Assembly (NCBI RefSeq): GCF_026914265.1
Contig: NC_069129.1
Coordinates: 17,097,945 to 17,161,944, forward strand
Reading direction: 5' to 3'
DNA: 64,000 nucleotides
Source of the DNA: Mya arenaria
Taxonomy: Eukaryota > Mollusca > Bivalvia > Myida > Myidae
Both the position numbers and the translations under genes were made by a program. Below the pieces are notes generated by a model that was not told the DNA's origin, searched no databases, and saw nothing but the letters and a program-made list of their open reading frames with translations. This document shows positions 1 to 64,000 of this stretch, one piece after another (positions within the stretch are counted from its first letter, which is position 1; every line of letters starts with the position of its first letter).

Positions 1-409
1 ACTAGATCATCGTCTTCCAATCGAAACCCGCAGCTGGACTGGACTCGAGATACTTTCAAGGAAGTGTCCGCTGTGCCAAGCTATCAGTAGTATTGGAGAC
101 GAGTACCATTAACACCTTGAATGTAATGCATTCGTGAAAATGTAGAAAGTTATGCCAGTTTGTGAAAGAAATCTTATATACATTTTAACGCTTTTAATAC
201 ATTTTATATACTTACATGCAAACAGCAATAGGAGTTACTTTAATCTTATTTATATCGCACATCTTCGTTTAAGCATTGTTTAACATATGTCTCTCCCATT
301 ATATTTTGCTTTGTATATGTGTTTATTGAATATTCTTTTCTTTTGAAATAGCCTCGTTTCTTATTTTATATTTCTTTGTCTAATATACTCATGCTGAAAT
401 GTTATCATG
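1..409. other. gene-free AT-rich sequence
   Basis: No coding region, RNA gene or clear repeat was recognised here. The stretch is AT-rich and has stops in all frames. Confidence 0.5.
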
Positions 410-1260
410 CTGGGTTTTATGAAATAAACTAGTAACATTGTAATGACAATGTCATAATCCTATTTCCCAGGTTTCGCTTGAACGGGAATGTTATACAAGT
501 TCAAATGAAGTTGTTCACCAGTTAGGCAACCCATGGAATGATTTTCATCATCATACGGATTCATTTACCACTTCGCGTGATTAACATGGAAAAGATAATA
601 CGAAAGATTACATGACATATAATAAATTCGTGGCAATCATGGCAACATTCCAATCAAAGTCATTGCATCATTGCGAACGAAATGAAATATGAAACGAATT
701 TAATGCACATATTTATTTATAAGGTTTCTTTGGTCTCAAGTAAGCCAAATGTATGAAGATATTGAAAAGGATGGTAGTGTACGGACTCCTTGTTAAAAGC
801 TTTCCTTAGCATTTTCAGGGTAAGTATATATTTACATACATTGTACACATATATTGCGAAAACCATCTGTCCTGAAAGTAACATTTGTATTTCAAATTGG
901 ATAAATACGCGTCTAAATCATCGAGTTCATAACGGAAGGGTTGATATTTGAAGCTTATTTGTGTAACGAATTCGCAAAATTTGCAAGTCATCATCTAATT
1001 AACGTGTTTGAAGGGGGAATTGCTCGTAGTTTTCGAACCTCTTCAATGTTTCGTATTTTGTATGTTCAGTGTTGATCCTTCGCATTACGTCTGATTAACG
1101 TCTGATTATGTAGGAATTGTAACAGGAAGAATTTGTTAACTATTTTAGGAAGTATTTAGCATTGGTGAGGGCAATTGTGGTATATGCAATTTCTGTACAT
1201 GATTACCCTACCTAGTTCATATGTTTAATGATATGTTCTCAAGTAAAACGAACTTCGAAT
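410..1260 (+). repeat. dispersed repeat tract A, copy 1
   Basis: This tract lines up, with small gaps and substitutions, with 29010-29790 in the same orientation. Shared landmarks are the start (ggttttatgaaa), the segment around cggattcatttaccacttc, and the segment around cataacggaagggttgatat. A third, more diverged copy of the segment at 899-1019 lies at about 1426-1560. No coding content was recognised. It is either a transposon of unknown class or part of a segmental duplication. Confidence 0.75.
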
Positions 1261-1929
1261 CACCCTCTTGCAATTTTGACCTTGACCGCGCACTCGGCTA
1301 TGTCTTAAATGCAAGAAGCGTTTTCATTGGACGGCTACCATCGACTTTCCTGGTTTTAATGACGTAATTGGATAAAAATTCAAGTGTTGTCCAAAGTGAA
1401 AGTAGAATACCGCAACAAAAACGTTCGATTTGGATAAATACGCGTCTTACTCAACGAGTTTTCAATTGGAGGAATGATATTTCAAGCTTCTCTTTGTAAT
1501 GCATGCGCAAAGTTTGCATGTCAGTCTGTATTTAACGTGTTTTAGGGGTGAAAAATCTGTTGTTTTTCAACCTTCCGGTTCTTTCTTTATGGCAAATTTC
1601 AGTTTCTGGTTGGTGCATTTTGTTTAAATATGCCGTAAAGGTCAATCTAACAAGCATATAAGTTACATTTTTCTTGTAGATGGGAATCTTACCTTATCAG
1701 AAGTGTAAAAATTATTAGATTATCTTCATTATTTTAGGAACTATGTTCTATTGATTAGGTCCGTTTGGAATTGATGATTTTTTGCACATGTTCACCTGAT
1801 ATTTATTTATATATAAAACTTTTTTTCATGACAAATTGTGGGATAATTTTTTTAAAATGACATGAAATCACTATCTTGACAAAAAAAATAAACAATAAAA
1901 AAAAATAAAAATTATCAAAAATAAAAAAA
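1261..1929. other. gene-free; diverged internal piece of tract A
   Basis: No gene is seen. About 1426-1560 is a diverged repeat of 899-1019, sharing ggataaatacgcgtct and the segment ending in aacgtgtttt. The rest is AT-rich, with A-runs at 1880-1940. Confidence 0.5.
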
Positions 1930-2790
1930 AATATCAAAAAAATATCTTACTTTCTTTCATGCTTTACGATGAAATATGGGGTTTTAACAGTGAAATAACA
2001 ACGGTGAAAATATCAATTTGATATTTTCACTGCAAACTAAGGAGTGAAAATATCAATTTTCAGAACTACTTTTAAAATCCTTTGTTGTTACATGTATTTG
2101 CCTTGGTCAAAACAGAACACTGGACTTCAGTAAATTATGTCAAAAAAGGTTAAAAAAAATAAAGAAATATTTTATAAATTTAAATAAATATATAATTGGA
2201 AATTAACAACTTACCGTTTATTACCGGTTATCCCGTTTATCAAACATTTTACTGATCTTTGAAGCGGAATGTTCGAACATTTGCTTTCATTCCAAACAAA
2301 TTACAGACAAAAACAACTGTTCCAACATAAATAAAATTTTATAGCATCGATCAAATGTATTTTGAACTGTTAACCGTTGTAGTACGTAAAATGAGCTTCC
2401 TGGAGAATTCACACAACAATTTACAGATAGATCCGATATTTTTTACCCCACCCACATCTCAAAATGTGTCAACAAACTAGCGTGGCATTTACTCTTCTGG
2501 AAAACAAACATTTCAAAGCGAAACAGACTGGTCTCTGACAGTAAGATGACTGTTTCTTTCATGCTTTACGATGAAATATTGGGTTTTAACAGTGAAATAA
2601 CAACAGTGAAAATATCAATTTGATATTCGTGATACTCGTGATCATAAAAAACTACATTTTCACTCGTGGCTTCGCCACTCGTGAAAATATGTTTTTCTAT
2701 GACACTCGTGAAATAAAATACGATCTTACACTGAAATAAACAAATATCCTCTATGTATCCAGGTAATGTGACGAGCACCTGTGGCTTTTA
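1930..2790 (+). repeat. composite dispersed repeat E, copy 1
   Basis: Two modules are visible. 1930-2550 starts with ctttcatgctttacgatgaaatat and carries a 27-nt near-perfect palindrome at 2004-2030. 2553-2780 repeats the same opening and ends in a hairpin-rich cactcgtggcttcgccactcgtg module. Both modules recur in the same order at 43320-44560, where the second module lies further away. No protein was recognised. A non-autonomous transposon with internal inverted repeats is the likeliest identity. Confidence 0.7.
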
Positions 2791-2799
2791 CATCAACTT

Positions 2800-4480
2800 A
2801 ATTGTACGTCAGGAACACGTTGGAATCTCATATCTAGACATGTAGGAATCATACTTTATTGCTACGTTATTGCAAATTGTTTAAAAAATATTGTAAAATT
2901 TATGCAAAACACATGTTTACTAAAATTTGAGATTGATGTTCAATGGTACTGTTAATGTAAGAATGACTGTGTATATGTTATTTAATGCCTTTTGTATGGT
3001 ATTCTGTGTTTCCACGTTTGTCTAGTTTAGTTAAGGTCAGGTCTAGCTACTGGACCACTTTTAATATCAGCTCTCAAAAAAGTTAAAGTCAAAATCTGAG
3101 CAGTTACAAATACGGTATCAAATTTCAAATGGATAATAAATCGTCAAACTATCAGGCAATGGTTTATTTCATAAGATATTAACGATCGAACAATCTAAAG
3201 AAAATGATAGTGTATTGATTTATTTATGTGGAAACAAATATCATAACTAAATTCATGCACAACATAAAACATAATTTATATTTTATATCATTCAAATAAT
3301 ACATGATCCCGAGTAGTTAAAAAAACAGCGGCATTGGATGGAGTGAATGTTCATACATCGTTATTTCGTATGCAAAAATGGTAAAAGAAGCAATCTCCAT
3401 ACTTAAGGACTGGCGTATGACTTGACAGGCTGAGACATCATCAAGATTTTAGTTCAAAGTTGCCACATTTCCAGTCGCAACTACATATCAGAAGTATTTA
3501 AAAACTGTTCTAGTAAGGTACAAGGAAATACGCGAAACTGTAGCTCTTTTTCAACAGACCAGTGCCTGGTGTAAAGTGGCTGCCTAATGTAAAGTACCGA
3601 CACATGTGATGCAGTTTTCCTAGATTTTAATAAAACTGAGCAAATGTCAAGGTATCATTTAATTCCAAGTGTTAGGCAAGTAAGCTGCTGGTATCAATTG
3701 TTAACGTTCTTTCGGTATGACGCGTTGGGGGATCATGGATCTTCGACCTTCAGCAGTCGAAGAAGTACTGAGCTATCGGGGTGGTAACAGACGCCAATAC
3801 AAGAATGGCCAAGCTTGTGTATTTATTGATTTATCCCATTAATACAAATTAAGGCGGAGAAAATATTTTTGAGTTTTTTCTTAACGATTTCCTTTCCACA
3901 GCTATTTGAATTTTGCATGCAGCCCCATGTAGTGATCCTTTACCAAGATTATTCGAAGTATTGCCCTGTGGTCAAAAGCGACCTTGCCCCAGGGTGTCAG
4001 GATGTTTATATATAATTCAGTATATGATCTTTAAATCTACTTTTCTGAAACAGCAAATCCCTGACCTATGATATTTCGTGTATACTCTCATGAAGATGCC
4101 ATTTACCAAGATTGTTCAAGTTAATATGTTCCTTGGATTGAATCATGCCTCGCACCCAATATATATGCGAAAAACTACAGAAACAAGCTCAGTAGCAAAA
4201 AGTTTAAACATAAACCCGGTTTAATGGCACTGGGTAAACGCCAAAGACATAGAACATAAAAACAAAAAATCACAAACAAGAAACATGGAAGAACAGCACA
4301 AAACTCCTCAAACAGCACATGTCATAGGTTCTATATACACTTATATAGTAAAAGCATTGACAATCTTTTTTTCTGAAACAGAAATACTTTTGATAATAGT
4401 ATGTACATTTAGACTCATGAAGTGGCTATTTTTCAAATCAAGTCCAAAGGGATCTTTGTTTTTTAATGTTTAAAGTAGAA
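2800..4480 (+). repeat. dispersed repeat tract B, copy 1 (1.7 kb)
   Basis: This tract is closely matched by 34310-36020 in the same orientation over its full length. The match includes a shared minus-strand SINE insertion (3527-3790 against 35047-35310) and the short segment at 4285-4480 that happens to be open in both copies. Because the SINE is shared, the SINE was inserted before the tract was copied. The 62-67 aa open frames near the 3' end have no recognisable domain and are not called as genes. Confidence 0.8.
3527..3790 (-). mobile_element. tRNA-derived SINE (type I), old copy
   Basis: Read on the minus strand, a degraded tRNA-like head (gatagctcagt A-box at about 3765-3785) leads into a body with the landmarks gcgtcatacc, gacgttaac-like, and gttgaaaaagagct. 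The same order of landmarks is seen in the SINEs at 6255-6634 and 46385-46680. It lies inside tract B and is duplicated with it. The family resembles the tRNA-headed SINEs reported from bivalves, but I cannot assign a named family. Confidence 0.7.
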
Positions 4481-4859
4481 CTTAACTGATATTTGACATT
4501 TAATTATTACATAACGATATAAAAGATTGAAATTTTTCAAGTTTGATACGATATGTTATTCAGTTCAAATCATTTTCATAAGCTGGCAATTTTGTTACAA
4601 ACTACCCCCTGTTCGGCATTTTCCAAAAACTCGACTGACTTGCCTCCCTTGGCGTTGCTATACGTGCGTAGTTGCTTCCCTTGGTACTGCCTCTCGGTTT
4701 TGATAGAGAATGAAGATGAAACGGGAGCCAGTCAATCGACATGTCAACTTCCGCGTCCGCGAAATCAGTAAAAAAACATGGACTTTCCGAGCTTTCCAGT
4801 CCACTAACATGGTTTTATCATCAAAATAACGAGTAAAACATATGGAATCTGCTTAATCT
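4481..4859. other. gene-free flank of the LTR element
   Basis: A 72-codon open frame at 4553-4771 has no recognisable domain. The 5 bp aatct at 4855-4859 is the left target-site duplication of the LTR element that follows. Confidence 0.5.
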
Positions 4860-5062
4860 TGTAGTGCGAGTGCACTCTTTGACCTGTTGACACATGAAGT
4901 GCTGACGTCACTGGTCTGTGAGCACATCTCGGGGAGTTCGAGATCAGCTGTAGAAGAAGCAAGACGTACTTTGATATACTGCTTAATAAAAGACCTCACG
5001 TGTGCTTTCCCTAAAGCTAATGGTAAGCTAGGTTTGGTCTAAGTAATAATAGGGAATACTTT
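4860..5062 (+). repeat. 5' LTR of the gypsy element
   Basis: This 203-bp direct repeat is paired with 8902-9104. It holds an AATAAA signal at about 5005 and short TG/TT ends. The exact right edge is uncertain by about 2 nt, because the target-duplication bases and the LTR end overlap in sequence. Confidence 0.88.
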
Positions 5063-5064
5063 AA

Positions 5065-5078
5065 TGGTGGCAGCGGTG
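5065..5078 (+). promoter_or_regulatory. primer-binding site, tRNA-Leu type
   Basis: TGGTGGCAGCGGTG is the exact complement of CACCGCTGCCA plus CCA. That is the 3' end of a common metazoan tRNA-Leu class such as Leu-AAG. It begins 2 nt after the LTR, the normal place for minus-strand DNA priming. The same site, at the same spacing, occurs at 20973 in the miniature element. Confidence 0.85.
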
Positions 5079-5420
5079 TTTTATTAAGCCGTTCCAGTGC
5101 AATTGTTGCTGAAATTCTGCAACTTTAATTGGCAAATTTTCCTCGAGAATTTTCCCGCGTTTGAAGCCACATTTTTTCGTCAATTTTTGGCCATTGTTAA
5201 TTTTTTTCTGGTCTTACCAGTTGATTATTTGATTCTACGTCGTAGTCTCCATGGACTGCCACTAACCCGGCCCCTTCGTTTGCTTTTGTCTGTTTTTTGA
5301 GGCCTTTTCAGCGTCCTTAGCCACTTTTCGGACGGGAAGAGTAGCCGAACAGAAGACAAACAAGGTCGGTGGTTGTACAATCAAGTTAATCTTCTACTCA
5401 GGGGCATTTGATTTGTAAGC

Positions 5421-7447
5421 ATGGCCAGTAGTAAAGTGCTTGTAAACTTCTTGTCTGTTGAAGACTTGCAGACAATTCCAAATATTGGCCCAAGGTTAGC
5501 ATCTACTATTGTGGATTTGCGTGAGCATTATGGCAATCTCACACCAGAAAGTTTGCAGACAATGCTCCGGACACTGTCATGCAAGAGTTGGATTTCACCC
5601 CAAACAGAGACTTGGTCGGCAACACCTGCCCACCTCCTCTAGGTGTACAAACATCCCATACCACCCCTTGGTTGACGGGTTTGAGACCTTGGTTGCCTCT
5701 GCACAAAAGCAGTTGAATGACCGCATTGATCAACTTACATCAATGCTACCTAGTGTCCCACAGCACTATAAATCTGATCATTTATTGCCACGCCCCAGTG
5801 TTTACAATCAGACAAATGCCCCTGTTCCAATGGCCCACCACTATATGCCAACACCACAACAGCTGAAACCCCAGTACCCCGTTCAACAAAGGTTGGACCT
5901 GGGTAGACTGCGAGAAAGTGACAGTGACGAGGATGTCCAGTCAGCGTCTGGTATCCCTCGCTCTTACAGTACCCGACAGAAAAAGGTACGTATGCATAAA
6001 AGCAGTCGGTTACCTCACTCCAAACTCCTGTCCCTTCACCGTCTTGATTCATCTACTGATGAGTCCGACACTAGACAAGTCCCAATGATAAAGAGTGAGC
6101 AAGTCAAGTTACACTCCTCCTTGCCTGATAAGGACCCTATTTCGCAAAAACATGCGGAATACCCCCAAGAGGTAGTACAGGCGTCCCCTCATGGCCACTC
6201 TGTGCGCAAGGGTATGTATTGTATGTATTTCTTTAGACCTTGCGATCAAGGATAACCCGTGAAAGTGCAAGCACTTATTTCCAACGGGGTCCTTTGTTTT
6301 TGCTGAAGGGACAGCACGCTGAAGAGACAGTGGTGGGATACAAGGAAGTCCGGGTGCGAGACCCTAGCTCTTTTTCGAAGAGACCCCTTGGTTCTTTTAC
6401 GTGCTCGGTGTAAAGCACCGATACACGGGGTACAACATTCCTGGGTTAAACCAGTACTGAGTACACCACTTTTCCAAGCACTACCCTTTAAATGCCAAGC
6501 GCCAGGCAAGGGAGCTACTTGTACCAACTTTTAACGTCTTTTGGTATGACGCGGCCAGGGATCGAACCCACGACCTCCCGCTCCGTAAGCGGACGCTTAT
6601 CCACTAGGCCACGGAGACGGGTAGTCATGCATTGAAGGATATACCTAAATCTCTGGTATATGATGGTAAATCGAGCTGGCATTCATTTGAAATGAAGTTT
6701 CAGCAGTGTGCGCAGTCATTTGGCTGGAGTACAGATGATTGTTAACTCTGCTTATTACATTGTTTGTCAGGGAAGGCACTCGACAAATGTGCTCGATTGC
6801 TTCAATGCAGTCCACAAATGCCTTACCGTTCTTTATTGAGCAAACTTAAGGAGCGGTTCGGCTCAGAGTTTCCCGCCTCTGCGCAAGCCAAGTTCGCTGA
6901 CGCTTCCCAGGAAAAAGGTGAGTGTATGGAAGACTGGGCAGATAGGGTACAGGAGTTAGCGGCTGAAACTTTCCGGTCACTGCCGGAGACCTTCACAAAC
7001 CAGCAGGCGATAGACCGCTTCTGTCAAGGCCTGCAAGATCGAGAAGCTGGGCATAGCACCTTCATGCGTAAGTATACAACCATTGAAGAGGCCATGAATA
7101 ACATAAGGTTGTTTCAGCATTCCATGAGTGCTATGAGTAAGAGTAAATCTATTCATACAGTAGTAGATTATGACGAGGATATAGCAAATATTTACGCCGT
7201 TCAGAATCCTTCTGGACCTGCGTTAGACATGAGCGTTCTCAAGAGAGAACTACAGAGTCTGCGAGAAGAGGTGAAGCGGCTTGGAGAAGCTAGGCCCACT
7301 CAACCGCGTAGCAGACAGCAGCGTTTCAACCGTCCGCGAGGTACGTATGGCTGTTACATTTGTGATAGTAAGTCGCACTTGATCGCTGAATGTCCCCACA
7401 AGAAGGACTTTAAGGCGTTTGTTTTAAACGCAAAAGGGTCAGGATAG
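5421..7447 (+). other. gag part of the gypsy fossil
   Basis: Near the 5' end a short segment reads like a helix-hairpin-helix fold (residues such as IPNIGPRLASTIVDLREHYG). A capsid-like helical stretch lies at about 6764-7250. It is followed by a basic linker and one zinc knuckle (CYICDSKSHLIAEC). Nucleic-acid binding and particle assembly are the known roles of these parts in Ty3/gypsy elements. A SINE interrupts the region at 6255-6634. This is a fossil and not one intact frame. Confidence 0.75.
6255..6634 (-). mobile_element. tRNA-derived SINE (type I) inserted in gag
   Basis: On the minus strand a tRNA-like head at about 6545-6620 carries an A-box (gtggcctagtgg) and a B-box (gggttcgatccc). 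The anticodon region resembles Arg-ACG, but the acceptor does not pair, so this is not a tRNA gene. The body runs toward 6255 and has the same landmarks as 46385-46680. The heptamer aaggata at 6248-6254 and 6635-6641 is a plausible target duplication. The host LTR pair is young, so this SINE is at least as young, or it was copied as part of its parent element. Confidence 0.8.
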
Positions 7448-7458
7448 GGAGCCAATCC

Positions 7459-8217
7459 TTGACCCAAGAATACTCCGGCTCAAACCCAGAAGAGCGAAAC
7501 GAGGTATGTAGCAAACTTGTTTCTAATGAGACCGTACCATCCAATTCACTACCAGACGCCCCGTCTGCAGTCATTGTTTCATTAAATGAGACCACAAATG
7601 ACATACAGTCAGAAGAACAAGGCGAAACACCTACTCCTTGTTTGACACCAGGTACTCTGCCAGCTGATGGTACAGTACTTGCACCTCCTGTCAAGGTTTG
7701 TTTGTTGAAATCCATATCAGCATTAGCAAAACCGGTATGCGAGTTTGTTCTGAATTGCGACGTGTCGGACAATGTTGTCAGTGCGAAGCTCTTGCAAATT
7801 CAGAATGGTACAGTACATGTCATTGCCTATGGCAGTTACATCCTAACGGAAGAAGAGCAGAAATACTGCACTACGAGAAAAGAGCTGTTAGCAGTTGTAA
7901 GATTTACTCTGCAGTATAGACATTATTTGCTCGGTAGACCTTTTAAGGTCCGGACCGACCACTCAAGTTTGACTTGGTTGTTGAATTACAAAGAACCGCA
8001 GGATCATTTAGCTTGTTGGATTGAGGAATTGGCTCAGTTCAACATGGTCTTGGAGTGTCGATCAGGAAAGAAGTCACATCCTGGTCACTGCAATTCATAT
8101 GTAGCTGGAGTTGCAGTTGAAGATCTTCCTTGCGGTGGTTGTAATTATTGTGTGAGGGCTGACAACCAATGTGGTTCATTTTCCCGGAAGGTAGATGTAG
8201 TTCCGGTGGCAGCGTAG
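7459..8217 (+). other. pol remnant with RNase H-like part
   Basis: The stretch at about 7745-8090 reads like the RNase H domain of Ty3/gypsy polymerases. It has an acidic start (NCDVSD), then ILTEEEQKYCTTRKELLAVV, RHYLLGRPFKVRTDHSSLTWL and a GKKSHPGHC-like tail. In the family this enzyme removes the RNA strand during reverse transcription. No protease, reverse transcriptase core or integrase is recognisable beside it. It is a fossil fragment. Confidence 0.8.
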
Positions 8218-8901
8218 AAGGCTGGGGTTGGGGAAGGTCGCGCCTTCGAGAACCCAGCATCCGGGAGCGTCTGTCAGGGAGTGGGGGCTACAGCCACATT
8301 GGGTAGTACACAACGGGCACATAGTATCTCGTGGCCGGAGGGCTCAACGATACAGAGTGAGATTGTGCACAGGGGATCAGCGAGTGCTCAATACATTACA
8401 GAGCAACAACACCATGTCTGTGACAATAGTGGCAAGCCGGTGGACCAAGGGGGTTCTCCGCAAATAGATGTCTCTGAAGTAGCCGTTTCAACTTAGCCTG
8501 ATACTCAGGCTTCTCCGACAACAGCAGAAAGCAGGACATGGGATCCAGGGGGGAATGAAGTATCAATGACAGCCAACGCTTATAGTCAGCGGCTGTAAGC
8601 AGTATCCTGAAATACAGGATTAGCTGCCTTCCTTTTCTTCTAGGTGGGAGGGGGGAAGGTGAAGTAGATAGGTTTACAAAAGTTAAGCCCATAACACCTA
8701 GTTGCAGTTGGTTACTTCAAGTAGCCTCAACCAGAAGTGCTGGAAGTAAATATTTACTGATGTAGATATTTTGGTAGTCGTCAGTGGCTCGTTCAACTTA
8801 CTGGTTGGACCAGCCCTAGCAGTGATCTTGTCAGATACTTTTGACTTGATCAGCCTTCTACAGACCCCGGTGCCGTCCCAACAAAAGAAACAGGGGGAGA
8901 G

Positions 8902-9104
8902 TGTAGTGCGAGTGCACTCTTTGACCTGTTGACACATGAAGTGCTGACGTCACTGGTCTGTGAGCACATCTCGGGGAGTTCGAGATCAGCTGTAGAAGAA
9001 GCAAGACGTACTTTGATATACTGCTTAATAAAAGACCTCACGTGTGCTTTCCCTAAAGTTAATGGTAAGCTGGGTTTGGTCTAAGTAATAATAGGGAATA
9101 CTTT
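8902..9104 (+). repeat. 3' LTR of the gypsy element
   Basis: This is the partner of 4860-5062, with 2 differences in 203 bp. It is preceded by a purine tract at 8886-8901 and followed by the right aatct target duplication. Confidence 0.88.
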
Positions 9105-9109
9105 AATCT

Positions 9110-10540
9110 TCCGAAGATAAGATAAATTTTATTTTAAGTCGGCAAGTCAGAAATAACAATACAACATAAGCGACAAGCGCTTTTGAACCGACTATAACAA
9201 TAGTATACATGTTGAACAACAATATCATGGTAAGAAGCATTAAAATAATTTTGAGCATTGTTAAATAAGCACATATCACATAGCAAAGCAAGTAAAAGAG
9301 GTTAAACCTGTGAAAGATCTGCTGCTCTAGACCAGAGGCCTAAGAGACACTTAAGAAAAAGAGTAATAAAAAACTGATAGTCAAAATAGTTGCAAAAAGC
9401 AGATTAAAAGTAGTCTAAACGAAAATATCACCACAGATCAGATCTGGGATGACCTGAAGAAGTAGACGCTTTTAATTTGAAAGTTAACAGAAGGAAGTGA
9501 AACGAATCAATATGTTCAACCAAGTCAAACACTGAAAGTTTGAAACAGTTTCAAACTGACGATCCTGTGTTCCTGAACCAGGCTGAAGTCTGAATCTATG
9601 AATAATTTGGTGTACCAGTATCAGTCTAATATGCAGGGGCGATTCTAGAATTTCAATTGGGGCTAGGTCTGTTGCCCATAAGTACCCCAAATAGGCAACA
9701 GCTTTGCCTCTGTCCAATCCACTCCTTTGACCAGATGTGATGTTGAAAGACCAAGAAAAAAATTGCCAGCCATCAAAAATTTAGTCACTTAAATTCTCAT
9801 GAAAAACTTGGCATAACAGGCAGGCAAAACGATGGCAATGCCAAGCTGACTTAGTGGCAGTCATTTGACTGACAAAAGGAATCTCATGCTACGTTACAAC
9901 AAAAGTAGCTTCAAAAACCTAGGTATTATTGATGGAGTACTATCAAAGTTTGTATTTACAGAAAGGTCGTCTCTAACCGTAGGCTTGACTAAAGAGTAAC
10001 ATCCCTTTTATGTAAATTAGCCATGGAATAGATGATTTGCTAAGCAAAAGTTCTCAAATGTCAACCAAATTTTACATGAAGGTAAGCTAGATAAAACCTG
10101 CACAAAATGTTAATCATTCAGCAGAAACTTCAAATGTATGCATCTATTTATAACATTAATTTTGCAAAGCTATCTATTGTGAAATATGCAAAGAAGTGCA
10201 TGCAATTAAATGTTGTTCATTCTAAAGGTGAGAGAACTCCATCATGGTTCACGCTGGTTTTGACCAAAGACATATATTCTCTACATAGGAAATTGGTGAA
10301 ATTGCTACAAACATCTGAACATGACTAGTATGCCATGAATGTACAATGCACTGGCAGTTCCAAACCAGTGCATTGTAGTCTATGGGATGCTTAGTCACAA
10401 TCTGCCATTCACGGAATCTGACAGAGATAAATTAAGGTAAGTGTGATACAATTTCAAAGAAAGAAGTCATGTGGAAAGATTAAGGACAAACTTGCAACTC
10501 TAGAGTCTAAACAACAAAGTGGTCAAGAGTCAAGACTGAT
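9110..10540. other. gene-free stretch with one hairpin
   Basis: No gene is recognised. A perfect 12-bp inverted repeat with a 10-nt loop lies at 10343-10376 (acaatgcactgg / ccagtgcattgt). The 70-77 codon open frames here have no domain and are probably chance. Confidence 0.5.
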
Positions 10541-10545
10541 GTTAA

Positions 10546-10901
10546 AGCTGCACTCTCACACATAATAATAGCGTTTTTACAACTTTTTAATTCTTTGTCT
10601 TGGAAAGAGCAAATTTTTGCGTAAGTATCTGCAAATATATGATATAAGATTGCTGACAAAAGATCAGATCATAGAACTTCATATTTCTATTTGAAAATCC
10701 ATGTTTTATGGCTTAAATGGTTACTAACGGTTTAAGAAAAATGCATAAAACATCAATTTTTGAAATAAATATAAAAATCTGAGATCATTTTTTTTTGTCA
10801 GCAGTCTTATAAACTAGTTACAGTGCATTTTTGCAAAAATTGGCTCGATTCAAGAAAAAAATAAAAAGTTGTCAAAACGTTGGATCTGTGAGAGTGCAGT
10901 T
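10546..10901 (+). mobile_element. MITE, AGCTGCACTCTCAC family, copy 1
   Basis: The terminal inverted repeats begin AGCTGCACTCTCAC and are flanked by TTAA on both sides (10542-10545 and 10902-10905). The interior is AT-rich, non-coding and partly self-complementary. Related copies lie at 17543-18286, 31422-31769 and 60462-60797. TTAA targets are typical of piggyBac and Kolobok transposons. The superfamily is otherwise undetermined. Confidence 0.8.
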
Positions 10902-10964
10902 TTAATTTTAGTTTAAACATATTTATTTTACAACGATTGTGAAACAAGTTATTACAACATTATA

Positions 10965-11165
10965 TTAATCACTCTCGTTGGCACGATTTTACGCGAGAGT
11001 GTGGTCTTGTGTTGTGGGGGAAACCGGAGAACCCGGAGAAAACCCACTTGTCCGGCTTGGTGACCACAAACCAAACTCACATGCGCCCAAGCCGGGAATC
11101 GAACCCGGGTCGCCTAGGTGAGAAGCGAGTGCGCTAACCACTGCGCTAACCGGACAACCAACCCA
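10965..11165 (-). mobile_element. tRNA-derived SINE (type II)
   Basis: On the minus strand the tRNA-like head (gtccggttagcgcagtggtta A-box region, gggttcgattccc B-box) at about 11085-11160 runs into a body with ctccgggttctccggtttcc and a tail ending near gttggcacgatttt. The copy looks close to full length. Pieces of the same family lie at 37840-37890 (head), 40787-40860 (body) and 52507-52605 (body). Confidence 0.8.
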
Positions 11166-12385
11166 GTTTTAATTTTATGATATGACAATAAATTTCTTCT
11201 ATTACTGCTTTTAGCGCAGATCTAGATGATGTCTTGAAAAAACATTATTTACAATACTTATTAATTTGATTTTCCATATGAGTATTCCATGTATTCATGA
11301 GCATTTTATGATGTTGACTTACCGTATTGAAGTTGATTCATCTTCATGATTATCAGATATCCAATCAAAATTATACACAATAAACAATATAACTGATACT
11401 TGTTTTTATACTTCTATTAAATGTTGAAAGAGATACTGATATAAAGATATTGCTTGTAATTGATTTTCATTTAATACTCTAATATGTTTGAAATTTAATT
11501 CAGTGTTTAACCTTACAGTATTTTTTAAATCCTATAAAATTACAGTTTAAGGACAAAAAGCAGTAAAATAAAAGTAAACATCAAATGCTGAATACAGAAT
11601 ATTTCACCAATAAAATCATAAACAAAGCAACAGTAGGTCATAACATGGACATGTATAAAGAACGAATCTCCACCAACACAAAATTTGACATACAACATAC
11701 AGATTTAATGTCCTTAAACTTTGATTTTATTTTAGTTCTTCTGAATGACAGTGACAACATTCATAATCAAAGCGCTGCAAGACTGTCGGTGGCGTAACTG
11801 AAGCAAGCAAACACTACCGCAAAGTTCTTTCAAATGAAACGTGATCAAATGATTTCATACAAATGATGAACACTCTTTAAGGTAGATGAAGAAGGATAAA
11901 TGTGATTATAATAAGCACAAATATATTGGCCCTACTTAATCATGTATCAAATGGCCTACAAGATTCTTAAATAATTCAAATTTCCTAATTTTGAAACGCT
12001 TTAAATTAGTTAAATGCATATTCATTATGTTAAAATTGCTTCAATTTATGACGTCTCACTCTGCATGGTGCTGTGGCATCATACCATGAAAAAAACTAAT
12101 ATCTTTAAAATTTGTTTTCTAGTTTGTTTTTATTATAAAAGTGTTAATAAATCTGCATGGTGCTGAAGAAAAAAAACTAATGTCTTAAATTTCAAACCTG
12201 CAGCATTAATTAGCGCCATGTTGTCAAGAATATCTGGACAATTGAATGAAATATGCATGGACCAGTTTTAAGATTATGCTATTCAAAGTATGAGGGTAGT
12301 TGGTACAGTTTTCACTCATATTCAGATGATGGCTGATATTTGTTGATAAACATGTATCCTCTTAGCAGCAGGGAATAAGTAAATG
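11166..12385. other. gene-free AT-rich stretch
   Basis: No gene or repeat relation was found. The 70-codon open frame at 11585 has no recognisable domain. Confidence 0.5.
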
Positions 12386-13020
12386 ACATAGTTTTAATGA
12401 CCAATATTGGAGATGTGACCTTGACCTCCAAATCCAAAGGGGTCATCTGCTGGTCACCCCAAACATAAATTTCAAGTTTGAAGGCCATGGGTGCAGACTT
12501 TGTCGAGTTGTCACACAGGCAAGCTTTTTGCATTCAATGGTCTGTGACAAATCAATAGGGCTCACCTACTGGTCAGGCCCAACCCCAAAGTCAAGTTGTT
12601 CAAGGGCCATGGGTGCAGGCTTTGTCCAGTCATTATTAGTACAACCTTTTAGCATTCAAGGTCACTGTGACCTTGACTTTTGACCCAATGACCCCTTAAA
12701 TCAATAGGATCTTCTAATAATCAGACTTAGCCTCCATGTTGAGTTTGAGGGCCATAGGTGCAGGCATTGTCAACTTATCAGTGAGATGTATGGTTTGACA
12801 CCTTCCTGTTCAAGGTCACTGTGACCTTTGACCATATTACCCCTAAAATCAAAAGGGGTCATCTACTGGTTAAACCAAACTTTCATGTCAAGTTTGACAA
12901 TAGGTCTAGAAATTGTAGAGTTATCACCCGGAAAAGCTTTGGTCTACTGTCAGACAGACGGACGTAGCGGCCAACATGTGCAAAGCAATATACTCCTCTT
13001 TTTTGAAAGGGGCATAATAA
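12386..13020 (+). repeat. interspersed repeat with four diverged subrepeats
   Basis: A unit of about 130-160 bp recurs with landmarks aaggtcactgtgaccttgac, aggggtcatctactggt and gggccatgggtgcaggctttgt. It ends with cagacagacggacg and a short aaaggggcataat tail. This layout, of imperfect internal repeats followed by a fixed 3' end, is familiar from widespread mollusc repeats. No coding content is present. Confidence 0.7.
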
Positions 13021-13042
13021 ATTGAAATTGATTGAATATTTT

Positions 13043-14256
13043 TAGCTCCACTGGCCGAAGGCCATGGAGCTTATGTCGTCACAGATTGTCCGTCGTGAGT
13101 GCGTGCGTGCGTGCGTAAACTTTTACTTTAAACGACATCTCCTCTGAAACTGATAAGCGGATTTTGACAAAACTTCACAGGAATGTTCCTTTGGTGGTCC
13201 TTTACCAAAATTGCTCAAATGGTTCCGGTCCATTGCACAATATGGCCGCCAGAGCTAAAAATAGCAAAATCTTTAAACGACATCTCCTCTGAAACGGTTC
13301 GGCAGATTTTGATGAAACTTGACAGTAATGTTCCTTGGGTGGTCCTTTATTAAAATTGCTCAAATGGTTCTGGTCCATTGCACAATATGGCCGCCACAGC
13401 TAAAAATAGCAAAATCTTTAAACGACATCTCCTCTGAAACGGATAGGCAGATTTTGATGAAACTTGACAGAATTGTTCCTTGGGTGGTCCTTAACCAAAA
13501 TTGCTCAAATGGTTCCGGTCCGCTGCACAACATGGCTGCCAGGGCAAAAAAATAGAAAAACCTTTAAAGAACATCTTCTCAGAAACCGATGATCAGATTT
13601 TGATGAAACTTAACAGAAATGTTCCTTGGATGGTCCTTTATCAAATTTGCTTCAATGGTTTCGGTCCACTGCACAAGATGGCCCCGAAAGGTAAAAATAG
13701 AAAAACCTTTAAACGACTTCTCCTCAGAAACCGATGATCGTATTGCAATGAAACTTGACAGAAATGTTACTTGGGTAGTCCTTAACCAAAATAGCCCAAA
13801 CAGTTCTGGTCTGCTGCACAACATGGGCACCAGAGCTAAGAATAGAAAAAAAACGTTAAACTACATCTTCTCAGAAACCGATTATCAGATTTTGATGAAA
13901 CTTTACATAAATGTTCATCGGGATGCCCTTTAACCAAAATTGCCCAAATGGTTCCGGTCCGCTGCACAACATGGCTGCGAGAGTTAAAAATAGAAAAACC
14001 TTTAAGGACTTCTCGTCCGCAGTCTTCACGAAAAACATTTTAACCTACTAGCCAGTTGGACTAGCATAATGGCATATTTTACTAGTCCGAATGACAATCT
14101 AGTAGTCCGACTATTTTGCCACATTATAAAACTGTTTGCTTGAGGTAAATACCTATTTCAATTGAGCAGCTTGCAGTTTGAGTAAACATTTCTTTATTAT
14201 GATGCTCATGCAGTGATAGGGAGTGACATCCTTCTGTTGGGAATAGTGCTCCTTGT
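13043..14256 (+). repeat. 1.2-kb repeat unit, tandem copy 1
   Basis: The unit opens with tagctccactggccgaaggc and a short tgcg microsatellite. It then holds about six subrepeats of 141-148 bp (each with a cgacatctcctctgaaac-type and a gttccttgggtggtcctt-type segment) and closes with a unique tail ending gaatagtgctccttgtt. The subrepeats create several open frames that are artefacts of repeat structure and not genes. Confidence 0.85.
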
Positions 14257-15476
14257 TAGCTCCACTGGCCGAAGGCCATGGAGCTTATGTCGTCACAGAT
14301 TGTCCGTCGTGAGTGCGTGCGTGCGTGCGTGCGTGCGTAAACTTTTACTTTAAACGACATCTCCTCTGAAACTGATAAGCGGATTTTGACAAAACTTCAC
14401 AGGAATGTTCCTTGGGTGGTCCTTTACCAAAATTGCTCAAATGGTTCCGGTCCATTGCACAATATGGCCGCCAGAGCTAAAAATAGCAAAATCTTTAAAC
14501 GACATCTCCTCTGAAACGGTTCGGCAGATTTTGATGAAACTTGACAGTAATGTTCCTTGGGTATTCCTTTATTAAAATTGCTCAAATGGTTCTGGTCCAT
14601 TGCACAATATGGCTGCCACAGCTAAAAATAGCAAAATCTTTAAACGACATCTCCTCTGAAACGGATAGGCAGATTTTGATGAAACTTGACAGAATTGTTC
14701 CTTGGGTGGTCCTTAACCAAAATTGCTCAAATGGTTCCGGTCCGCTGCACAACATGGCTGCCAGGGCAAAAAAATAGAAAAACCTTTAAAGAACATCTTC
14801 TCAGAAACCGATGGTCAGATTTTGATGAAACTTAACAGAAATGTTCCTTGGATGGTCCTTTATCAAATTTGCTTCAATGGTTTCGGTCCACTGCACAAGA
14901 TGGCCCCCAGAGGTAAAAATAGAAAAACCTTTAAACGACTTCTCCTCAGAAACCGATGATCGTATTGCAATGAAACTTGACAGAAATGTTACTTGGGTAG
15001 TCCTTAACCAAAATAGCCCAAACAGTTCTGGTCTGCTGCACAACATGGGCACCAGAGCTAAGAATAGAAAAAAACGTTAAACTACATCTTCTCAGAAACC
15101 GATTATCAGATTTTGATGAAACTACATAAATGTTCATCGGGATGCCCTTTAACCAAAATTGCCCAAATGGTTCCGGTCCGCTGCACAACATGGCTGCGAG
15201 ATTTAAAAATAGAAAAACCTTTAAGGACTTCTCGTCCGCAGTCTTCACGAAAAACATTTTAACCTACTAGCCAGTTGGACTAGCATAATGGCATATTTTA
15301 CTAGTCCGAATGACAATCTAGTAGTCCGACTATTTTGCCACATTATAAAACTGTATGCTTGAGGTAAATACCTATTTCAATTGAGCAGCTTGCAGTTTGA
15401 GTAAACATTTCTTTATTATGATGCTCATGCAGTGATAGGGAGTGACATCCTTCTGTTGGGAATAGTGCTCCTTGTT
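14257..15476 (+). repeat. 1.2-kb repeat unit, tandem copy 2
   Basis: This is a head-to-tail, nearly identical copy of 13043-14256, offset by 1214 bp. It differs by a few substitutions and by length change in the tgcg run. The exact abutment of the two copies with high identity indicates a recent tandem duplication and not two separate insertions. Confidence 0.85.
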
Positions 15477-15931
15477 TTTCAGAACCTATGGGTACTATGT
15501 AAAAACAAAAGGCATCTTGCTTGAATAGACTGTAATAATATCAACATGGTTAGAAAAGAAATGCCATGCTTTAATAGCTTTGATTACATTTTACTACTGA
15601 ATTACCTCCCTTTAATAGAAAAAAAATAATGTCTTAATTTTTCACGTATAGCATCTTTAAATAATTTTTAAACAATAATAATTTATGAGTAAACATATAA
15701 GCATAAAGTTCTCACAAAAAGATCAATTTAAAAACCTTATATTTATACATAGGAAAGTATATATAGACTGAACATTAATTTTCGTTTAAGTGACATTCTG
15801 AAAGTTTATGAAACAGCTATTTTTAGTAACTTAAATGGCCGAAAAGTGTAAGTGAAACACCAAGTCGATTCTATCTCGTCAGTTCTTGTTCAGGTTAGAT
15901 ATTTGCTTCATAATCTATTCAGATTAAATGT
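15477..15931. other. gene-free AT-rich stretch
   Basis: Nothing recognised. It separates the tandem 1.2-kb units from a related fragment. Confidence 0.5.
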
Positions 15932-16325
15932 TAACCGATGATCAGATTTTGATGAAACTTGACAGAAATGTTCCTTGGGTGGTCATTAACCAAAATTTGT
16001 TAAATGGTTCCAGTCCACTGCACACCATGGCTGCCAGAGCTAAAAAATAAAAAAAACTTTATACGACTTGTCGTCGAAACCGATGACCTTTTTTCGATAA
16101 AACTTGACAGAAATGTTTGTTTGGTGCTCCTTTACTCAAATTGCCCAAATCATTTCGGTCCACTGCACAACATGGCAGCCAGAGCTATTAAAGTAAAAAA
16201 ATTTTTTAAATAACTTCTCCTCAAAAATTGATGATTGTATTTCTATGAAACTTGACGAAAATGTTCGTTAGGTGGTCTTTGCTTGAACCTTTTGGCCAGT
16301 GGAGCACAGGCACTGATGTGCCTCT
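15932..16325 (+). repeat. diverged fragment of the 1.2-kb repeat family
   Basis: About two and a half subrepeats of the same type are present (gatgaaacttgacagaaatg, caaaattgcccaaat). They end in ggccagtggagcacaggcac, which is partly complementary to the opening of the full unit. The family may therefore have inverted ends. It is clearly older than the tandem pair upstream. Confidence 0.7.
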
Positions 16326-17538
16326 TGTTGTTTATTATGTTAATTAACTTACACTACATACAACAAGTACCATTTTGATATTTTCGAATGCTCATTTGGG
16401 CATGTACATGGGTTTTGATCTGACTATGAACATGAAACTACATAGTGATGTTCCCTCCTATCAATTCTAAATTTAAATAACCATGAGAAAAAAAGAATGT
16501 TTTCACTGCACCATGAATAAATATGTCGAACAAAATAAATGTCAAGTTATTCAAGATTAATTTAACACTGTTCTTTTGATGATTTCCGTGCATTCCCGAC
16601 TGCAGGTTTTTCCCATTTTCCCACACAGTTATTTCATATTGGCCTTACAAGGTCAGATCTTGAGTTGGGTCTTCATTGCTGGACACTATCTCTTTATCTC
16701 CACAGAAAACACACTGGTGCAAGTTTCACTGCAACAACTGCAAAAAAAGTTATATTATATTCTAACTGAACTCTGCATCAATATTCAATTATTTTTTATT
16801 GGATTTAGGAAATGTCTTTGTTTTAAAGGGTTCATATAAATTAATGCATTTTTTTCAATTTAATGCATTATCATGCTGGACTCTTTGACATTGATGGTTA
16901 AAACAAAGAAGGCATATGATTTGTGTACAGATTAAACATTATTAATTATAAATGTGTTCTTTAATTAATAGACAAGTGGCAACAATTTCCCCAGTTAAAA
17001 AAGCTTACATTTGTATATCTGCAGATTAATCATTTGCATTTCTTTTGCTTTGATCATTTAAGTCAAATGAGTTAGACATGATAATGCATTAAAATAAGAA
17101 ATATATTTTTGGGCATCAATGGATCTATAGTGTGTGCCTTCAATCTAGAAATAAATTTCTTCTCAACAGATGCTAAATTATAAAAAAATATATAAACCAA
17201 GATTTTGATTTTGACATACCTGCATAGTTAGTGGTCTCCATAACTGCTCAGAAATGCTCCCTATGACAAACTAAGTGCTGGTGTATGGCTGGGTAATAGT
17301 GCTGCTCCAACCAATAGCGCAATTCTTCCTACAGGTGGACCAGCTCCTCAATATGGTTTCTGTCATGGCAGTGATAACAGTATGTAACATGCCCTTTTCT
17401 ACTTTCCAATCTAAATTACAAATTTAAGAACAAATATATACATATGCACATGTAATGTTGTTAAAAACAAACCATTTAGATGCCACAAAACTATAAGATT
17501 TTAGGTGAAAATTGAGCCAAATCAAAACATTTAGTCAT
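16326..17538. other. gene-free stretch
   Basis: No gene or repeat was recognised. The open frames of 62-87 codons lack domains and show no splice context. Confidence 0.5.
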
Positions 17539-17542
17539 TTAA

Positions 17543-18286
17543 AGCTGCACTCTCAGAGATTTACTGTTTTTACAACTTTTGTATTTTTTGTCTTGGAATG
17601 ACCTATTTTTTGCTAAAATATCTGCAAACCAGTGATATAAGACTACTGACAAAATATTAGATTGCAGACTTCCATATTTCAGGTCGAAAACAAAGGTTTT
17701 ATGGCTTAAAGCGTGAAAAATGCATAAAACATTTTGAACTTAAATATAAACATTTTCTGACAAATTTATTGTCAGCAATTTTATATGAATGGTTAACATG
17801 CATTTTCACATAAATTGGCCCGTTCCAAGACAAAAAATAAATAAAGTAGTCAAAACGTTCAATCTGTAAGAGTGCTGCACTCTCAGTCACAGATTGAAGG
17901 TTTTGACAACTTCTTTTACTTTTTGGCTTGGAATAAGCTAATGAAAAGCAGTATGAAAACTGATGAAATAAGACTGCTGACAAAAGATAAGATCATGTTT
18001 TTTATATTTACATTTGTAACTATTGGTTTTATGGTTAAAAGCTAACGCTTTACTAATAATGAGATTTTTGGCACAGAACATCATCTTTTGACCGTATTAA
18101 AATAAGAAAACAGCGTTCCAATATTTTCAGTTGTCTTTTTTGACTGAATTAATATAAGAAAGCAGCGATCCCCTTTTTCCAGTTGTCTGTTATGTCCAGT
18201 GTTCAGAAATTCGCATAAAATAATTCATTACAAGACCAAGAAATAAAAAAAGAGTTGGTAAAACAGACAATCTGTGAGAGTGCAGC
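17543..18286 (+). mobile_element. two MITEs of the AGCTGCACTCTCAC family, abutting
   Basis: One diverged copy runs from TTAA at 17539 to about 17875. A second starts there (tgcactctcag) and ends at 18286 before ttaa at 18287-18290. The copies share their boundary, so one was inserted into or beside the end of the other. Confidence 0.7.
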
Positions 18287-18289
18287 TTA

Positions 18290-18837
18290 AACATATGATA
18301 TGCATTATCAGCCAAGTGCAGACCTACTCACATCCTGGCTACACAACCAGTACATTCATCAGCTTTACTGATTCGAACCAGGCACATTTATATTGGTAGA
18401 CTAGCATTTTACCATTCTGTGCTGGCCAGTAAAGTTCTCATTTGAATTAGAATTCAAAATGTATATACCTTTGTTCATTTTTTTTGCCAACTCTGTTTCA
18501 ACTGAACTTCCTAAATGAATGAGAAGTTTCAAAAAATAATTACAATATCTCAGTAAATACCTGCATTTATGTGTTTCTTGTGCAATCTGTCAGCTTTGGT
18601 AGGCTCAGGTTTCATTTTGTCCACCTCAATTCTTGTAATCTTCTAGTCTGATGTACTGCCATCCAATTTTTAAGTCAGGTCAGGCAGTCATTTCAGCTTT
18701 GTTCCAGTTGATTGTATCAGATGATGTTAACAATACTAGCCTTGTATCCAGGCACTTCTCAATCTGAAAGTTTACAAAAGAACATGGCCTGTAATATTTA
18801 ATAAATCATAATTGTTTACTCATGGATGATGGGTTCT
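18290..18837. other. gene-free stretch
   Basis: Nothing recognised besides AT-rich sequence. Confidence 0.45.
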
Positions 18838-18971
18838 AAAGTAAACCTTTGAGAAAATATGCTACTGGTATGGTGCTTGAACCCACGACCATGTGAACAC
18901 TTGCATGGAGATCTGTCAAACTGAGCTAACTGGGTAACTGATTTTTAGGCAGCTCCCAGCTTGGCTCTACA
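18838..18971 (-). mobile_element. solo LTR of the tRNA-bearing miniature element, old
   Basis: On the minus strand it runs from tgtagag to ggtttacttt, the same kind of ends as the LTRs at 20846-21159. In between is a diverged tRNA-like unit with cagttagctcagt (A-box) and cgtgggttcaag (B-box). Only one LTR is present and no clear target duplication is seen, so it is an old solo copy. Confidence 0.65.
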
Positions 18972-19039
18972 ATTGACAGACCTGTGCATTATACATTATA
19001 GAGACAATAAATCAAACACTTGAGACACTAGTCCAAATA

Positions 19040-19560
19040 ATAGTAACTTAACTGATCTTTTAACAAATTTTGAAATGGCATATCCTTCACATACAATTTT
19101 TTTGTACCAAAAGTGGGTAGCTATTCCGATTGGGATTCCGGGTCAGATAATTATATATATCTAATATATGAGTTATGTACACAAAAAATAAAAGCTGACG
19201 AATTATTATGAGTTTGATGAGTGTTTTTCTTCATTTCATACTGTCAAAACATAATGATATAAACTGTTATACATGAAGATCACCTGCAAGGCTGCGGTGC
19301 ATAGATTTACATAGATGTAAAATGGTTGTGTTTAAATGCATTAAATGCTTGTTTTGTGAAAAAAATCTTTGCACTTACATGGTAATAACTAAAATACGAA
19401 AATAAACCTTTAATATCTATTTCAAACATATAATACTTATCTAACTATGATTTCAATATCTTTCAACCCCCACCCTGTTTTGCACAAACCCGATTAGATG
19501 TAAGGGATTGAAGGAATCCCATATAACACGTCTATTTTTTTAGACTATTGAAGCATATAT
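19040..19560 (+). repeat. direct repeat pair, copy 1
   Basis: It matches 19850-20620 in the same orientation. Landmarks are ccttcacatacaa, aaaagtgggtag, gagtttgatg, tcacctgcaaggctgc and caaccccc. The second copy carries an inserted inverted-repeat element at about 20140-20345. Confidence 0.65.
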
Positions 19561-19664
19561 GTTCTTTTTTGATGGTTGAGACGTTTCAGGTTAAACAACA
19601 ATTAAAAATGCGAAATAATTTTAGTAAATAATCAACTCTGAATTGAAAGTAACATGAAGATGTT

Positions 19665-19677
19665 GTAGTGAAGGATT

Positions 19678-19745
<68 letters not shown>

Positions 19746-19882
19746 TTTTTTTAATCGTAAAAAGAGTCCGTCAACGTACAAATATTTAGACTAAGAGATG
19801 TAGATCAGCTAGATGTACCTTCTAGTCCAAATAATTGTACGTTGACAGATTTATTTTACGATTTTTGATACAGCAAATCCTT
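19665..19882. repeat. inverted-repeat segment with (AT)n run
   Basis: gtgaaggatttgc at 19665 and its reverse complement at about 19870 flank a second inverted pair (about 19752-19790 and 19829-19865, core gtcaacgtacaa). A pure AT dinucleotide run lies at 19682-19741. The whole could fold into a long hairpin. It is probably a small palindromic transposon with an expanded microsatellite. Confidence 0.6.
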
Positions 19883-20620
19883 CACATACAAATTGTTTTG
19901 TACGAAAAGTGGGTAGTTATTCCGATCGGGAGTCCGGGTTAAGGCATATTGCATCTATAACTGTTAACATATCATAAAAACAAGAAATATTACCAGATAA
20001 TGTTATTTTATATAAATTCCGTAACCAAAAAGTAATATCAAGCAAATAATTATGAGTTTGATGGGTTTTTTCTTCATTTCATTCTGTCAAAACATAACAA
20101 TATATACATGAAGGGCACCTGCAAGGCTGCAGTTCATAATTTTACAACAATCGGAACATTTCGGCCATCAATTGTAACAACTCGCCATCTTCGGTAAGCT
20201 TCGAGATAGTCAATCCCTGTTGGATACTGGCTGAGGTGTTCAGATTGTTTGGCCAAGGCCGAGTTGTTACAATGTATTATCTCGAAGCTTGTCGGAGGTG
20301 GCCGAATTATCACGATTGGGTCAAGTTGTTCCACTTGGCATAATTGTTGTCTATGTCAGTCAACTTTCCTTTTAATGAAAAGGTAAATAATGTGTTTTAA
20401 TGCATTAAATGCTTGTTTTTTTTGCAAAATAGCTTTGCACTTCCATGGTAAAATATGAATATAAATCTTTACTTTATTATCCATTTCAACCATAAAATAC
20501 TTCACTTAATACAATTTCAATATTTTTCAAACACCCCCACTTTTTGCACAAAACCGTTTAGACTGTAGGGATTGGAAGAATCCCGTATAACACGTCTATT
20601 ATTTCAGACTAATGTACATG
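19850..20620 (+). repeat. direct repeat pair, copy 2 (with insertion)
   Basis: This is the partner of 19040-19560, interrupted at about 20140-20345 by a short inverted-repeat element. No coding content is recognised. Confidence 0.6.
20140..20345. mobile_element. short inverted-repeat transposon (MITE)
   Basis: Arms of about 50 bp at 20152-20208 and 20280-20335 are imperfect reverse complements. Both contain the aagcttcgagata end and a ggaaca-type outer end. It interrupts the direct repeat copy at 19850-20620. A related half lies at 33935-34070 (tatctcgaagcttgccgg). The superfamily is unknown. Confidence 0.6.
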
Positions 20621-20872
20621 TACCTTCGTGTCCGAAATCGATCACTTCCTGGGAGCTCATTTCTGGATTGTCTCCATCTAAATTTAACATTTTTAGACGC
20701 ATACATTGATTGCCATTTTTGCTTCGATTGATGTTAAAGCAATAGCACTAAATACAGGTGGGTTATTTTGTAGAAAAACGTGTTCGAGGTAACATTCAAT
20801 TTCATTTCCGCATAATCGCTGCCATATTGTGTATGACTTAAAAACTGTAGTGTGTGTGGGTAAGAACCAGCC

Positions 20873-20946
20873 GCCCGGTTAGCTCAGTTGGTTAGAGCGC
20901 CATGCTAGTGTTCCGGTGGTCGTGGGTTCGAGCCCCACATCTGGCG
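20873..20946 (+). tRNA. tRNA-Thr-like unit inside the left LTR
   Basis: A 74-nt unit has an A-box (tagctcagttgg), a B-box (ggttcgagccc), a paired T arm and an AGT triplet in the anticodon position. A TTTT run follows at 20950, as after a normal pol III tRNA gene. The cloverleaf is imperfect, so a working tRNA is doubtful. The unit belongs to the LTR of the miniature element. The pol III promoter is the part most likely to matter. Confidence 0.5.
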
Positions 20947-21061
20947 CACTTTTCCTCCCAGGTTTACTTTACTGGTGGCAGCGGTAAACGGCGGTAGTGC
21001 CTCCGTCGGCCTAAAAGGTTAATGGGGGGAGGAGTGTAGTGTGTGTGGGTAAGAACCAGCC

Positions 21062-21135
21062 GCCCGGTTAGCTTAGTTGGTTAGAGCGCCATGCTAGTGT
21101 TCCGGCGGTCGTGGGTTCGAGCCCCACACCGGGCG
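21062..21135 (+). tRNA. tRNA-Thr-like unit inside the right LTR
   Basis: This is the counterpart of 20873-20946. Its 7-bp acceptor (GCCCGGT / ACCGGGC) and its T stem both pair perfectly. The A- and B-boxes are intact apart from one change in the A-box, and TTTT follows at 21139. The anticodon stem pairs poorly. It is better folded than the left copy, but it is still part of an LTR and should not be counted as a host tRNA gene without expression data. Confidence 0.5.
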
Positions 21136-21164
21136 CACTTTTCCTCCCAGGTTTACTTTAAAAC

Positions 21165-23917
21165 TACACCCTATAGTCCAAAATAACAATAGGCATAACG
21201 TTGACACACTGTGATAGGTATAATCCAAATAATTTACTCAAACAAACACAATAGTTCGATTGCTGCTGAAAAAAATCATTTGAAACATAAAAGCTATTTC
21301 ACAAAATATTACATGACATGAACTCTTTAACCGCGTATGATTTATTTCTTAAGGTTACACACCACCATTGTTATTCCCTATATAATTCAATGTAAAATTA
21401 TAGTTTTCAGACAACATTTAAAGGCATTTCGAGCGAATGCAGGCTATGATAACCACCTATATTCTTAAAGTACAAGCTTTAAATTACCTTTTAAGCCAAT
21501 AAAAAAGGGGGGTCAAGTTATTCCTAAGAAAAATCACTCCACTTGAAAAACAAACTCTAAAAATTGCACCGTCCGCCATGACAGATCTTCCAAAATAACC
21601 TTTCAACTATAGGGCAGCGGTTTATGCTTTAATCTCTACTCTAAATGATAAATCAAGCAAGAATAGATACTTAAGGTATAAAAGTTTCAGGAATAATGAT
21701 AGTTTTGATTTACAGTGTATTGAGCATGTGAAAACATGTCTATCAATCATAAGAACATTTTTTTTTTTTGAGAATTTTCCACACAACGGAAGTACATATG
21801 ACGTAATGGTGACGTCATTCCTTAATAGCTTTCATTCATAAAATAAGTTCTTTGCTGGGGTTTGCCGAGTCAGTCTTGAATGCCGGGATATGTGTGACGT
21901 CACACGGGGTGCAAACATGTGGTGTAGCTTACTATTGGATGTAGGGTAAAATGACTTCGTATGTAAATGCTATACTTTCATTATTTTTCATTATTTTGTT
22001 CAATAAAACTCAACAAATTGCAACGGTACAACTATACTAAGAGTAACACGCAATGTTTGTCATAAAAAAGGCAATAACGCGTTAAATACACATAAGCAGG
22101 TACTTGACGCCCCACATTCACGTAAGTAGTTCTGTTGCTACGCAGGTGGTGTGTATTAATATATTCATGTTCAATATGTGGTGTCAGGCGACTAGTCGTG
22201 TTTCTGAAATACCGCTCTCTAAAGACTGTCGGCTTGCAGCCGACAGTCTAAAAATGGTCATGAAACATTACTATTATTAATTATTTGAAAAGTGTAAACT
22301 TATATTTCTATGAGCACAAGTTGAACAGTATCTTAATACCATATATTTAATACATGTAGTATACGTATTGTTAAAAATCATAAACAAGTTTTATCAAATT
22401 AATTCTCTATTTTATGTATGGATTTTTATTCATTACAGCAAAAAAATGCATTTCAACAAGCAGTTTTATTTTTTAAATTTTCAGGGAAGATTTTTCATTG
22501 TTTTCAATGATCAGGACAATGAAGAAATTGAGAAACTTAATAATAATTAATTGCAACAGAAATTAAAGTCTAAACCTCTTTTCAATAAAAAAGATAAATG
22601 TCATTATTTGGGAGTGACAGAATACAGACATTGTCCATTTCACTCTTTGTACTCAATGCATTTATAGCAGCTGCTTGCTTTTTGTTCACAAAATGACTTG
22701 TATACATGTAAATATGGTAAACATATATTTTCAAGTGGGGTTTTATTAACATAATTCAGAAAAAAAACTAAAGATTTTTCAGTCAGCTGTACAACAAAAA
22801 TTTAGAATGATAAGAAGTTTGTCTTAAAGCATTAATATTTTAAGTTTTACTGATTTGTCACAATTTGATAGAGAATTTCACAAGCAGATCCAGTGGGATG
22901 AGGTCATCGGGCCCCCCTCCCAATATCTAAGATCAGTTTTGTTTCATTATAGTAGAAAAAGAGTCATAAAATGATATCCCTAAAATGGACCATTTCTATC
23001 AAGAAATTGTGAAAATTTCAAACACCACTGCCAACGCTTTTAACCAAATACATTTCAGTTCTGAAGGAGGGCCGCAAATTAATTGTTTTTGCCCCTAAAT
23101 TATGCCTCCCAGTATCAAATACTAAATCCTCCCTTGAATTTCCCATTGTAAATGAAGCCTCTATTAAAAATTGCACAATTAAAGGATCAACAGCCTTTTA
23201 GCTAGTACCAACAGCCTTTTGATGACTGTAAAAAGTCACTGAACCTTATTTTCACCCAGAATTATGAACTGAACTTTCCAAAAAAAGTTATTGAGTATGA
23301 CTTTTTCAGTCTTTCTTGTTTTTATTTATTTTTTTATTTTTTTATGGATCACTCCCTTTTAAGTGGTTCCTAAAAGTGTAAAACTATGTGATTATGGGGG
23401 CTAAAGGCCCATAACTCTAGCTCAATTATTTGTTTACAGATTTATTTTACAACATACTGGTACTTAAAATAAATAGGCAAAATAGGTGAGTATCACTTAT
23501 ATGAAAACCAATCATTGTTGTATTTAATGTGAATGACAGTCTTTAAAATCTAAAAGTCTCTTTTTGGCCAATATAGATTAATTGCTAGATTAATTGCTTT
23601 TCAACCACTTTTTTAAATGGGGGTATTTTGTTGTTCATTAGATGAATGTTCAAGCTTTTTCTTAATGCATAAGGGGCCATAAACATTAGTTTCTAGGCGA
23701 ACCACAATCAAGATCATAACATTTCTCCTATTTTACAACTTAACGTTTTACATCAAAGAATAAACTCAGTTCCTAGACATTTCTGGACCGATAGGCAAAT
23801 GCATACCGGTACACTAGATCAACATTTTTATGCGCGTCAATATTTCTAAGTGGCGGCGAAAAAAAAACGATGTCGGGGGATGAAAATCCAGCAATGAATT
23901 GATAGTTGCCTTATTGT
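21165..23917. other. gene-free stretch (2.7 kb)
   Basis: No gene was recognised. A perfect 11-bp hairpin with a 3-nt loop (gactgtcggct / agccgacagtc) sits at about 22224-22248. CRE-like tgacgtca sites occur at about 21811 and 21897. The rest is AT-rich unique-looking sequence. Confidence 0.5.
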
Positions 23918-24204
23918 TGTACTGTGGATTGTATTTGGGGAAGCAGCAGCTTGGTTAGCTAAGTTAATAAGAATTCCATGATAACTTTTGAGTGTTTTTG
24001 GGCTAGAGTCCAACACCAGATGCACTGTCCCTCCAAGGTTTACTTTGATGTTAAATGCAAGGGTGACTTGATAAGTCTTTATATAAAAGGGAGAGGGGTG
24101 AAGTCTGTGGGTAATCCCATACAAACATGGGGCATCGGTTAGTGTTTTAGTGATCATAGGTTCGAGCCCATCATTGGGCCCACTTTTCCTGACAGATTTA
24201 CTGT
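23918..24204 (+). mobile_element. old copy of the tRNA-bearing miniature LTR element
   Basis: A left repeat at 23918-24046 (tgtactgtgg to ggtttacttt) and a right repeat at 24099-24204 (tgaagtctgtggg to gatttact) flank about 52 bp. That interior ends in a purine tract (aaaagggagagggg). Both repeats keep the order tRNA-like unit, cacttttcct-type segment, tttact end. It is much more diverged than 20846-21159, so the family has been active over a long time. Confidence 0.65.
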
Positions 24205-24489
24205 TAACTGTTATTGTGGAGGTCATTCTTTTATAAAATACAAGTAATTATCAAATCACTCACCTTTATCACTCAAATTTTATCTTCCTAAGTAGAGTGC
24301 AACACAGCATTCCATTAAAAATGCTGACTTAAAACAGCCAAATGTAAAGCAATATTATGGAATGCTGGTTGTTCCAATTTCCTTGAGTCAAAAAATCTCC
24401 AATGTTTATATAAACCTGTCCATGTCCTCGCAAGATATTACGTTTAATTGACACTGCAATTATTGTTTGGTAAATCAATCTGTTTCAAC

Positions 24490-25709
24490 CACTGGCATCT
24501 GGATCATTGTTTGTTACTTAAATGTTGTTTAAAACCATTTTGGGTACATACAATGAGATAAACAACACATCTGAAGATATTTAGTGTCTTTGATATACAA
24601 AAAAGAAACAAGGTATGTAACTCAAACTTACCCGATTTCACGGTAGAGTCCAGTTTTATGCAAATTTCTCAACCAACATATAAACAATCCATTTTTAAGT
24701 AAGTGACATGGAAAGAAGAGTCAATTACCTTTAAAATGGTGTGCGATATGTTGGTATAACTATATTGTCTTTAGACAAACAAGCATAATTCAATGTCCAA
24801 TTCTCGTGTTTTTCTTTAGTCGGAAAGAGTACAGCAAATTCAAATCGTCAATTTTCCCCGTGTAAACAGTACTAATGACAGTCCTATTGAAGTTATTTTA
24901 TGCTTCAGTGTACAGATAAATTAATTCCATTCCTTAATATCATCATAAGACTAACACCACAGTTTAAGAAACAACCGTATCAGTCTTCAAATTAAATCCA
25001 CTTTAAAATTTTGTTTGAGGCGGACATTTTCCTGACAGCGCTCAGATGTTTCTGATCAACCTCCAAAGAAGAGTATTTGACCCATCCAAGCTTGTGTAGC
25101 TCACATTCAAGCTGGTACAAAGATGTTAAATGTACATGTCAATGACATCATCTGGGCGCTTGTCGGTAAAATGGCAGGCTGCCTACGAAATTTAAAGTGG
25201 ATTTAATTTGAAGACTGATACGGTTGTTGTTTAAACTGTGGTGTTAGTCTTATGGTGATATTAAGGAATGGAATTAATTTATCTGTACACTGAAGCATAA
25301 AATAACTTCAATAGGACTGTCATTAGTACTGTTTACACGGGGAAAATTGACGATTTGAATTTGCTGTACTCTTTCCGACTAAAGAAAAACACGAGAATTG
25401 GACATTGAATTATGCTTGTTTGTCTCAAGACATAATAGATATACCAACATATCGCACACCATTTTAAAGGTAATTGACTCTTCTTTCCATGTCACTTATT
25501 TAAAAATGGATTGTTTATATGTTGGTTGAGAAATTTGCATAAAACTGGACTCTACCGTGAAATCGGGTTAAGTTTGAGTTACATACCTTGTTTCTTTTTT
25601 GTATATCAAAGACACTAAATATCTTCAGATGTGTTGTTTATCTGATTGTATGTACCCAAAATGGTTTTAAACAACATTTAAGTGACAAATAATGATACAG
25701 ATGCCTGTG
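24490..25709. mobile_element. foldback DNA transposon, 1220 bp, 8-bp target duplication
   Basis: Two arms of about 520 bp (24490-25010 and 25187-25709) are near-perfect reverse complements around a 176-bp centre. The ends read CAC(T/A)GGCATCTG. The 8-bp gtttcaac lies at 24482-24489 and again at 25710-25717, a perfect target duplication. Nothing in it codes for a transposase. 8-bp duplications are made by hAT- and P-type transposases, so it is probably a non-autonomous member of one of these. A deleted sister lies at 36516-37095. Confidence 0.92.
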
Positions 25710-25717
25710 GTTTCAAC

Positions 25718-26424
25718 CAACTGCTCCAACATACGAGCACGGTCGTAAAATATTAAGATCGTCTGCATTTCATTATCGCTACCTTATTTTGTGCCACTGA
25801 CTTGTCTGTCATTGACGGTTTCTGAAATAGTGTTGTAATGACCTCCATTTTAAATGGCTTATTTTAATCCAAGGGAAGTAACACGTTTATATTTATCGCA
25901 AGGATACAGACTGACTTCATATAAAACACTTCGTATCGCTATTCAAACCAACTTCGTAGATTTTATAGATACTGTATATAATTCTTATTTCAATATGTTG
26001 GCGATATCAGAAACCCAGAAATATCTAACATTTTCCGGGAAATAGAGTGGTAAATGGTGCAGTGCATAGTGGTACTCGCTGGGCATGCGCATTTAAAACA
26101 AAGGGAGACAACACAGTCTCCACTCATTTCAAGGGCATTAATTCATCTAGCAACCATAGAATGGGCAGAACAGTGGCCGGATTCCGTGGTAACGGTAGAC
26201 CGTTGAAGCAAAAATTACGCTTTGAATATTAAACTTGCGCGCGTTTAATAGAAAGAATGAATAAAATTAAGAAGTAGAAATTACAGTTCAGTTCACCTTT
26301 AAATAGTAAAATATTTGAAAATTTTCCTCTCTGAAACCTCAAGGTGCATACCTTGAAATTATTTTCTTTGGGTCAACGATTGCCCTACGCACTGGGTCCC
26401 TTTAAAGTATATTTTAAAGTCTTC
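25718..26424. other. gene-free stretch
   Basis: Two short adjacent open frames (25854-26045, 26047-26232) show no recognisable domain or splice context. Nothing else was recognised. Confidence 0.45.
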
Positions 26425-27060
26425 TCTAAAACTTCAATGACTTCCTTCGCACGCAACAATTTACTTCCTTAACAACAAATTAACTCCTTAGTAACCAATG
26501 TTTTCCTTAATAACAACTTACCTCGTAGCAACCTTTGACTTTCATGGTAACCATTGACTTATTAAGCGACATATCACTTCTTTAGCAATCAATAACTTCC
26601 TTAGCAACCAATTACTTCCATAGCAACTAATGACTTCCATTCCAACTATTACTTCCTTAACAACTACTTTCATTCATAACATCCAATGACTTTGAAAAAT
26701 CAAAAGTTTGCTTAGCCTCCAATAACTTCCTTAGCAAATTTCCATTTCAACCAATGTATGGAGAGCAAAACATATATACAGCAGGTCTTTGCAACTTAGT
26801 ACTCTTTTGGCAACCAATGACTTCCCTACCAAATACCTAAATCCAGAGCAAGCCATGACTTTTTATGGAAATATTGACTTCCTTAGAAACCAATGACTTT
26901 CTTAGCAACTAGTGATACCCTTAGCAAAGTTTACCTTCATCAAAAACAACAAAAAACGTCTTTTTCTTCTTGAGCAACTACTTTCCACCTTAGTACTTTC
27001 CTACATCCATATCAACCAATGACTTTTTTAGCTACCAGTGACTTCCATATCCATCACTTC
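26425..27060 (+). repeat. degenerate minisatellite, about 20-bp unit
   Basis: A loose array of cttccttagcaaccaatga-type units runs for about 630 bp, with much drift between copies. It is non-coding. It is best explained as an old tandem array. Confidence 0.7.
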
Positions 27061-27156
27061 GTGACAATGTTAACAATCCGACGTTGTGTATTTTGTATAT
27101 TTTCCTTTGTTGATTTAACATTCCATTATATAAACTGCATTATAAGCTACAGTGTA

Positions 27157-27272
27157 AGTAGGTGACCCTATATGGGATAAACGGGGCAAAGAAAACCATA
27201 TGAGGTGAGAGCAAAGCTCGAACCCGAAAATAGTATCTTGCGCCCCGTATATCCCATAGCGGGTCACCTAAC
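27157..27272. mobile_element. 116-bp inverted-repeat MITE
   Basis: aggtgaccctatatgggata at the left and its imperfect reverse complement (tatcccatagcgggtcacct) at the right flank a short centre. The arms extend to cggggc / gccccg. No target duplication was identified with confidence. Confidence 0.65.
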
Positions 27273-28599
27273 CTCAACCTCGTACCGTTTGTATAACCTC
27301 GACAAAATGTTAAAAATGATAAATGTTTCATTGATTTATTGGAATCGACGCCATTTTAGAACGATATATGAATAGTGACCCAATAAGCAAAAATATGGGA
27401 TCACCGCATGACCAGTCCTGGACCAATGCGTTTCGTCATTCGTGTTGGAGGCGAATATCACGTCTCGATAATGAATGACGCAATGCCATCTCAACTCGTT
27501 TGAGATCCATTATAATTCATTATCCTTTCAATGTTAAAGAATGGATTTTCAACGTTGTTGTGCCTGCTTGGATCATTTCTTTAAATATGAATACCCACAC
27601 AATTGGCTTATAAACTCGTCGTAGTTTCTTACTTAATGTTAACATATTGTAAGAGTATTCAGTTTATCCCGTTTATGACATGTAAGATATTATCATTAAG
27701 AGTGACCCCTTTTTAGTCGTTAGTCTGTGAAGGTTAATTATTGTGAAAAGACGAAAATATGTTTAAATGTTACTTATTTTATTTGTTATTATAAACCAAC
27801 AATGAAGCAATATACATTGTAGTTACATTTGCGACGCCATCCGTAGTAGTCTTAAGAAGTGTAAGTTACTGTAAGTTATGTTTAATAGTGTACGTATAAA
27901 TTTTGATGTTGTCAGGCCTAAAGAAATGCAAAAAGAGATCCCTGTTCGTCTGCGCGTTCCCTTTTATACCCAGCTCTTTGATAATCTTCAGCAGCCACCG
28001 TAGCAGTACTTCGTCAGCTCCCGCCAATGAAAATGCTGCATTCGCCAATTTCCCTATTCTCAGCCAATCAAAAGGACGCGGTTAAAGTCTTCTACCTTGT
28101 GTCAGTCCGCGGTCCAAGAAATAGTTATAGGCCGAACATTAAAAATATTGCTAATTTCAACATCTAATATACGAAAACTGTTCTGCTATATTGATACTTC
28201 CATATATGATCATAGTGTAAATTAACCTTTCATGATTTGCTGTGTTACTTCGCAAATCTCATGAACCAATATTTCGTAAACAGACAAGTTCAGATGGCGC
28301 CACATATACATGTGATACAAAAGTTACTTTCCAATGGAATTATGACATTACCAATGAGATACGAATAGTGTAAGATATACTCTTTCACAAGTGACAATAT
28401 ATTTTATAGTGATATATATGCATGAAACCTTCTTCAATGGTTATTTACATGCAAATGTCATATATTTCCGCGACCTGTCAAAACTGTCAGAAACTTGGCA
28501 CATAGATATCTATAGAAATCGTAGTAAATATGTAAGTATGGTTTAAGTTATTGTTTATCGTTGTTGCCAATCCATGTCAGGAAGCAGTCCCAGTCCCTC
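27273..28599. other. no gene recognised; promoter-like patch inside
   Basis: Apart from the promoter-like cluster at 27940-28085 (listed separately) there is no recognisable coding exon or repeat. Confidence 0.45.
27940..28085 (-). promoter_or_regulatory. possible minus-strand promoter: three CCAAT boxes and a TATA box
   Basis: On the minus strand, three attggc/attgg boxes (28064-28068, 28045-28049, 28024-28028) spaced about 20 bp apart lead to a tataaaag box at 27961-27969. GC-richer sequence follows. The arrangement resembles strong TATA/CCAAT promoters. No gene was identified downstream on that strand. A 60-codon open frame overlapping it (MANAAFSLAGADE...) has no known domain. Confidence 0.35.
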
Positions 28600-28990
28600 A
28601 CATTATAATATTATTGAGCTCAGGGCTTTGATATATGAATGTGTTGTGACATCTGTAAAACTAATGATCTATCATGAACACACATAGTTTATGATGCTCA
28701 TTTTTTTGAAAATATACTACATGCACTTTTGGAATATCAGACGTGTAAAATAGTTGGTGTAAGTCTGTATTTACGACGTAAGAGGGTACGTCCCCCTCCA
28801 CATATTAACAAGGATTCTATCATGGGCCAATCAGCTCACACGTATTTTCAGTGCATCTGCCATTTACGGTTCTCCTGTTCAAACCAGCCAATTCAACAGT
28901 GCTCCTTTGTGGTGTAAGCCGTTTATGGGTTTTTTTTCAACGCTTATAACACAGTTGTCAACTCAACCTTATATAAAGACTTAATCCATC
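28600..28990 (+). repeat. dispersed repeat tract C, copy 1
   Basis: It matches 36060-36480 in the same orientation. Landmarks are attattgagctcag, tttgatatatgaatgtgttgtga, gtattta-cgacgtaagagggtac and the cagcactttgattttc end. It has the same character as tracts A and B and lies next to them in one or both positions. Confidence 0.75.
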
Positions 28991-29009
28991 AGTACTTTCA
29001 GCACTTTGA

Positions 29010-29790
29010 TTTTCTGGGTTTTATGAAAAAACTTGTAATGACAATGTCACAATCCTGTTTCCCAGATTTCGCTTAAACGGAAATTAAGTTGTTCAGCAGT
29101 TAGCCCGCCCATGGAATGATTTTCATCTTCATACGGATTCATTTACCACTTCCCGTGATTAACATGGAAAAGATAATACGAAAGATTACATGCCTTACAA
29201 ATTAGGGATAACCATGTCAACATGTCAATCAAAGTCATTGCATCATTGCAAACGAAATAAAATATGAAACAAATTTAAAATATGCACATATTTATTTATA
29301 AGGTTTCTTTCTCAATGAAGCCAAATGTATGAAAATGTGCATAGCACAAAGATTTTAAAAACAATGGCAGTGTACGGACGCCCTGATAAAGGTTTTCCTA
29401 AACATCTTCAGGTAGCGTATATATTTACTTCATACATTGTACACATATATCGCGAAAACCGTCGGTACGACGCTTCTGAATGTGAAATTTGTATTCGGAT
29501 AAATACGAGTCTAAATCATCGAGTTCATAACGGAAGGGTTGATATTTGAAGCTATTTTGTGTAACGAATTCGCAAAATTTGCAAGTCATTATCTATTTAA
29601 AGTGTTTTAAGCGGGAATGGCTCGTAGTTTTCGAACCTCTTCAATGATTCGTATTTTGTAACAAGAAGAATTTGTAAAGTATTTGACATTGGTGAGGGCA
29701 ATTGTGGTAAAGGGAATTTCTGTACATGATTACCTTACCTATATCATATGTTTAATGATATGTTTTCAAGTAAAACTCAAAGACAAATTT
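29010..29790 (+). repeat. dispersed repeat tract A, copy 2
   Basis: This is the counterpart of 410-1260. No coding content was recognised. Confidence 0.75.
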
Positions 29791-31421
29791 TAAAAAAGTC
29801 ATATTACTATCTTTTAAACAATATTAAAGAACTGAAGGACCATATTTTAGAGTCCAAGCTATGTGACGATCACCTGTGGTTCGGTACGTCTGACTGACAG
29901 TTTTCATGTTCAGATGCAATAAAGAAATGATGATTTAACGTTCGTCAATTTTTAAACACCGCTTTAAGGTGAGCATTATTTTTTAACCGTAAAACTTATC
30001 TCAAGTTGAATACCAAATCACTTTTGTTTACTATCCCAATGTCATATTCAGTAGAGTGTAGGTGTCGGAATGCGTACCGCAATAGCTTAAGCTTCATACA
30101 CGTTTACCTCCCTTTGCAATATATTGCCAATTTCCACTGTATACCCATATCGCGCAATAATATTAAATGCTGAAATAATTATTTTAATGCTGAAATAAGC
30201 ATTGGCAGGTTTTAATTGACATTACCAAATCTTTAAATCTGTCTTGCTATGCGACAACTAAGAAGTCGGTACCGGTTCGGTTCGGGAAATACACGTTACC
30301 ACATAATCAACCAATCACAATATTATAACGAGTCAGCGCGTCGAACCGGACCAATCGGAACTCCTCGGCTAGTATCAAGATATGGCCTCGGATATAATAC
30401 GGGTCGTAAGAAAATAGTCCATCATGGCCGACCAAGAAGATGTTCAAACAACCAAGAGATATGTTAGCCCAAAGACAGAATGAGGAGCGAACTTTTACCA
30501 CTTATTTGTGTGTAATGTTATTTTTATACTTATTGTATTTTAATAAAATATAAAAAATAGTTTTAAAAGAGCCCTAATGAGAAACTAATTGGAAATGTCA
30601 TTAATTCTTAGTGGGTGGGGTAAAGTCTTCTTTCATTTGACATATTCTAATATAGTAAATAACAATTTTGAAGCTCCAGTGATCAGTGGCAAAAATTAAG
30701 AAAACAAATACTCTATTTGATTTTTTTTAATAACAAATAAGTCTGAATCTGACTTAGATCGATAATAGGTTAGACTTTCTTTCTCAGTGTATTTATCTCA
30801 TACATTTTATATCATTAACTTTAATTTTTTATAATTAAAATTTACATTCTTTTAACCAAGGATGTATGGTTTATATGTCCGTGAGTGTTGGTATCGAACA
30901 ACTTAATGTAATGGCACAATTGAATGCCTCGGCCCTGTTCACTAATATAGTTCTCTAAATAAATTAGATCTTCATTCTATTGGTTTAACCAAATGAGTTT
31001 GAACGCATAAACCAGCACACATTTCTTTCAAGACTAAATTCTATGATATCCACCAGTGGTGATGATGCAGAAACATTGAAAAATGCTGACATTTTTACTG
31101 TGCCAATGAAATGCAGACATTTAAATTTTAATCTTATTGTCAATTTCAGATAAGAGTATGGTACCAGGGGTGCAGCTGACTCTGATTCCCGGCTTGTTCT
31201 AATGAAAAAACACAGATGAGGTAATGGTTGTGCTATTTTCGAAATTCAGACAATAATTTAACAGTCAAGAATCCTATTGGTTTAAGCCAAAAAGTTCCTG
31301 CATGTTTGTACAATTAACCAACAAGGATTGACAGTATTAAAATATCAACATTGTAGATGAATTTAAACATGATAACAATTTCATTTCATATTTTTTAATT
31401 TACTAGTAGTCCAGAGCTAAA
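29791..31421. other. no confirmed gene
   Basis: A 72-codon frame at 30249-30467 and a short Kozak-like atcATGGCCGACC start at 30427 (18 codons) have no known domain. A strong-looking acceptor (ttcag at 31150) followed about 70 nt later by GTAATG could mark a non-coding exon. The evidence does not reach a gene call. Confidence 0.35.
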
Positions 31422-31769
31422 AGCTGCTCTCTCACAGATTGACAGTTCTTCTTGGTCATTCTTCAAAAGCCCAAAGGAGTAATTAAATTAAATTTACACA
31501 TATAATAAATTATATGGCTTAAAGGAATAGCAAACAAATATTTTCCAAACAATTGAAATCTATTCTATTATGTGTGACCTTATATGACTAGTTGAAGGAT
31601 TTTTTACCAAATTTTCAAACTTGTATAATTATAAAAGACTGTGATCTGATATTATGTCAGCAATCTAATATCACTGGTTTCCATACATTTGCACAATAAT
31701 TGCCAATTGGCTCGTTTAAAGACAAAAATAAAAAAGGTGTCAGAACAGTAAAACTGTGAGGATGCAGCT
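31422..31769 (+). mobile_element. MITE, AGCTGCACTCTCAC family, copy
   Basis: The ends agctgctctctcac and gatgcagct are imperfect inverted repeats. TTAA follows the right end, and a TTAA-like taaa precedes the left. The interior has the same gacaaaa and tttttgtct-type palindromic layout as the other family members. Confidence 0.7.
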
Positions 31770-33002
31770 TTAAATTGGTGTTGCACTTAATGTTTTGTGA
31801 ATACTTTTCTGTTGCTGTACAGACTTTTAAAATAATTGATCTGAAAATATAATTCCTATTACTATTGTATTTTCTGTTTTCTATTTCAGGCACTGGAATC
31901 CGAATGTAATCAAAAATGCCATTGTATGAGGATTGACCTGCAATGCATGGAAATTATCTAACACAACTGCAACGCCTACCTTGGAAAAATGAGTGCAAGA
32001 TGGAAACGAAGCGTTCAGTGGAAAATCTTGTCATCTCAAATATTTGATGACTTACACATACTGATGTGAAGTTAAAGATAAAAGTCATCTGTTGGTCCGT
32101 GATTATTAAATAAATCCGAACATATATTTTAAAAGGGTAATATGGTAAAGGATTTATCTACGCTTAAAGTGGTTTTCCTTTATTATGGAGGGAAGATAAC
32201 TACAAAAACAGAAACAGATAGCATCGGCAGACCAAATAAAGGAGAACTATTTTGTTCAGTTCAATTTTTAAAACTTCAGAAAATCTGTTAATAGGGCACA
32301 TCCTTGCAAATGCCATATTGTAAACTGGGCTCTTTAAAATGTGAAAAGGTGAAAGTGGTCTAGAGGATCAGCCTCAAATTCAAGGTTGTGAGTTCAAGAC
32401 CTCCAAGATACTTTCTCTTGACCTCAGGAAAAGGATGTCCATACTTGTTTCTACTTAGGCAACAGACTTAAGAGTGATTTTGTAAGCTTCCAGCTTGCAT
32501 ATAGCAATCTGATAAGGCATAAAATAAGATACTAACTGACTTGCAAACAGTTTTTCCATTTGTGTTGATTTATTTTTCAGTCTGTTGGAATGTTTATTAG
32601 AAGTGATGCACATTGCTTACTGCAACCAATATTTATTTTCTTTATTAAGTTAAATTTAATGAACACATAACATGACTTGTGATTTTACAGATGCATGTTT
32701 ATTTTGTTGATTGTATGAGTTTATTTTCTCAAATGATGTAATAAAAGTTATTCTGAATGACTGTCCTTTTTTGTTTGAGTAAATCGGTTGAGTATCTTAT
32801 CAGTTACTCTTTTGGTGTTGTTGTTTTTAATAAAAAATGACAATTTACTCAATGATATTGAGACTAATAATTATAGATTAAGACAAAGATAATGTGTAAG
32901 GAAACTTCTAATGAGTGGGTTTTATCCACAGCCTAGGAGGTAAAGTGAAGCATGATCTGCCTTGAACAAATACAATTTTAAGACAAGTACTGTCAACTTA
33001 GT
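31770..33002. other. no confirmed gene; possible transcript 3' end
   Basis: A pyrimidine-rich acceptor-like site (tctatttcag) ends at about 31889, and an aataaa signal lies at about 32740. This could be the last exon of an unrecognised transcript, but no long frame follows. A weak tRNA-like patch at 32350-32410 (B-box gagttcaagac) may be an old SINE head. Confidence 0.35.
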
Positions 33003-33325
33003 GCACCAGTCAATTGTACCCCCCCCCCCCCCCCCCCAGGTTTAGGGGAATACTGGGGTTAACCCGGGGAAATGGGCCGTGTTTTACCTATCAGGTGGCC
33101 CTGCAGTGCTGGGTGAATGCGGTGGTTTTATCTTCGCTTAAAATATGGAGGGGAATGGACCTTACCTAGAGTCCCTGGGGTGTGGGGGCATTTGGCAGGG
33201 ATTTTGCCATTGGATCGTCCGCGCAGGGTGGGGATTTTAGCCGGGGTTGGCTGTACTAAAAGTCAAAGTCCCCACTATTCCCCAGACCTGGGGGGGGGGG
33301 GGGCGTGGTTACAATTGTCTGGTGC
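33003..33325. mobile_element. inverted-repeat transposon, GCACCAGTCAATTGTA family
   Basis: The left end gcaccagtcaattgta and right end tacaattgtctggtgc are inverted repeats, followed inward by homopolymer C and G runs (33019-33037, 33291-33304). The interior shares aatgggccgtgttttacct, tgaatgcggtggttt and aaagtcaaagt with 58094-58887 and 59793-60070. No transposase is present. Its open frames are not genes. Confidence 0.78.
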
Positions 33326-34309
33326 ATATCCACATGAACGTTGTACTAGTTACTCTAACACTTGAGCTTACTGCGTGGATAGTCACCGCCCCACCCCTAT
33401 CCCACAGAACTGTTTACACAAAAAAAATCTGCAGCCCAAACCCAATAATGCTGAAGTAAAGGCATGCATAGATTTCAGCTGGTAAAGCTGACTGGGTGCC
33501 AAGCTCACACCCATCCTACCACAACCCACAAAACTCTGCACAATGCAATCAATGATTTTACAGAATAGTAATGTTGTTTTAATGGCAAGGCATGGTGTGA
33601 AAAATAACACGGCAAAGTATGAATTAAAACTTACTTTTCATAGGGTACTCCTATAACTGTTGAGAAAATGTTGACATTTAGTCCATGCATGCATTTAATC
33701 CGATGTAATGATTCATGCATGCCATGAACCGTATGATCATTTCTGACTGTCAAGTACATTTTCTGTGTGCTCACGATTTTTCTTGAGGAAAAAGAGTGCT
33801 TCAACTATAAGGAAACATCTAAATATTCATAAAACGAACATTCTTTGAGGTTACAATAAATATTTTCTCTTAAACAAGCACATTTAATTTAACACAATCC
33901 ATTTCCTTGTTGTTACAATGGGTCTTCTTTACGCGGATTGAAACGGTGTTAATCGCCGGCAGCCGCATCGCACTTTCGTATATCCTTACTACTATTTACG
34001 AGGTCTATCTCGAAGCTTGCCGGAGATGGCCGAGTTGTTACGATTGGAACCGGACAAGCCGTTGGCTTGTGATTGGATTGTGTATTCAAATTGAGGGTTT
34101 TGGGTGCGCGTTTGCCAAATTAACAAAGTCTTTATACTTATGGTAAAGCATGATGAACATGATTATTTCTTCCTTTTAACCTTTCACGCCATTAATGTAA
34201 ATTTGAACACGAATTCTTCTTTTACAAAAATAAACAATATATACAGTATGACCACAACAGACCATTGTCCGGCTAGTGGAACAATGGATTAATCAGAAAT
34301 TTGTTTTGA
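33326..34309. other. gene-free; MITE half at 33935-34070
   Basis: The segment ending tatctcgaagcttgccgg...gttacgattgg matches one arm of the element at 20140-20345. Nothing else was recognised. Confidence 0.45.
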
Positions 34310-36020
34310 TTGCTTAAACATGAATTTGAGTGTACGTCAGTAACCCGTTGGAATCTCATATCTAGACATATATAGGAATCATTTTTCATTGCTATATTAT
34401 TGCAAAATGTTTGAAGAAAATATTGTTTAATTTATGTAAAACACATGTTTACTAAAATGTGATATTGATATTTAAAAATTCTGTTAAAGTCAGTATGACT
34501 ATATATATTATTTAACGCATTTTCGTATGGTATTATGTGTTTCCACGTTTGTCTAGTTTAGTTCAGGTCAGGTCTAGTTACTGGACCACTTTACCAGCAC
34601 CAAACAAGTTTAAGTCGAAACCTGAGCAGTTACAAATACGATATGAAATATCATTGGTTCATAAATCATTAAATTATAAGGCAATAGTTTATTTTATAAG
34701 ATATTAACGATCGAACAATCTAAAGAAAATAATAGTGTATTGATTTATTTATGTGGAAACAAATATCATCAGTAAATTTATTCAGAACATGAAACATACT
34801 TTATATGTATATCATTCATATGAAACATGATCCCGAGTAGTTAAAAAAGCGGCATTGGATGGGATGCATGTTCATACATCGTAATATTTCGTATGCAAAA
34901 ATTGTTTATTTACGTAAAAGAAAGCAATCTCTATACTAAAGGACTGGCGTATGACTTGACCGGCTGAGACATCATCAAGATTTTAGTTCGAAGTTGCCAC
35001 AATTCCAGTCGCAACTACATATCAGAAGTATTTAAAAACTGTTCTAGTAAGGTACAAGGAAATACGCGAAACTGTAGCTCTTTTTCAACAGACCAGTGCC
35101 TGGTGTAAAGTGGCTGCCTAATGTAAAGTACCGACACATGTGAAGCAGTTTTCCTTAATTTTAATAAAACTGAGCAAATGTCAAGGTATCATTTAATTGC
35201 AAGTGTCAGGCAAGTAAGCTGCTGGTATCAATTGTTAACGTTCTTTCGGTATGACGCGTTGGGGGATCATGAATCTTCGACCTTCAGCAGTCGAAGAGGT
35301 ACTGAGCTATCGGGGTGGTAACAGACGCCAACACAAGAATGGCCAAGCCTGTGTATTTAATGATTTATCCCACTAATACAAATTAAGGCGGAGAAAATAT
35401 TTTTGAGTTTTTTCTTAACGATTTCCTTTCCACAGCTATTTGATTTTTGCATGCAGCCCCATGTAGTGATCCTTTACCAAGATTATTCGAAGTATTGCCC
35501 TGTGGTCAAAAGCGACCTTGCCCCAGGGTGTCAGGATGTTTATATATAATTCAGTATTATCTTTAAATCTACTTTTCTGAAACAGCAAATCCCTGACCTA
35601 TGATATTTCGTGTATACTCTCATGAAGATGCCATTTACCAAGATTGTTCAAGTTATGTTCCTGGGATTGAATCATGCCTCGCTCCCAATATATATATGCG
35701 AAAAACTACCTGTAGAAACAAGTTCAGTAGCAAAAAGTTTAAACATAAACCGGTTTAATGGCACTGGGTTAACACCAAAGACATAGAACATAAAAACAAA
35801 AATCACAACAAGAAACATGGAAGAACAGCACAAAACTCCTCAAACAGCACATGTCCAAGGTTCTATATACACTTACATAGTAAAAGCTTTGAAAATCTTT
35901 TTTTCTGAAACCGAAATACTTTTGATAATAGAATGTACATTTAGACTCATGAAATGGCTATTTACCAAGATTTTTCAAATCAAGTCCAAAGGGGTCTTTG
36001 TTTTTTTAATGTTTAAATAG
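34310..36020 (+). repeat. dispersed repeat tract B, copy 2
   Basis: This is the full-length counterpart of 2800-4480, including the same SINE. The two tracts are 31.5 kb apart and in the same orientation. Confidence 0.8.
35047..35310 (-). mobile_element. tRNA-derived SINE (type I), duplicated copy
   Basis: It is the same insertion as 3527-3790 carried along in tract B. The minus-strand head is at about 35285-35310. Confidence 0.7.
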
Positions 36021-36029
36021 CAAAAAAAC

Positions 36030-36480
36030 TAAACAACTCGTCGTAGTGTCTTACTAAATGTAAACATATTATTGAGCTCAGTGCTTTGATATATGAATGT
36101 GTTGTGAGATCTGTAAAACTAATTAACTATCAATAACAAACATAATTTATAATGCTCATTTTTTTTAAAGATATACTACTTGTACTTTGGGAATATCAGA
36201 CGTGTAAAATAATGGTATAAGTCTGTATTTACGACGTAAGAGGGTACATCCCCCTCCACATATTAACAAGGATTTTAGCATTGGCCATGCACCCCACACG
36301 CATTTTCGGTGCTTCTGCCGTTTACGGTTCTCCTGTTCGAACCACCCCCATTCGACAGTGATCCTTTGTGGTGTGAGTCATTTATGGGGGTTTTCAATGC
36401 CTATCACACAGTTGTCAACTAACCCCTAAATAAAGATCTTATTCATCAGTGCATTCAGCACTTTGATTTTCTATATGTCA
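36030..36480 (+). repeat. dispersed repeat tract C, copy 2
   Basis: It is the counterpart of 28600-28990. It is extended leftward by aactcgtcgtagtgtcttac, which also occurs at about 27615. It directly abuts tract B copy 2, whereas copy 1 of each lies far apart. Confidence 0.7.
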
Positions 36481-36515
36481 GAAAACCGGTACAATTATGT
36501 GTTGTTGCATTTTAC

Positions 36516-37095
36516 CACAGGCATCTGAATCATTGTTTGTCACTAAAATGTTGTTTAAACCCATTTTGGGTCCAAACAATGAGATAAACAACACATCTGA
36601 AGATATTTAGTGTCTTTGATATACAAAAAAGAAACAAGGTATGTAACTCAAACTTACCCGATTTCACGGTAGAGTCCAGTTTTATGCAAATTTCTTAACC
36701 AACATAAAACAATCCATTTTTAAATAAGTGACATGGAAAGAAGAGTCAATTACCTTTAAAATGGTGTGCGATATGTTGGTATAACTATATTGTCTTAAGA
36801 CAAACAAGCATAATTCAATGTCCAATCCTCGTGTTTTTCTTTAGTCGGAAAGAGTACAGCAAATTCAGATCGTCAATTTTCCCCGTGTAAACAGTGCTAA
36901 AAACAGACCTATTGAAGTTATTTTATGCTTCAGTGTACAGATAAATTAATTAATTAAGTTTGAGTTACATACCTTGTTTCTTTTTTGTATATCAAAGACA
37001 CTAAATATCTTCAGATGTGTTGTTTATCTCATTGTATGTACCCAAAATGGTTTTAAACAACATTTTAGTGACAAACAATGATTCAGATGCCTGTG
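36516..37095. mobile_element. foldback transposon, deleted copy, 8-bp target duplication
   Basis: This is the same family as 24490-25709, with identical CACAGGCATCTG ends. The left arm is long (to about 36955) and the right arm short (about 145 bp), so most of one arm and the centre are gone. cattttac at 36508-36515 and 37096-37103 is a perfect 8-bp target duplication. It lies about 700 bp upstream of the UNC93-like start codon. Confidence 0.9.
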
Positions 37096-37103
37096 CATTT
37101 TAC

Positions 37104-37379
37104 TTTGTCATTTCTAAACGCATTTTAAAAGGTGCAAACGTAATCTATCAAGTTGAACTCATTTTTTTTTTTTGGGGGGGGGGGGGACTTATGTTTACTA
37201 AAACGATTGTGTTGCTATTTCAATTGATATGAGTGAAAATCATTTGCTAGTTTACTATAGTCAAACTAACAATGCAATATGCTTCGTGGTAATTGCTAAA
37301 AAGGTCCACTTTAAGCAATTCACCTTGTTCCATTTCAATTGATTCATGGCCGTTAAGTCGATCACCCGCTTCATTGTGA
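37104..37379. other. short gap before the UNC93-like upstream region
   Basis: It holds a T-run followed by a G-run at about 37165-37186. No gene was recognised. Confidence 0.4.
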
Positions 37380-37792
37380 GTAGGAAGAATTTTCCAATAT
37401 AGCCGGTTTCAACAAGTTAGATGCTTAGCCGGTTTCAACCTGTTTTTGGCATAGGCGAACGAGCGTTGTATTTCCTATTCCTATCACACAAGATTTATAT
37501 GAAGAGGAAGATCTCGAATTTCAGTGCAAGCTTGCTTAAAAGATACTTGGAACGACCTTCCTACGTCGATATCAATCCTAAGCTATCTGATGTTCTGAAA
37601 TCCATTTTCTTGGTTTTCTCTGAAGTGATCGTGAGCATTACTGTATATCTTAAACACTCGTTCGGAGAAGGAAGTTAACAACTGTTGTGCTGAAATCATA
37701 TGTTAATTGAAAGTGATGACATTGAACATAATAATTCACAAACACTGAGGCTTTTTGTTCATACGTACAGTTGAAGTAGTACCCAGAACACA
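37380..37792 (+). promoter_or_regulatory. upstream/5' UTR region of UNC93-like gene 1, copied upstream of gene 2
   Basis: Segments here (ccggtttcaac, gaggaagatc, aacgacctt-ctacgtc-atatcgat, ctgttgtgctgaaat, cagttgaag-agta-cagaa) reappear in order at 58960-59522, immediately before the start codon of the second UNC93-like gene. The duplication therefore included the promoter or 5' UTR. No TATA box can be assigned with confidence. Confidence 0.6.
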
Positions 37793-40700
37793 ATGACGGA
37801 TTTATGGGATACAGACAAAGGTTAGTAATGAACCTGTACCTAGGTCACATAGGTGAGAAGCAAATGTGTTAGCCACTGCACTAACTTTGCAACCAAAATC
37901 GTAGTTCGTATCTTGTAGCCAGATATGTTTTGTTTAGTTTGTCAACGTTTTATGTTGAAGCTACTCATGTTATGATGAATAAAATTACTAGTGTAAGGTT
38001 ATGATCGGAAATCCGTAACGCCGATGTCCGCTTATAATACGTTGTAAGTTCGACGGTAATGGTGTGAGTATGTTGTTATTGTCTATCTTTTGCGCATTGA
38101 ATAGACAAATGTTTAAAAATTATGCCAATTAAAAAGACAAAAGTGCGACGGTAAATGATTATGTTACGTTAACAATGTATGCTTCCTTTCAGCAATGTCA
38201 GTTGAAGCCCCGCTGCCAGAAAATCCAATTGAATATATTGCAAAGACAGTATTTACTCAACTGAATTTAAGAATGGATAGTCAGCCGCATCCATGGTCAG
38301 AACAGACCAGCCAAGGAAGTACATCCGATGCTGAAAGCTATTGCAGTGAAACACCACTTCTGGAGAAAGCTGAACAGACACACACTGTTGAACACGGGCA
38401 AAATATGCAAGAAACGACACAAAAGCCCACAGTTGATACCTGTACAATCAATGCGTTTGATCAAAACTCTTGCTCGGTTGATGCAGATTTACTTGATATT
38501 GCAGGCTCGGCTTTGACTTTGAATTTTACAGACGTCAATGAGATTGTTCAAATGGCAGTCGTTCCACCACCGCAGATATACGGAAGCGGTTGGGAGTTTG
38601 GAAGTATGTGCAGTATCAACCTGCATTCGGTTCAAGACGGTGGGGTTCGCAGTACATGTAACACGTTGGCAAAACACGATGATATTCAGGGTCTCCAAGA
38701 ACGGCTGCTATCAAGAATATTTGCTGAAAAAATATCCAAATCCGAGTTTGGTTCTGGTTTTATAGGTAAGGAGTTGAATGTCCAATCGCTTGAAAAACTT
38801 CAATCTATCAGCAAATACGACTCTCCTCAAAAGACAAGAAGTATGAGAAATGTGATCATAGTGTGCGTAAGTAATATGTTTTTGTACTCGACTGTTTTTG
38901 GACTAAGAAATTTGCAAAGTAGCATCAATACCGAGGCCGGTGTTGGGGTTCTGTCGCTTGCTGTTTTCTTTTCAACGTTCATGATCGGGAGTTTTGTCAC
39001 TCCGTTTATCGTCCGAAGGTTTCCCCCAAGGACCTGTCTTTGCTGGAGTGCGTGTGCATATGTCTTCAATATTGTTGCAAACTACTACCCCAAAGTGTAC
39101 ACACTAGTTCCAAGCGCTGCTCTTCATGGATTTGCTGCCGCTGTGTTCTTAAACGCTATTAGCACTTACATTACCGAGGTTGGATTATTTGAAGCCACAA
39201 TGAAAAGGAAGTCGCTTGAGACTTATATAAGTCGCTATTTTGGCATACTTTCTCTCAGCACCCAGTTTGCAATGGTCGTCGGAAATCTGGTATCCTCCCT
39301 TATATTTATGAGTGCTGGAACAAAAATGGAACTGCACAAACAGTTCTACAATGGGAACCAAACCAGTGCAAGTTATCTAGTGGACATTTACCAAGATGGA
39401 AACGCTACTTTCAAAACAAATAACACTGACGTTGTGGTGGCAGTTCCAGCCACATGTGGTAGTAGATGCTTGATAGAGAGTGACGTCACCGAACATCCCG
39501 CGTTTGACAATCGGGATATGCTTTTCCTTATAGGAACGTATACTGCATGTGGGATCATTTCCATTCTTGTTATATACTGTTTGTTAGACAAGGTACCAGA
39601 CTTTAGCCCGAAAACGTTTACTTGCCGTGACCTTGGAAAAGGATGCGTGGAATATTTCCAGATTCTCATTGACAGGAAATTTGGCCTCGCCGTACCGCTG
39701 TGTCTTTATACTGTCCTGAGCAGTGGCTTTGTCGTCGCCGACATATTGCAGGTATATGTATGCGCTTTACCTTCTTAGTAAAGATTTATTCTAAAGGCAT
39801 GACTTTGAAATAACTTACAAAAAAAACCTCGTCATTTCAAATGTTAACATGATCAAGAAGGGTGCTCAATACTTGACATTGGTCTTAAAATATCAGTATG
39901 GTCATTTATATCGCTATGTTTTAGAGCTACATCACCTGTCCGCTCGGTGTTCAGATGGTCGGCTATTCCATGATCTGTTATGGGGTGTGCGGGTCGCTGA
40001 GTTCTGTTGCAGTTGCCAAGGTTACACGTCTGACCGGAAGAATGCCAATTGTTCTCTTAGGTAGTTCATCTAGATTATAACTTTTTGTACTACCATATTT
40101 ACTGATTACAACGATTGAATGTAATGGACTAAACTAAAGTGTTTTTTTCACCATAGATTATTCGTGTTTCTCTTACATTTACCATCTAAGGGGGCTCGAT
40201 TCAGCCACCTTCATAGTACTTTACAATACTGAGTAAAATAAAATGGAAACTCCTGGGATTTTGTCTCCCAGTTATTGTGCTAATTCTCAACTTCTGTTTC
40301 AGTGGTTTAGTTTACTTTATAGTGAACCATTCCACGGATGTCACCTGGAACTGTTTCCGCGCCAAATGAAAAGTGGGATGTAACATCTTCTTGTTAATTA
40401 GGAGGTAAAATAATCTTTAAAAAAACAGAATGAGGAATTCTTAAAGATTGTTTAACTGTGAATTAAGGCTAATTTAAAGCAAATATTATTTGCCTTATCC
40501 AAGGTAAGTAAATTCGGTTATTTACCGAACTACAATGATTGGTAGATAGCGTTTTCCTCCTGCGTCTACGGGGAATAAGGGGTATCGTCAAAATCGAAAT
40601 AGATCATAGACCAATAAAAAACTAATAATCAATTCATCAAAAATGATAAGGTCATTTCATTCAACAAGAGCATTTTTCAACCTGATGCCATCAGCAAAGT

Positions 40701-42037
40701 ATTGTCCTTTTTGAACTTCAGAATGTATTGTTCATTGGTTTTGATGTACTGCTCATCAAAGTTAACTCGATATAATTATTGTTCACCAGGCCGGACAAAC
40801 AGATTTCCTCTGGGTACTCCGGTTTCCATTACAAGACAAGAGCACAGTCTCGCGTATATTTATTCATATTTTAATAAATTCAATTAAGAAATCGCCACAA
40901 TGCAAAAGTGAGTGTGAAGTACAAATTATAGTCTGGTTGCATGTCTTCAATCGTTCTCAAACATTGTTTTCATTCGTTCAAATATATTTAATTGTTTTTA
41001 ACAGCTTTTCAAATTTACAATCAGCAAATCTGTGATTGTCTTCGTTAAATTAGCTCACCTCCTTATGTTGCGAAGGAATTATGTTTATCTCTTGGAAATG
41101 ACTGAACCTCAAAACTAAATACAAATGAAACTTTAAAAACAAACTTCCAATCCCAATTTGTTATAATAATGGAAGATCATATGCTATGGCAAGTTTCTTA
41201 AAACTCAAGTGTTAAGATACCAGATCACAAGTTCAACTAGTTCTCTATAGCGCCTATGTCAAGGTTTAGTAGACACAAACTTGTTTACAGAACAGCGTCT
41301 CGCAACTTTTGGAATGCAAGGTCAAATCATTACGAGTCGAATAGGACAGGTAAGACGAGAGTGAGTAAGCTAATATGATATAAAATAATAATCGGCATCA
41401 GGTATGTAAGGGCGCTCAAGAAAACTTCTGTACTTTCAGCTGCCGCCTTAAACTTGGCCTGTCTCATCGGCATGATGTACTGGGAACCGACTGAGGTGGA
41501 CCAGCCGTGGCTTTTGGCGTTGTTGGGTGTCTGGGGGTTCGCCGATGGCATATGGCAGTCACAGACTAACAGTATGCACCATTGATTTATTTCAATACTA
41601 TTAACCCAATACTACTAGTATAATGTATAAAGAAAGGGCTTGAATTTCATTTGTTAACGTGTGATGAAATAGAAACAGTGGTAATAAAACATTGCCATTT
41701 GATTTATTTGCAGTTGATTAATCATCTTCAGAGTAAGCAATGTTTGAGTCTTTCTCTGGTTATTTTTCATTTGCCACATTTTTGTTCCTTTTCATTAGGC
41801 CTCATTTCGACAGTCTTCGCTGACCGCTATGAAGAGGCGTTTGGAAGTTGTAGGGTTCTGCAAGGAGTGGCTGGAATAGCCGTTTTCCTCATGTCTAGCT
41901 CGCTTTGTATGACGTCCAAGATACTCTTCATCGTCGGCTCATGCGTAGTCACAACAACCTGCTATATTGTGCTTGAAATAGCTGAAATGAAATCCATGAA
42001 ACTAGCAATGTCTACTTTACAAGTCGAAGTTAACTGA
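37793..42037 (+). CDS. UNC93-like multi-pass membrane protein, gene 1 (five exons, 697 aa)
   Basis: The exons are 37793-37820, 38193-39751, 39925-40060, 41440-41571 and 41799-42037. All junctions are GT/AG and in phase. Exon 1 encodes only MTDLWDTDK. Residues 1-228 form a long polar, probably cytosolic tail with a SETPLLEK di-leucine-like motif. The major-facilitator-type UNC93 fold follows, with family signatures GLRNLQSSIN and ANYYPKVYTLVPSAALHGFAAA, then CPLGVQMVGYSMICYG, and WGFADGIWQSQTN near the C terminus. A loop at about 385-450 has three N-glycosylation sequons (NQT, NAT, NNT), so it probably faces outside or the lumen. UNC93 relatives regulate K2P channels (worm unc-93) or escort Toll-like receptors (UNC93B1). 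Which role applies here is unknown. The protein is longer than UNC93A (about 460 aa) because of the N-terminal tail. A paralogue starts at 59523. Confidence 0.92.
40061..41439 (+). other. intron 3 of UNC93-like gene 1
   Basis: This 1.38-kb intron contains a type II SINE body fragment at 40787-40860 on the + strand (ccggacaaac, tctgggtactccggtttcc). No other feature is recognised. The open frames inside it are chance. Confidence 0.6.
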
Positions 42038-42950
42038 TTGATAGTCTTAACCGATGATTAACTTTAAAGCATTCTGTTTCTTTCCCAGTTTTATTCAGTA
42101 AAGGTTTCATTGTACCTCATCTGTATAATCATCTCAAATAATTATACATGTGAAAATGTAGATATACTGCTTCTTTTTGAAGTGTGTTTTAAGTTGTTGT
42201 TTTTTAAATATTCATATTTACAAGACCTTTTGAGTCTTACATCAGGCTTTATGTGCCTCATTTTAACCTCGATGAGTTGTTCGTACATGTATATTTTGTT
42301 TATGATTTGTCAATGTTTTGTATAATGTTATAACGATATCAAATTCGACGTTCTGCTGCTTAGAATTCGGATCAATCTAATTCATTTATTTTAGTACTGC
42401 TTTGTACAGTGTTACAAGACGTTGATCGATCGTCCGATATTGGGGTTTCTATATAGTTGAAAGAATACAGAACTGGTTTGTTCTGGATCCATTGAGATTG
42501 GCAGATGATATTTTAGCGTTCAGCCTTTCCTGGTTATCATGACAAAAACATTTACACTTTGTTTAAAAGTTATAGCGTCTTAATAGACCGTTTTACCTCA
42601 AATTATAACCTTGACAATTATTTGGCCTGTATCTCGCAAGTCATATCTGCACTTTAAGTGCATATATTTATGTTGTTGCTTTTTTCATTCCATACGTCAC
42701 ATGACAATGGCAAACAAACAACTATATGTAAAAACAAATATTGACATTTTTATGCGTGTTTTAAATGCTCATCATATCATTGCGAACATTTAACCATCGA
42801 GTTATAGCATACCAGAAATAATTACTTGTGGTTTATGTTTTAAAACATTAACCATTGGTTTATAACCAAAGGTTTGTTGATATGTCATGCATACATGTTG
42901 TAATCAATCTTAACTTCATTGATTCAATAAATGCAGATTTAGTGTATTTG
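42038..42950 (+). other. probable 3' UTR of UNC93-like gene 1
   Basis: AT-rich non-coding sequence follows the stop codon. The first good poly(A) signal seen is aataaa at 42926-42931, which would give a 3' UTR of about 0.9 kb. This is inference without transcript data. Confidence 0.45.
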
Positions 42951-43319
42951 TTTTATTTTCTTCTTGGACGCTTTGAGTTATTCATTTAGGCCAAACAATT
43001 AATTTGGTGCCGATATAACTTCCAAAAACGGTAAACGGTCGGGATCTTTTTCTTCCTTTTTTTGAGTAATTTAAAGTTGTTTCTAAATATCATTTTTTTA
43101 CACTGGAATCGTGACGAACAGACCGGATATTAATGATGGGCCCAGGATTTGGAGGCAAACGACCAAAATTCAAACATATTTATTGATGAACCAAAGCATA
43201 CACATTTTCTTGTAACATGATATATTAAATCAACATGTTTGATAACATGACATAAGAACACTTTAAACGAGAGAAAAATAAATAGATGGAGTATAAATGT
43301 GTAAAAATAATAAAAACAA
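42951..43319. other. gene-free spacer
   Basis: Nothing recognised. Confidence 0.45.
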
Positions 43320-44560
43320 TAATAAAGTATTTTCTTTCATGCTTTACGAGGAAATATGGGGTTTAACAGTGAAATAACAACGGTGAAAATATCAATTTGA
43401 TATTTTCACTGCAAAATAAGGAGTGAAAATATCAACTTTCAGAACTACTTTTAAATTCCTTTGTAGTAACTTACCTTGATCAAAACAGAACACTGGACTT
43501 TGAACCAGTAAATGTTGTCAACAAAATGTTTTAAAATTAAAGAAATGTTTTATAAATTTGAATAGATATATATTTGGAAATTAACAACTTACCGTTTATT
43601 ACCGGTTATCCCGTTTTTCAAACATTTTCCTGATCTTTGAAACGGAATGTTCGAACGTTTGCTTTCATACCAAACAAATTACAGACAAAAACAACTGTTC
43701 GAACATAAATAGTATTTTATATCATCGTTCAAATGTATTTTGAACTGTTTGCCGTTGTAGTACGTAAAATGAGCTTCCTGGAAAATTCACACAACAATTT
43801 ACAGATAATCCGATATTTTTTACCCCACCCACACCTCAAAATTTGTCAACAAACTAGCGTGGCATTCAGTCTTTATCTGGGAAACAAACCTGTTTTCAAG
43901 TGAAACAGACTGCTCTCTGACAGTAAGATGACTGAATATTAATTTACTATGAAACACATGCAGTCTTAAACTAAGAAGAATGTTTCAAATCCAATGAGTA
44001 TCCGCATTTGTTTTGCTAACACATTTGACCTTTCAAATTTTCATTCATTAAATAGCGGCGTAGTAATTTGGTTATTTGGTTATGTATTCATGCCCAACTT
44101 GAAATAAAAGTGTTTTCATTATTTTTGGAACATGCGTGCACTTATAAAACTTCATTGTTTACTGTTCATAAAAGCTTTGCACTAAAAAACTAGCGAATAA
44201 TAAGTTATAAGAATGAATAGCAGAAAACTATTTCTCAGCAAACTGAAAATAGAAAAGTTGACAGCTATAATTTGGCATGAGGGGCGCCCCACGGGTAGCG
44301 GCGTAAAAACCACCCTTTTCAAAAAGGCGATAATTCAGAAAAAAAATAAAAACTTAATAAAATTCCGAAAATAAGCATAAAAGAAACAGAAAATTTGTTT
44401 ATTTCAGTGTAAGATCGTTTTTAATTTCACTCGTGATCACAGAAAAACTACGTCTTCACTCGTGGCTTCGCCACTCGTGAAAATATGTTTTTCTATGACA
44501 CTCGTGAAATAAAATACGATCTTACACTGAAATATACAAATATCCTCTATTTATTGTTTC
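43320..44560 (+). repeat. composite dispersed repeat E, copy 2
   Basis: 43320-43930 matches 1930-2550, including the 27-nt palindrome at 43383-43409. 44390-44560 matches the hairpin-rich cactcgtggcttcgccactcgtg module at 2640-2780. About 460 bp of other sequence separates the modules here, so either copy 1 has lost it or copy 2 has gained it. Confidence 0.7.
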
Positions 44561-44989
44561 AAATAACCATAAAATAAATGCATTTTACACATACCATGTA
44601 TGCATATAATAAAAGTTACAAAGACAAGATGATGAATGACTGGTATGTTGTACATACAAAAAAAGCATGTATATGTATTGTTAGTTACAATATATTGTTG
44701 ATGATATTCGAAACGCATAACAAATGCTTCATGACTATATGTACATACAAATCTTTATTGCATCCATTGCATGAAAACCAAATTGATCATCACTAATACC
44801 ATTATTATTTTCGGCCTAAAAAAAGACTCGTTTATTAATGATACCAGTAAATATCTTTATAATTGACTTGCGAGCTATTGAATATGATCTGAAAGTCAAC
44901 GGTTCTGAAATTAACTATAAAAGGCGTTTTGCATGTTATAATTACACATCTGTATCACATATTTTATTGCTTAGATCTGTAAGATTACA
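44561..44989. other. gene-free spacer
   Basis: AT-rich, with no recognisable gene. Confidence 0.4.
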
Positions 44990-45370
44990 TAAGATCATGT
45001 ATAGCCGAGTCTTGGTAATCCGTTACGCTGATCCACCTGGGGCCCGTCCTTTACCTAGGTCTTCCTCACTCTGTCAATCGTTGCGCTGGCCCTCGTGTCC
45101 ATAGCGGTAGCTACGCCACGAACCCTTCTGCCGGTCCCTACGTCCTCAGGTCAACCACGTTGCTGGTCAGAATAGAATGGCCTTCCATCAATATATAGCC
45201 TATCGTACGAAATCCAGGCACGCTTACCATGGCGGTATACGATCTTCGGTGCGGCTATGTGCGGTAATCTCAATGCAAGAAGTTATCAGTATCATGCAGG
45301 ATTTCGCGTTGTCGTCGTACGAATTCATCGCGGTCCTAAAAGCTAAAGAACTTGAACAACTTCCATGAGT
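44990..45370 (+). pseudogene. unexplained coding-like patch, possible exon remnant
   Basis: This stretch is clearly richer in G+C than its flanks. From an acceptor-like cctag at about 45058, one frame reads a strongly hydrophobic run (VFLTLSIVALALVSIAVATP) typical of a membrane segment or signal anchor, then a proline-rich stretch. A second open stretch at 45177-45368 in another frame contains FIAVLKAKELEQLP. I do not recognise a family. It could be a decayed transporter gene between the two real ones, a single exon of an unseen gene, or chance. Confidence 0.25.
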
Positions 45371-46384
45371 ACGTGTTGTTCAGATAAAGATTGTTTATTC
45401 TATGAACGCGCTTAATTTACAAACGATCAGCAATGTCCTGTGCAACATTTAGGTTGCCTACTGTAATGTCGCATAATTGAGCTTCATTCTCAGCCGAATC
45501 ATCCTTTTCTTTCGAGATATTCCCGAATACATATGTACCCAGATACTGCTTATCGATTGCGACTAAACCTAAAACATTTCTTCCCTAGTTTGAATTCCAG
45601 CGTGACGAACTTTATCAAGCTATTGAGTCGTTATACTACAAAGCATTTACACGGTCCCCAACGGAAATCACATACGTCAACATTTTCTTTATATGTTCAT
45701 TGACTTTGTTTTAAGAAGCGTCAATGGTATCCAGACGCGTGTTGTCATTATTAAGTTTGCTGTCGATTCGACTGGTATGCGATGACGCGTCCCGTTAGAC
45801 CGGTTTGAATTTGTTTTCTTTTTGAACTCATTGTTTTATTTTTCTTGACTCGCATTTGGAACTCCTCGGCCATTTTTTTCCAAACAACCTCGGATGTATG
45901 CCGGTACATCAGTTGAAGTAGTTCGTAAATTTTTGAATTATATCATTTTTTAAATGTAGTGTTTTAGAGTCGTATTTATTGATCTAAGCTTAAATTGATT
46001 GCCATTGAAGTGTATTATTGCAAACATAATTAAGATTCCGAAGAGTTTAGTTATCAAGTTTAACTGCTAAATAAAATTACTACGCGATCTACTTGCAGCG
46101 GACTTAAACGTATCACTTTTTGAGTATGTAAACCGTCCAAATACATCCGAGGTTGTTTTCGATAAAATGGCAGAGGAGCTCCGAATGCTTGACTCGATGA
46201 GAAATATAAGTGTTGATACACCTGTAAGAACTGTTGTTCAACATTAAGCAAATCATGTTACGGGCAATTATAAACATTTCGAGGTGTACGAAAGCATGCT
46301 ACTGTTGTTGTCACCACATTTACTAGTTCGAGAAAGGGACAAATAGTGAATATTAACATTGCTCCTAGTTGGGGGTTAGGGGAA
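45371..46384. other. gene-free spacer
   Basis: No coding or repeat feature was recognised. A short inverted pair (acctcggatgtatg at 45889, catacatccgaggt-like at 46141) suggests an old inverted-repeat element spanning about 45860-46170. Confidence 0.4.
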
Positions 46385-46680
46385 TCCGCCTCGATAGCTC
46401 AGTGAGCGATCGCTTTGGGTGCGGATGGTCGGGGTCCAAACCCCGGCCGCGTCAAACCGAAAAACATTAAAATATGGTACCAGTAGCTTCATTGCCTAGC
46501 GCTCGGCACTTTAGGGGTAGTACTGAAAAATGGTGTACTCCGTACTGGTTCAACCCAGGTATAAGTTGTATTCCGTGTAACGGTGCTTTACACCGAGCAC
46601 GTTAAGGAACCAAGAGATCTCTTCGCAAATAAAATATGATTTCGCACCCGGATCTCTTGTATCCCACTCTGTTTCTTCAA
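46385..46680 (+). mobile_element. tRNA-derived SINE (type I), nearly full length
   Basis: The tRNA-like head at about 46390-46455 has gatagctcagtga (A-box) and ggggtccaaacccc (B-box arm). The body follows with gcgtcaaaccga, ggtaccagtagctt, tgcctagcgctcggca, ggtgctttacaccgagcacg and a 3' segment with gatctcttgtatccca. It is the clearest + strand member of the family and defines its layout. Confidence 0.75.
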
Positions 46681-48417
46681 TTACAATGTCTGGATCTGAC
46701 TGCGAAACGCTGTCGCTTGTATCTCATGTCACTTATGGCATTTAAACACAATTTAAGTCGTGATGGCGTCACAACGGGGTCAAGCCATGCAACCAATAGG
46801 CGCGAGCAGACTTTGGTAAACTCAATTAAACAAAAGAGGGTCACGGGAACTTGATCAATAATAACTTAGTTAGTGTTTATGCGAAACCCCTTTTACCAAC
46901 CAGCGCTCATGCGTGAACTCTAAACATCTTACTTAATCAAACCCACTTTTGATTGAATGGAAATTTGGCGGTTGTTTCCGTAATAAACCTTCTAAATAAT
47001 CAAATGGAATTCGTCCGTCGAGCTAATTGGTAGAGACATGTGTCTGAGCATTAAAATAAAGTTAGAACAAGTTATGTCAAATCTTTATGCTAAATTCGTT
47101 AAGATTTGGAAAAGTATGTTAGAACTGATTGAGATTGAGATGATAACATGTATTTAACACTTGGAGTACCAAATTATGTCATGTCTGTTAGTTTTGAAAC
47201 TGCAATCCTTATATATGTATTAAGGGCGGTATCGAGTAGTCTTAAAGCGATTTAAATATGCTTTGAATGTTCATCACCAATTATATTCACGGTCGCCTTC
47301 ATAACTGCTTGACGAGTTAAAAAGTGTGACTGATATATTTTGAAACAGTTCATTATTCAGCAGTTGTTTAATTAAATGTCGGTTTGACAGAAAAACATAT
47401 TATAAAACATAATTGATTACTTACAACTTACCGATTGTTCAGGAAGTGATTAATGACATCGTTATTAGCTTTTAAACGTGAACTATTGGATGATGTGCAC
47501 ACATATTGAAATATAAACAAGTAAAGCTAAAACTGTTGTTTCAATAATGCAATGAAACTACAGTCAGAGAAAATTCATAACCAAACTCTGTTTAGGACCA
47601 CCAGGCAAATCTTGTTGGAAAAAAACAGCAGATCACAAGTGTATCCATTTAACGTCCAAAGCAGTAACGATTAAAAGTTAGTGCTCAATGATGACGTTAA
47701 CAACGTTGTTAACTTAAAGTTAACAAACTCACCTTGCTGGCAAACCACCCAATCGTTTGTTTGCTTCTTATTGTGACCTTTTCTTTAAGTTTCTTATATA
47801 TCCGCATAAAAAAGTTGGTAAAAAATAATCCTGAATCATTTCGCATAACAGATTATAAAAAATGTTCACAACAATTGTTGGTAAATATTTCATCAGCGTG
47901 GTTCTCCAATGAAAACATCATTTATTAGAATTATAATTTTTAGAATACTCGTATATCCAAACACATTCTTGCAAAATTAGTCTAACGTAAAAGAAAACAT
48001 GCATATTGTTTTTAAATATATGTTAATGCTTATGTTACTGTTGCATGTTGCATAATATTGTAATGTATATATTTATTTTTATAGATGTTTATTTGTTAGC
48101 AGTTCATATAAGTAAACGAACACTTTCAAAAATCATATATATCATATACTTCTCAATTCGGGTCCGTTGATTGACCGGTTCTCTGTCTAACATATAACAA
48201 ATAGTAGCACAGTGGTAGGGTAGGTAATCCAGACTAAGTACTACGTTGGATACCTAAAATAACCTTAATCTATCCGGTAGCGGTTTTATCAGTGTAATAC
48301 GAACGCGGACCAGAATGTTTACAAGCGTCTGTAGACTGACAGTTTGATCAGATGTAAACTGTCAAACATTTTTATCATTATGTTTAAAGGATATAACGTG
48401 TATGACACTGTGTAACT
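46681..48417. other. gene-free; upstream of the SLC7-like gene
   Basis: No gene was recognised. 5' UTR exons of the SLC7-like gene may lie here but cannot be placed. A short tRNA-like patch (gagctaattggtagagac) occurs at about 47018. Confidence 0.45.
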
Positions 48418-51400
48418 ATGGGAAAGTTGGAAGAAACAGAACCCACCGTAGAGGTGGAACACCACAAACTTGAGATGAAACGCTCAATATCGTTATTTCA
48501 TGTCATTTCTATATTGTGCTCAGTTACTGGTCATGTTTCTGTTTTCGTAGCACCTGCAGCTATTTTAAGTTACACGGGATCTATAGCATTGTCGTTGATA
48601 TTGTGGGTTTTCGGTGGAATTATGAATCTATTTCTAGCATTATGCTTCACAGAATTAGGGACTATGTTTCCTAAAAGTGGGGGAGCATATGCATACATCC
48701 TTCAAGTATTCGGTCCCCTGCCTGGATTTCTTACAGCATGGGGCTACCTAACCCTGATCTCAGGTCCACACTGGGCTTTTTGTGCATACAGTGCATCTCT
48801 GTATGCAATGAAGCCATTTTATCTTGATTGCAAGCCACCTGATGCTGCAATAAGACTGCTTGCGATTTGGATATTGGGTGAGTTTTAGTTTTGGTATTTG
48901 AATACTTTAACGTATTAAACCAGGAACTGTATAGCTTAAATTTTGATAAAATTTTACACAGTGTTAAATAAAACACCCTATTACGCATAGAACGGAAAAA
49001 GTGAATGTAAAAGGTAATTTACTATTTAAGATTGCTGTTGTGATTATTATTTTTTTCATATCTTACAGTGACTTTTGTTGCCATCAACTGCAGCTATGTC
49101 AAGTTTGTGACAAAGGCCCAAAGTGTGTTGACAGTGACAAAACTCGTTGCTTTGTTGTTAATAATTGTGTGTGGTTTAATCAGTTTTGTCAAAGGTATGC
49201 TTTCGCTTTCTTTAGAACTATTCTGCAACTTGATTCTCAAAATATCTTTTGGTTTACTGATGCAATTAGCGTAATTAAGAAGACATCTATGTAAGTTCAA
49301 TTTGGGCCCGTCTTATTGTTTTTATTATCATTTTCTATCAAAAAACAGTCAGATGTTGTAAATGTTTTGCATGAAACTCGTTGATTTTGCTACAAATAAA
49401 TTGTATCTATTATCTAGATCATGCTATTTTTAGATGGTGCTGAGAACTTGTCAGATCCTTGGGAAGGCACAGAAAGCAGGCCATTTGTGATTGCAATGTC
49501 TTTATTCTTTTCAGTATTTACTTACGGAGGATGGTAAGCTATCTTTGTTTTAATCTATGTATTTTTTAGAGGTTTTAGTTTTCTTATATCTAAGCTTATA
49601 AATAAAATATAAATGCTGCTGATACTATTTTTACACTGTTTCAGGCAGATTGTTACAAATTTAATGGAAGAAGTAAAAAATCCAGGAAGGTAAAATACGA
49701 TTTCGGTCAAAAGTTAAAAATGATTTTATTTAATATATCTATTCATGTAACAGTAACTACAATACTTTGTTCAAATCTGAAAACATTTGATAGGAATAAG
49801 AAAGGAATTATAATTCTATAGAATTATATGGAAACGTATATAACGTAAATATATTATGAACATCATTTTTTAGAAGTCTTAGAGAAAACAAATGCTGAAA
49901 ACTAGATTCCATTCATATTATTGTTCTGTGCTTCAGAGACTTACCGAAGGCTGTGTATATAAGCATGTTTATCATCACTGCTGAGTTCACCCTCACAAAT
50001 GTTGCATACTACATAGTAATTGATAAATACGACGTCCTGCAGTCGACCACAGTTGCAATGGTATTTTGTTTTGCTGTTGATAGTATTCATATAAAAATAT
50101 CTGAAAAGTCATGACAACCAAGATTACATTGTTAGACCAGATAGTATTCATGATAAAAATATCTGAAAAGTCATGACAACCAAGATTACATTGTTAGACC
50201 AGCTTCTCATATACACATGTATGTGATAGTATACATGTAAGTGAACGATTCTTTGTCCATTGGTTTGTTTAAAAATTAGTATATCCACCTTTTAGATTAA
50301 TTTTTCCGATATGATAAACTGCTTGCATTAATTTCACGCTTAAGAATGACCTCAATATATTTTCAGCTTTTCTTTGAGCGTTTTTATCCACCCTTGATGC
50401 CTGTTATATCGGCTTTAGTGGCCATTACGGCCATCGGAGTGTTAAACTGCTCCATCCTTGGACATTCCAGGTGATCAAATTATCAGATCTGTGTGAAACG
50501 CATTGTGTCATTTATTTGAGTAAATAATCAACTTTTTGTTTCCAATTAAAATAAGCCATATGTTTGCGTATTTTAATGACTTTCCTTATGTCAGGGTCCT
50601 TTTTGCCGCTTCAAGAAATGAGCAAGCTCCTGTGATGTTTTCAATGATCAACACAAAGTTTCTAACACCGTGGCCAGCAATATTTCTTTTGGTATGAGAT
50701 CATATTGTGTATTCGCCATAACCATATACTTAATTAACTTGAACGATTTCTTTTTGTAGACTCTAATGCCATTGGAAAACGTTTAATAATTGCACAGTTG
50801 AAATGCGTAGTTTTTTTAACAGACGCTTTTACAAATGAACAATAGTAAACATTATTAGACTTAATACTTTAGTAAACACCACATTACTAATAACTTTCGA
50901 AATCAACACAAAATCCAAAAACTATATTAAACCTAACAAAACTAAATACTTGAGTAAATATCACGTAGCGAAATACCTTAGTAAACATTACATAACTAAA
51001 TACCTTAGAAAAAATCACATAGCTAAATATCTTAGTGAACACCACATAACTAAATACATTGGGGAACACCACATAACTAAATACTCTTTAAACATCACAT
51101 ATCTTAATACCGTAGTAAACATCATATAGCAAAATACATTAGGAAGCATCACATATCTAAATATTTAATTAAACACCACATAACTAAATACCTAAGTAAA
51201 CAGCGCATAATTGAATACCTCAGTGAACATCACATAACTAAATACTTTATTAAATAGCACATAATTTAATCACTCACTAAACATCACATAACTTAATACT
51301 TTATTAAACATCACATTTCTAAAGGAATTTTACAGTCCTACATGAAAGTCTTAAAATCATCTACATGTATATACTCAGATTTTTTTCATTTACATTTCTT

Positions 51401-54400
51401 ATTTTGAACAATAAGTTTCTTATATATGAATTTCCTTTCGTTTTCAGACCCTATGGTCAATTGTGATGCTGGTGTCCGGTGCCTTGTTTACGATGATGGA
51501 GTTGGTCAGTCTGTTCTCAATCATTCTCAGCTTTTCTGTTGTTGTTACGCAGCTTTACCTTAGATGGAAGCAACCGCATGCTGAAAGGCCTTACAAAGTA
51601 AGACTTGTATTAACAAAGCAGTATTTTGTCTATAAAAAAACACACTATTTTAAGATTTATCCTTCGGAAGCATAAATAGCTACCAGAGCTCCGGTTTGAT
51701 TGTGTCTGTGCAATGCAATATAGTATGTGCAAGATTGTCATTTGCTGGTCTAGTTTATTTAACCAAATCATGAGGTACAATCTGAAAATTATGTATATGT
51801 AAGGCTGACATATGCAATTTCATTGCCATAAACATTTTAGAATGAGGTTAACTTGTATCCTCGACTAACCATGATGCGTGGATGTAAGGAATAAATTAAC
51901 AATAATAAAGTTGAACAAAACATTACTTTTATCCGACATGCCATGTATTCATCCTTTTTACTTATATAACAAGTATGTAAGCACAACAGGCCAAAATTTC
52001 ACATAAATATTGCGAACAGAGAACAGCAGCTTCTGAAACTAGGCCACCATCTTGACTGTAGTACCTAGATTCTCGAACTCTGACATAATCTAGGTCAACA
52101 CATTTTAACTAGGTCAATGCTGTTTTAATCAATTGGTTTTGGTGAAAAATAGTCAAGCTTATCTTCAAAAATGTTCATTTCAAAATTTCAACTTAAAATT
52201 GACAAAATAATGCAAATTATGTAAACATAAACATTATATTAGTCAAATTTCTCCTCATTTTTTTCTAGAACGCAGGTTTTTAATGTCTTTGTCTTATGGC
52301 CACATTTTTGTGTCATTACCCTTACAGAAATTGATCCGAATAATAGCACTCTGCTTAGTCCTTTTTCTAGTCGTTTTATTTCCATTTGAAAATGGATTTT
52401 TGTAAAATAATGTATTTCTGCCTTCGGTATAATTCTGATTTTCTAGTGTTTTGTTTAAACTTTATTTATTTTAAAATGTTTGTGAAAAAAATGAATTAAT
52501 TTATGCGAAGTTATTCTCGTTGGCACGATTTTGCGTGAGAAAGTGGTCTTGTGTTGTGGGAGAAACCGGAAAACCCGGAGAAAACCTACTTATCCGGCTG
52601 GGCATCCAGATTGTTCAGATCATAAGAACACATTTCAACTAGAACAAATAATCAGACGAACAATTTTGTAACTTGTCCTATATGAACAACCTTTATTTGG
52701 GCGATCTGACCAAAAAGTACGATGTACGACCACGATCATTTTGAAATACGGTAAAGACATTGGTCCAAAATAAATTCAACCACTATGTGAACTTTCACGG
52801 GTTTTTTTCAGTGAGTTGAGTTCTTTCCTTTACTTGAAAAGATTCAGAGCATACTCTTTCTTTGTTTGTGTCCAAACTATGATTTGTTAAAAACTGTAGA
52901 ATGTGTTTGTAATTAATGCTGGGACAAGTGTGAGGTTATTTGCATATAAACTAATTCAACCCCTAGTGGACGCGTGTTTTACTGACCGTTCCAAGGCGGT
53001 AATCCCATTTTGATGCGTGTGAGGACCACAGTGGCTTGATGATAGCAGCTAAACTGAGATATGTGTTATGGTATGTAAAAATCAAATTTGGGTTGGATGG
53101 ACTGTTTTTTTTTGTTTAATGAGTTTTAAATAGCTCCTATCATTAAGCTACTGTGGTGTGGTCTGCTTGTGATGTTTGGGCGCTTGTGCCTCTCGTTCAG
53201 TGCCGTTTGGGCTTTCATTTGATATTTCACTAGACTTGTCCCTTAGTTTTCATTGTATTATTGATGAACCTTCTACAAACTACGTTTAATTAATGTGCAT
53301 GACAAACTGTTTTGATATTATATTTTTTTATTGCAGACATTTCTTTTCATTCCAATTTCCCAATTCGCATTGATCATCGTCGTGTTTTTCTTGTGTATCT
53401 ACCAAGAACCTTTAAAACTTGGCCGTGGCCTGGCCATCTTAGCGGCTGGTCTTCCTGCATATTGGTTTGGTGTTTTATGGAGGAAAAAGCCAAAAGTTTA
53501 TCACAGATTCATGAGTAAGTACCTATTTATTGTTTTTATTTTATTTGTAGTTCAATTTTGCTTCGCGGTCTGGTCCGCCGATCACTGCATATAGGCTTTG
53601 TCTTTGTGATCACAGCGTCAAGGCTTAGGCTTGGTGATCACTGCTTCTAGGCTTGGTCTGGATGAAAACTGCTTCGAGGCTTGGTCAGGATGATCACTGC
53701 TTCTAAGCTGGGTCTGGATGATCACTGTTCCTAGGCTGGGTCCGGGTTATCACTGCTTCTAGGCTTGGTCAGGATTATCACTGCTTCTAAGCTGGGTCAG
53801 GATAGTCACTGTTTCTAGGCTGGGTCATGATGATCACTGTTTCTAGGCTGGGTCAGGATGATCACTGTTTCTAGGCTGGGTCAGGATGGTCACTGCTTTT
53901 AGGCGGTCTGGATGATCGCTGCTTCTATGCTTGGTCAGGATGATCACTGTTTCTATGCTTGGTCTGAATGATCACTGCTTCTAAGCTGGGTCAGGATGAT
54001 CACTGTTTCTATGCTTGGTCTGGGTGATCACTGTTTCTAGGATGGGTCCGGATGATCACTGCTTCAAGGCTTGGTCAGGATTGTCACTGTTTCTAGGCTT
54101 GGTCTGGATGATCATTGCTTCTACGCTGGGTCAGGATGATTACTGTTTCTAGGCTGGGTCCGGATGATCACTGCTTCTAAGCTGGGTCTAGGTGATCACT
54201 GTTTTTATGCTTGGTAAGGTTGATCACTGTTCCCATGCTTGATCTAGGCTTCTGTTGTATAAACATATTGTTCATTCCAACGTAATTTGGTTGGCATATG
54301 ACTCTGACTTGTGTAGGTAAGTTATATCAAACTGTTTTGGTGAGTTGTTAAATGTTTAAAAAATAACTTTAAAACATGACTTCTTTTTTTCAGAGTATAT

Positions 54401-54446
54401 AACTGTAGGATTACAAAAGCTGCTTTCTGTTGGAAAGGCGGCATGA
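48418..54446 (+). CDS. SLC7 (LAT/b0,+AT) light-chain amino-acid transporter-like, ten exons, 478 aa
   Basis: The exons are 48418-48877, 49069-49194, 49434-49533, 49645-49689, 49937-50060, 50367-50470, 50595-50691, 51448-51597, 53337-53514 and 54394-54446. All junctions are GT/AG and in phase. The 478-aa product matches the family length. It has a cytosolic N terminus and about 12 membrane segments, with ELGTMFPKSGGAYAY and FSVFTYGGW (family TM6 region) followed by EEVKNPGRDLPKAV. Cys138, in the TM3-TM4 loop before KPP, is placed where light chains form the disulfide with an SLC3 heavy chain. The family exchanges amino acids across the plasma membrane as such heterodimers. One oddity is that the TM1 backbone-binding motif, usually GSGIF, reads GHVSVF. 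Substrate choice may therefore differ, and the substrate is not predictable from sequence. Confidence 0.92.
50080..50202 (+). repeat. 61-bp tandem duplication in SLC7-like intron 5
   Basis: Two adjacent nearly identical units (atagtattcat, atctgaaaagtcatgacaac, attacattgttagaccag) are present. It is a recent local duplication within the intron. Confidence 0.8.
50925..51325. repeat. 27-bp minisatellite in SLC7-like intron 7
   Basis: About 14 drifting copies of a unit like ttagtaaacatcacataactaaata are present. Because 27 is a multiple of 3, the array yields a repetitive minus-strand frame (9-residue period), which is not a gene. Confidence 0.8.
51650..53336 (+). other. SLC7-like intron 8 sequence with a SINE piece
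   Basis: This part of intron 8 has no gene. 52507-52605 is a minus-strand type II SINE body (ttggcacgattttgcg, gaaacc-gga-aacccggagaaaacc). Confidence 0.6.
53600..54245 (+). repeat. 28-bp minisatellite in SLC7-like intron 9
   Basis: About 22 copies of a unit like tcaggatgatcactgtttctaggctggg are present, each with a tgatca palindrome. Copies vary at a few fixed positions (ctggat/caggat, gcttct/gtttct), so higher-order turnover is likely. The array fills most of the intron. Confidence 0.85.
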
Positions 54447-54699
54447 TGTATCTCCAGTTCCAACATCAACATATATGGTTGTAGTTCCGACCCTATGAAA
54501 TGAAGTCCGTTATGCTGAACTGTTCACAGTGTGTTTATTGTAACATATCTGAATGTATGACCATTCTTGGAAATCATTCTTATTTTTAAGATAGTTTTAG
54601 AACAGTAAGCGTATTTATTTTTCTATCTATTTTGCTTTTTAATATCCTACACTGTTATATGTATTTTACAACTGATGCTGAATGTGTTTTTCTAGCGGC
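54447..54699 (+). other. start of the SLC7-like 3' UTR
   Basis: This is non-coding sequence after the TGA. No convincing aataaa signal is seen before the tandem array that follows. Confidence 0.4.
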
Positions 54700-55415
54700 T
54701 TCATGTTGATTTTGTATCTGATGTAATTTACTTCCTAAGTCTTACATGTGACCCTTATACATTTTGTATCTGATTTTGTATCTGATATAATTTACTTCCT
54801 AAGTCTTACATGTGACCCTTATACATTTTGTATCTGATGTAATTTACTTCCGAAGTATTACATGTGACCCTTATACATTTTGTATCTGATTTTGTATCTG
54901 ATGTAATTTACTTCCTAAGTATTACATGTGACCCTTATACATTTTGTATCTGATTTTGTATCTGATGTAATTTACTTCCGAAGTATTACATGTGACCCTT
55001 ATACATTTTGTATCTGATTTTGTATCTGATGTAATTTACTTCCGAAGTATTACATGTGACCCTTATACATTTTGTATCTGATTTTGTATCTGGTGTAATT
55101 TACTTCCGAAGTATTACATGTGACCCTTATACATTTTGTATCTGATTTTGTATCTGATGTAATTTACTTCCGAAGTATTACATGTGACCCTTATACATTT
55201 TGTATCTGATTTTGTATCTGATGTAATTTACTTCCGAAGTATTACATGTGACCCTTATACATTTTGTATCTGATTTTGTATCTGATGTAATTTACTTCCG
55301 AAGTATTACATGTGACCCTTATACATTTTGTATCTGATTTTGTATCTGATGTAATTTACTTCCTAAGTATTACATGTGACCCTTATACATTTTGTATCTG
55401 ATTTTGTATCTGACG
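54700..55415 (+). repeat. 64-bp tandem array in the SLC7-like 3' flank
   Basis: About 11 copies of a 64-bp unit are present (landmarks tgatgtaatttacttcc, tattacatgtgaccc, ttatacattttgtatctg). Most units are identical or differ at one base (cctaag/cgaag), and one unit is shorter. It starts about 250 bp after the stop codon, so it may be transcribed in the 3' UTR. Confidence 0.9.
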
Positions 55416-56851
55416 TGTTGTTTGCCGTTTTTTTATATCTTAAACGCGCACGTGCTAATTTAAGTCATTCAACATTCTATTGCAAATGCATAACACTTAT
55501 ATGAAGGTATACGATGTATAAATGAGCTTTTTATTTTTATGGTAATAAGGTTACATTTTTATGCCTGATGTCCTCATATATTGATACATTTGTTTTTAAT
55601 TTTGCTTTTAACTTCAACTGAAATAACCCATTTTCAATCTTTCCAGGTCAAAAAAGCATATTATTTCTCTACTCATTTTATCTTTAAAGTGAAATCAAAA
55701 TAATAAGCTAAACGACTATCACAATGTATACCCATTTTTTGAAAATTGTCTATGACGCATATATATATATGCGATGTAATTATATAGTGTAGGACTTGTT
55801 TTCAAAATCACATAAATTTTATCGATCAATTATTGGTATGTATTTTGATATTGTTATGTATTAAATGAGTGCTTGTTGAATACCATGACAATGCCTGGTA
55901 TCGCTCTTTCTATTCTTATTTTAACCACCCATTTTCAGTTAAATATAAATCGATACATTCACATCGATCTATATTAAATACACCTTAATTTTAAGTGATA
56001 AACCTTTAACTATTTACAAAATAATGCATTTATGGAAAATTTTAAATACTGAAAACAAGATTGTTACCGTGTAACTAATAGCTGAAAACGCAAAAATATT
56101 AACTGATTGGTGAATGCTAAAATATATACAGTGATCAACTATCGTCTCATAAGGTAGATATACCATGTTTTCTGCACCTTTCTTTCAAATTGAACTCAGT
56201 ATCCCTCATAAGAACCATTGTTTTCGACATTTATTTATCCTTTTTGGTATATTTAAACAATTGTATTAATTGTGGTTAATCTTATTTGGGAGGAATAGTG
56301 CATCCTTAAGGCTAACCATAGGTGTTTGCGTCTATCGTTTGCGAGTTGGTTCCCTGCTTACTGTGTATGCGTTAAGATGCAACAAGGATACACTGAGTGA
56401 CTAGACAAATTCAAAACGTGAGCGACAGTCACTGGCGTAGCTCCAAGAAGGTAACATAGGCCGGGGCCTGAACAGCAGGGGCTGATCCAGGATTCGACGT
56501 TAGAGGGGGCGTAACTTAGGGGCCTACCCTTTTCACTTGCGCCCCTCCCTCAGAAACGAAATTTATTTTATATTTGATTAAAAGTGTTGGCAGGGGGGTT
56601 AGACAAATGGTGCATTTTGGGCGTGTTTTATTACTTTTCTTCTCCTATATTGAAATAAAAAGTAAACTTGGACGATTTTAGGGGGCGCACGCCCCCCCCC
56701 CCCCCCCCTGAATCCGCTAGTAAACAGGATTTTCAAAAACAGTATTTTTATAAAGTAAAAGAGAATGCATTTAAAACCCTTTAGAGTTTGTTTTTATTTC
56801 TAAACGCATCTAGTCTGGAGTTCCTTCCCCTAACACTATCGTTATCGGGGG
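55416..56851. other. gene-free; short low-complexity repeat
   Basis: 56470-56720 holds an old inverted-end repeat (gctgatccaggattcg near the left, a C-run and tgaatccgctagt near the right). Otherwise nothing was recognised. Confidence 0.45.
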
Positions 56852-57193
56852 GTCAGGCAAAGGCCAATAATGGCGGCGACCAGTGGACGCCTATTCTGTA
56901 GGTAGGGTCGGGTAACCCATAGCAAATGTATTTTTATAGGCCTTAAAATTGGAAAAAGGGCTTCTAATTTAATTGAGCTGAGAACTTATGCACCAGTCAA
57001 TTGTAACCACGGGGATTTTACCTTTTCTTTTTTCTTTCCAGACAAGTGATCACCGAAACTCGAGTGTACCATTATATTCTACATATAAATAGTGTTCAAA
57101 TGCCGTTGTTATATTAACTTGATCAACAAAAGTCAAATAAATGGTAACCTTATAGCGTCCACTGGGCGCCGCCATTATTGGCCTTTGCCTGAC
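56852..57193. mobile_element. 342-bp MITE with 38-bp terminal inverted repeats
   Basis: The left end begins gtcaggcaaaggccaataat and the right end is its reverse complement, with one difference over about 38 bp. The centre is AT-rich and non-coding. A gcaccagtcaattgtaaccac piece of another family sits inside at about 56990. No target duplication is clear. Confidence 0.8.
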
Positions 57194-58093
57194 GTACTGT
57201 ATGAAATATCAGTAAGCAGGGAACCAGACTAAAACGCATCCTGCACTAAAGAATTCGCGGGGGAGCACGCGTATGTGTTTCATTTCTGTACTTTCAACTC
57301 TAGCATTGACTGTGTTAATGAGTGCACGGTACAAGAAGTGTATTACTAATATAATATATGTATTAGGTTTATCAGTGAAAGCATGTGATCTGCGTGTTTA
57401 TTTTCCTTTTGCTTTGTTTTGTAGTGTTATTGAGCTTTAACGTTTATCATGCGACGAGACCGATAACTAGTAAGCTCGCTTTTTAAAATAGTCACTGCTT
57501 AGTAATGGCCCTTGAATTGGCAAACTATCTCGCTTAAATACATTTAGTTCCTATTAGTTAAACTTAGTGATTAAAGAATGGGTTTACTTTCACGGATGAG
57601 TTGATTTACCAGCCTCTGACTCGTGAAATTCATTAAATTGATTTATTTCATCAAAGTTCAATATTAGTTCATTGACCGTACTTTGAAACGCATTACTCGC
57701 ATTTGTCAGCTATTTGGCAAAAATGAATACAATTTCATGGTTATGTCAATGTTTTGTTAGTAATACTAGTAGTACTCCACTGAGTTTTTTACTCTAGTTT
57801 CAATATATAAGTCTGACGTAGAATTATTTTTTTTATGTTACAGGGACATTTAACCGATGTGTTAATTTCGTTTTTTGTTGTTGTTTTTTTTGTTTTTGTT
57901 TTTGTTTTAAACTAAAACCATGGTTTAATATATATAAAACATGATATCAGTCAGAGCAAATAAACGCATTCAAACACAAGCATATTTCTTTTTCTTATAT
58001 CATTGATGGTGTAATAACACCTTTTGGTGCATGATACATGAATTAAATTATATAATAATATGCGAAAGAAAACTTGATTTTAAATAGAATAAC
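57194..58093. other. gene-free spacer
   Basis: It contains a T/G-rich low-complexity run at about 57870-57910. Nothing else was recognised. Confidence 0.45.
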
Positions 58094-58887
58094 GCACCAA
58101 TCAATTGTAACCACGGCCCTTCAAGTTCCGAGGGGGGGGGGGATAGCGGGGGAAATGGGCCGTGTTTTTACCTTACAGAACAGAACAGAACAGAACAGAC
58201 AGTTTATTCGACTTATACATGTGTACATCGTCGTAATACATATAGTTATACATATAAACATGTCACGTATCTAAACTTACAAACATAATATAATAAAATA
58301 AAATATAAGCAAAAATATTATGTAAATTGGATACCAAATAATTATTATGTTAACTTTGGCAGTGAGAGAATGTTTCATAACTACTATATCAAGTTAAATT
58401 ATTTATAAGTGCGTTGCGTATAATAAATGATTCTTTAATATATTTACAAACATTCATAACTTCCTTTTTATCACATGATACCAATAATTGATGGAATTTG
58501 AACACAGATGGATTAACATAATAGCATCGTTTTATATAAGTTACACGTAACTGACGATAGCATGGACAAATACATATGAGGTGATATTCATCCTCTATGT
58601 CCCTACTATTACAACATAAACAATATCTTTCGTTACGAGGTATATTGTAACGTGCATACAGGTGGCCCAGCAGTGCCGAGTGAATGCGGTGGTTTTGTTG
58701 TTGCGCCGAAAATAGCGGAGAATGGGCCTTACCTAGGATGTCCCCGGGATGCGGGGGAATTGTCGGGGATCTTATCAGCAGTTTGTTCTCAGGGCGGAGA
58801 TTTTACCCGGGATTGGCTGGACCGAAAGTCAAAGTCCCCGCTTTTCACCTTCCGGGAGGGGGGGGGGGGGGTACAATTGACTGGTGC
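58094..58887. mobile_element. inverted-repeat transposon, GCACCAGTCAATTGTA family, with LINE insertion
   Basis: The ends gcaccaatcaattgtaacc and acaattgactggtgc are inverted repeats with inner G-runs. The interior matches 33003-33325 except for a LINE fragment at 58179-58656. Confidence 0.78.
58179..58656 (-). mobile_element. 5'-truncated LINE, 3' end only
   Basis: On the minus strand, 58644-58389 reads the last 80 or so residues of a non-LTR polymerase. It has a cysteine/histidine motif (RYCLCCNSRDIEDEYHLIC) and a KFHQLLV-type tail before the stop. A 3' UTR follows and ends in a (TTCTG)n repeat (58179-58200 on the + strand as cagaa). tacag lies on both sides (58174-58178 and 58657-58661), a likely short target duplication. 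The clade is uncertain. Confidence 0.8.
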
Positions 58888-58959
58888 ACAAGAATAACAT
58901 TCGATAAAGCTCGTCCTTATCTTACAACCGGAACTTAGTTCATCCTCAACCTATCGTCT

Positions 58960-59522
58960 GTTTCAATCGGACGAGCCTCGGTGAGTAGGGTTTATTTCTT
59001 AAATAACCGGTTTCAACCAGCTAGCAGCTATAATGGCGACCATCAGTGATGTGTTTTAATTTTGCTTAGGAATACTACGGGATTTATAAAACTGTTTTTC
59101 AATAATCACATTCACTATTGATACAGTTGTTAATCATTGATATATTTTCTCTTTTTATGTCGTTTTCATATTACCTAACATTCATGTAAATCGAATTAAC
59201 ATAAAGAGGAAGATCGCGGAAGTTCAGTGAACACGCGTTTATAAATACGAAAGAAGTGACCTAAGAACGACCTTTCTACGTCAATATCGATCTAGCGCTA
59301 TCAGCTGCTCTGAGATCCATTCTTTGGTTTGCTCTGAAGTATTCACGAGCATTAAGGTTCACCTAAAATTGCTCGTTTTGACAAGGAAATTAACAACTAT
59401 CTGTTGTGCTGAAATAATATGCTCATTGTAGCAGAAGACACTTGACTCATTGAGGCTACGAAATATACTCACTGAACCTGCATATAGATCGTTTTAACAG
59501 TTGAAGCAGTACACAGAATAAA
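58960..59522 (+). promoter_or_regulatory. upstream/5' UTR region of UNC93-like gene 2
   Basis: Blocks of 37380-37792 recur here in the same order up to the start codon, with an extra segment of about 150 bp near 59040-59190. Shared blocks are the likeliest conserved promoter or 5' UTR elements of the gene pair. Confidence 0.6.
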
Positions 59523-62500
59523 ATGGCGGATCTATGGGATACAGACAAAGGTAAATTTAGTACGGTTTATTTTTTATCTTGGATTGCATGTATTCATGTA
59601 TCGTATTTCTTAACTAAGAGACGGATAATTTCAGTCTAGTTTATCTCCGTATTAGTTTGATACAACTTATGTTATTCCGAATAAAAATACTATCGTAATG
59701 TTATGATCGCAATGCGGCGATATATGTGCATTTCCTCAATGGCTCGATTTTTGGAATTTTAATGGTATTGTAATGTTCTGTGTAGTGTATAACGCATCAG
59801 CCAATCGTAACCACGGCCCTCAGGTCCGGGAAGGGGGGGAAATGGGACGTGGTTTTACCTTCCAGGCCACCTACTACCTTTGTTTTCGCGCCGAAATAGC
59901 GGTGAATGGGCCTTGCCTAGGATGTCCCCGGGGTGCGGAGCGTTTAGCGGATATTTTACCAGCAGATTGTTCCCGCAAGGCGGATATTTTACCTGGGATT
60001 GGCTGGACAAAAAGTCAAAGTTCCCGCTATTCCCCGGGTCTGGGGGCCGTGGTTACAATTGTCTTGTGCATAATAAGAACATAAACTTTAAAGTAACAGC
60101 CCCTTGTGTATGTAAAGGGGTATATAAGTCAGAACCAAAACGGGATTTGCTTATTCTGTACAACAGTTAAACAACAACTAACTATGATTCTTTGAATACA
60201 TGCATAGATATAAAGGCGTGAATGCTATTCGCTGACTACTAGCTGGTGGGGCATATCGATCTTGCAGAATATATCAGAGACCACTACATCCCTCCCATTT
60301 CCGGACATGGATTCTATTTATAATATTAGATTATCGATCCAAAAGTCTAATTCATTATAAAAAAAAACTAAATCCCTTTACTATACTTCTTGATCATAAT
60401 GTTTTCTATTACCAACTGAATTTTAAGAGTTTATTGTGAACTTGATCGTTTCAGTGCTTAAAGCTGCACTCTCACAGATTGAACGTTTTGACAACTTTTT
60501 TTATTTTTTATCTTGGAACGAGCCAATTTTTTTGCGAAAATCCATGGAAGTCAGTTAAATTAGACTGCTGACAAAAAAATAAATCGAAGATTTTTATATT
60601 TAAGTTCAAAAATTGATGTTTTATGCATTTTTCGTAAACCGTTAGTAACGGTTTAAGCCACAAAACATTAATTTTCGAACGAAAATATGTCAGCAATCAT
60701 ATATCATTGGTTTGCAGATATTTACGCAAATATTTGCTCTTTCAAAGACAAAAAAATAGAAAAGTTGTAAAAATGGTATATCTGTAAGATTGCAGCTTTA
60801 AGAGTCTATAAATCGATCCCTTCTTTCCCTATATAAAGAAAAGTGAAATGTGTGACCCGGTCACTTCCAATATAAAATGGCATGTGAAATTACTATAGCA
60901 ATAACATTCCGACAGTCAACAATGAACACATTACTCTAGTATGATTCGCCGAAGTCATTAGTCAGTTTAATTTTCAGAAACTTGAAAATGGAAGTCAAAT
61001 ACTTGAACGTCAACAAATTTATACTTTGAATGATTATGAACGTTAACACTTTAACATTAAATTCATAACCGGTATTTTTATCATGATCTGTTTTCGATTA
61101 GAGATTAAGACATTAATCCGTGATTTCGAATACAATCATTGTATATATGATTTTTATGGACTTATAACTTGATATTTACATACTTGTTATATTAATCGGA
61201 CCATCGATTAGTCTTAAAAACATCTAGGGGGTTTTATGCTGACGCTGTGGGTGGCGTTGAATATCCAGTTGTTCCGTATTTTCTGCCGTACTGCGTAGTT
61301 CCCTCATTCACCTCCCGTTGCAAGGCTGGGTGTTTGTTCCATTTTGTGTTTGACAAACTTGAAAGTGGAGAGCATCTCATTATAAGTAGTGTCCGGTCTT
61401 TAATGCGGACAGTAATCATCGAACCTTTTGATGAGATAACATTCCCTGGTGTGGGTTAAAGGGTCGTGTCAGCTTGTTGTGCAAACGTTGTTTAATATGT
61501 TTTACACCATTCAAAGATTTTACTCTCAATATGTATAAAACCTAGCCTGGCCTGACCCGACACAAAATACTGAGTCAGCAGGCTAGGCTATGCCAGGACA
61601 GGCTATGCTAGGTTTACCTTGCATGAACGTTGACAAGTAGTTTGTCATGCCCAGTAATGACCTAACTTTGCCTATTTTTCGTTTTTTCCATGTTTTAATG
61701 GCTGCGACTTTCTCCGGGTGTGGTGATATTCCGTTTTCCGACAATATATGTCCATAGAACTTAATTAAACTTTTTCCGAATTCACCTTTTTGCTTGTTGA
61801 GAGTAAGGTTCTTGTCTTGTAGTCTTTAAAGTACGACTTCTAACCTGGCATCATGTACTTCCGTATTTGGCCCGTGTATAATGTCATCTGAAATATTCAA
61901 TGTCCCATCATAGCCTGATAATACCTGTCTTTTTGTTTTGAAATATCTCAGGTGCGACACTCACACCGAAATTTAAGCGTTTATATCTCGAAAGTCATAT
62001 GAGGCAAACACGATCATGTTACGCGATTCTTCGGGCAGTATTAGCTGATGGAACCCGTTGTTGAAGTCCTCTTCTGGAGCCATTGAGTTCAGATTTTATA
62101 GCATCAATTGTAGGCACGACATGCCTTTCGCGCTTCAATGCTAAACTGTTTTTTTCTCATGTTAAAAATAAGCGAATTTCATCAGGGTTGTTGGATTTAG
62201 GTGCTACCAACAGATTCGAAACCCAAGGTGTCTCCGGTCTCTATTTCAATCGCGTACTGTTGTTCTGGGTGTTTGGTACGCGGCGTGTTGCCTTTGCTGT
62301 GTGAGCTACAGATTCATCGATATGAAATTTGATTTGTTGAAATTTGAACTTTCCCTAGCCCTGTGAACACTGGCTTAAATTTTTCACATAAGTGAATGTA
62401 TTTCTCGTCCTTGGACTCAGATTTAATACTGGTATTATTTCCGATTCCACAGCAGTTTCATAGCTGACCAGGTTTTCGGATGCTCCAAGAATAATCCGCT

Positions 62501-64000
62501 GCTGTGTACTTCAAATCAGATTCTATGGTGAATGAATTCTTTGCTTCGATTGGAAGAGCGTTTTTTACCAGTGCGTATGCTTTAGTGTTCGATTTTGTTT
62601 TTCATTTTAGGCATAGTTGCCATTTTGCGTTTTATCTGTGTAACAAGCACATTTAGGTTGGAACCTGTGTCCACCAACACAACTGCATCAATTCTGTTAA
62701 TTTCGACTTTGATTTTAGGGAGTTTCCTGGAACTTATATTGAATACTGAAACTAACCTTTGAATCCGAGTCACTGTCATTCTTGTCCCAGTTTCAATGAG
62801 TTATCGCACTTGCTGGCCTCCTTGCCTAAAGCGCTTTCTGCATACCTTTACAAAATGGTTCTTTTTGTGGTAATAGTTGCACGTTGCACCCTGAGCTGGA
62901 CATGTGCTTTAATGTGGATATACGCCTCCACAGTTCCTACATGATTGCTTTTGCTTATTTGGTAGTTGTCCAGGATACGCTGACTTTTGTGTAAAAAATA
63001 ATTAATAAGTATCAGGAACACATTGCAATAATGCCTACTCGGTGATTATTTTGTGGATGGAATGATGACCAATGAGTTAGACCATGCTCAAAACACATTT
63101 ATTGTCAATAATAGCATTTCTTTTCCGAAAATCGAGCCAGAGTGTACATTTCCGTTTTCATTAAGTTATAAGTTCAATGTTAATGGTGTTTATATCTTGT
63201 TATTGCCATTGTTTTGCTAATTGAAAAAACAAGTGTTTTAAACATGATGCGTACCATGTAACAATACAACACGACAGAAAATGATTATGTTTCGTCATGT
63301 TAATAATATATATTTCCTTTTAGCCATGTCTTCTGAAGTCCCGGTGCCAGAAAACATACTTGAAGAAAATGCGAACTTAACAGCTACTCAACTTGTTTTA
63401 GAAATGAAAAGTGAGCCACATCCATGGTCAGAGCAGACCAACCAAGGAAGTACATCCGATGCTGAAAGCTATAGTAGCGAAACACCACTTCTGGAGAAGG
63501 CTGAACAGACATACACTGTTGCACACGAGCAAAATGTAGAGGAAACGACTCCAAACCCCACGTTTGACACTTGTACAGTCAATGCACCTGATCAAACATC
63601 TTACTCGGTGGATGCTGCTCTTCTTGATTTTACGGGGTCAGCTTTGACCTTGAATTTTACTGACGTCACTGATATAGTTCAAATGGCAGGCATTCAACCA
63701 CCGCAGATATACGGAAGCGGTTGGGAGTTTGGAAGTATGTGCAGTATCAATCTGCATTCGGTCCAAGACGATGGGGTCCGAAGTAGTTGTAACACGTTGA
63801 CAAAACACGATGATATTCAGGGTCTCCAAGATCGACTGCTATCAAGAATATTTGCTGAAAAAATATCCAAGTCCGAGTTTGGTTCTGGTTTGACTGGTAA
63901 AGAATTGAATGTACAATCGCTTGAAAAACTCCAACCTATTATTGAATACGTCGCTCCACAAAAGACAAGAAACATGAGGAATGTGATCATGGTTTGCTTA
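59523..64000 (+). CDS. UNC93-like multi-pass membrane protein, gene 2 (partial, runs off the window)
   Basis: Exon 1 (59523-59550) encodes MADLWDTDK and ends in phase 1, exactly as in gene 1. Exon 2 starts at 63324 and is still open at 64000. The visible 235 residues are the N-terminal tail and the first residues of TM1. They align without gaps of note to gene 1, with blocks PHPWSEQT-QGSTSDAESY, SETPLLEKAEQT and PPQIYGSGWEFGSMCSINLH nearly identical and the stretches between them more diverged. The conserved blocks suggest the cytosolic tail is under selection. Intron 1 is 3.77 kb against 0.37 kb in gene 1. The role is as for gene 1, unknown in detail. The transporter fold lies beyond the window. 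Confidence 0.9.
59793..60070. mobile_element. inverted-repeat transposon, GCACCAGTCAATTGTA family, third copy
   Basis: The left end gcatcagccaatcgtaaccac and right end gtggttacaattgtcttgtgc pair. The interior shares aaagtcaaagt and tacct-ggatgtccc segments with 58094-58887. It lies in intron 1 of UNC93-like gene 2. Confidence 0.75.
60462..60797 (+). mobile_element. MITE, AGCTGCACTCTCAC family, copy in intron
   Basis: It is 336 bp, flanked by TTAA at 60458-60461 and 60798-60801. The arms (agctgcactctcacagattg and the mirror ending gattgcagct) are well conserved. This is the clearest copy of the family. Confidence 0.82.
61210..62960 (-). mobile_element. old Ty3/gypsy-type fossil, antisense in intron 1
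   Basis: On the minus strand, from 62960 downward, one sees zinc-knuckle remnants, then a retroviral-type protease core (VLVDTGSN at about 62680), and then pieces of a reverse transcriptase palm and connection region at about 62100-61650. It is broken in many places and no LTRs were found beside it. It is far older than 4860-9104. It is antisense to UNC93-like gene 2. Confidence 0.75.
61530..61615. repeat. imperfect palindrome of AGCCTGGCC-type blocks
   Basis: Blocks agcctggcctg, caggctaggctatgcc and aggacaggctatgctagg can pair with each other across about 85 bp. It lies within the old gypsy fossil and may be a small later insertion. Confidence 0.4.

What the first reader, a model, noticed from the sequence alone, without database searches (positions are those of the whole stretch)
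20846..21159. Miniature LTR element that carries a tRNA gene-like unit in each LTR
Seen directly: equal 125-bp direct repeats, a 5-bp target duplication (aaaac), a tRNA-Leu type primer site 2 nt inside the left repeat, a purine tract against the right repeat, and in each repeat a 74-nt tRNA-like unit with A-box, B-box and a TTTT run after it. Known precedent: plant Cassandra elements carry 5S rRNA genes in LTRs. I do not recall an animal element with a tRNA gene in its LTR. Inference: pol III promoters in the LTR could give a second transcription route, or protect the element by making it look like a tRNA locus.
Basis: partly seen in the sequence, partly recalled or inferred. Interest (0 to 1): 0.85.

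Follow-up and report, generated by a model that had tools for sequence, protein, structure and literature searches.

The report
Clam mini-retrotransposon with tRNA-like promoters
A 315-base piece of a clam genome is a tiny copy-and-paste element whose two end repeats each hold a tRNA-like promoter; this kind of element was described in 2024, so it is a new member of a known kind, with a few copies that seem to carry a stretch of the tRNA that starts their copying.

Summary
The element spans 20846-21160: two 126-bp LTRs (122 of 126 identical), a 63-bp interior with a 13-nt tRNA-Leu primer site and an 11-nt purine tract, and a tRNA-like unit with A box, B box and TTTT in each LTR. The target duplication is 4 bp (aaac), not 5: exact in 28 of 32 distinct complete copies. 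This is a new member of Helenus, probably outside the bivalve subclass reported there, with a tRNA-Leu primer site not listed there for bivalves. New here: five distinct copies whose left LTR runs into 17, 17, 18, 18 or 27 nt of tRNA-Leu sequence, although the family's own site matches 13 nt; this looks like tRNA copied during reverse transcription. Pol III transcription remains inferred.

The parts
20842..20845 (.). left 4-bp target site duplication, aaac
20846..20971 (+). 5' LTR, 126 bp, TG...TA
   Evidence: LTR boundary set by other copies
20873..20946 (+). tRNA-like unit of the 5' LTR (tRNA-Thr AGT call; 1 acceptor-stem and 2 anticodon-stem mismatches)
20879..20891 (+). A box, 5' LTR
   Evidence: position; motif as described in PMC10886601
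20924..20935 (+). B box, 5' LTR
   Evidence: position; motif as in PMC10886601
20950..20953 (+). TTTT, candidate pol III terminator in the 5' LTR
20972..21034 (+). internal region, 63 bp, too short to code for anything useful
20973..20985 (+). primer binding site, 13 nt complementary to mature tRNA-Leu 3' end (CCA included), 1 nt inside the 5' LTR
21024..21034 (+). polypurine tract GGGGGGAGGAG abutting the 3' LTR
21035..21160 (+). 3' LTR, 126 bp
21062..21135 (+). tRNA-like unit of the 3' LTR (full acceptor stem, 2 anticodon-stem mismatches)
21068..21080 (+). A box, 3' LTR
   Evidence: position
21113..21124 (+). B box, 3' LTR
   Evidence: position
21139..21142 (+). TTTT, candidate pol III terminator in the 3' LTR
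21161..21164 (.). right 4-bp target site duplication, aaac
18837..18947 (-). decayed related LTR (76% over LTR positions 16-126)
23940..24202 (+). decayed related copy: LTR-like stretch 23940-24046 (70%) and a second 24140-24202 (78%) in the same orientation; outer limits uncertain

Best explanation
It is a Helenus-type TRIM: a non-autonomous LTR retrotransposon of a bivalve (the assembly fits Mya arenaria) whose LTRs contain a tRNA-derived pol III promoter. Most likely cycle: (1) inferred: pol III binds the A and B boxes of the 5' LTR, starts just upstream of the tRNA-like unit, reads past the weak four-T stop in the 5' LTR in some rounds and ends at the same four-T stop in the 3' LTR, so that the tRNA-like unit becomes the repeated (R) region of a template of roughly 280 nt; (2) supported: mature tRNA-Leu primes at the 13-nt site 1 nt inside the 5' LTR; (3) inferred from anatomy: the purine tract primes the second strand; (4) supported: an integrase that makes 4-bp duplications inserts the product; (5) inferred: the enzymes come in trans from a Ty3/Gypsy element. 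Copies are then reduced to solo LTRs or multiplied into LTR-interior-LTR-interior-LTR arrays. It is not a tRNA gene and probably encodes no working tRNA.
For: Structure. Exact 4-bp duplications in 28 of 32 distinct complete copies against a mean of 1.15 and a maximum of 6 in 1000 shuffles of the right flanks (2 repeat rows dropped). Dispersed over many chromosomes. LTR ends outnumber LTR-primer junctions 1011 to 168, as solo LTRs would give. In 9 of 32 copies with two or more complete LTRs the first and last are identical (repeat rows not removed, not the same set of 32 as), so some insertions are recent. The primer is named by this genome: tRNA-Leu(TAG) gene L096 holds the exact 23-nt 3' end. 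Copies whose left LTR runs into 17, 17, 18, 18 and 27 nt of tRNA-Leu sequence (L065, L067, L068, L070, L069), against AAACG after the 13-nt core in 41 of 51 junctions. Helenus description and 4-bp rule: PMC10886601. T-run of exactly 4 in 90 of 95 LTRs.
Against: No RNA data, so pol III use and the template ends are unproven. Within this young family the A and B boxes are not clearly better conserved than the rest of the LTR (mean divergence 0.019 and 0.037 against 0.021-0.044 elsewhere), which neither supports nor excludes function. Absence of other T4 runs is not significant (43% of shuffles lack them too). 4 of 32 complete copies lack an exact duplication. The Gypsy partner is not identified.
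Confidence: 0.9

Rival explanations
1. Same TRIM, but the template RNA is made by pol II (from the LTR's own start or from neighbouring promoters), and the tRNA-like unit is a passenger left by a SINE or tRNA insertion into an ancestral LTR.
For: No box-specific conservation inside the family. The four-T stop in the 5' LTR could end many pol III transcripts before the primer site. The tRNA-like unit has two anticodon-stem mismatches.
Against: A box, B box and a four-T stop (kept in 90 of 95 LTRs) take up most of a 126-bp LTR; an element of 315 bp fits pol III; PMC10886601 reports box conservation across families (text seen).
Confidence: 0.3
2. Tandem duplication of a tRNA gene or a tRNA array, not a retroelement.
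For: Seven of 28 copies with exact duplications are LTR-interior arrays of 3 or 4 LTRs, which look like tRNA arrays.
Against: Dispersed insertions with 4-bp duplications, primer site and purine tract; those seven arrays too are bounded by such duplications.
Confidence: 0.02
3. The element is mobilised by Steamer, the Mya arenaria retrotransposon amplified in its transmissible cancer.
For: Same species by inference; Steamer is an active LTR element of this clam (PMC10663159, passages; its Ty3/Gypsy class and tRNA-Leu primer are recalled, not from a call).
Against: Steamer makes 5-bp duplications (PMC10663159, passages); this family makes 4-bp ones.
Confidence: 0.05
4. The copies with long tRNA-Leu matches are relics of an older subfamily with a full 18-nt primer site, not tRNA copied during reverse transcription.
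For: The genome holds 374 exact 17-nt matches to a full tRNA-Leu site, at least some of them in other LTR elements.
Against: One copy (L070, with its duplicate L071) has the long version directly after the 5' LTR and the ordinary 13-nt version with the ordinary interior further in; L069 matches the tRNA for 27 nt, longer than a usual primer site; the lengths 17-18 coincide with the known stop before the modified A58 of tRNA (recalled); the sequences that follow differ between the five distinct loci.
Confidence: 0.2

Closest known systems
Helenus (TRIMp3), Kojima 2024, PMC10886601
   Same: TRIM, tRNA-derived sequence with A and B boxes in the LTRs, primer site and purine tract, 4-bp duplications in animals, tandem arrays reported for one family, Thr-like unit in some bivalve families, LTRs outnumbering interiors.
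   Different: Reported bivalve families are from Pteriomorphia with Lys, His, Ile, Pro, Glu or Ser primer sites; this one is in a genome that fits a clam of Imparidentia and uses tRNA-Leu. Sequence homology to the published families untested.
Cassandra (plant TRIM with 5S rRNA gene in LTR), PMC7215508 passages
   Same: Small-RNA gene with pol III promoter in the LTRs of a TRIM; tandem LTR-interior arrays.
   Different: 5S rRNA instead of tRNA; plants.
Ajax (nemertean TRIM with part of 5S rRNA), PMC10886601
   Same: TRIMp3 with a tRNA-Leu primer site.
   Different: 5S-derived promoter, 5-bp duplications.
biv-TRIM of bivalves, PMC6934838 passages
   Same: Bivalve TRIM.
   Different: No canonical primer site found there; no tRNA-like unit in its terminal repeats mentioned in the passages seen. 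Sequences not compared.
tRNA-derived SINEs (recalled)
   Same: tRNA-derived pol III promoter in a short non-autonomous element.
   Different: SINEs have no LTRs, primer site, purine tract or integrase-type short duplications.

Membership tests
Helenus | TRIM: two LTRs, short (311-1263 bp in the paper), no mobility proteins | tested here: met
   315 bp, LTRs 126 bp, 63-bp interior
Helenus | tRNA-derived sequence in the LTRs with A and B boxes | tested here: met
   Rfam tRNA 43.0 and 48.5 bits; TAGCT...TTGG and GGTTC present
Helenus | primer binding site at the 5' end of the interior | tested here: met
   13 nt complementary to tRNA-Leu of the same genome
Helenus | polypurine tract against the 3' LTR | tested here: met
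   GGGGGGAGGAG
Helenus | 4-bp target duplications in animals | tested here: met
   28 of 32 distinct complete copies
Helenus | Gypsy-class partner | tested here: inconclusive
   An RT-bearing LTR element with a full tRNA-Leu site exists; 4-bp duplication read in one copy only, LTR start unconfirmed; no other shared sequence shown
Helenus | sequence relation to a published Helenus family | not testable with these tools
   consensus sequences are in a supplement; no supplement look-ups allowed
Helenus / TRIMp3 | transcription by RNA polymerase III | not testable with these tools
   no RNA or ChIP data here; not shown for Helenus in PMC10886601 either
Cassandra | 5S rRNA sequence in the LTRs | tested here: not met
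   Rfam at gathering cut-offs finds tRNA only
Steamer-mobilised element | 5-bp target duplication | tested here: not met
   4 bp against 5 bp in PMC10663159
cellular tRNA-Thr gene | intact cloverleaf | tested here: not met
   two mismatches in the anticodon stem of both window units, one more in the acceptor stem of the left one

The most novel reading that the evidence does not exclude
The tRNA-like unit is the R region of a pol III-made genome: a weak four-T stop lets pol III pass the first LTR and stop in the second, giving both a short tRNA-like RNA and a full template. Reverse transcription copies tRNA-Leu up to its modified A58, but the element's own site matches only 13 nt, so the plus strand often ends mismatched and jumps to foreign templates, leaving the LTR-plus-tRNA junctions joined to unrelated DNA that are seen in the genome.
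Probability: 0.3. Interest if true: 0.55.

Novelty: new member of a known kind. Interest (0 to 1): 0.3.

Why it matters
It probably extends Helenus beyond the bivalve subclass in which it was reported, in a genome with recent insertions and a clear primer, so the untested claim that tRNA-like units drive these elements could be tested in an animal. The copies that carry tRNA-Leu sequence point to an intermediate of reverse transcription. Such elements also inflate tRNA gene counts in annotation.

Tried and rejected
Tandem tRNA array: rejected by 4-bp duplications around single and arrayed copies. Five-bp duplication: rejected. Steamer as helper: disfavoured by duplication length. Box conservation as evidence for function: computed on 95 complete LTR rows, 68 of them distinct; no clear signal, as expected if copies of a young family drift neutrally. 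Lack of other T-runs as evidence: not significant. Helper search: a 16-nt LTR-to-primer pattern ending one base past the 13-nt core gave 11 places, 6 with this family's LTR and 5 without; the bare 17-nt site gave 374 places, 100 of them listed, of which 5 were read for this purpose, two with long open frames after the site. Pfam gave nothing for one of those frames and only two matches below cut-off for the other; a piece further in of one element has an RT and RNase H match. Its 4-bp duplication (gtat) rests on one copy whose LTR start was not confirmed by a second. For L065 and L067 a second LTR was sought about 1.5 kb plus 3 kb downstream and none found; L068 and L069 were searched only about 1.5 kb downstream. 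Four further candidate tRNA-copy loci could not be read. The tRNA-like hit at 11083-11155 has no direct repeats of 20 nt or more within 10700-11500. Steamer-like elements of Mytilus chilensis (PMC11046912, passages) were looked at for primer type only; one has a tRNA-Asn site.

Full report
What was checked. Two direct repeats lie at 20846-20971 and 21035-21160, 122 of 126 nt identical. Rfam and ARAGORN each find a tRNA-like unit in both. The interior is 63 bp: one C, then 13 nt complementary to the 3' end of a CCA-bearing tRNA-Leu, and at its end the purine tract GGGGGGAGGAG. TTTT begins after a gap of 3 nt behind the tRNA-like unit in both LTRs, and the 315-bp element has no other run of four T, which by itself is not unusual (43% of shuffles also have none).

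Source. The window is part of a 1,216,080,610-base assembly in 18 contigs, the last a 17,947-base contig with mitochondrial-type frames (by eye, no domain search). This fits the Mya arenaria reference, 1.22 Gb in 17 scaffolds (PMC10663159, passages). The species is an inference from size and contig number; no sequence match to a named record was made. Mya belongs to Myida, Imparidentia, not to Pteriomorphia.

Copies. At up to 3 mismatches the genome holds 597 LTR heads (pattern with the end of the purine tract in front), 168 LTR-to-primer-site junctions and 1011 LTR ends; backward-read control patterns give 0 in each case. The excess of LTR ends over junctions suggests many solo LTRs (inference; hardly any were read). 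I merged all fetched loci into 62 regions and took complete copies with at least two LTRs and an interior: 34 rows, 2 dropped as duplicates by flank, 32 left. In 28 of 32 the four bases before the first LTR equal the four bases after the last; 2 have three of four and 2 have two of four. Shuffling right flanks 1000 times gave a mean of 1.15 and a maximum of 6. The sample is biased to well-preserved copies, since it came from best matches and low-mismatch listings. The 5-bp reading needs an A at the fifth base and holds in 16 of 28. Of the 28, 21 have two LTRs, 5 have three and 2 have four. In 9 of 32 copies with two or more complete LTRs the first and last complete LTR are identical, the rest differ at 1 to 12 of 126 (repeat rows not removed, a slightly different set); the window copy differs at 4 of 126.

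The tRNA-like unit. ARAGORN calls tRNA-Thr(AGT) in both. The T and D stems pair; the acceptor stem pairs fully in the 3' LTR and has one mismatch in the 5' LTR; the anticodon stem has two mismatches in both. In the family one of these two positions usually holds a pairing base. A working tRNA is unlikely from these copies. In 95 complete LTR rows (68 distinct) the T-run is 4 in 90, 3 in 3, 2 in 1 and 5 in 1. A and B boxes are not clearly more conserved than other LTR parts within the family (0.019 and 0.037 against 0.021-0.044); this tests drift after insertion, not function.

Primer and tRNA copies. The 23-nt tRNA-Leu 3' end has 34 exact matches in the genome, of which one is locus L069 itself; L096 is a tRNA-Leu gene with that end. 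A 16-nt pattern that runs one base past the 13-nt match found 11 places: 6 have this family's LTR in front (L065, L067, L068, L069, L070, L071; L070 and L071 share flanks) and 5 do not. In all 6 the next bases go on matching tRNA-Leu, for 17 nt (L065, L067), 18 nt (L068, L070/L071) or 27 nt (L069) in all. In the fetched regions, 51 junctions caught by a regular expression read AAACG after the 13-nt core in 41, GGGAT or GGGAC in 5, and close variants of AAACG in 5; L069 was missed by that expression and duplicates were not removed. L070 is a full copy with a 4-bp duplication, with the long tRNA match directly after the 5' LTR, then about 140 nt of other sequence, then the ordinary 13-nt site and interior. 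L065, L067, L068 and L069 show no second LTR within the stretch read and no obvious duplication (by eye). Reading: during plus-strand synthesis the enzyme copied the attached tRNA, usually to just before the modified A58 (stop position recalled), and the end, mismatched to the element's own site beyond 13 nt, was extended on or joined to other DNA. Relics of a subfamily with a full site are not excluded.

Helper. Steamer makes 5-bp duplications (PMC10663159, passages), so it is a poor fit. The genome has 374 exact 17-nt tRNA-Leu primer sites. Of five read, L098 and L099 have long open frames after the site. The L099 family has LTRs that are nearly identical between copies; in most pairs on one contig they lie 8.4-8.7 kb apart, in one pair 5.7 kb. 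One copy has an RT and RNase H match (RVT_1 E 1.3e-10, RT_RNaseH_2 E 4.4e-8) and gtat on both sides, a 4-bp duplication, with the LTR start not independently confirmed. That it is Ty3/Gypsy is my reading of the domain order and sequence, not a tree. It is a candidate helper only.

What is known. Kojima 2024 (PMC10886601; main text read in parts 1-5 of 6; supplements not seen) defines Helenus as TRIMs with tRNA-derived sequence in the LTRs, in fungi, six animal phyla and Selaginella, with 4-bp duplications in animals, and reports 51 bivalve families, from five orders of Pteriomorphia; seven bivalve families could encode tRNA-Thr. It lists Lys, His, Ile, Pro, Glu and Ser primer sites for bivalves. 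Whether heterodont genomes were searched there is not said in the text seen. The present family meets the Helenus features that could be tested. Searches for 'Helenus' with TRIM and retrotransposon from 2023 on (this paper alone) and for 'TRIMp3' (4 papers, this one relevant) found no other report; two wider searches showed none among the listed papers (30 of 52 listed, 10 of 85 listed). So no report from this clam was found in that open-access library; Repbase was not searched. Cassandra tandem arrays and read-through of LTRs are described in PMC7215508 (passages).

Verdict. A real element of a known kind, with recent insertions. New are the host range (if the species is right), the tRNA-Leu site in a bivalve, and the junctions that look like copied tRNA. 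Pol III transcription is the likeliest route (my estimate about 0.65) but is not shown.

Noticed in passing
window 11083-11155 (-): A weaker tRNA-like sequence (Rfam 34.4 bits; ARAGORN without clear isotype), no direct repeats around it; perhaps a SINE head.
   Followed up: partly
window 18837-18947 (-) and 23940-24202 (+): Two decayed relatives of the same LTR family within about 3 kb of the element.
   Followed up: partly
G000:C1 24,303,966-24,403,838: 57 exact tRNA-Leu primer-site matches in 100 kb, all on one strand, 0.3-4.5 kb apart: perhaps an array of LTR elements or their pieces.
   Followed up: no
window 24487-25712; 53580-55413; 13039-15476: A large inverted self-match (92%), a dense tandem repeat block, and a 1.2-kb direct repeat with inner periodicity (self-BLAST).
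   Followed up: no
L065 after the LTR: The tRNA-Leu copy is followed by sequence with an inverted repeat of about 20 nt and a cysteine-rich, PHD-like reading frame (by eye, no domain search).
   Followed up: no
L068 and L070: The foreign sequence next to the tRNA copy is related in the two loci but in opposite orientation (by eye).
   Followed up: no
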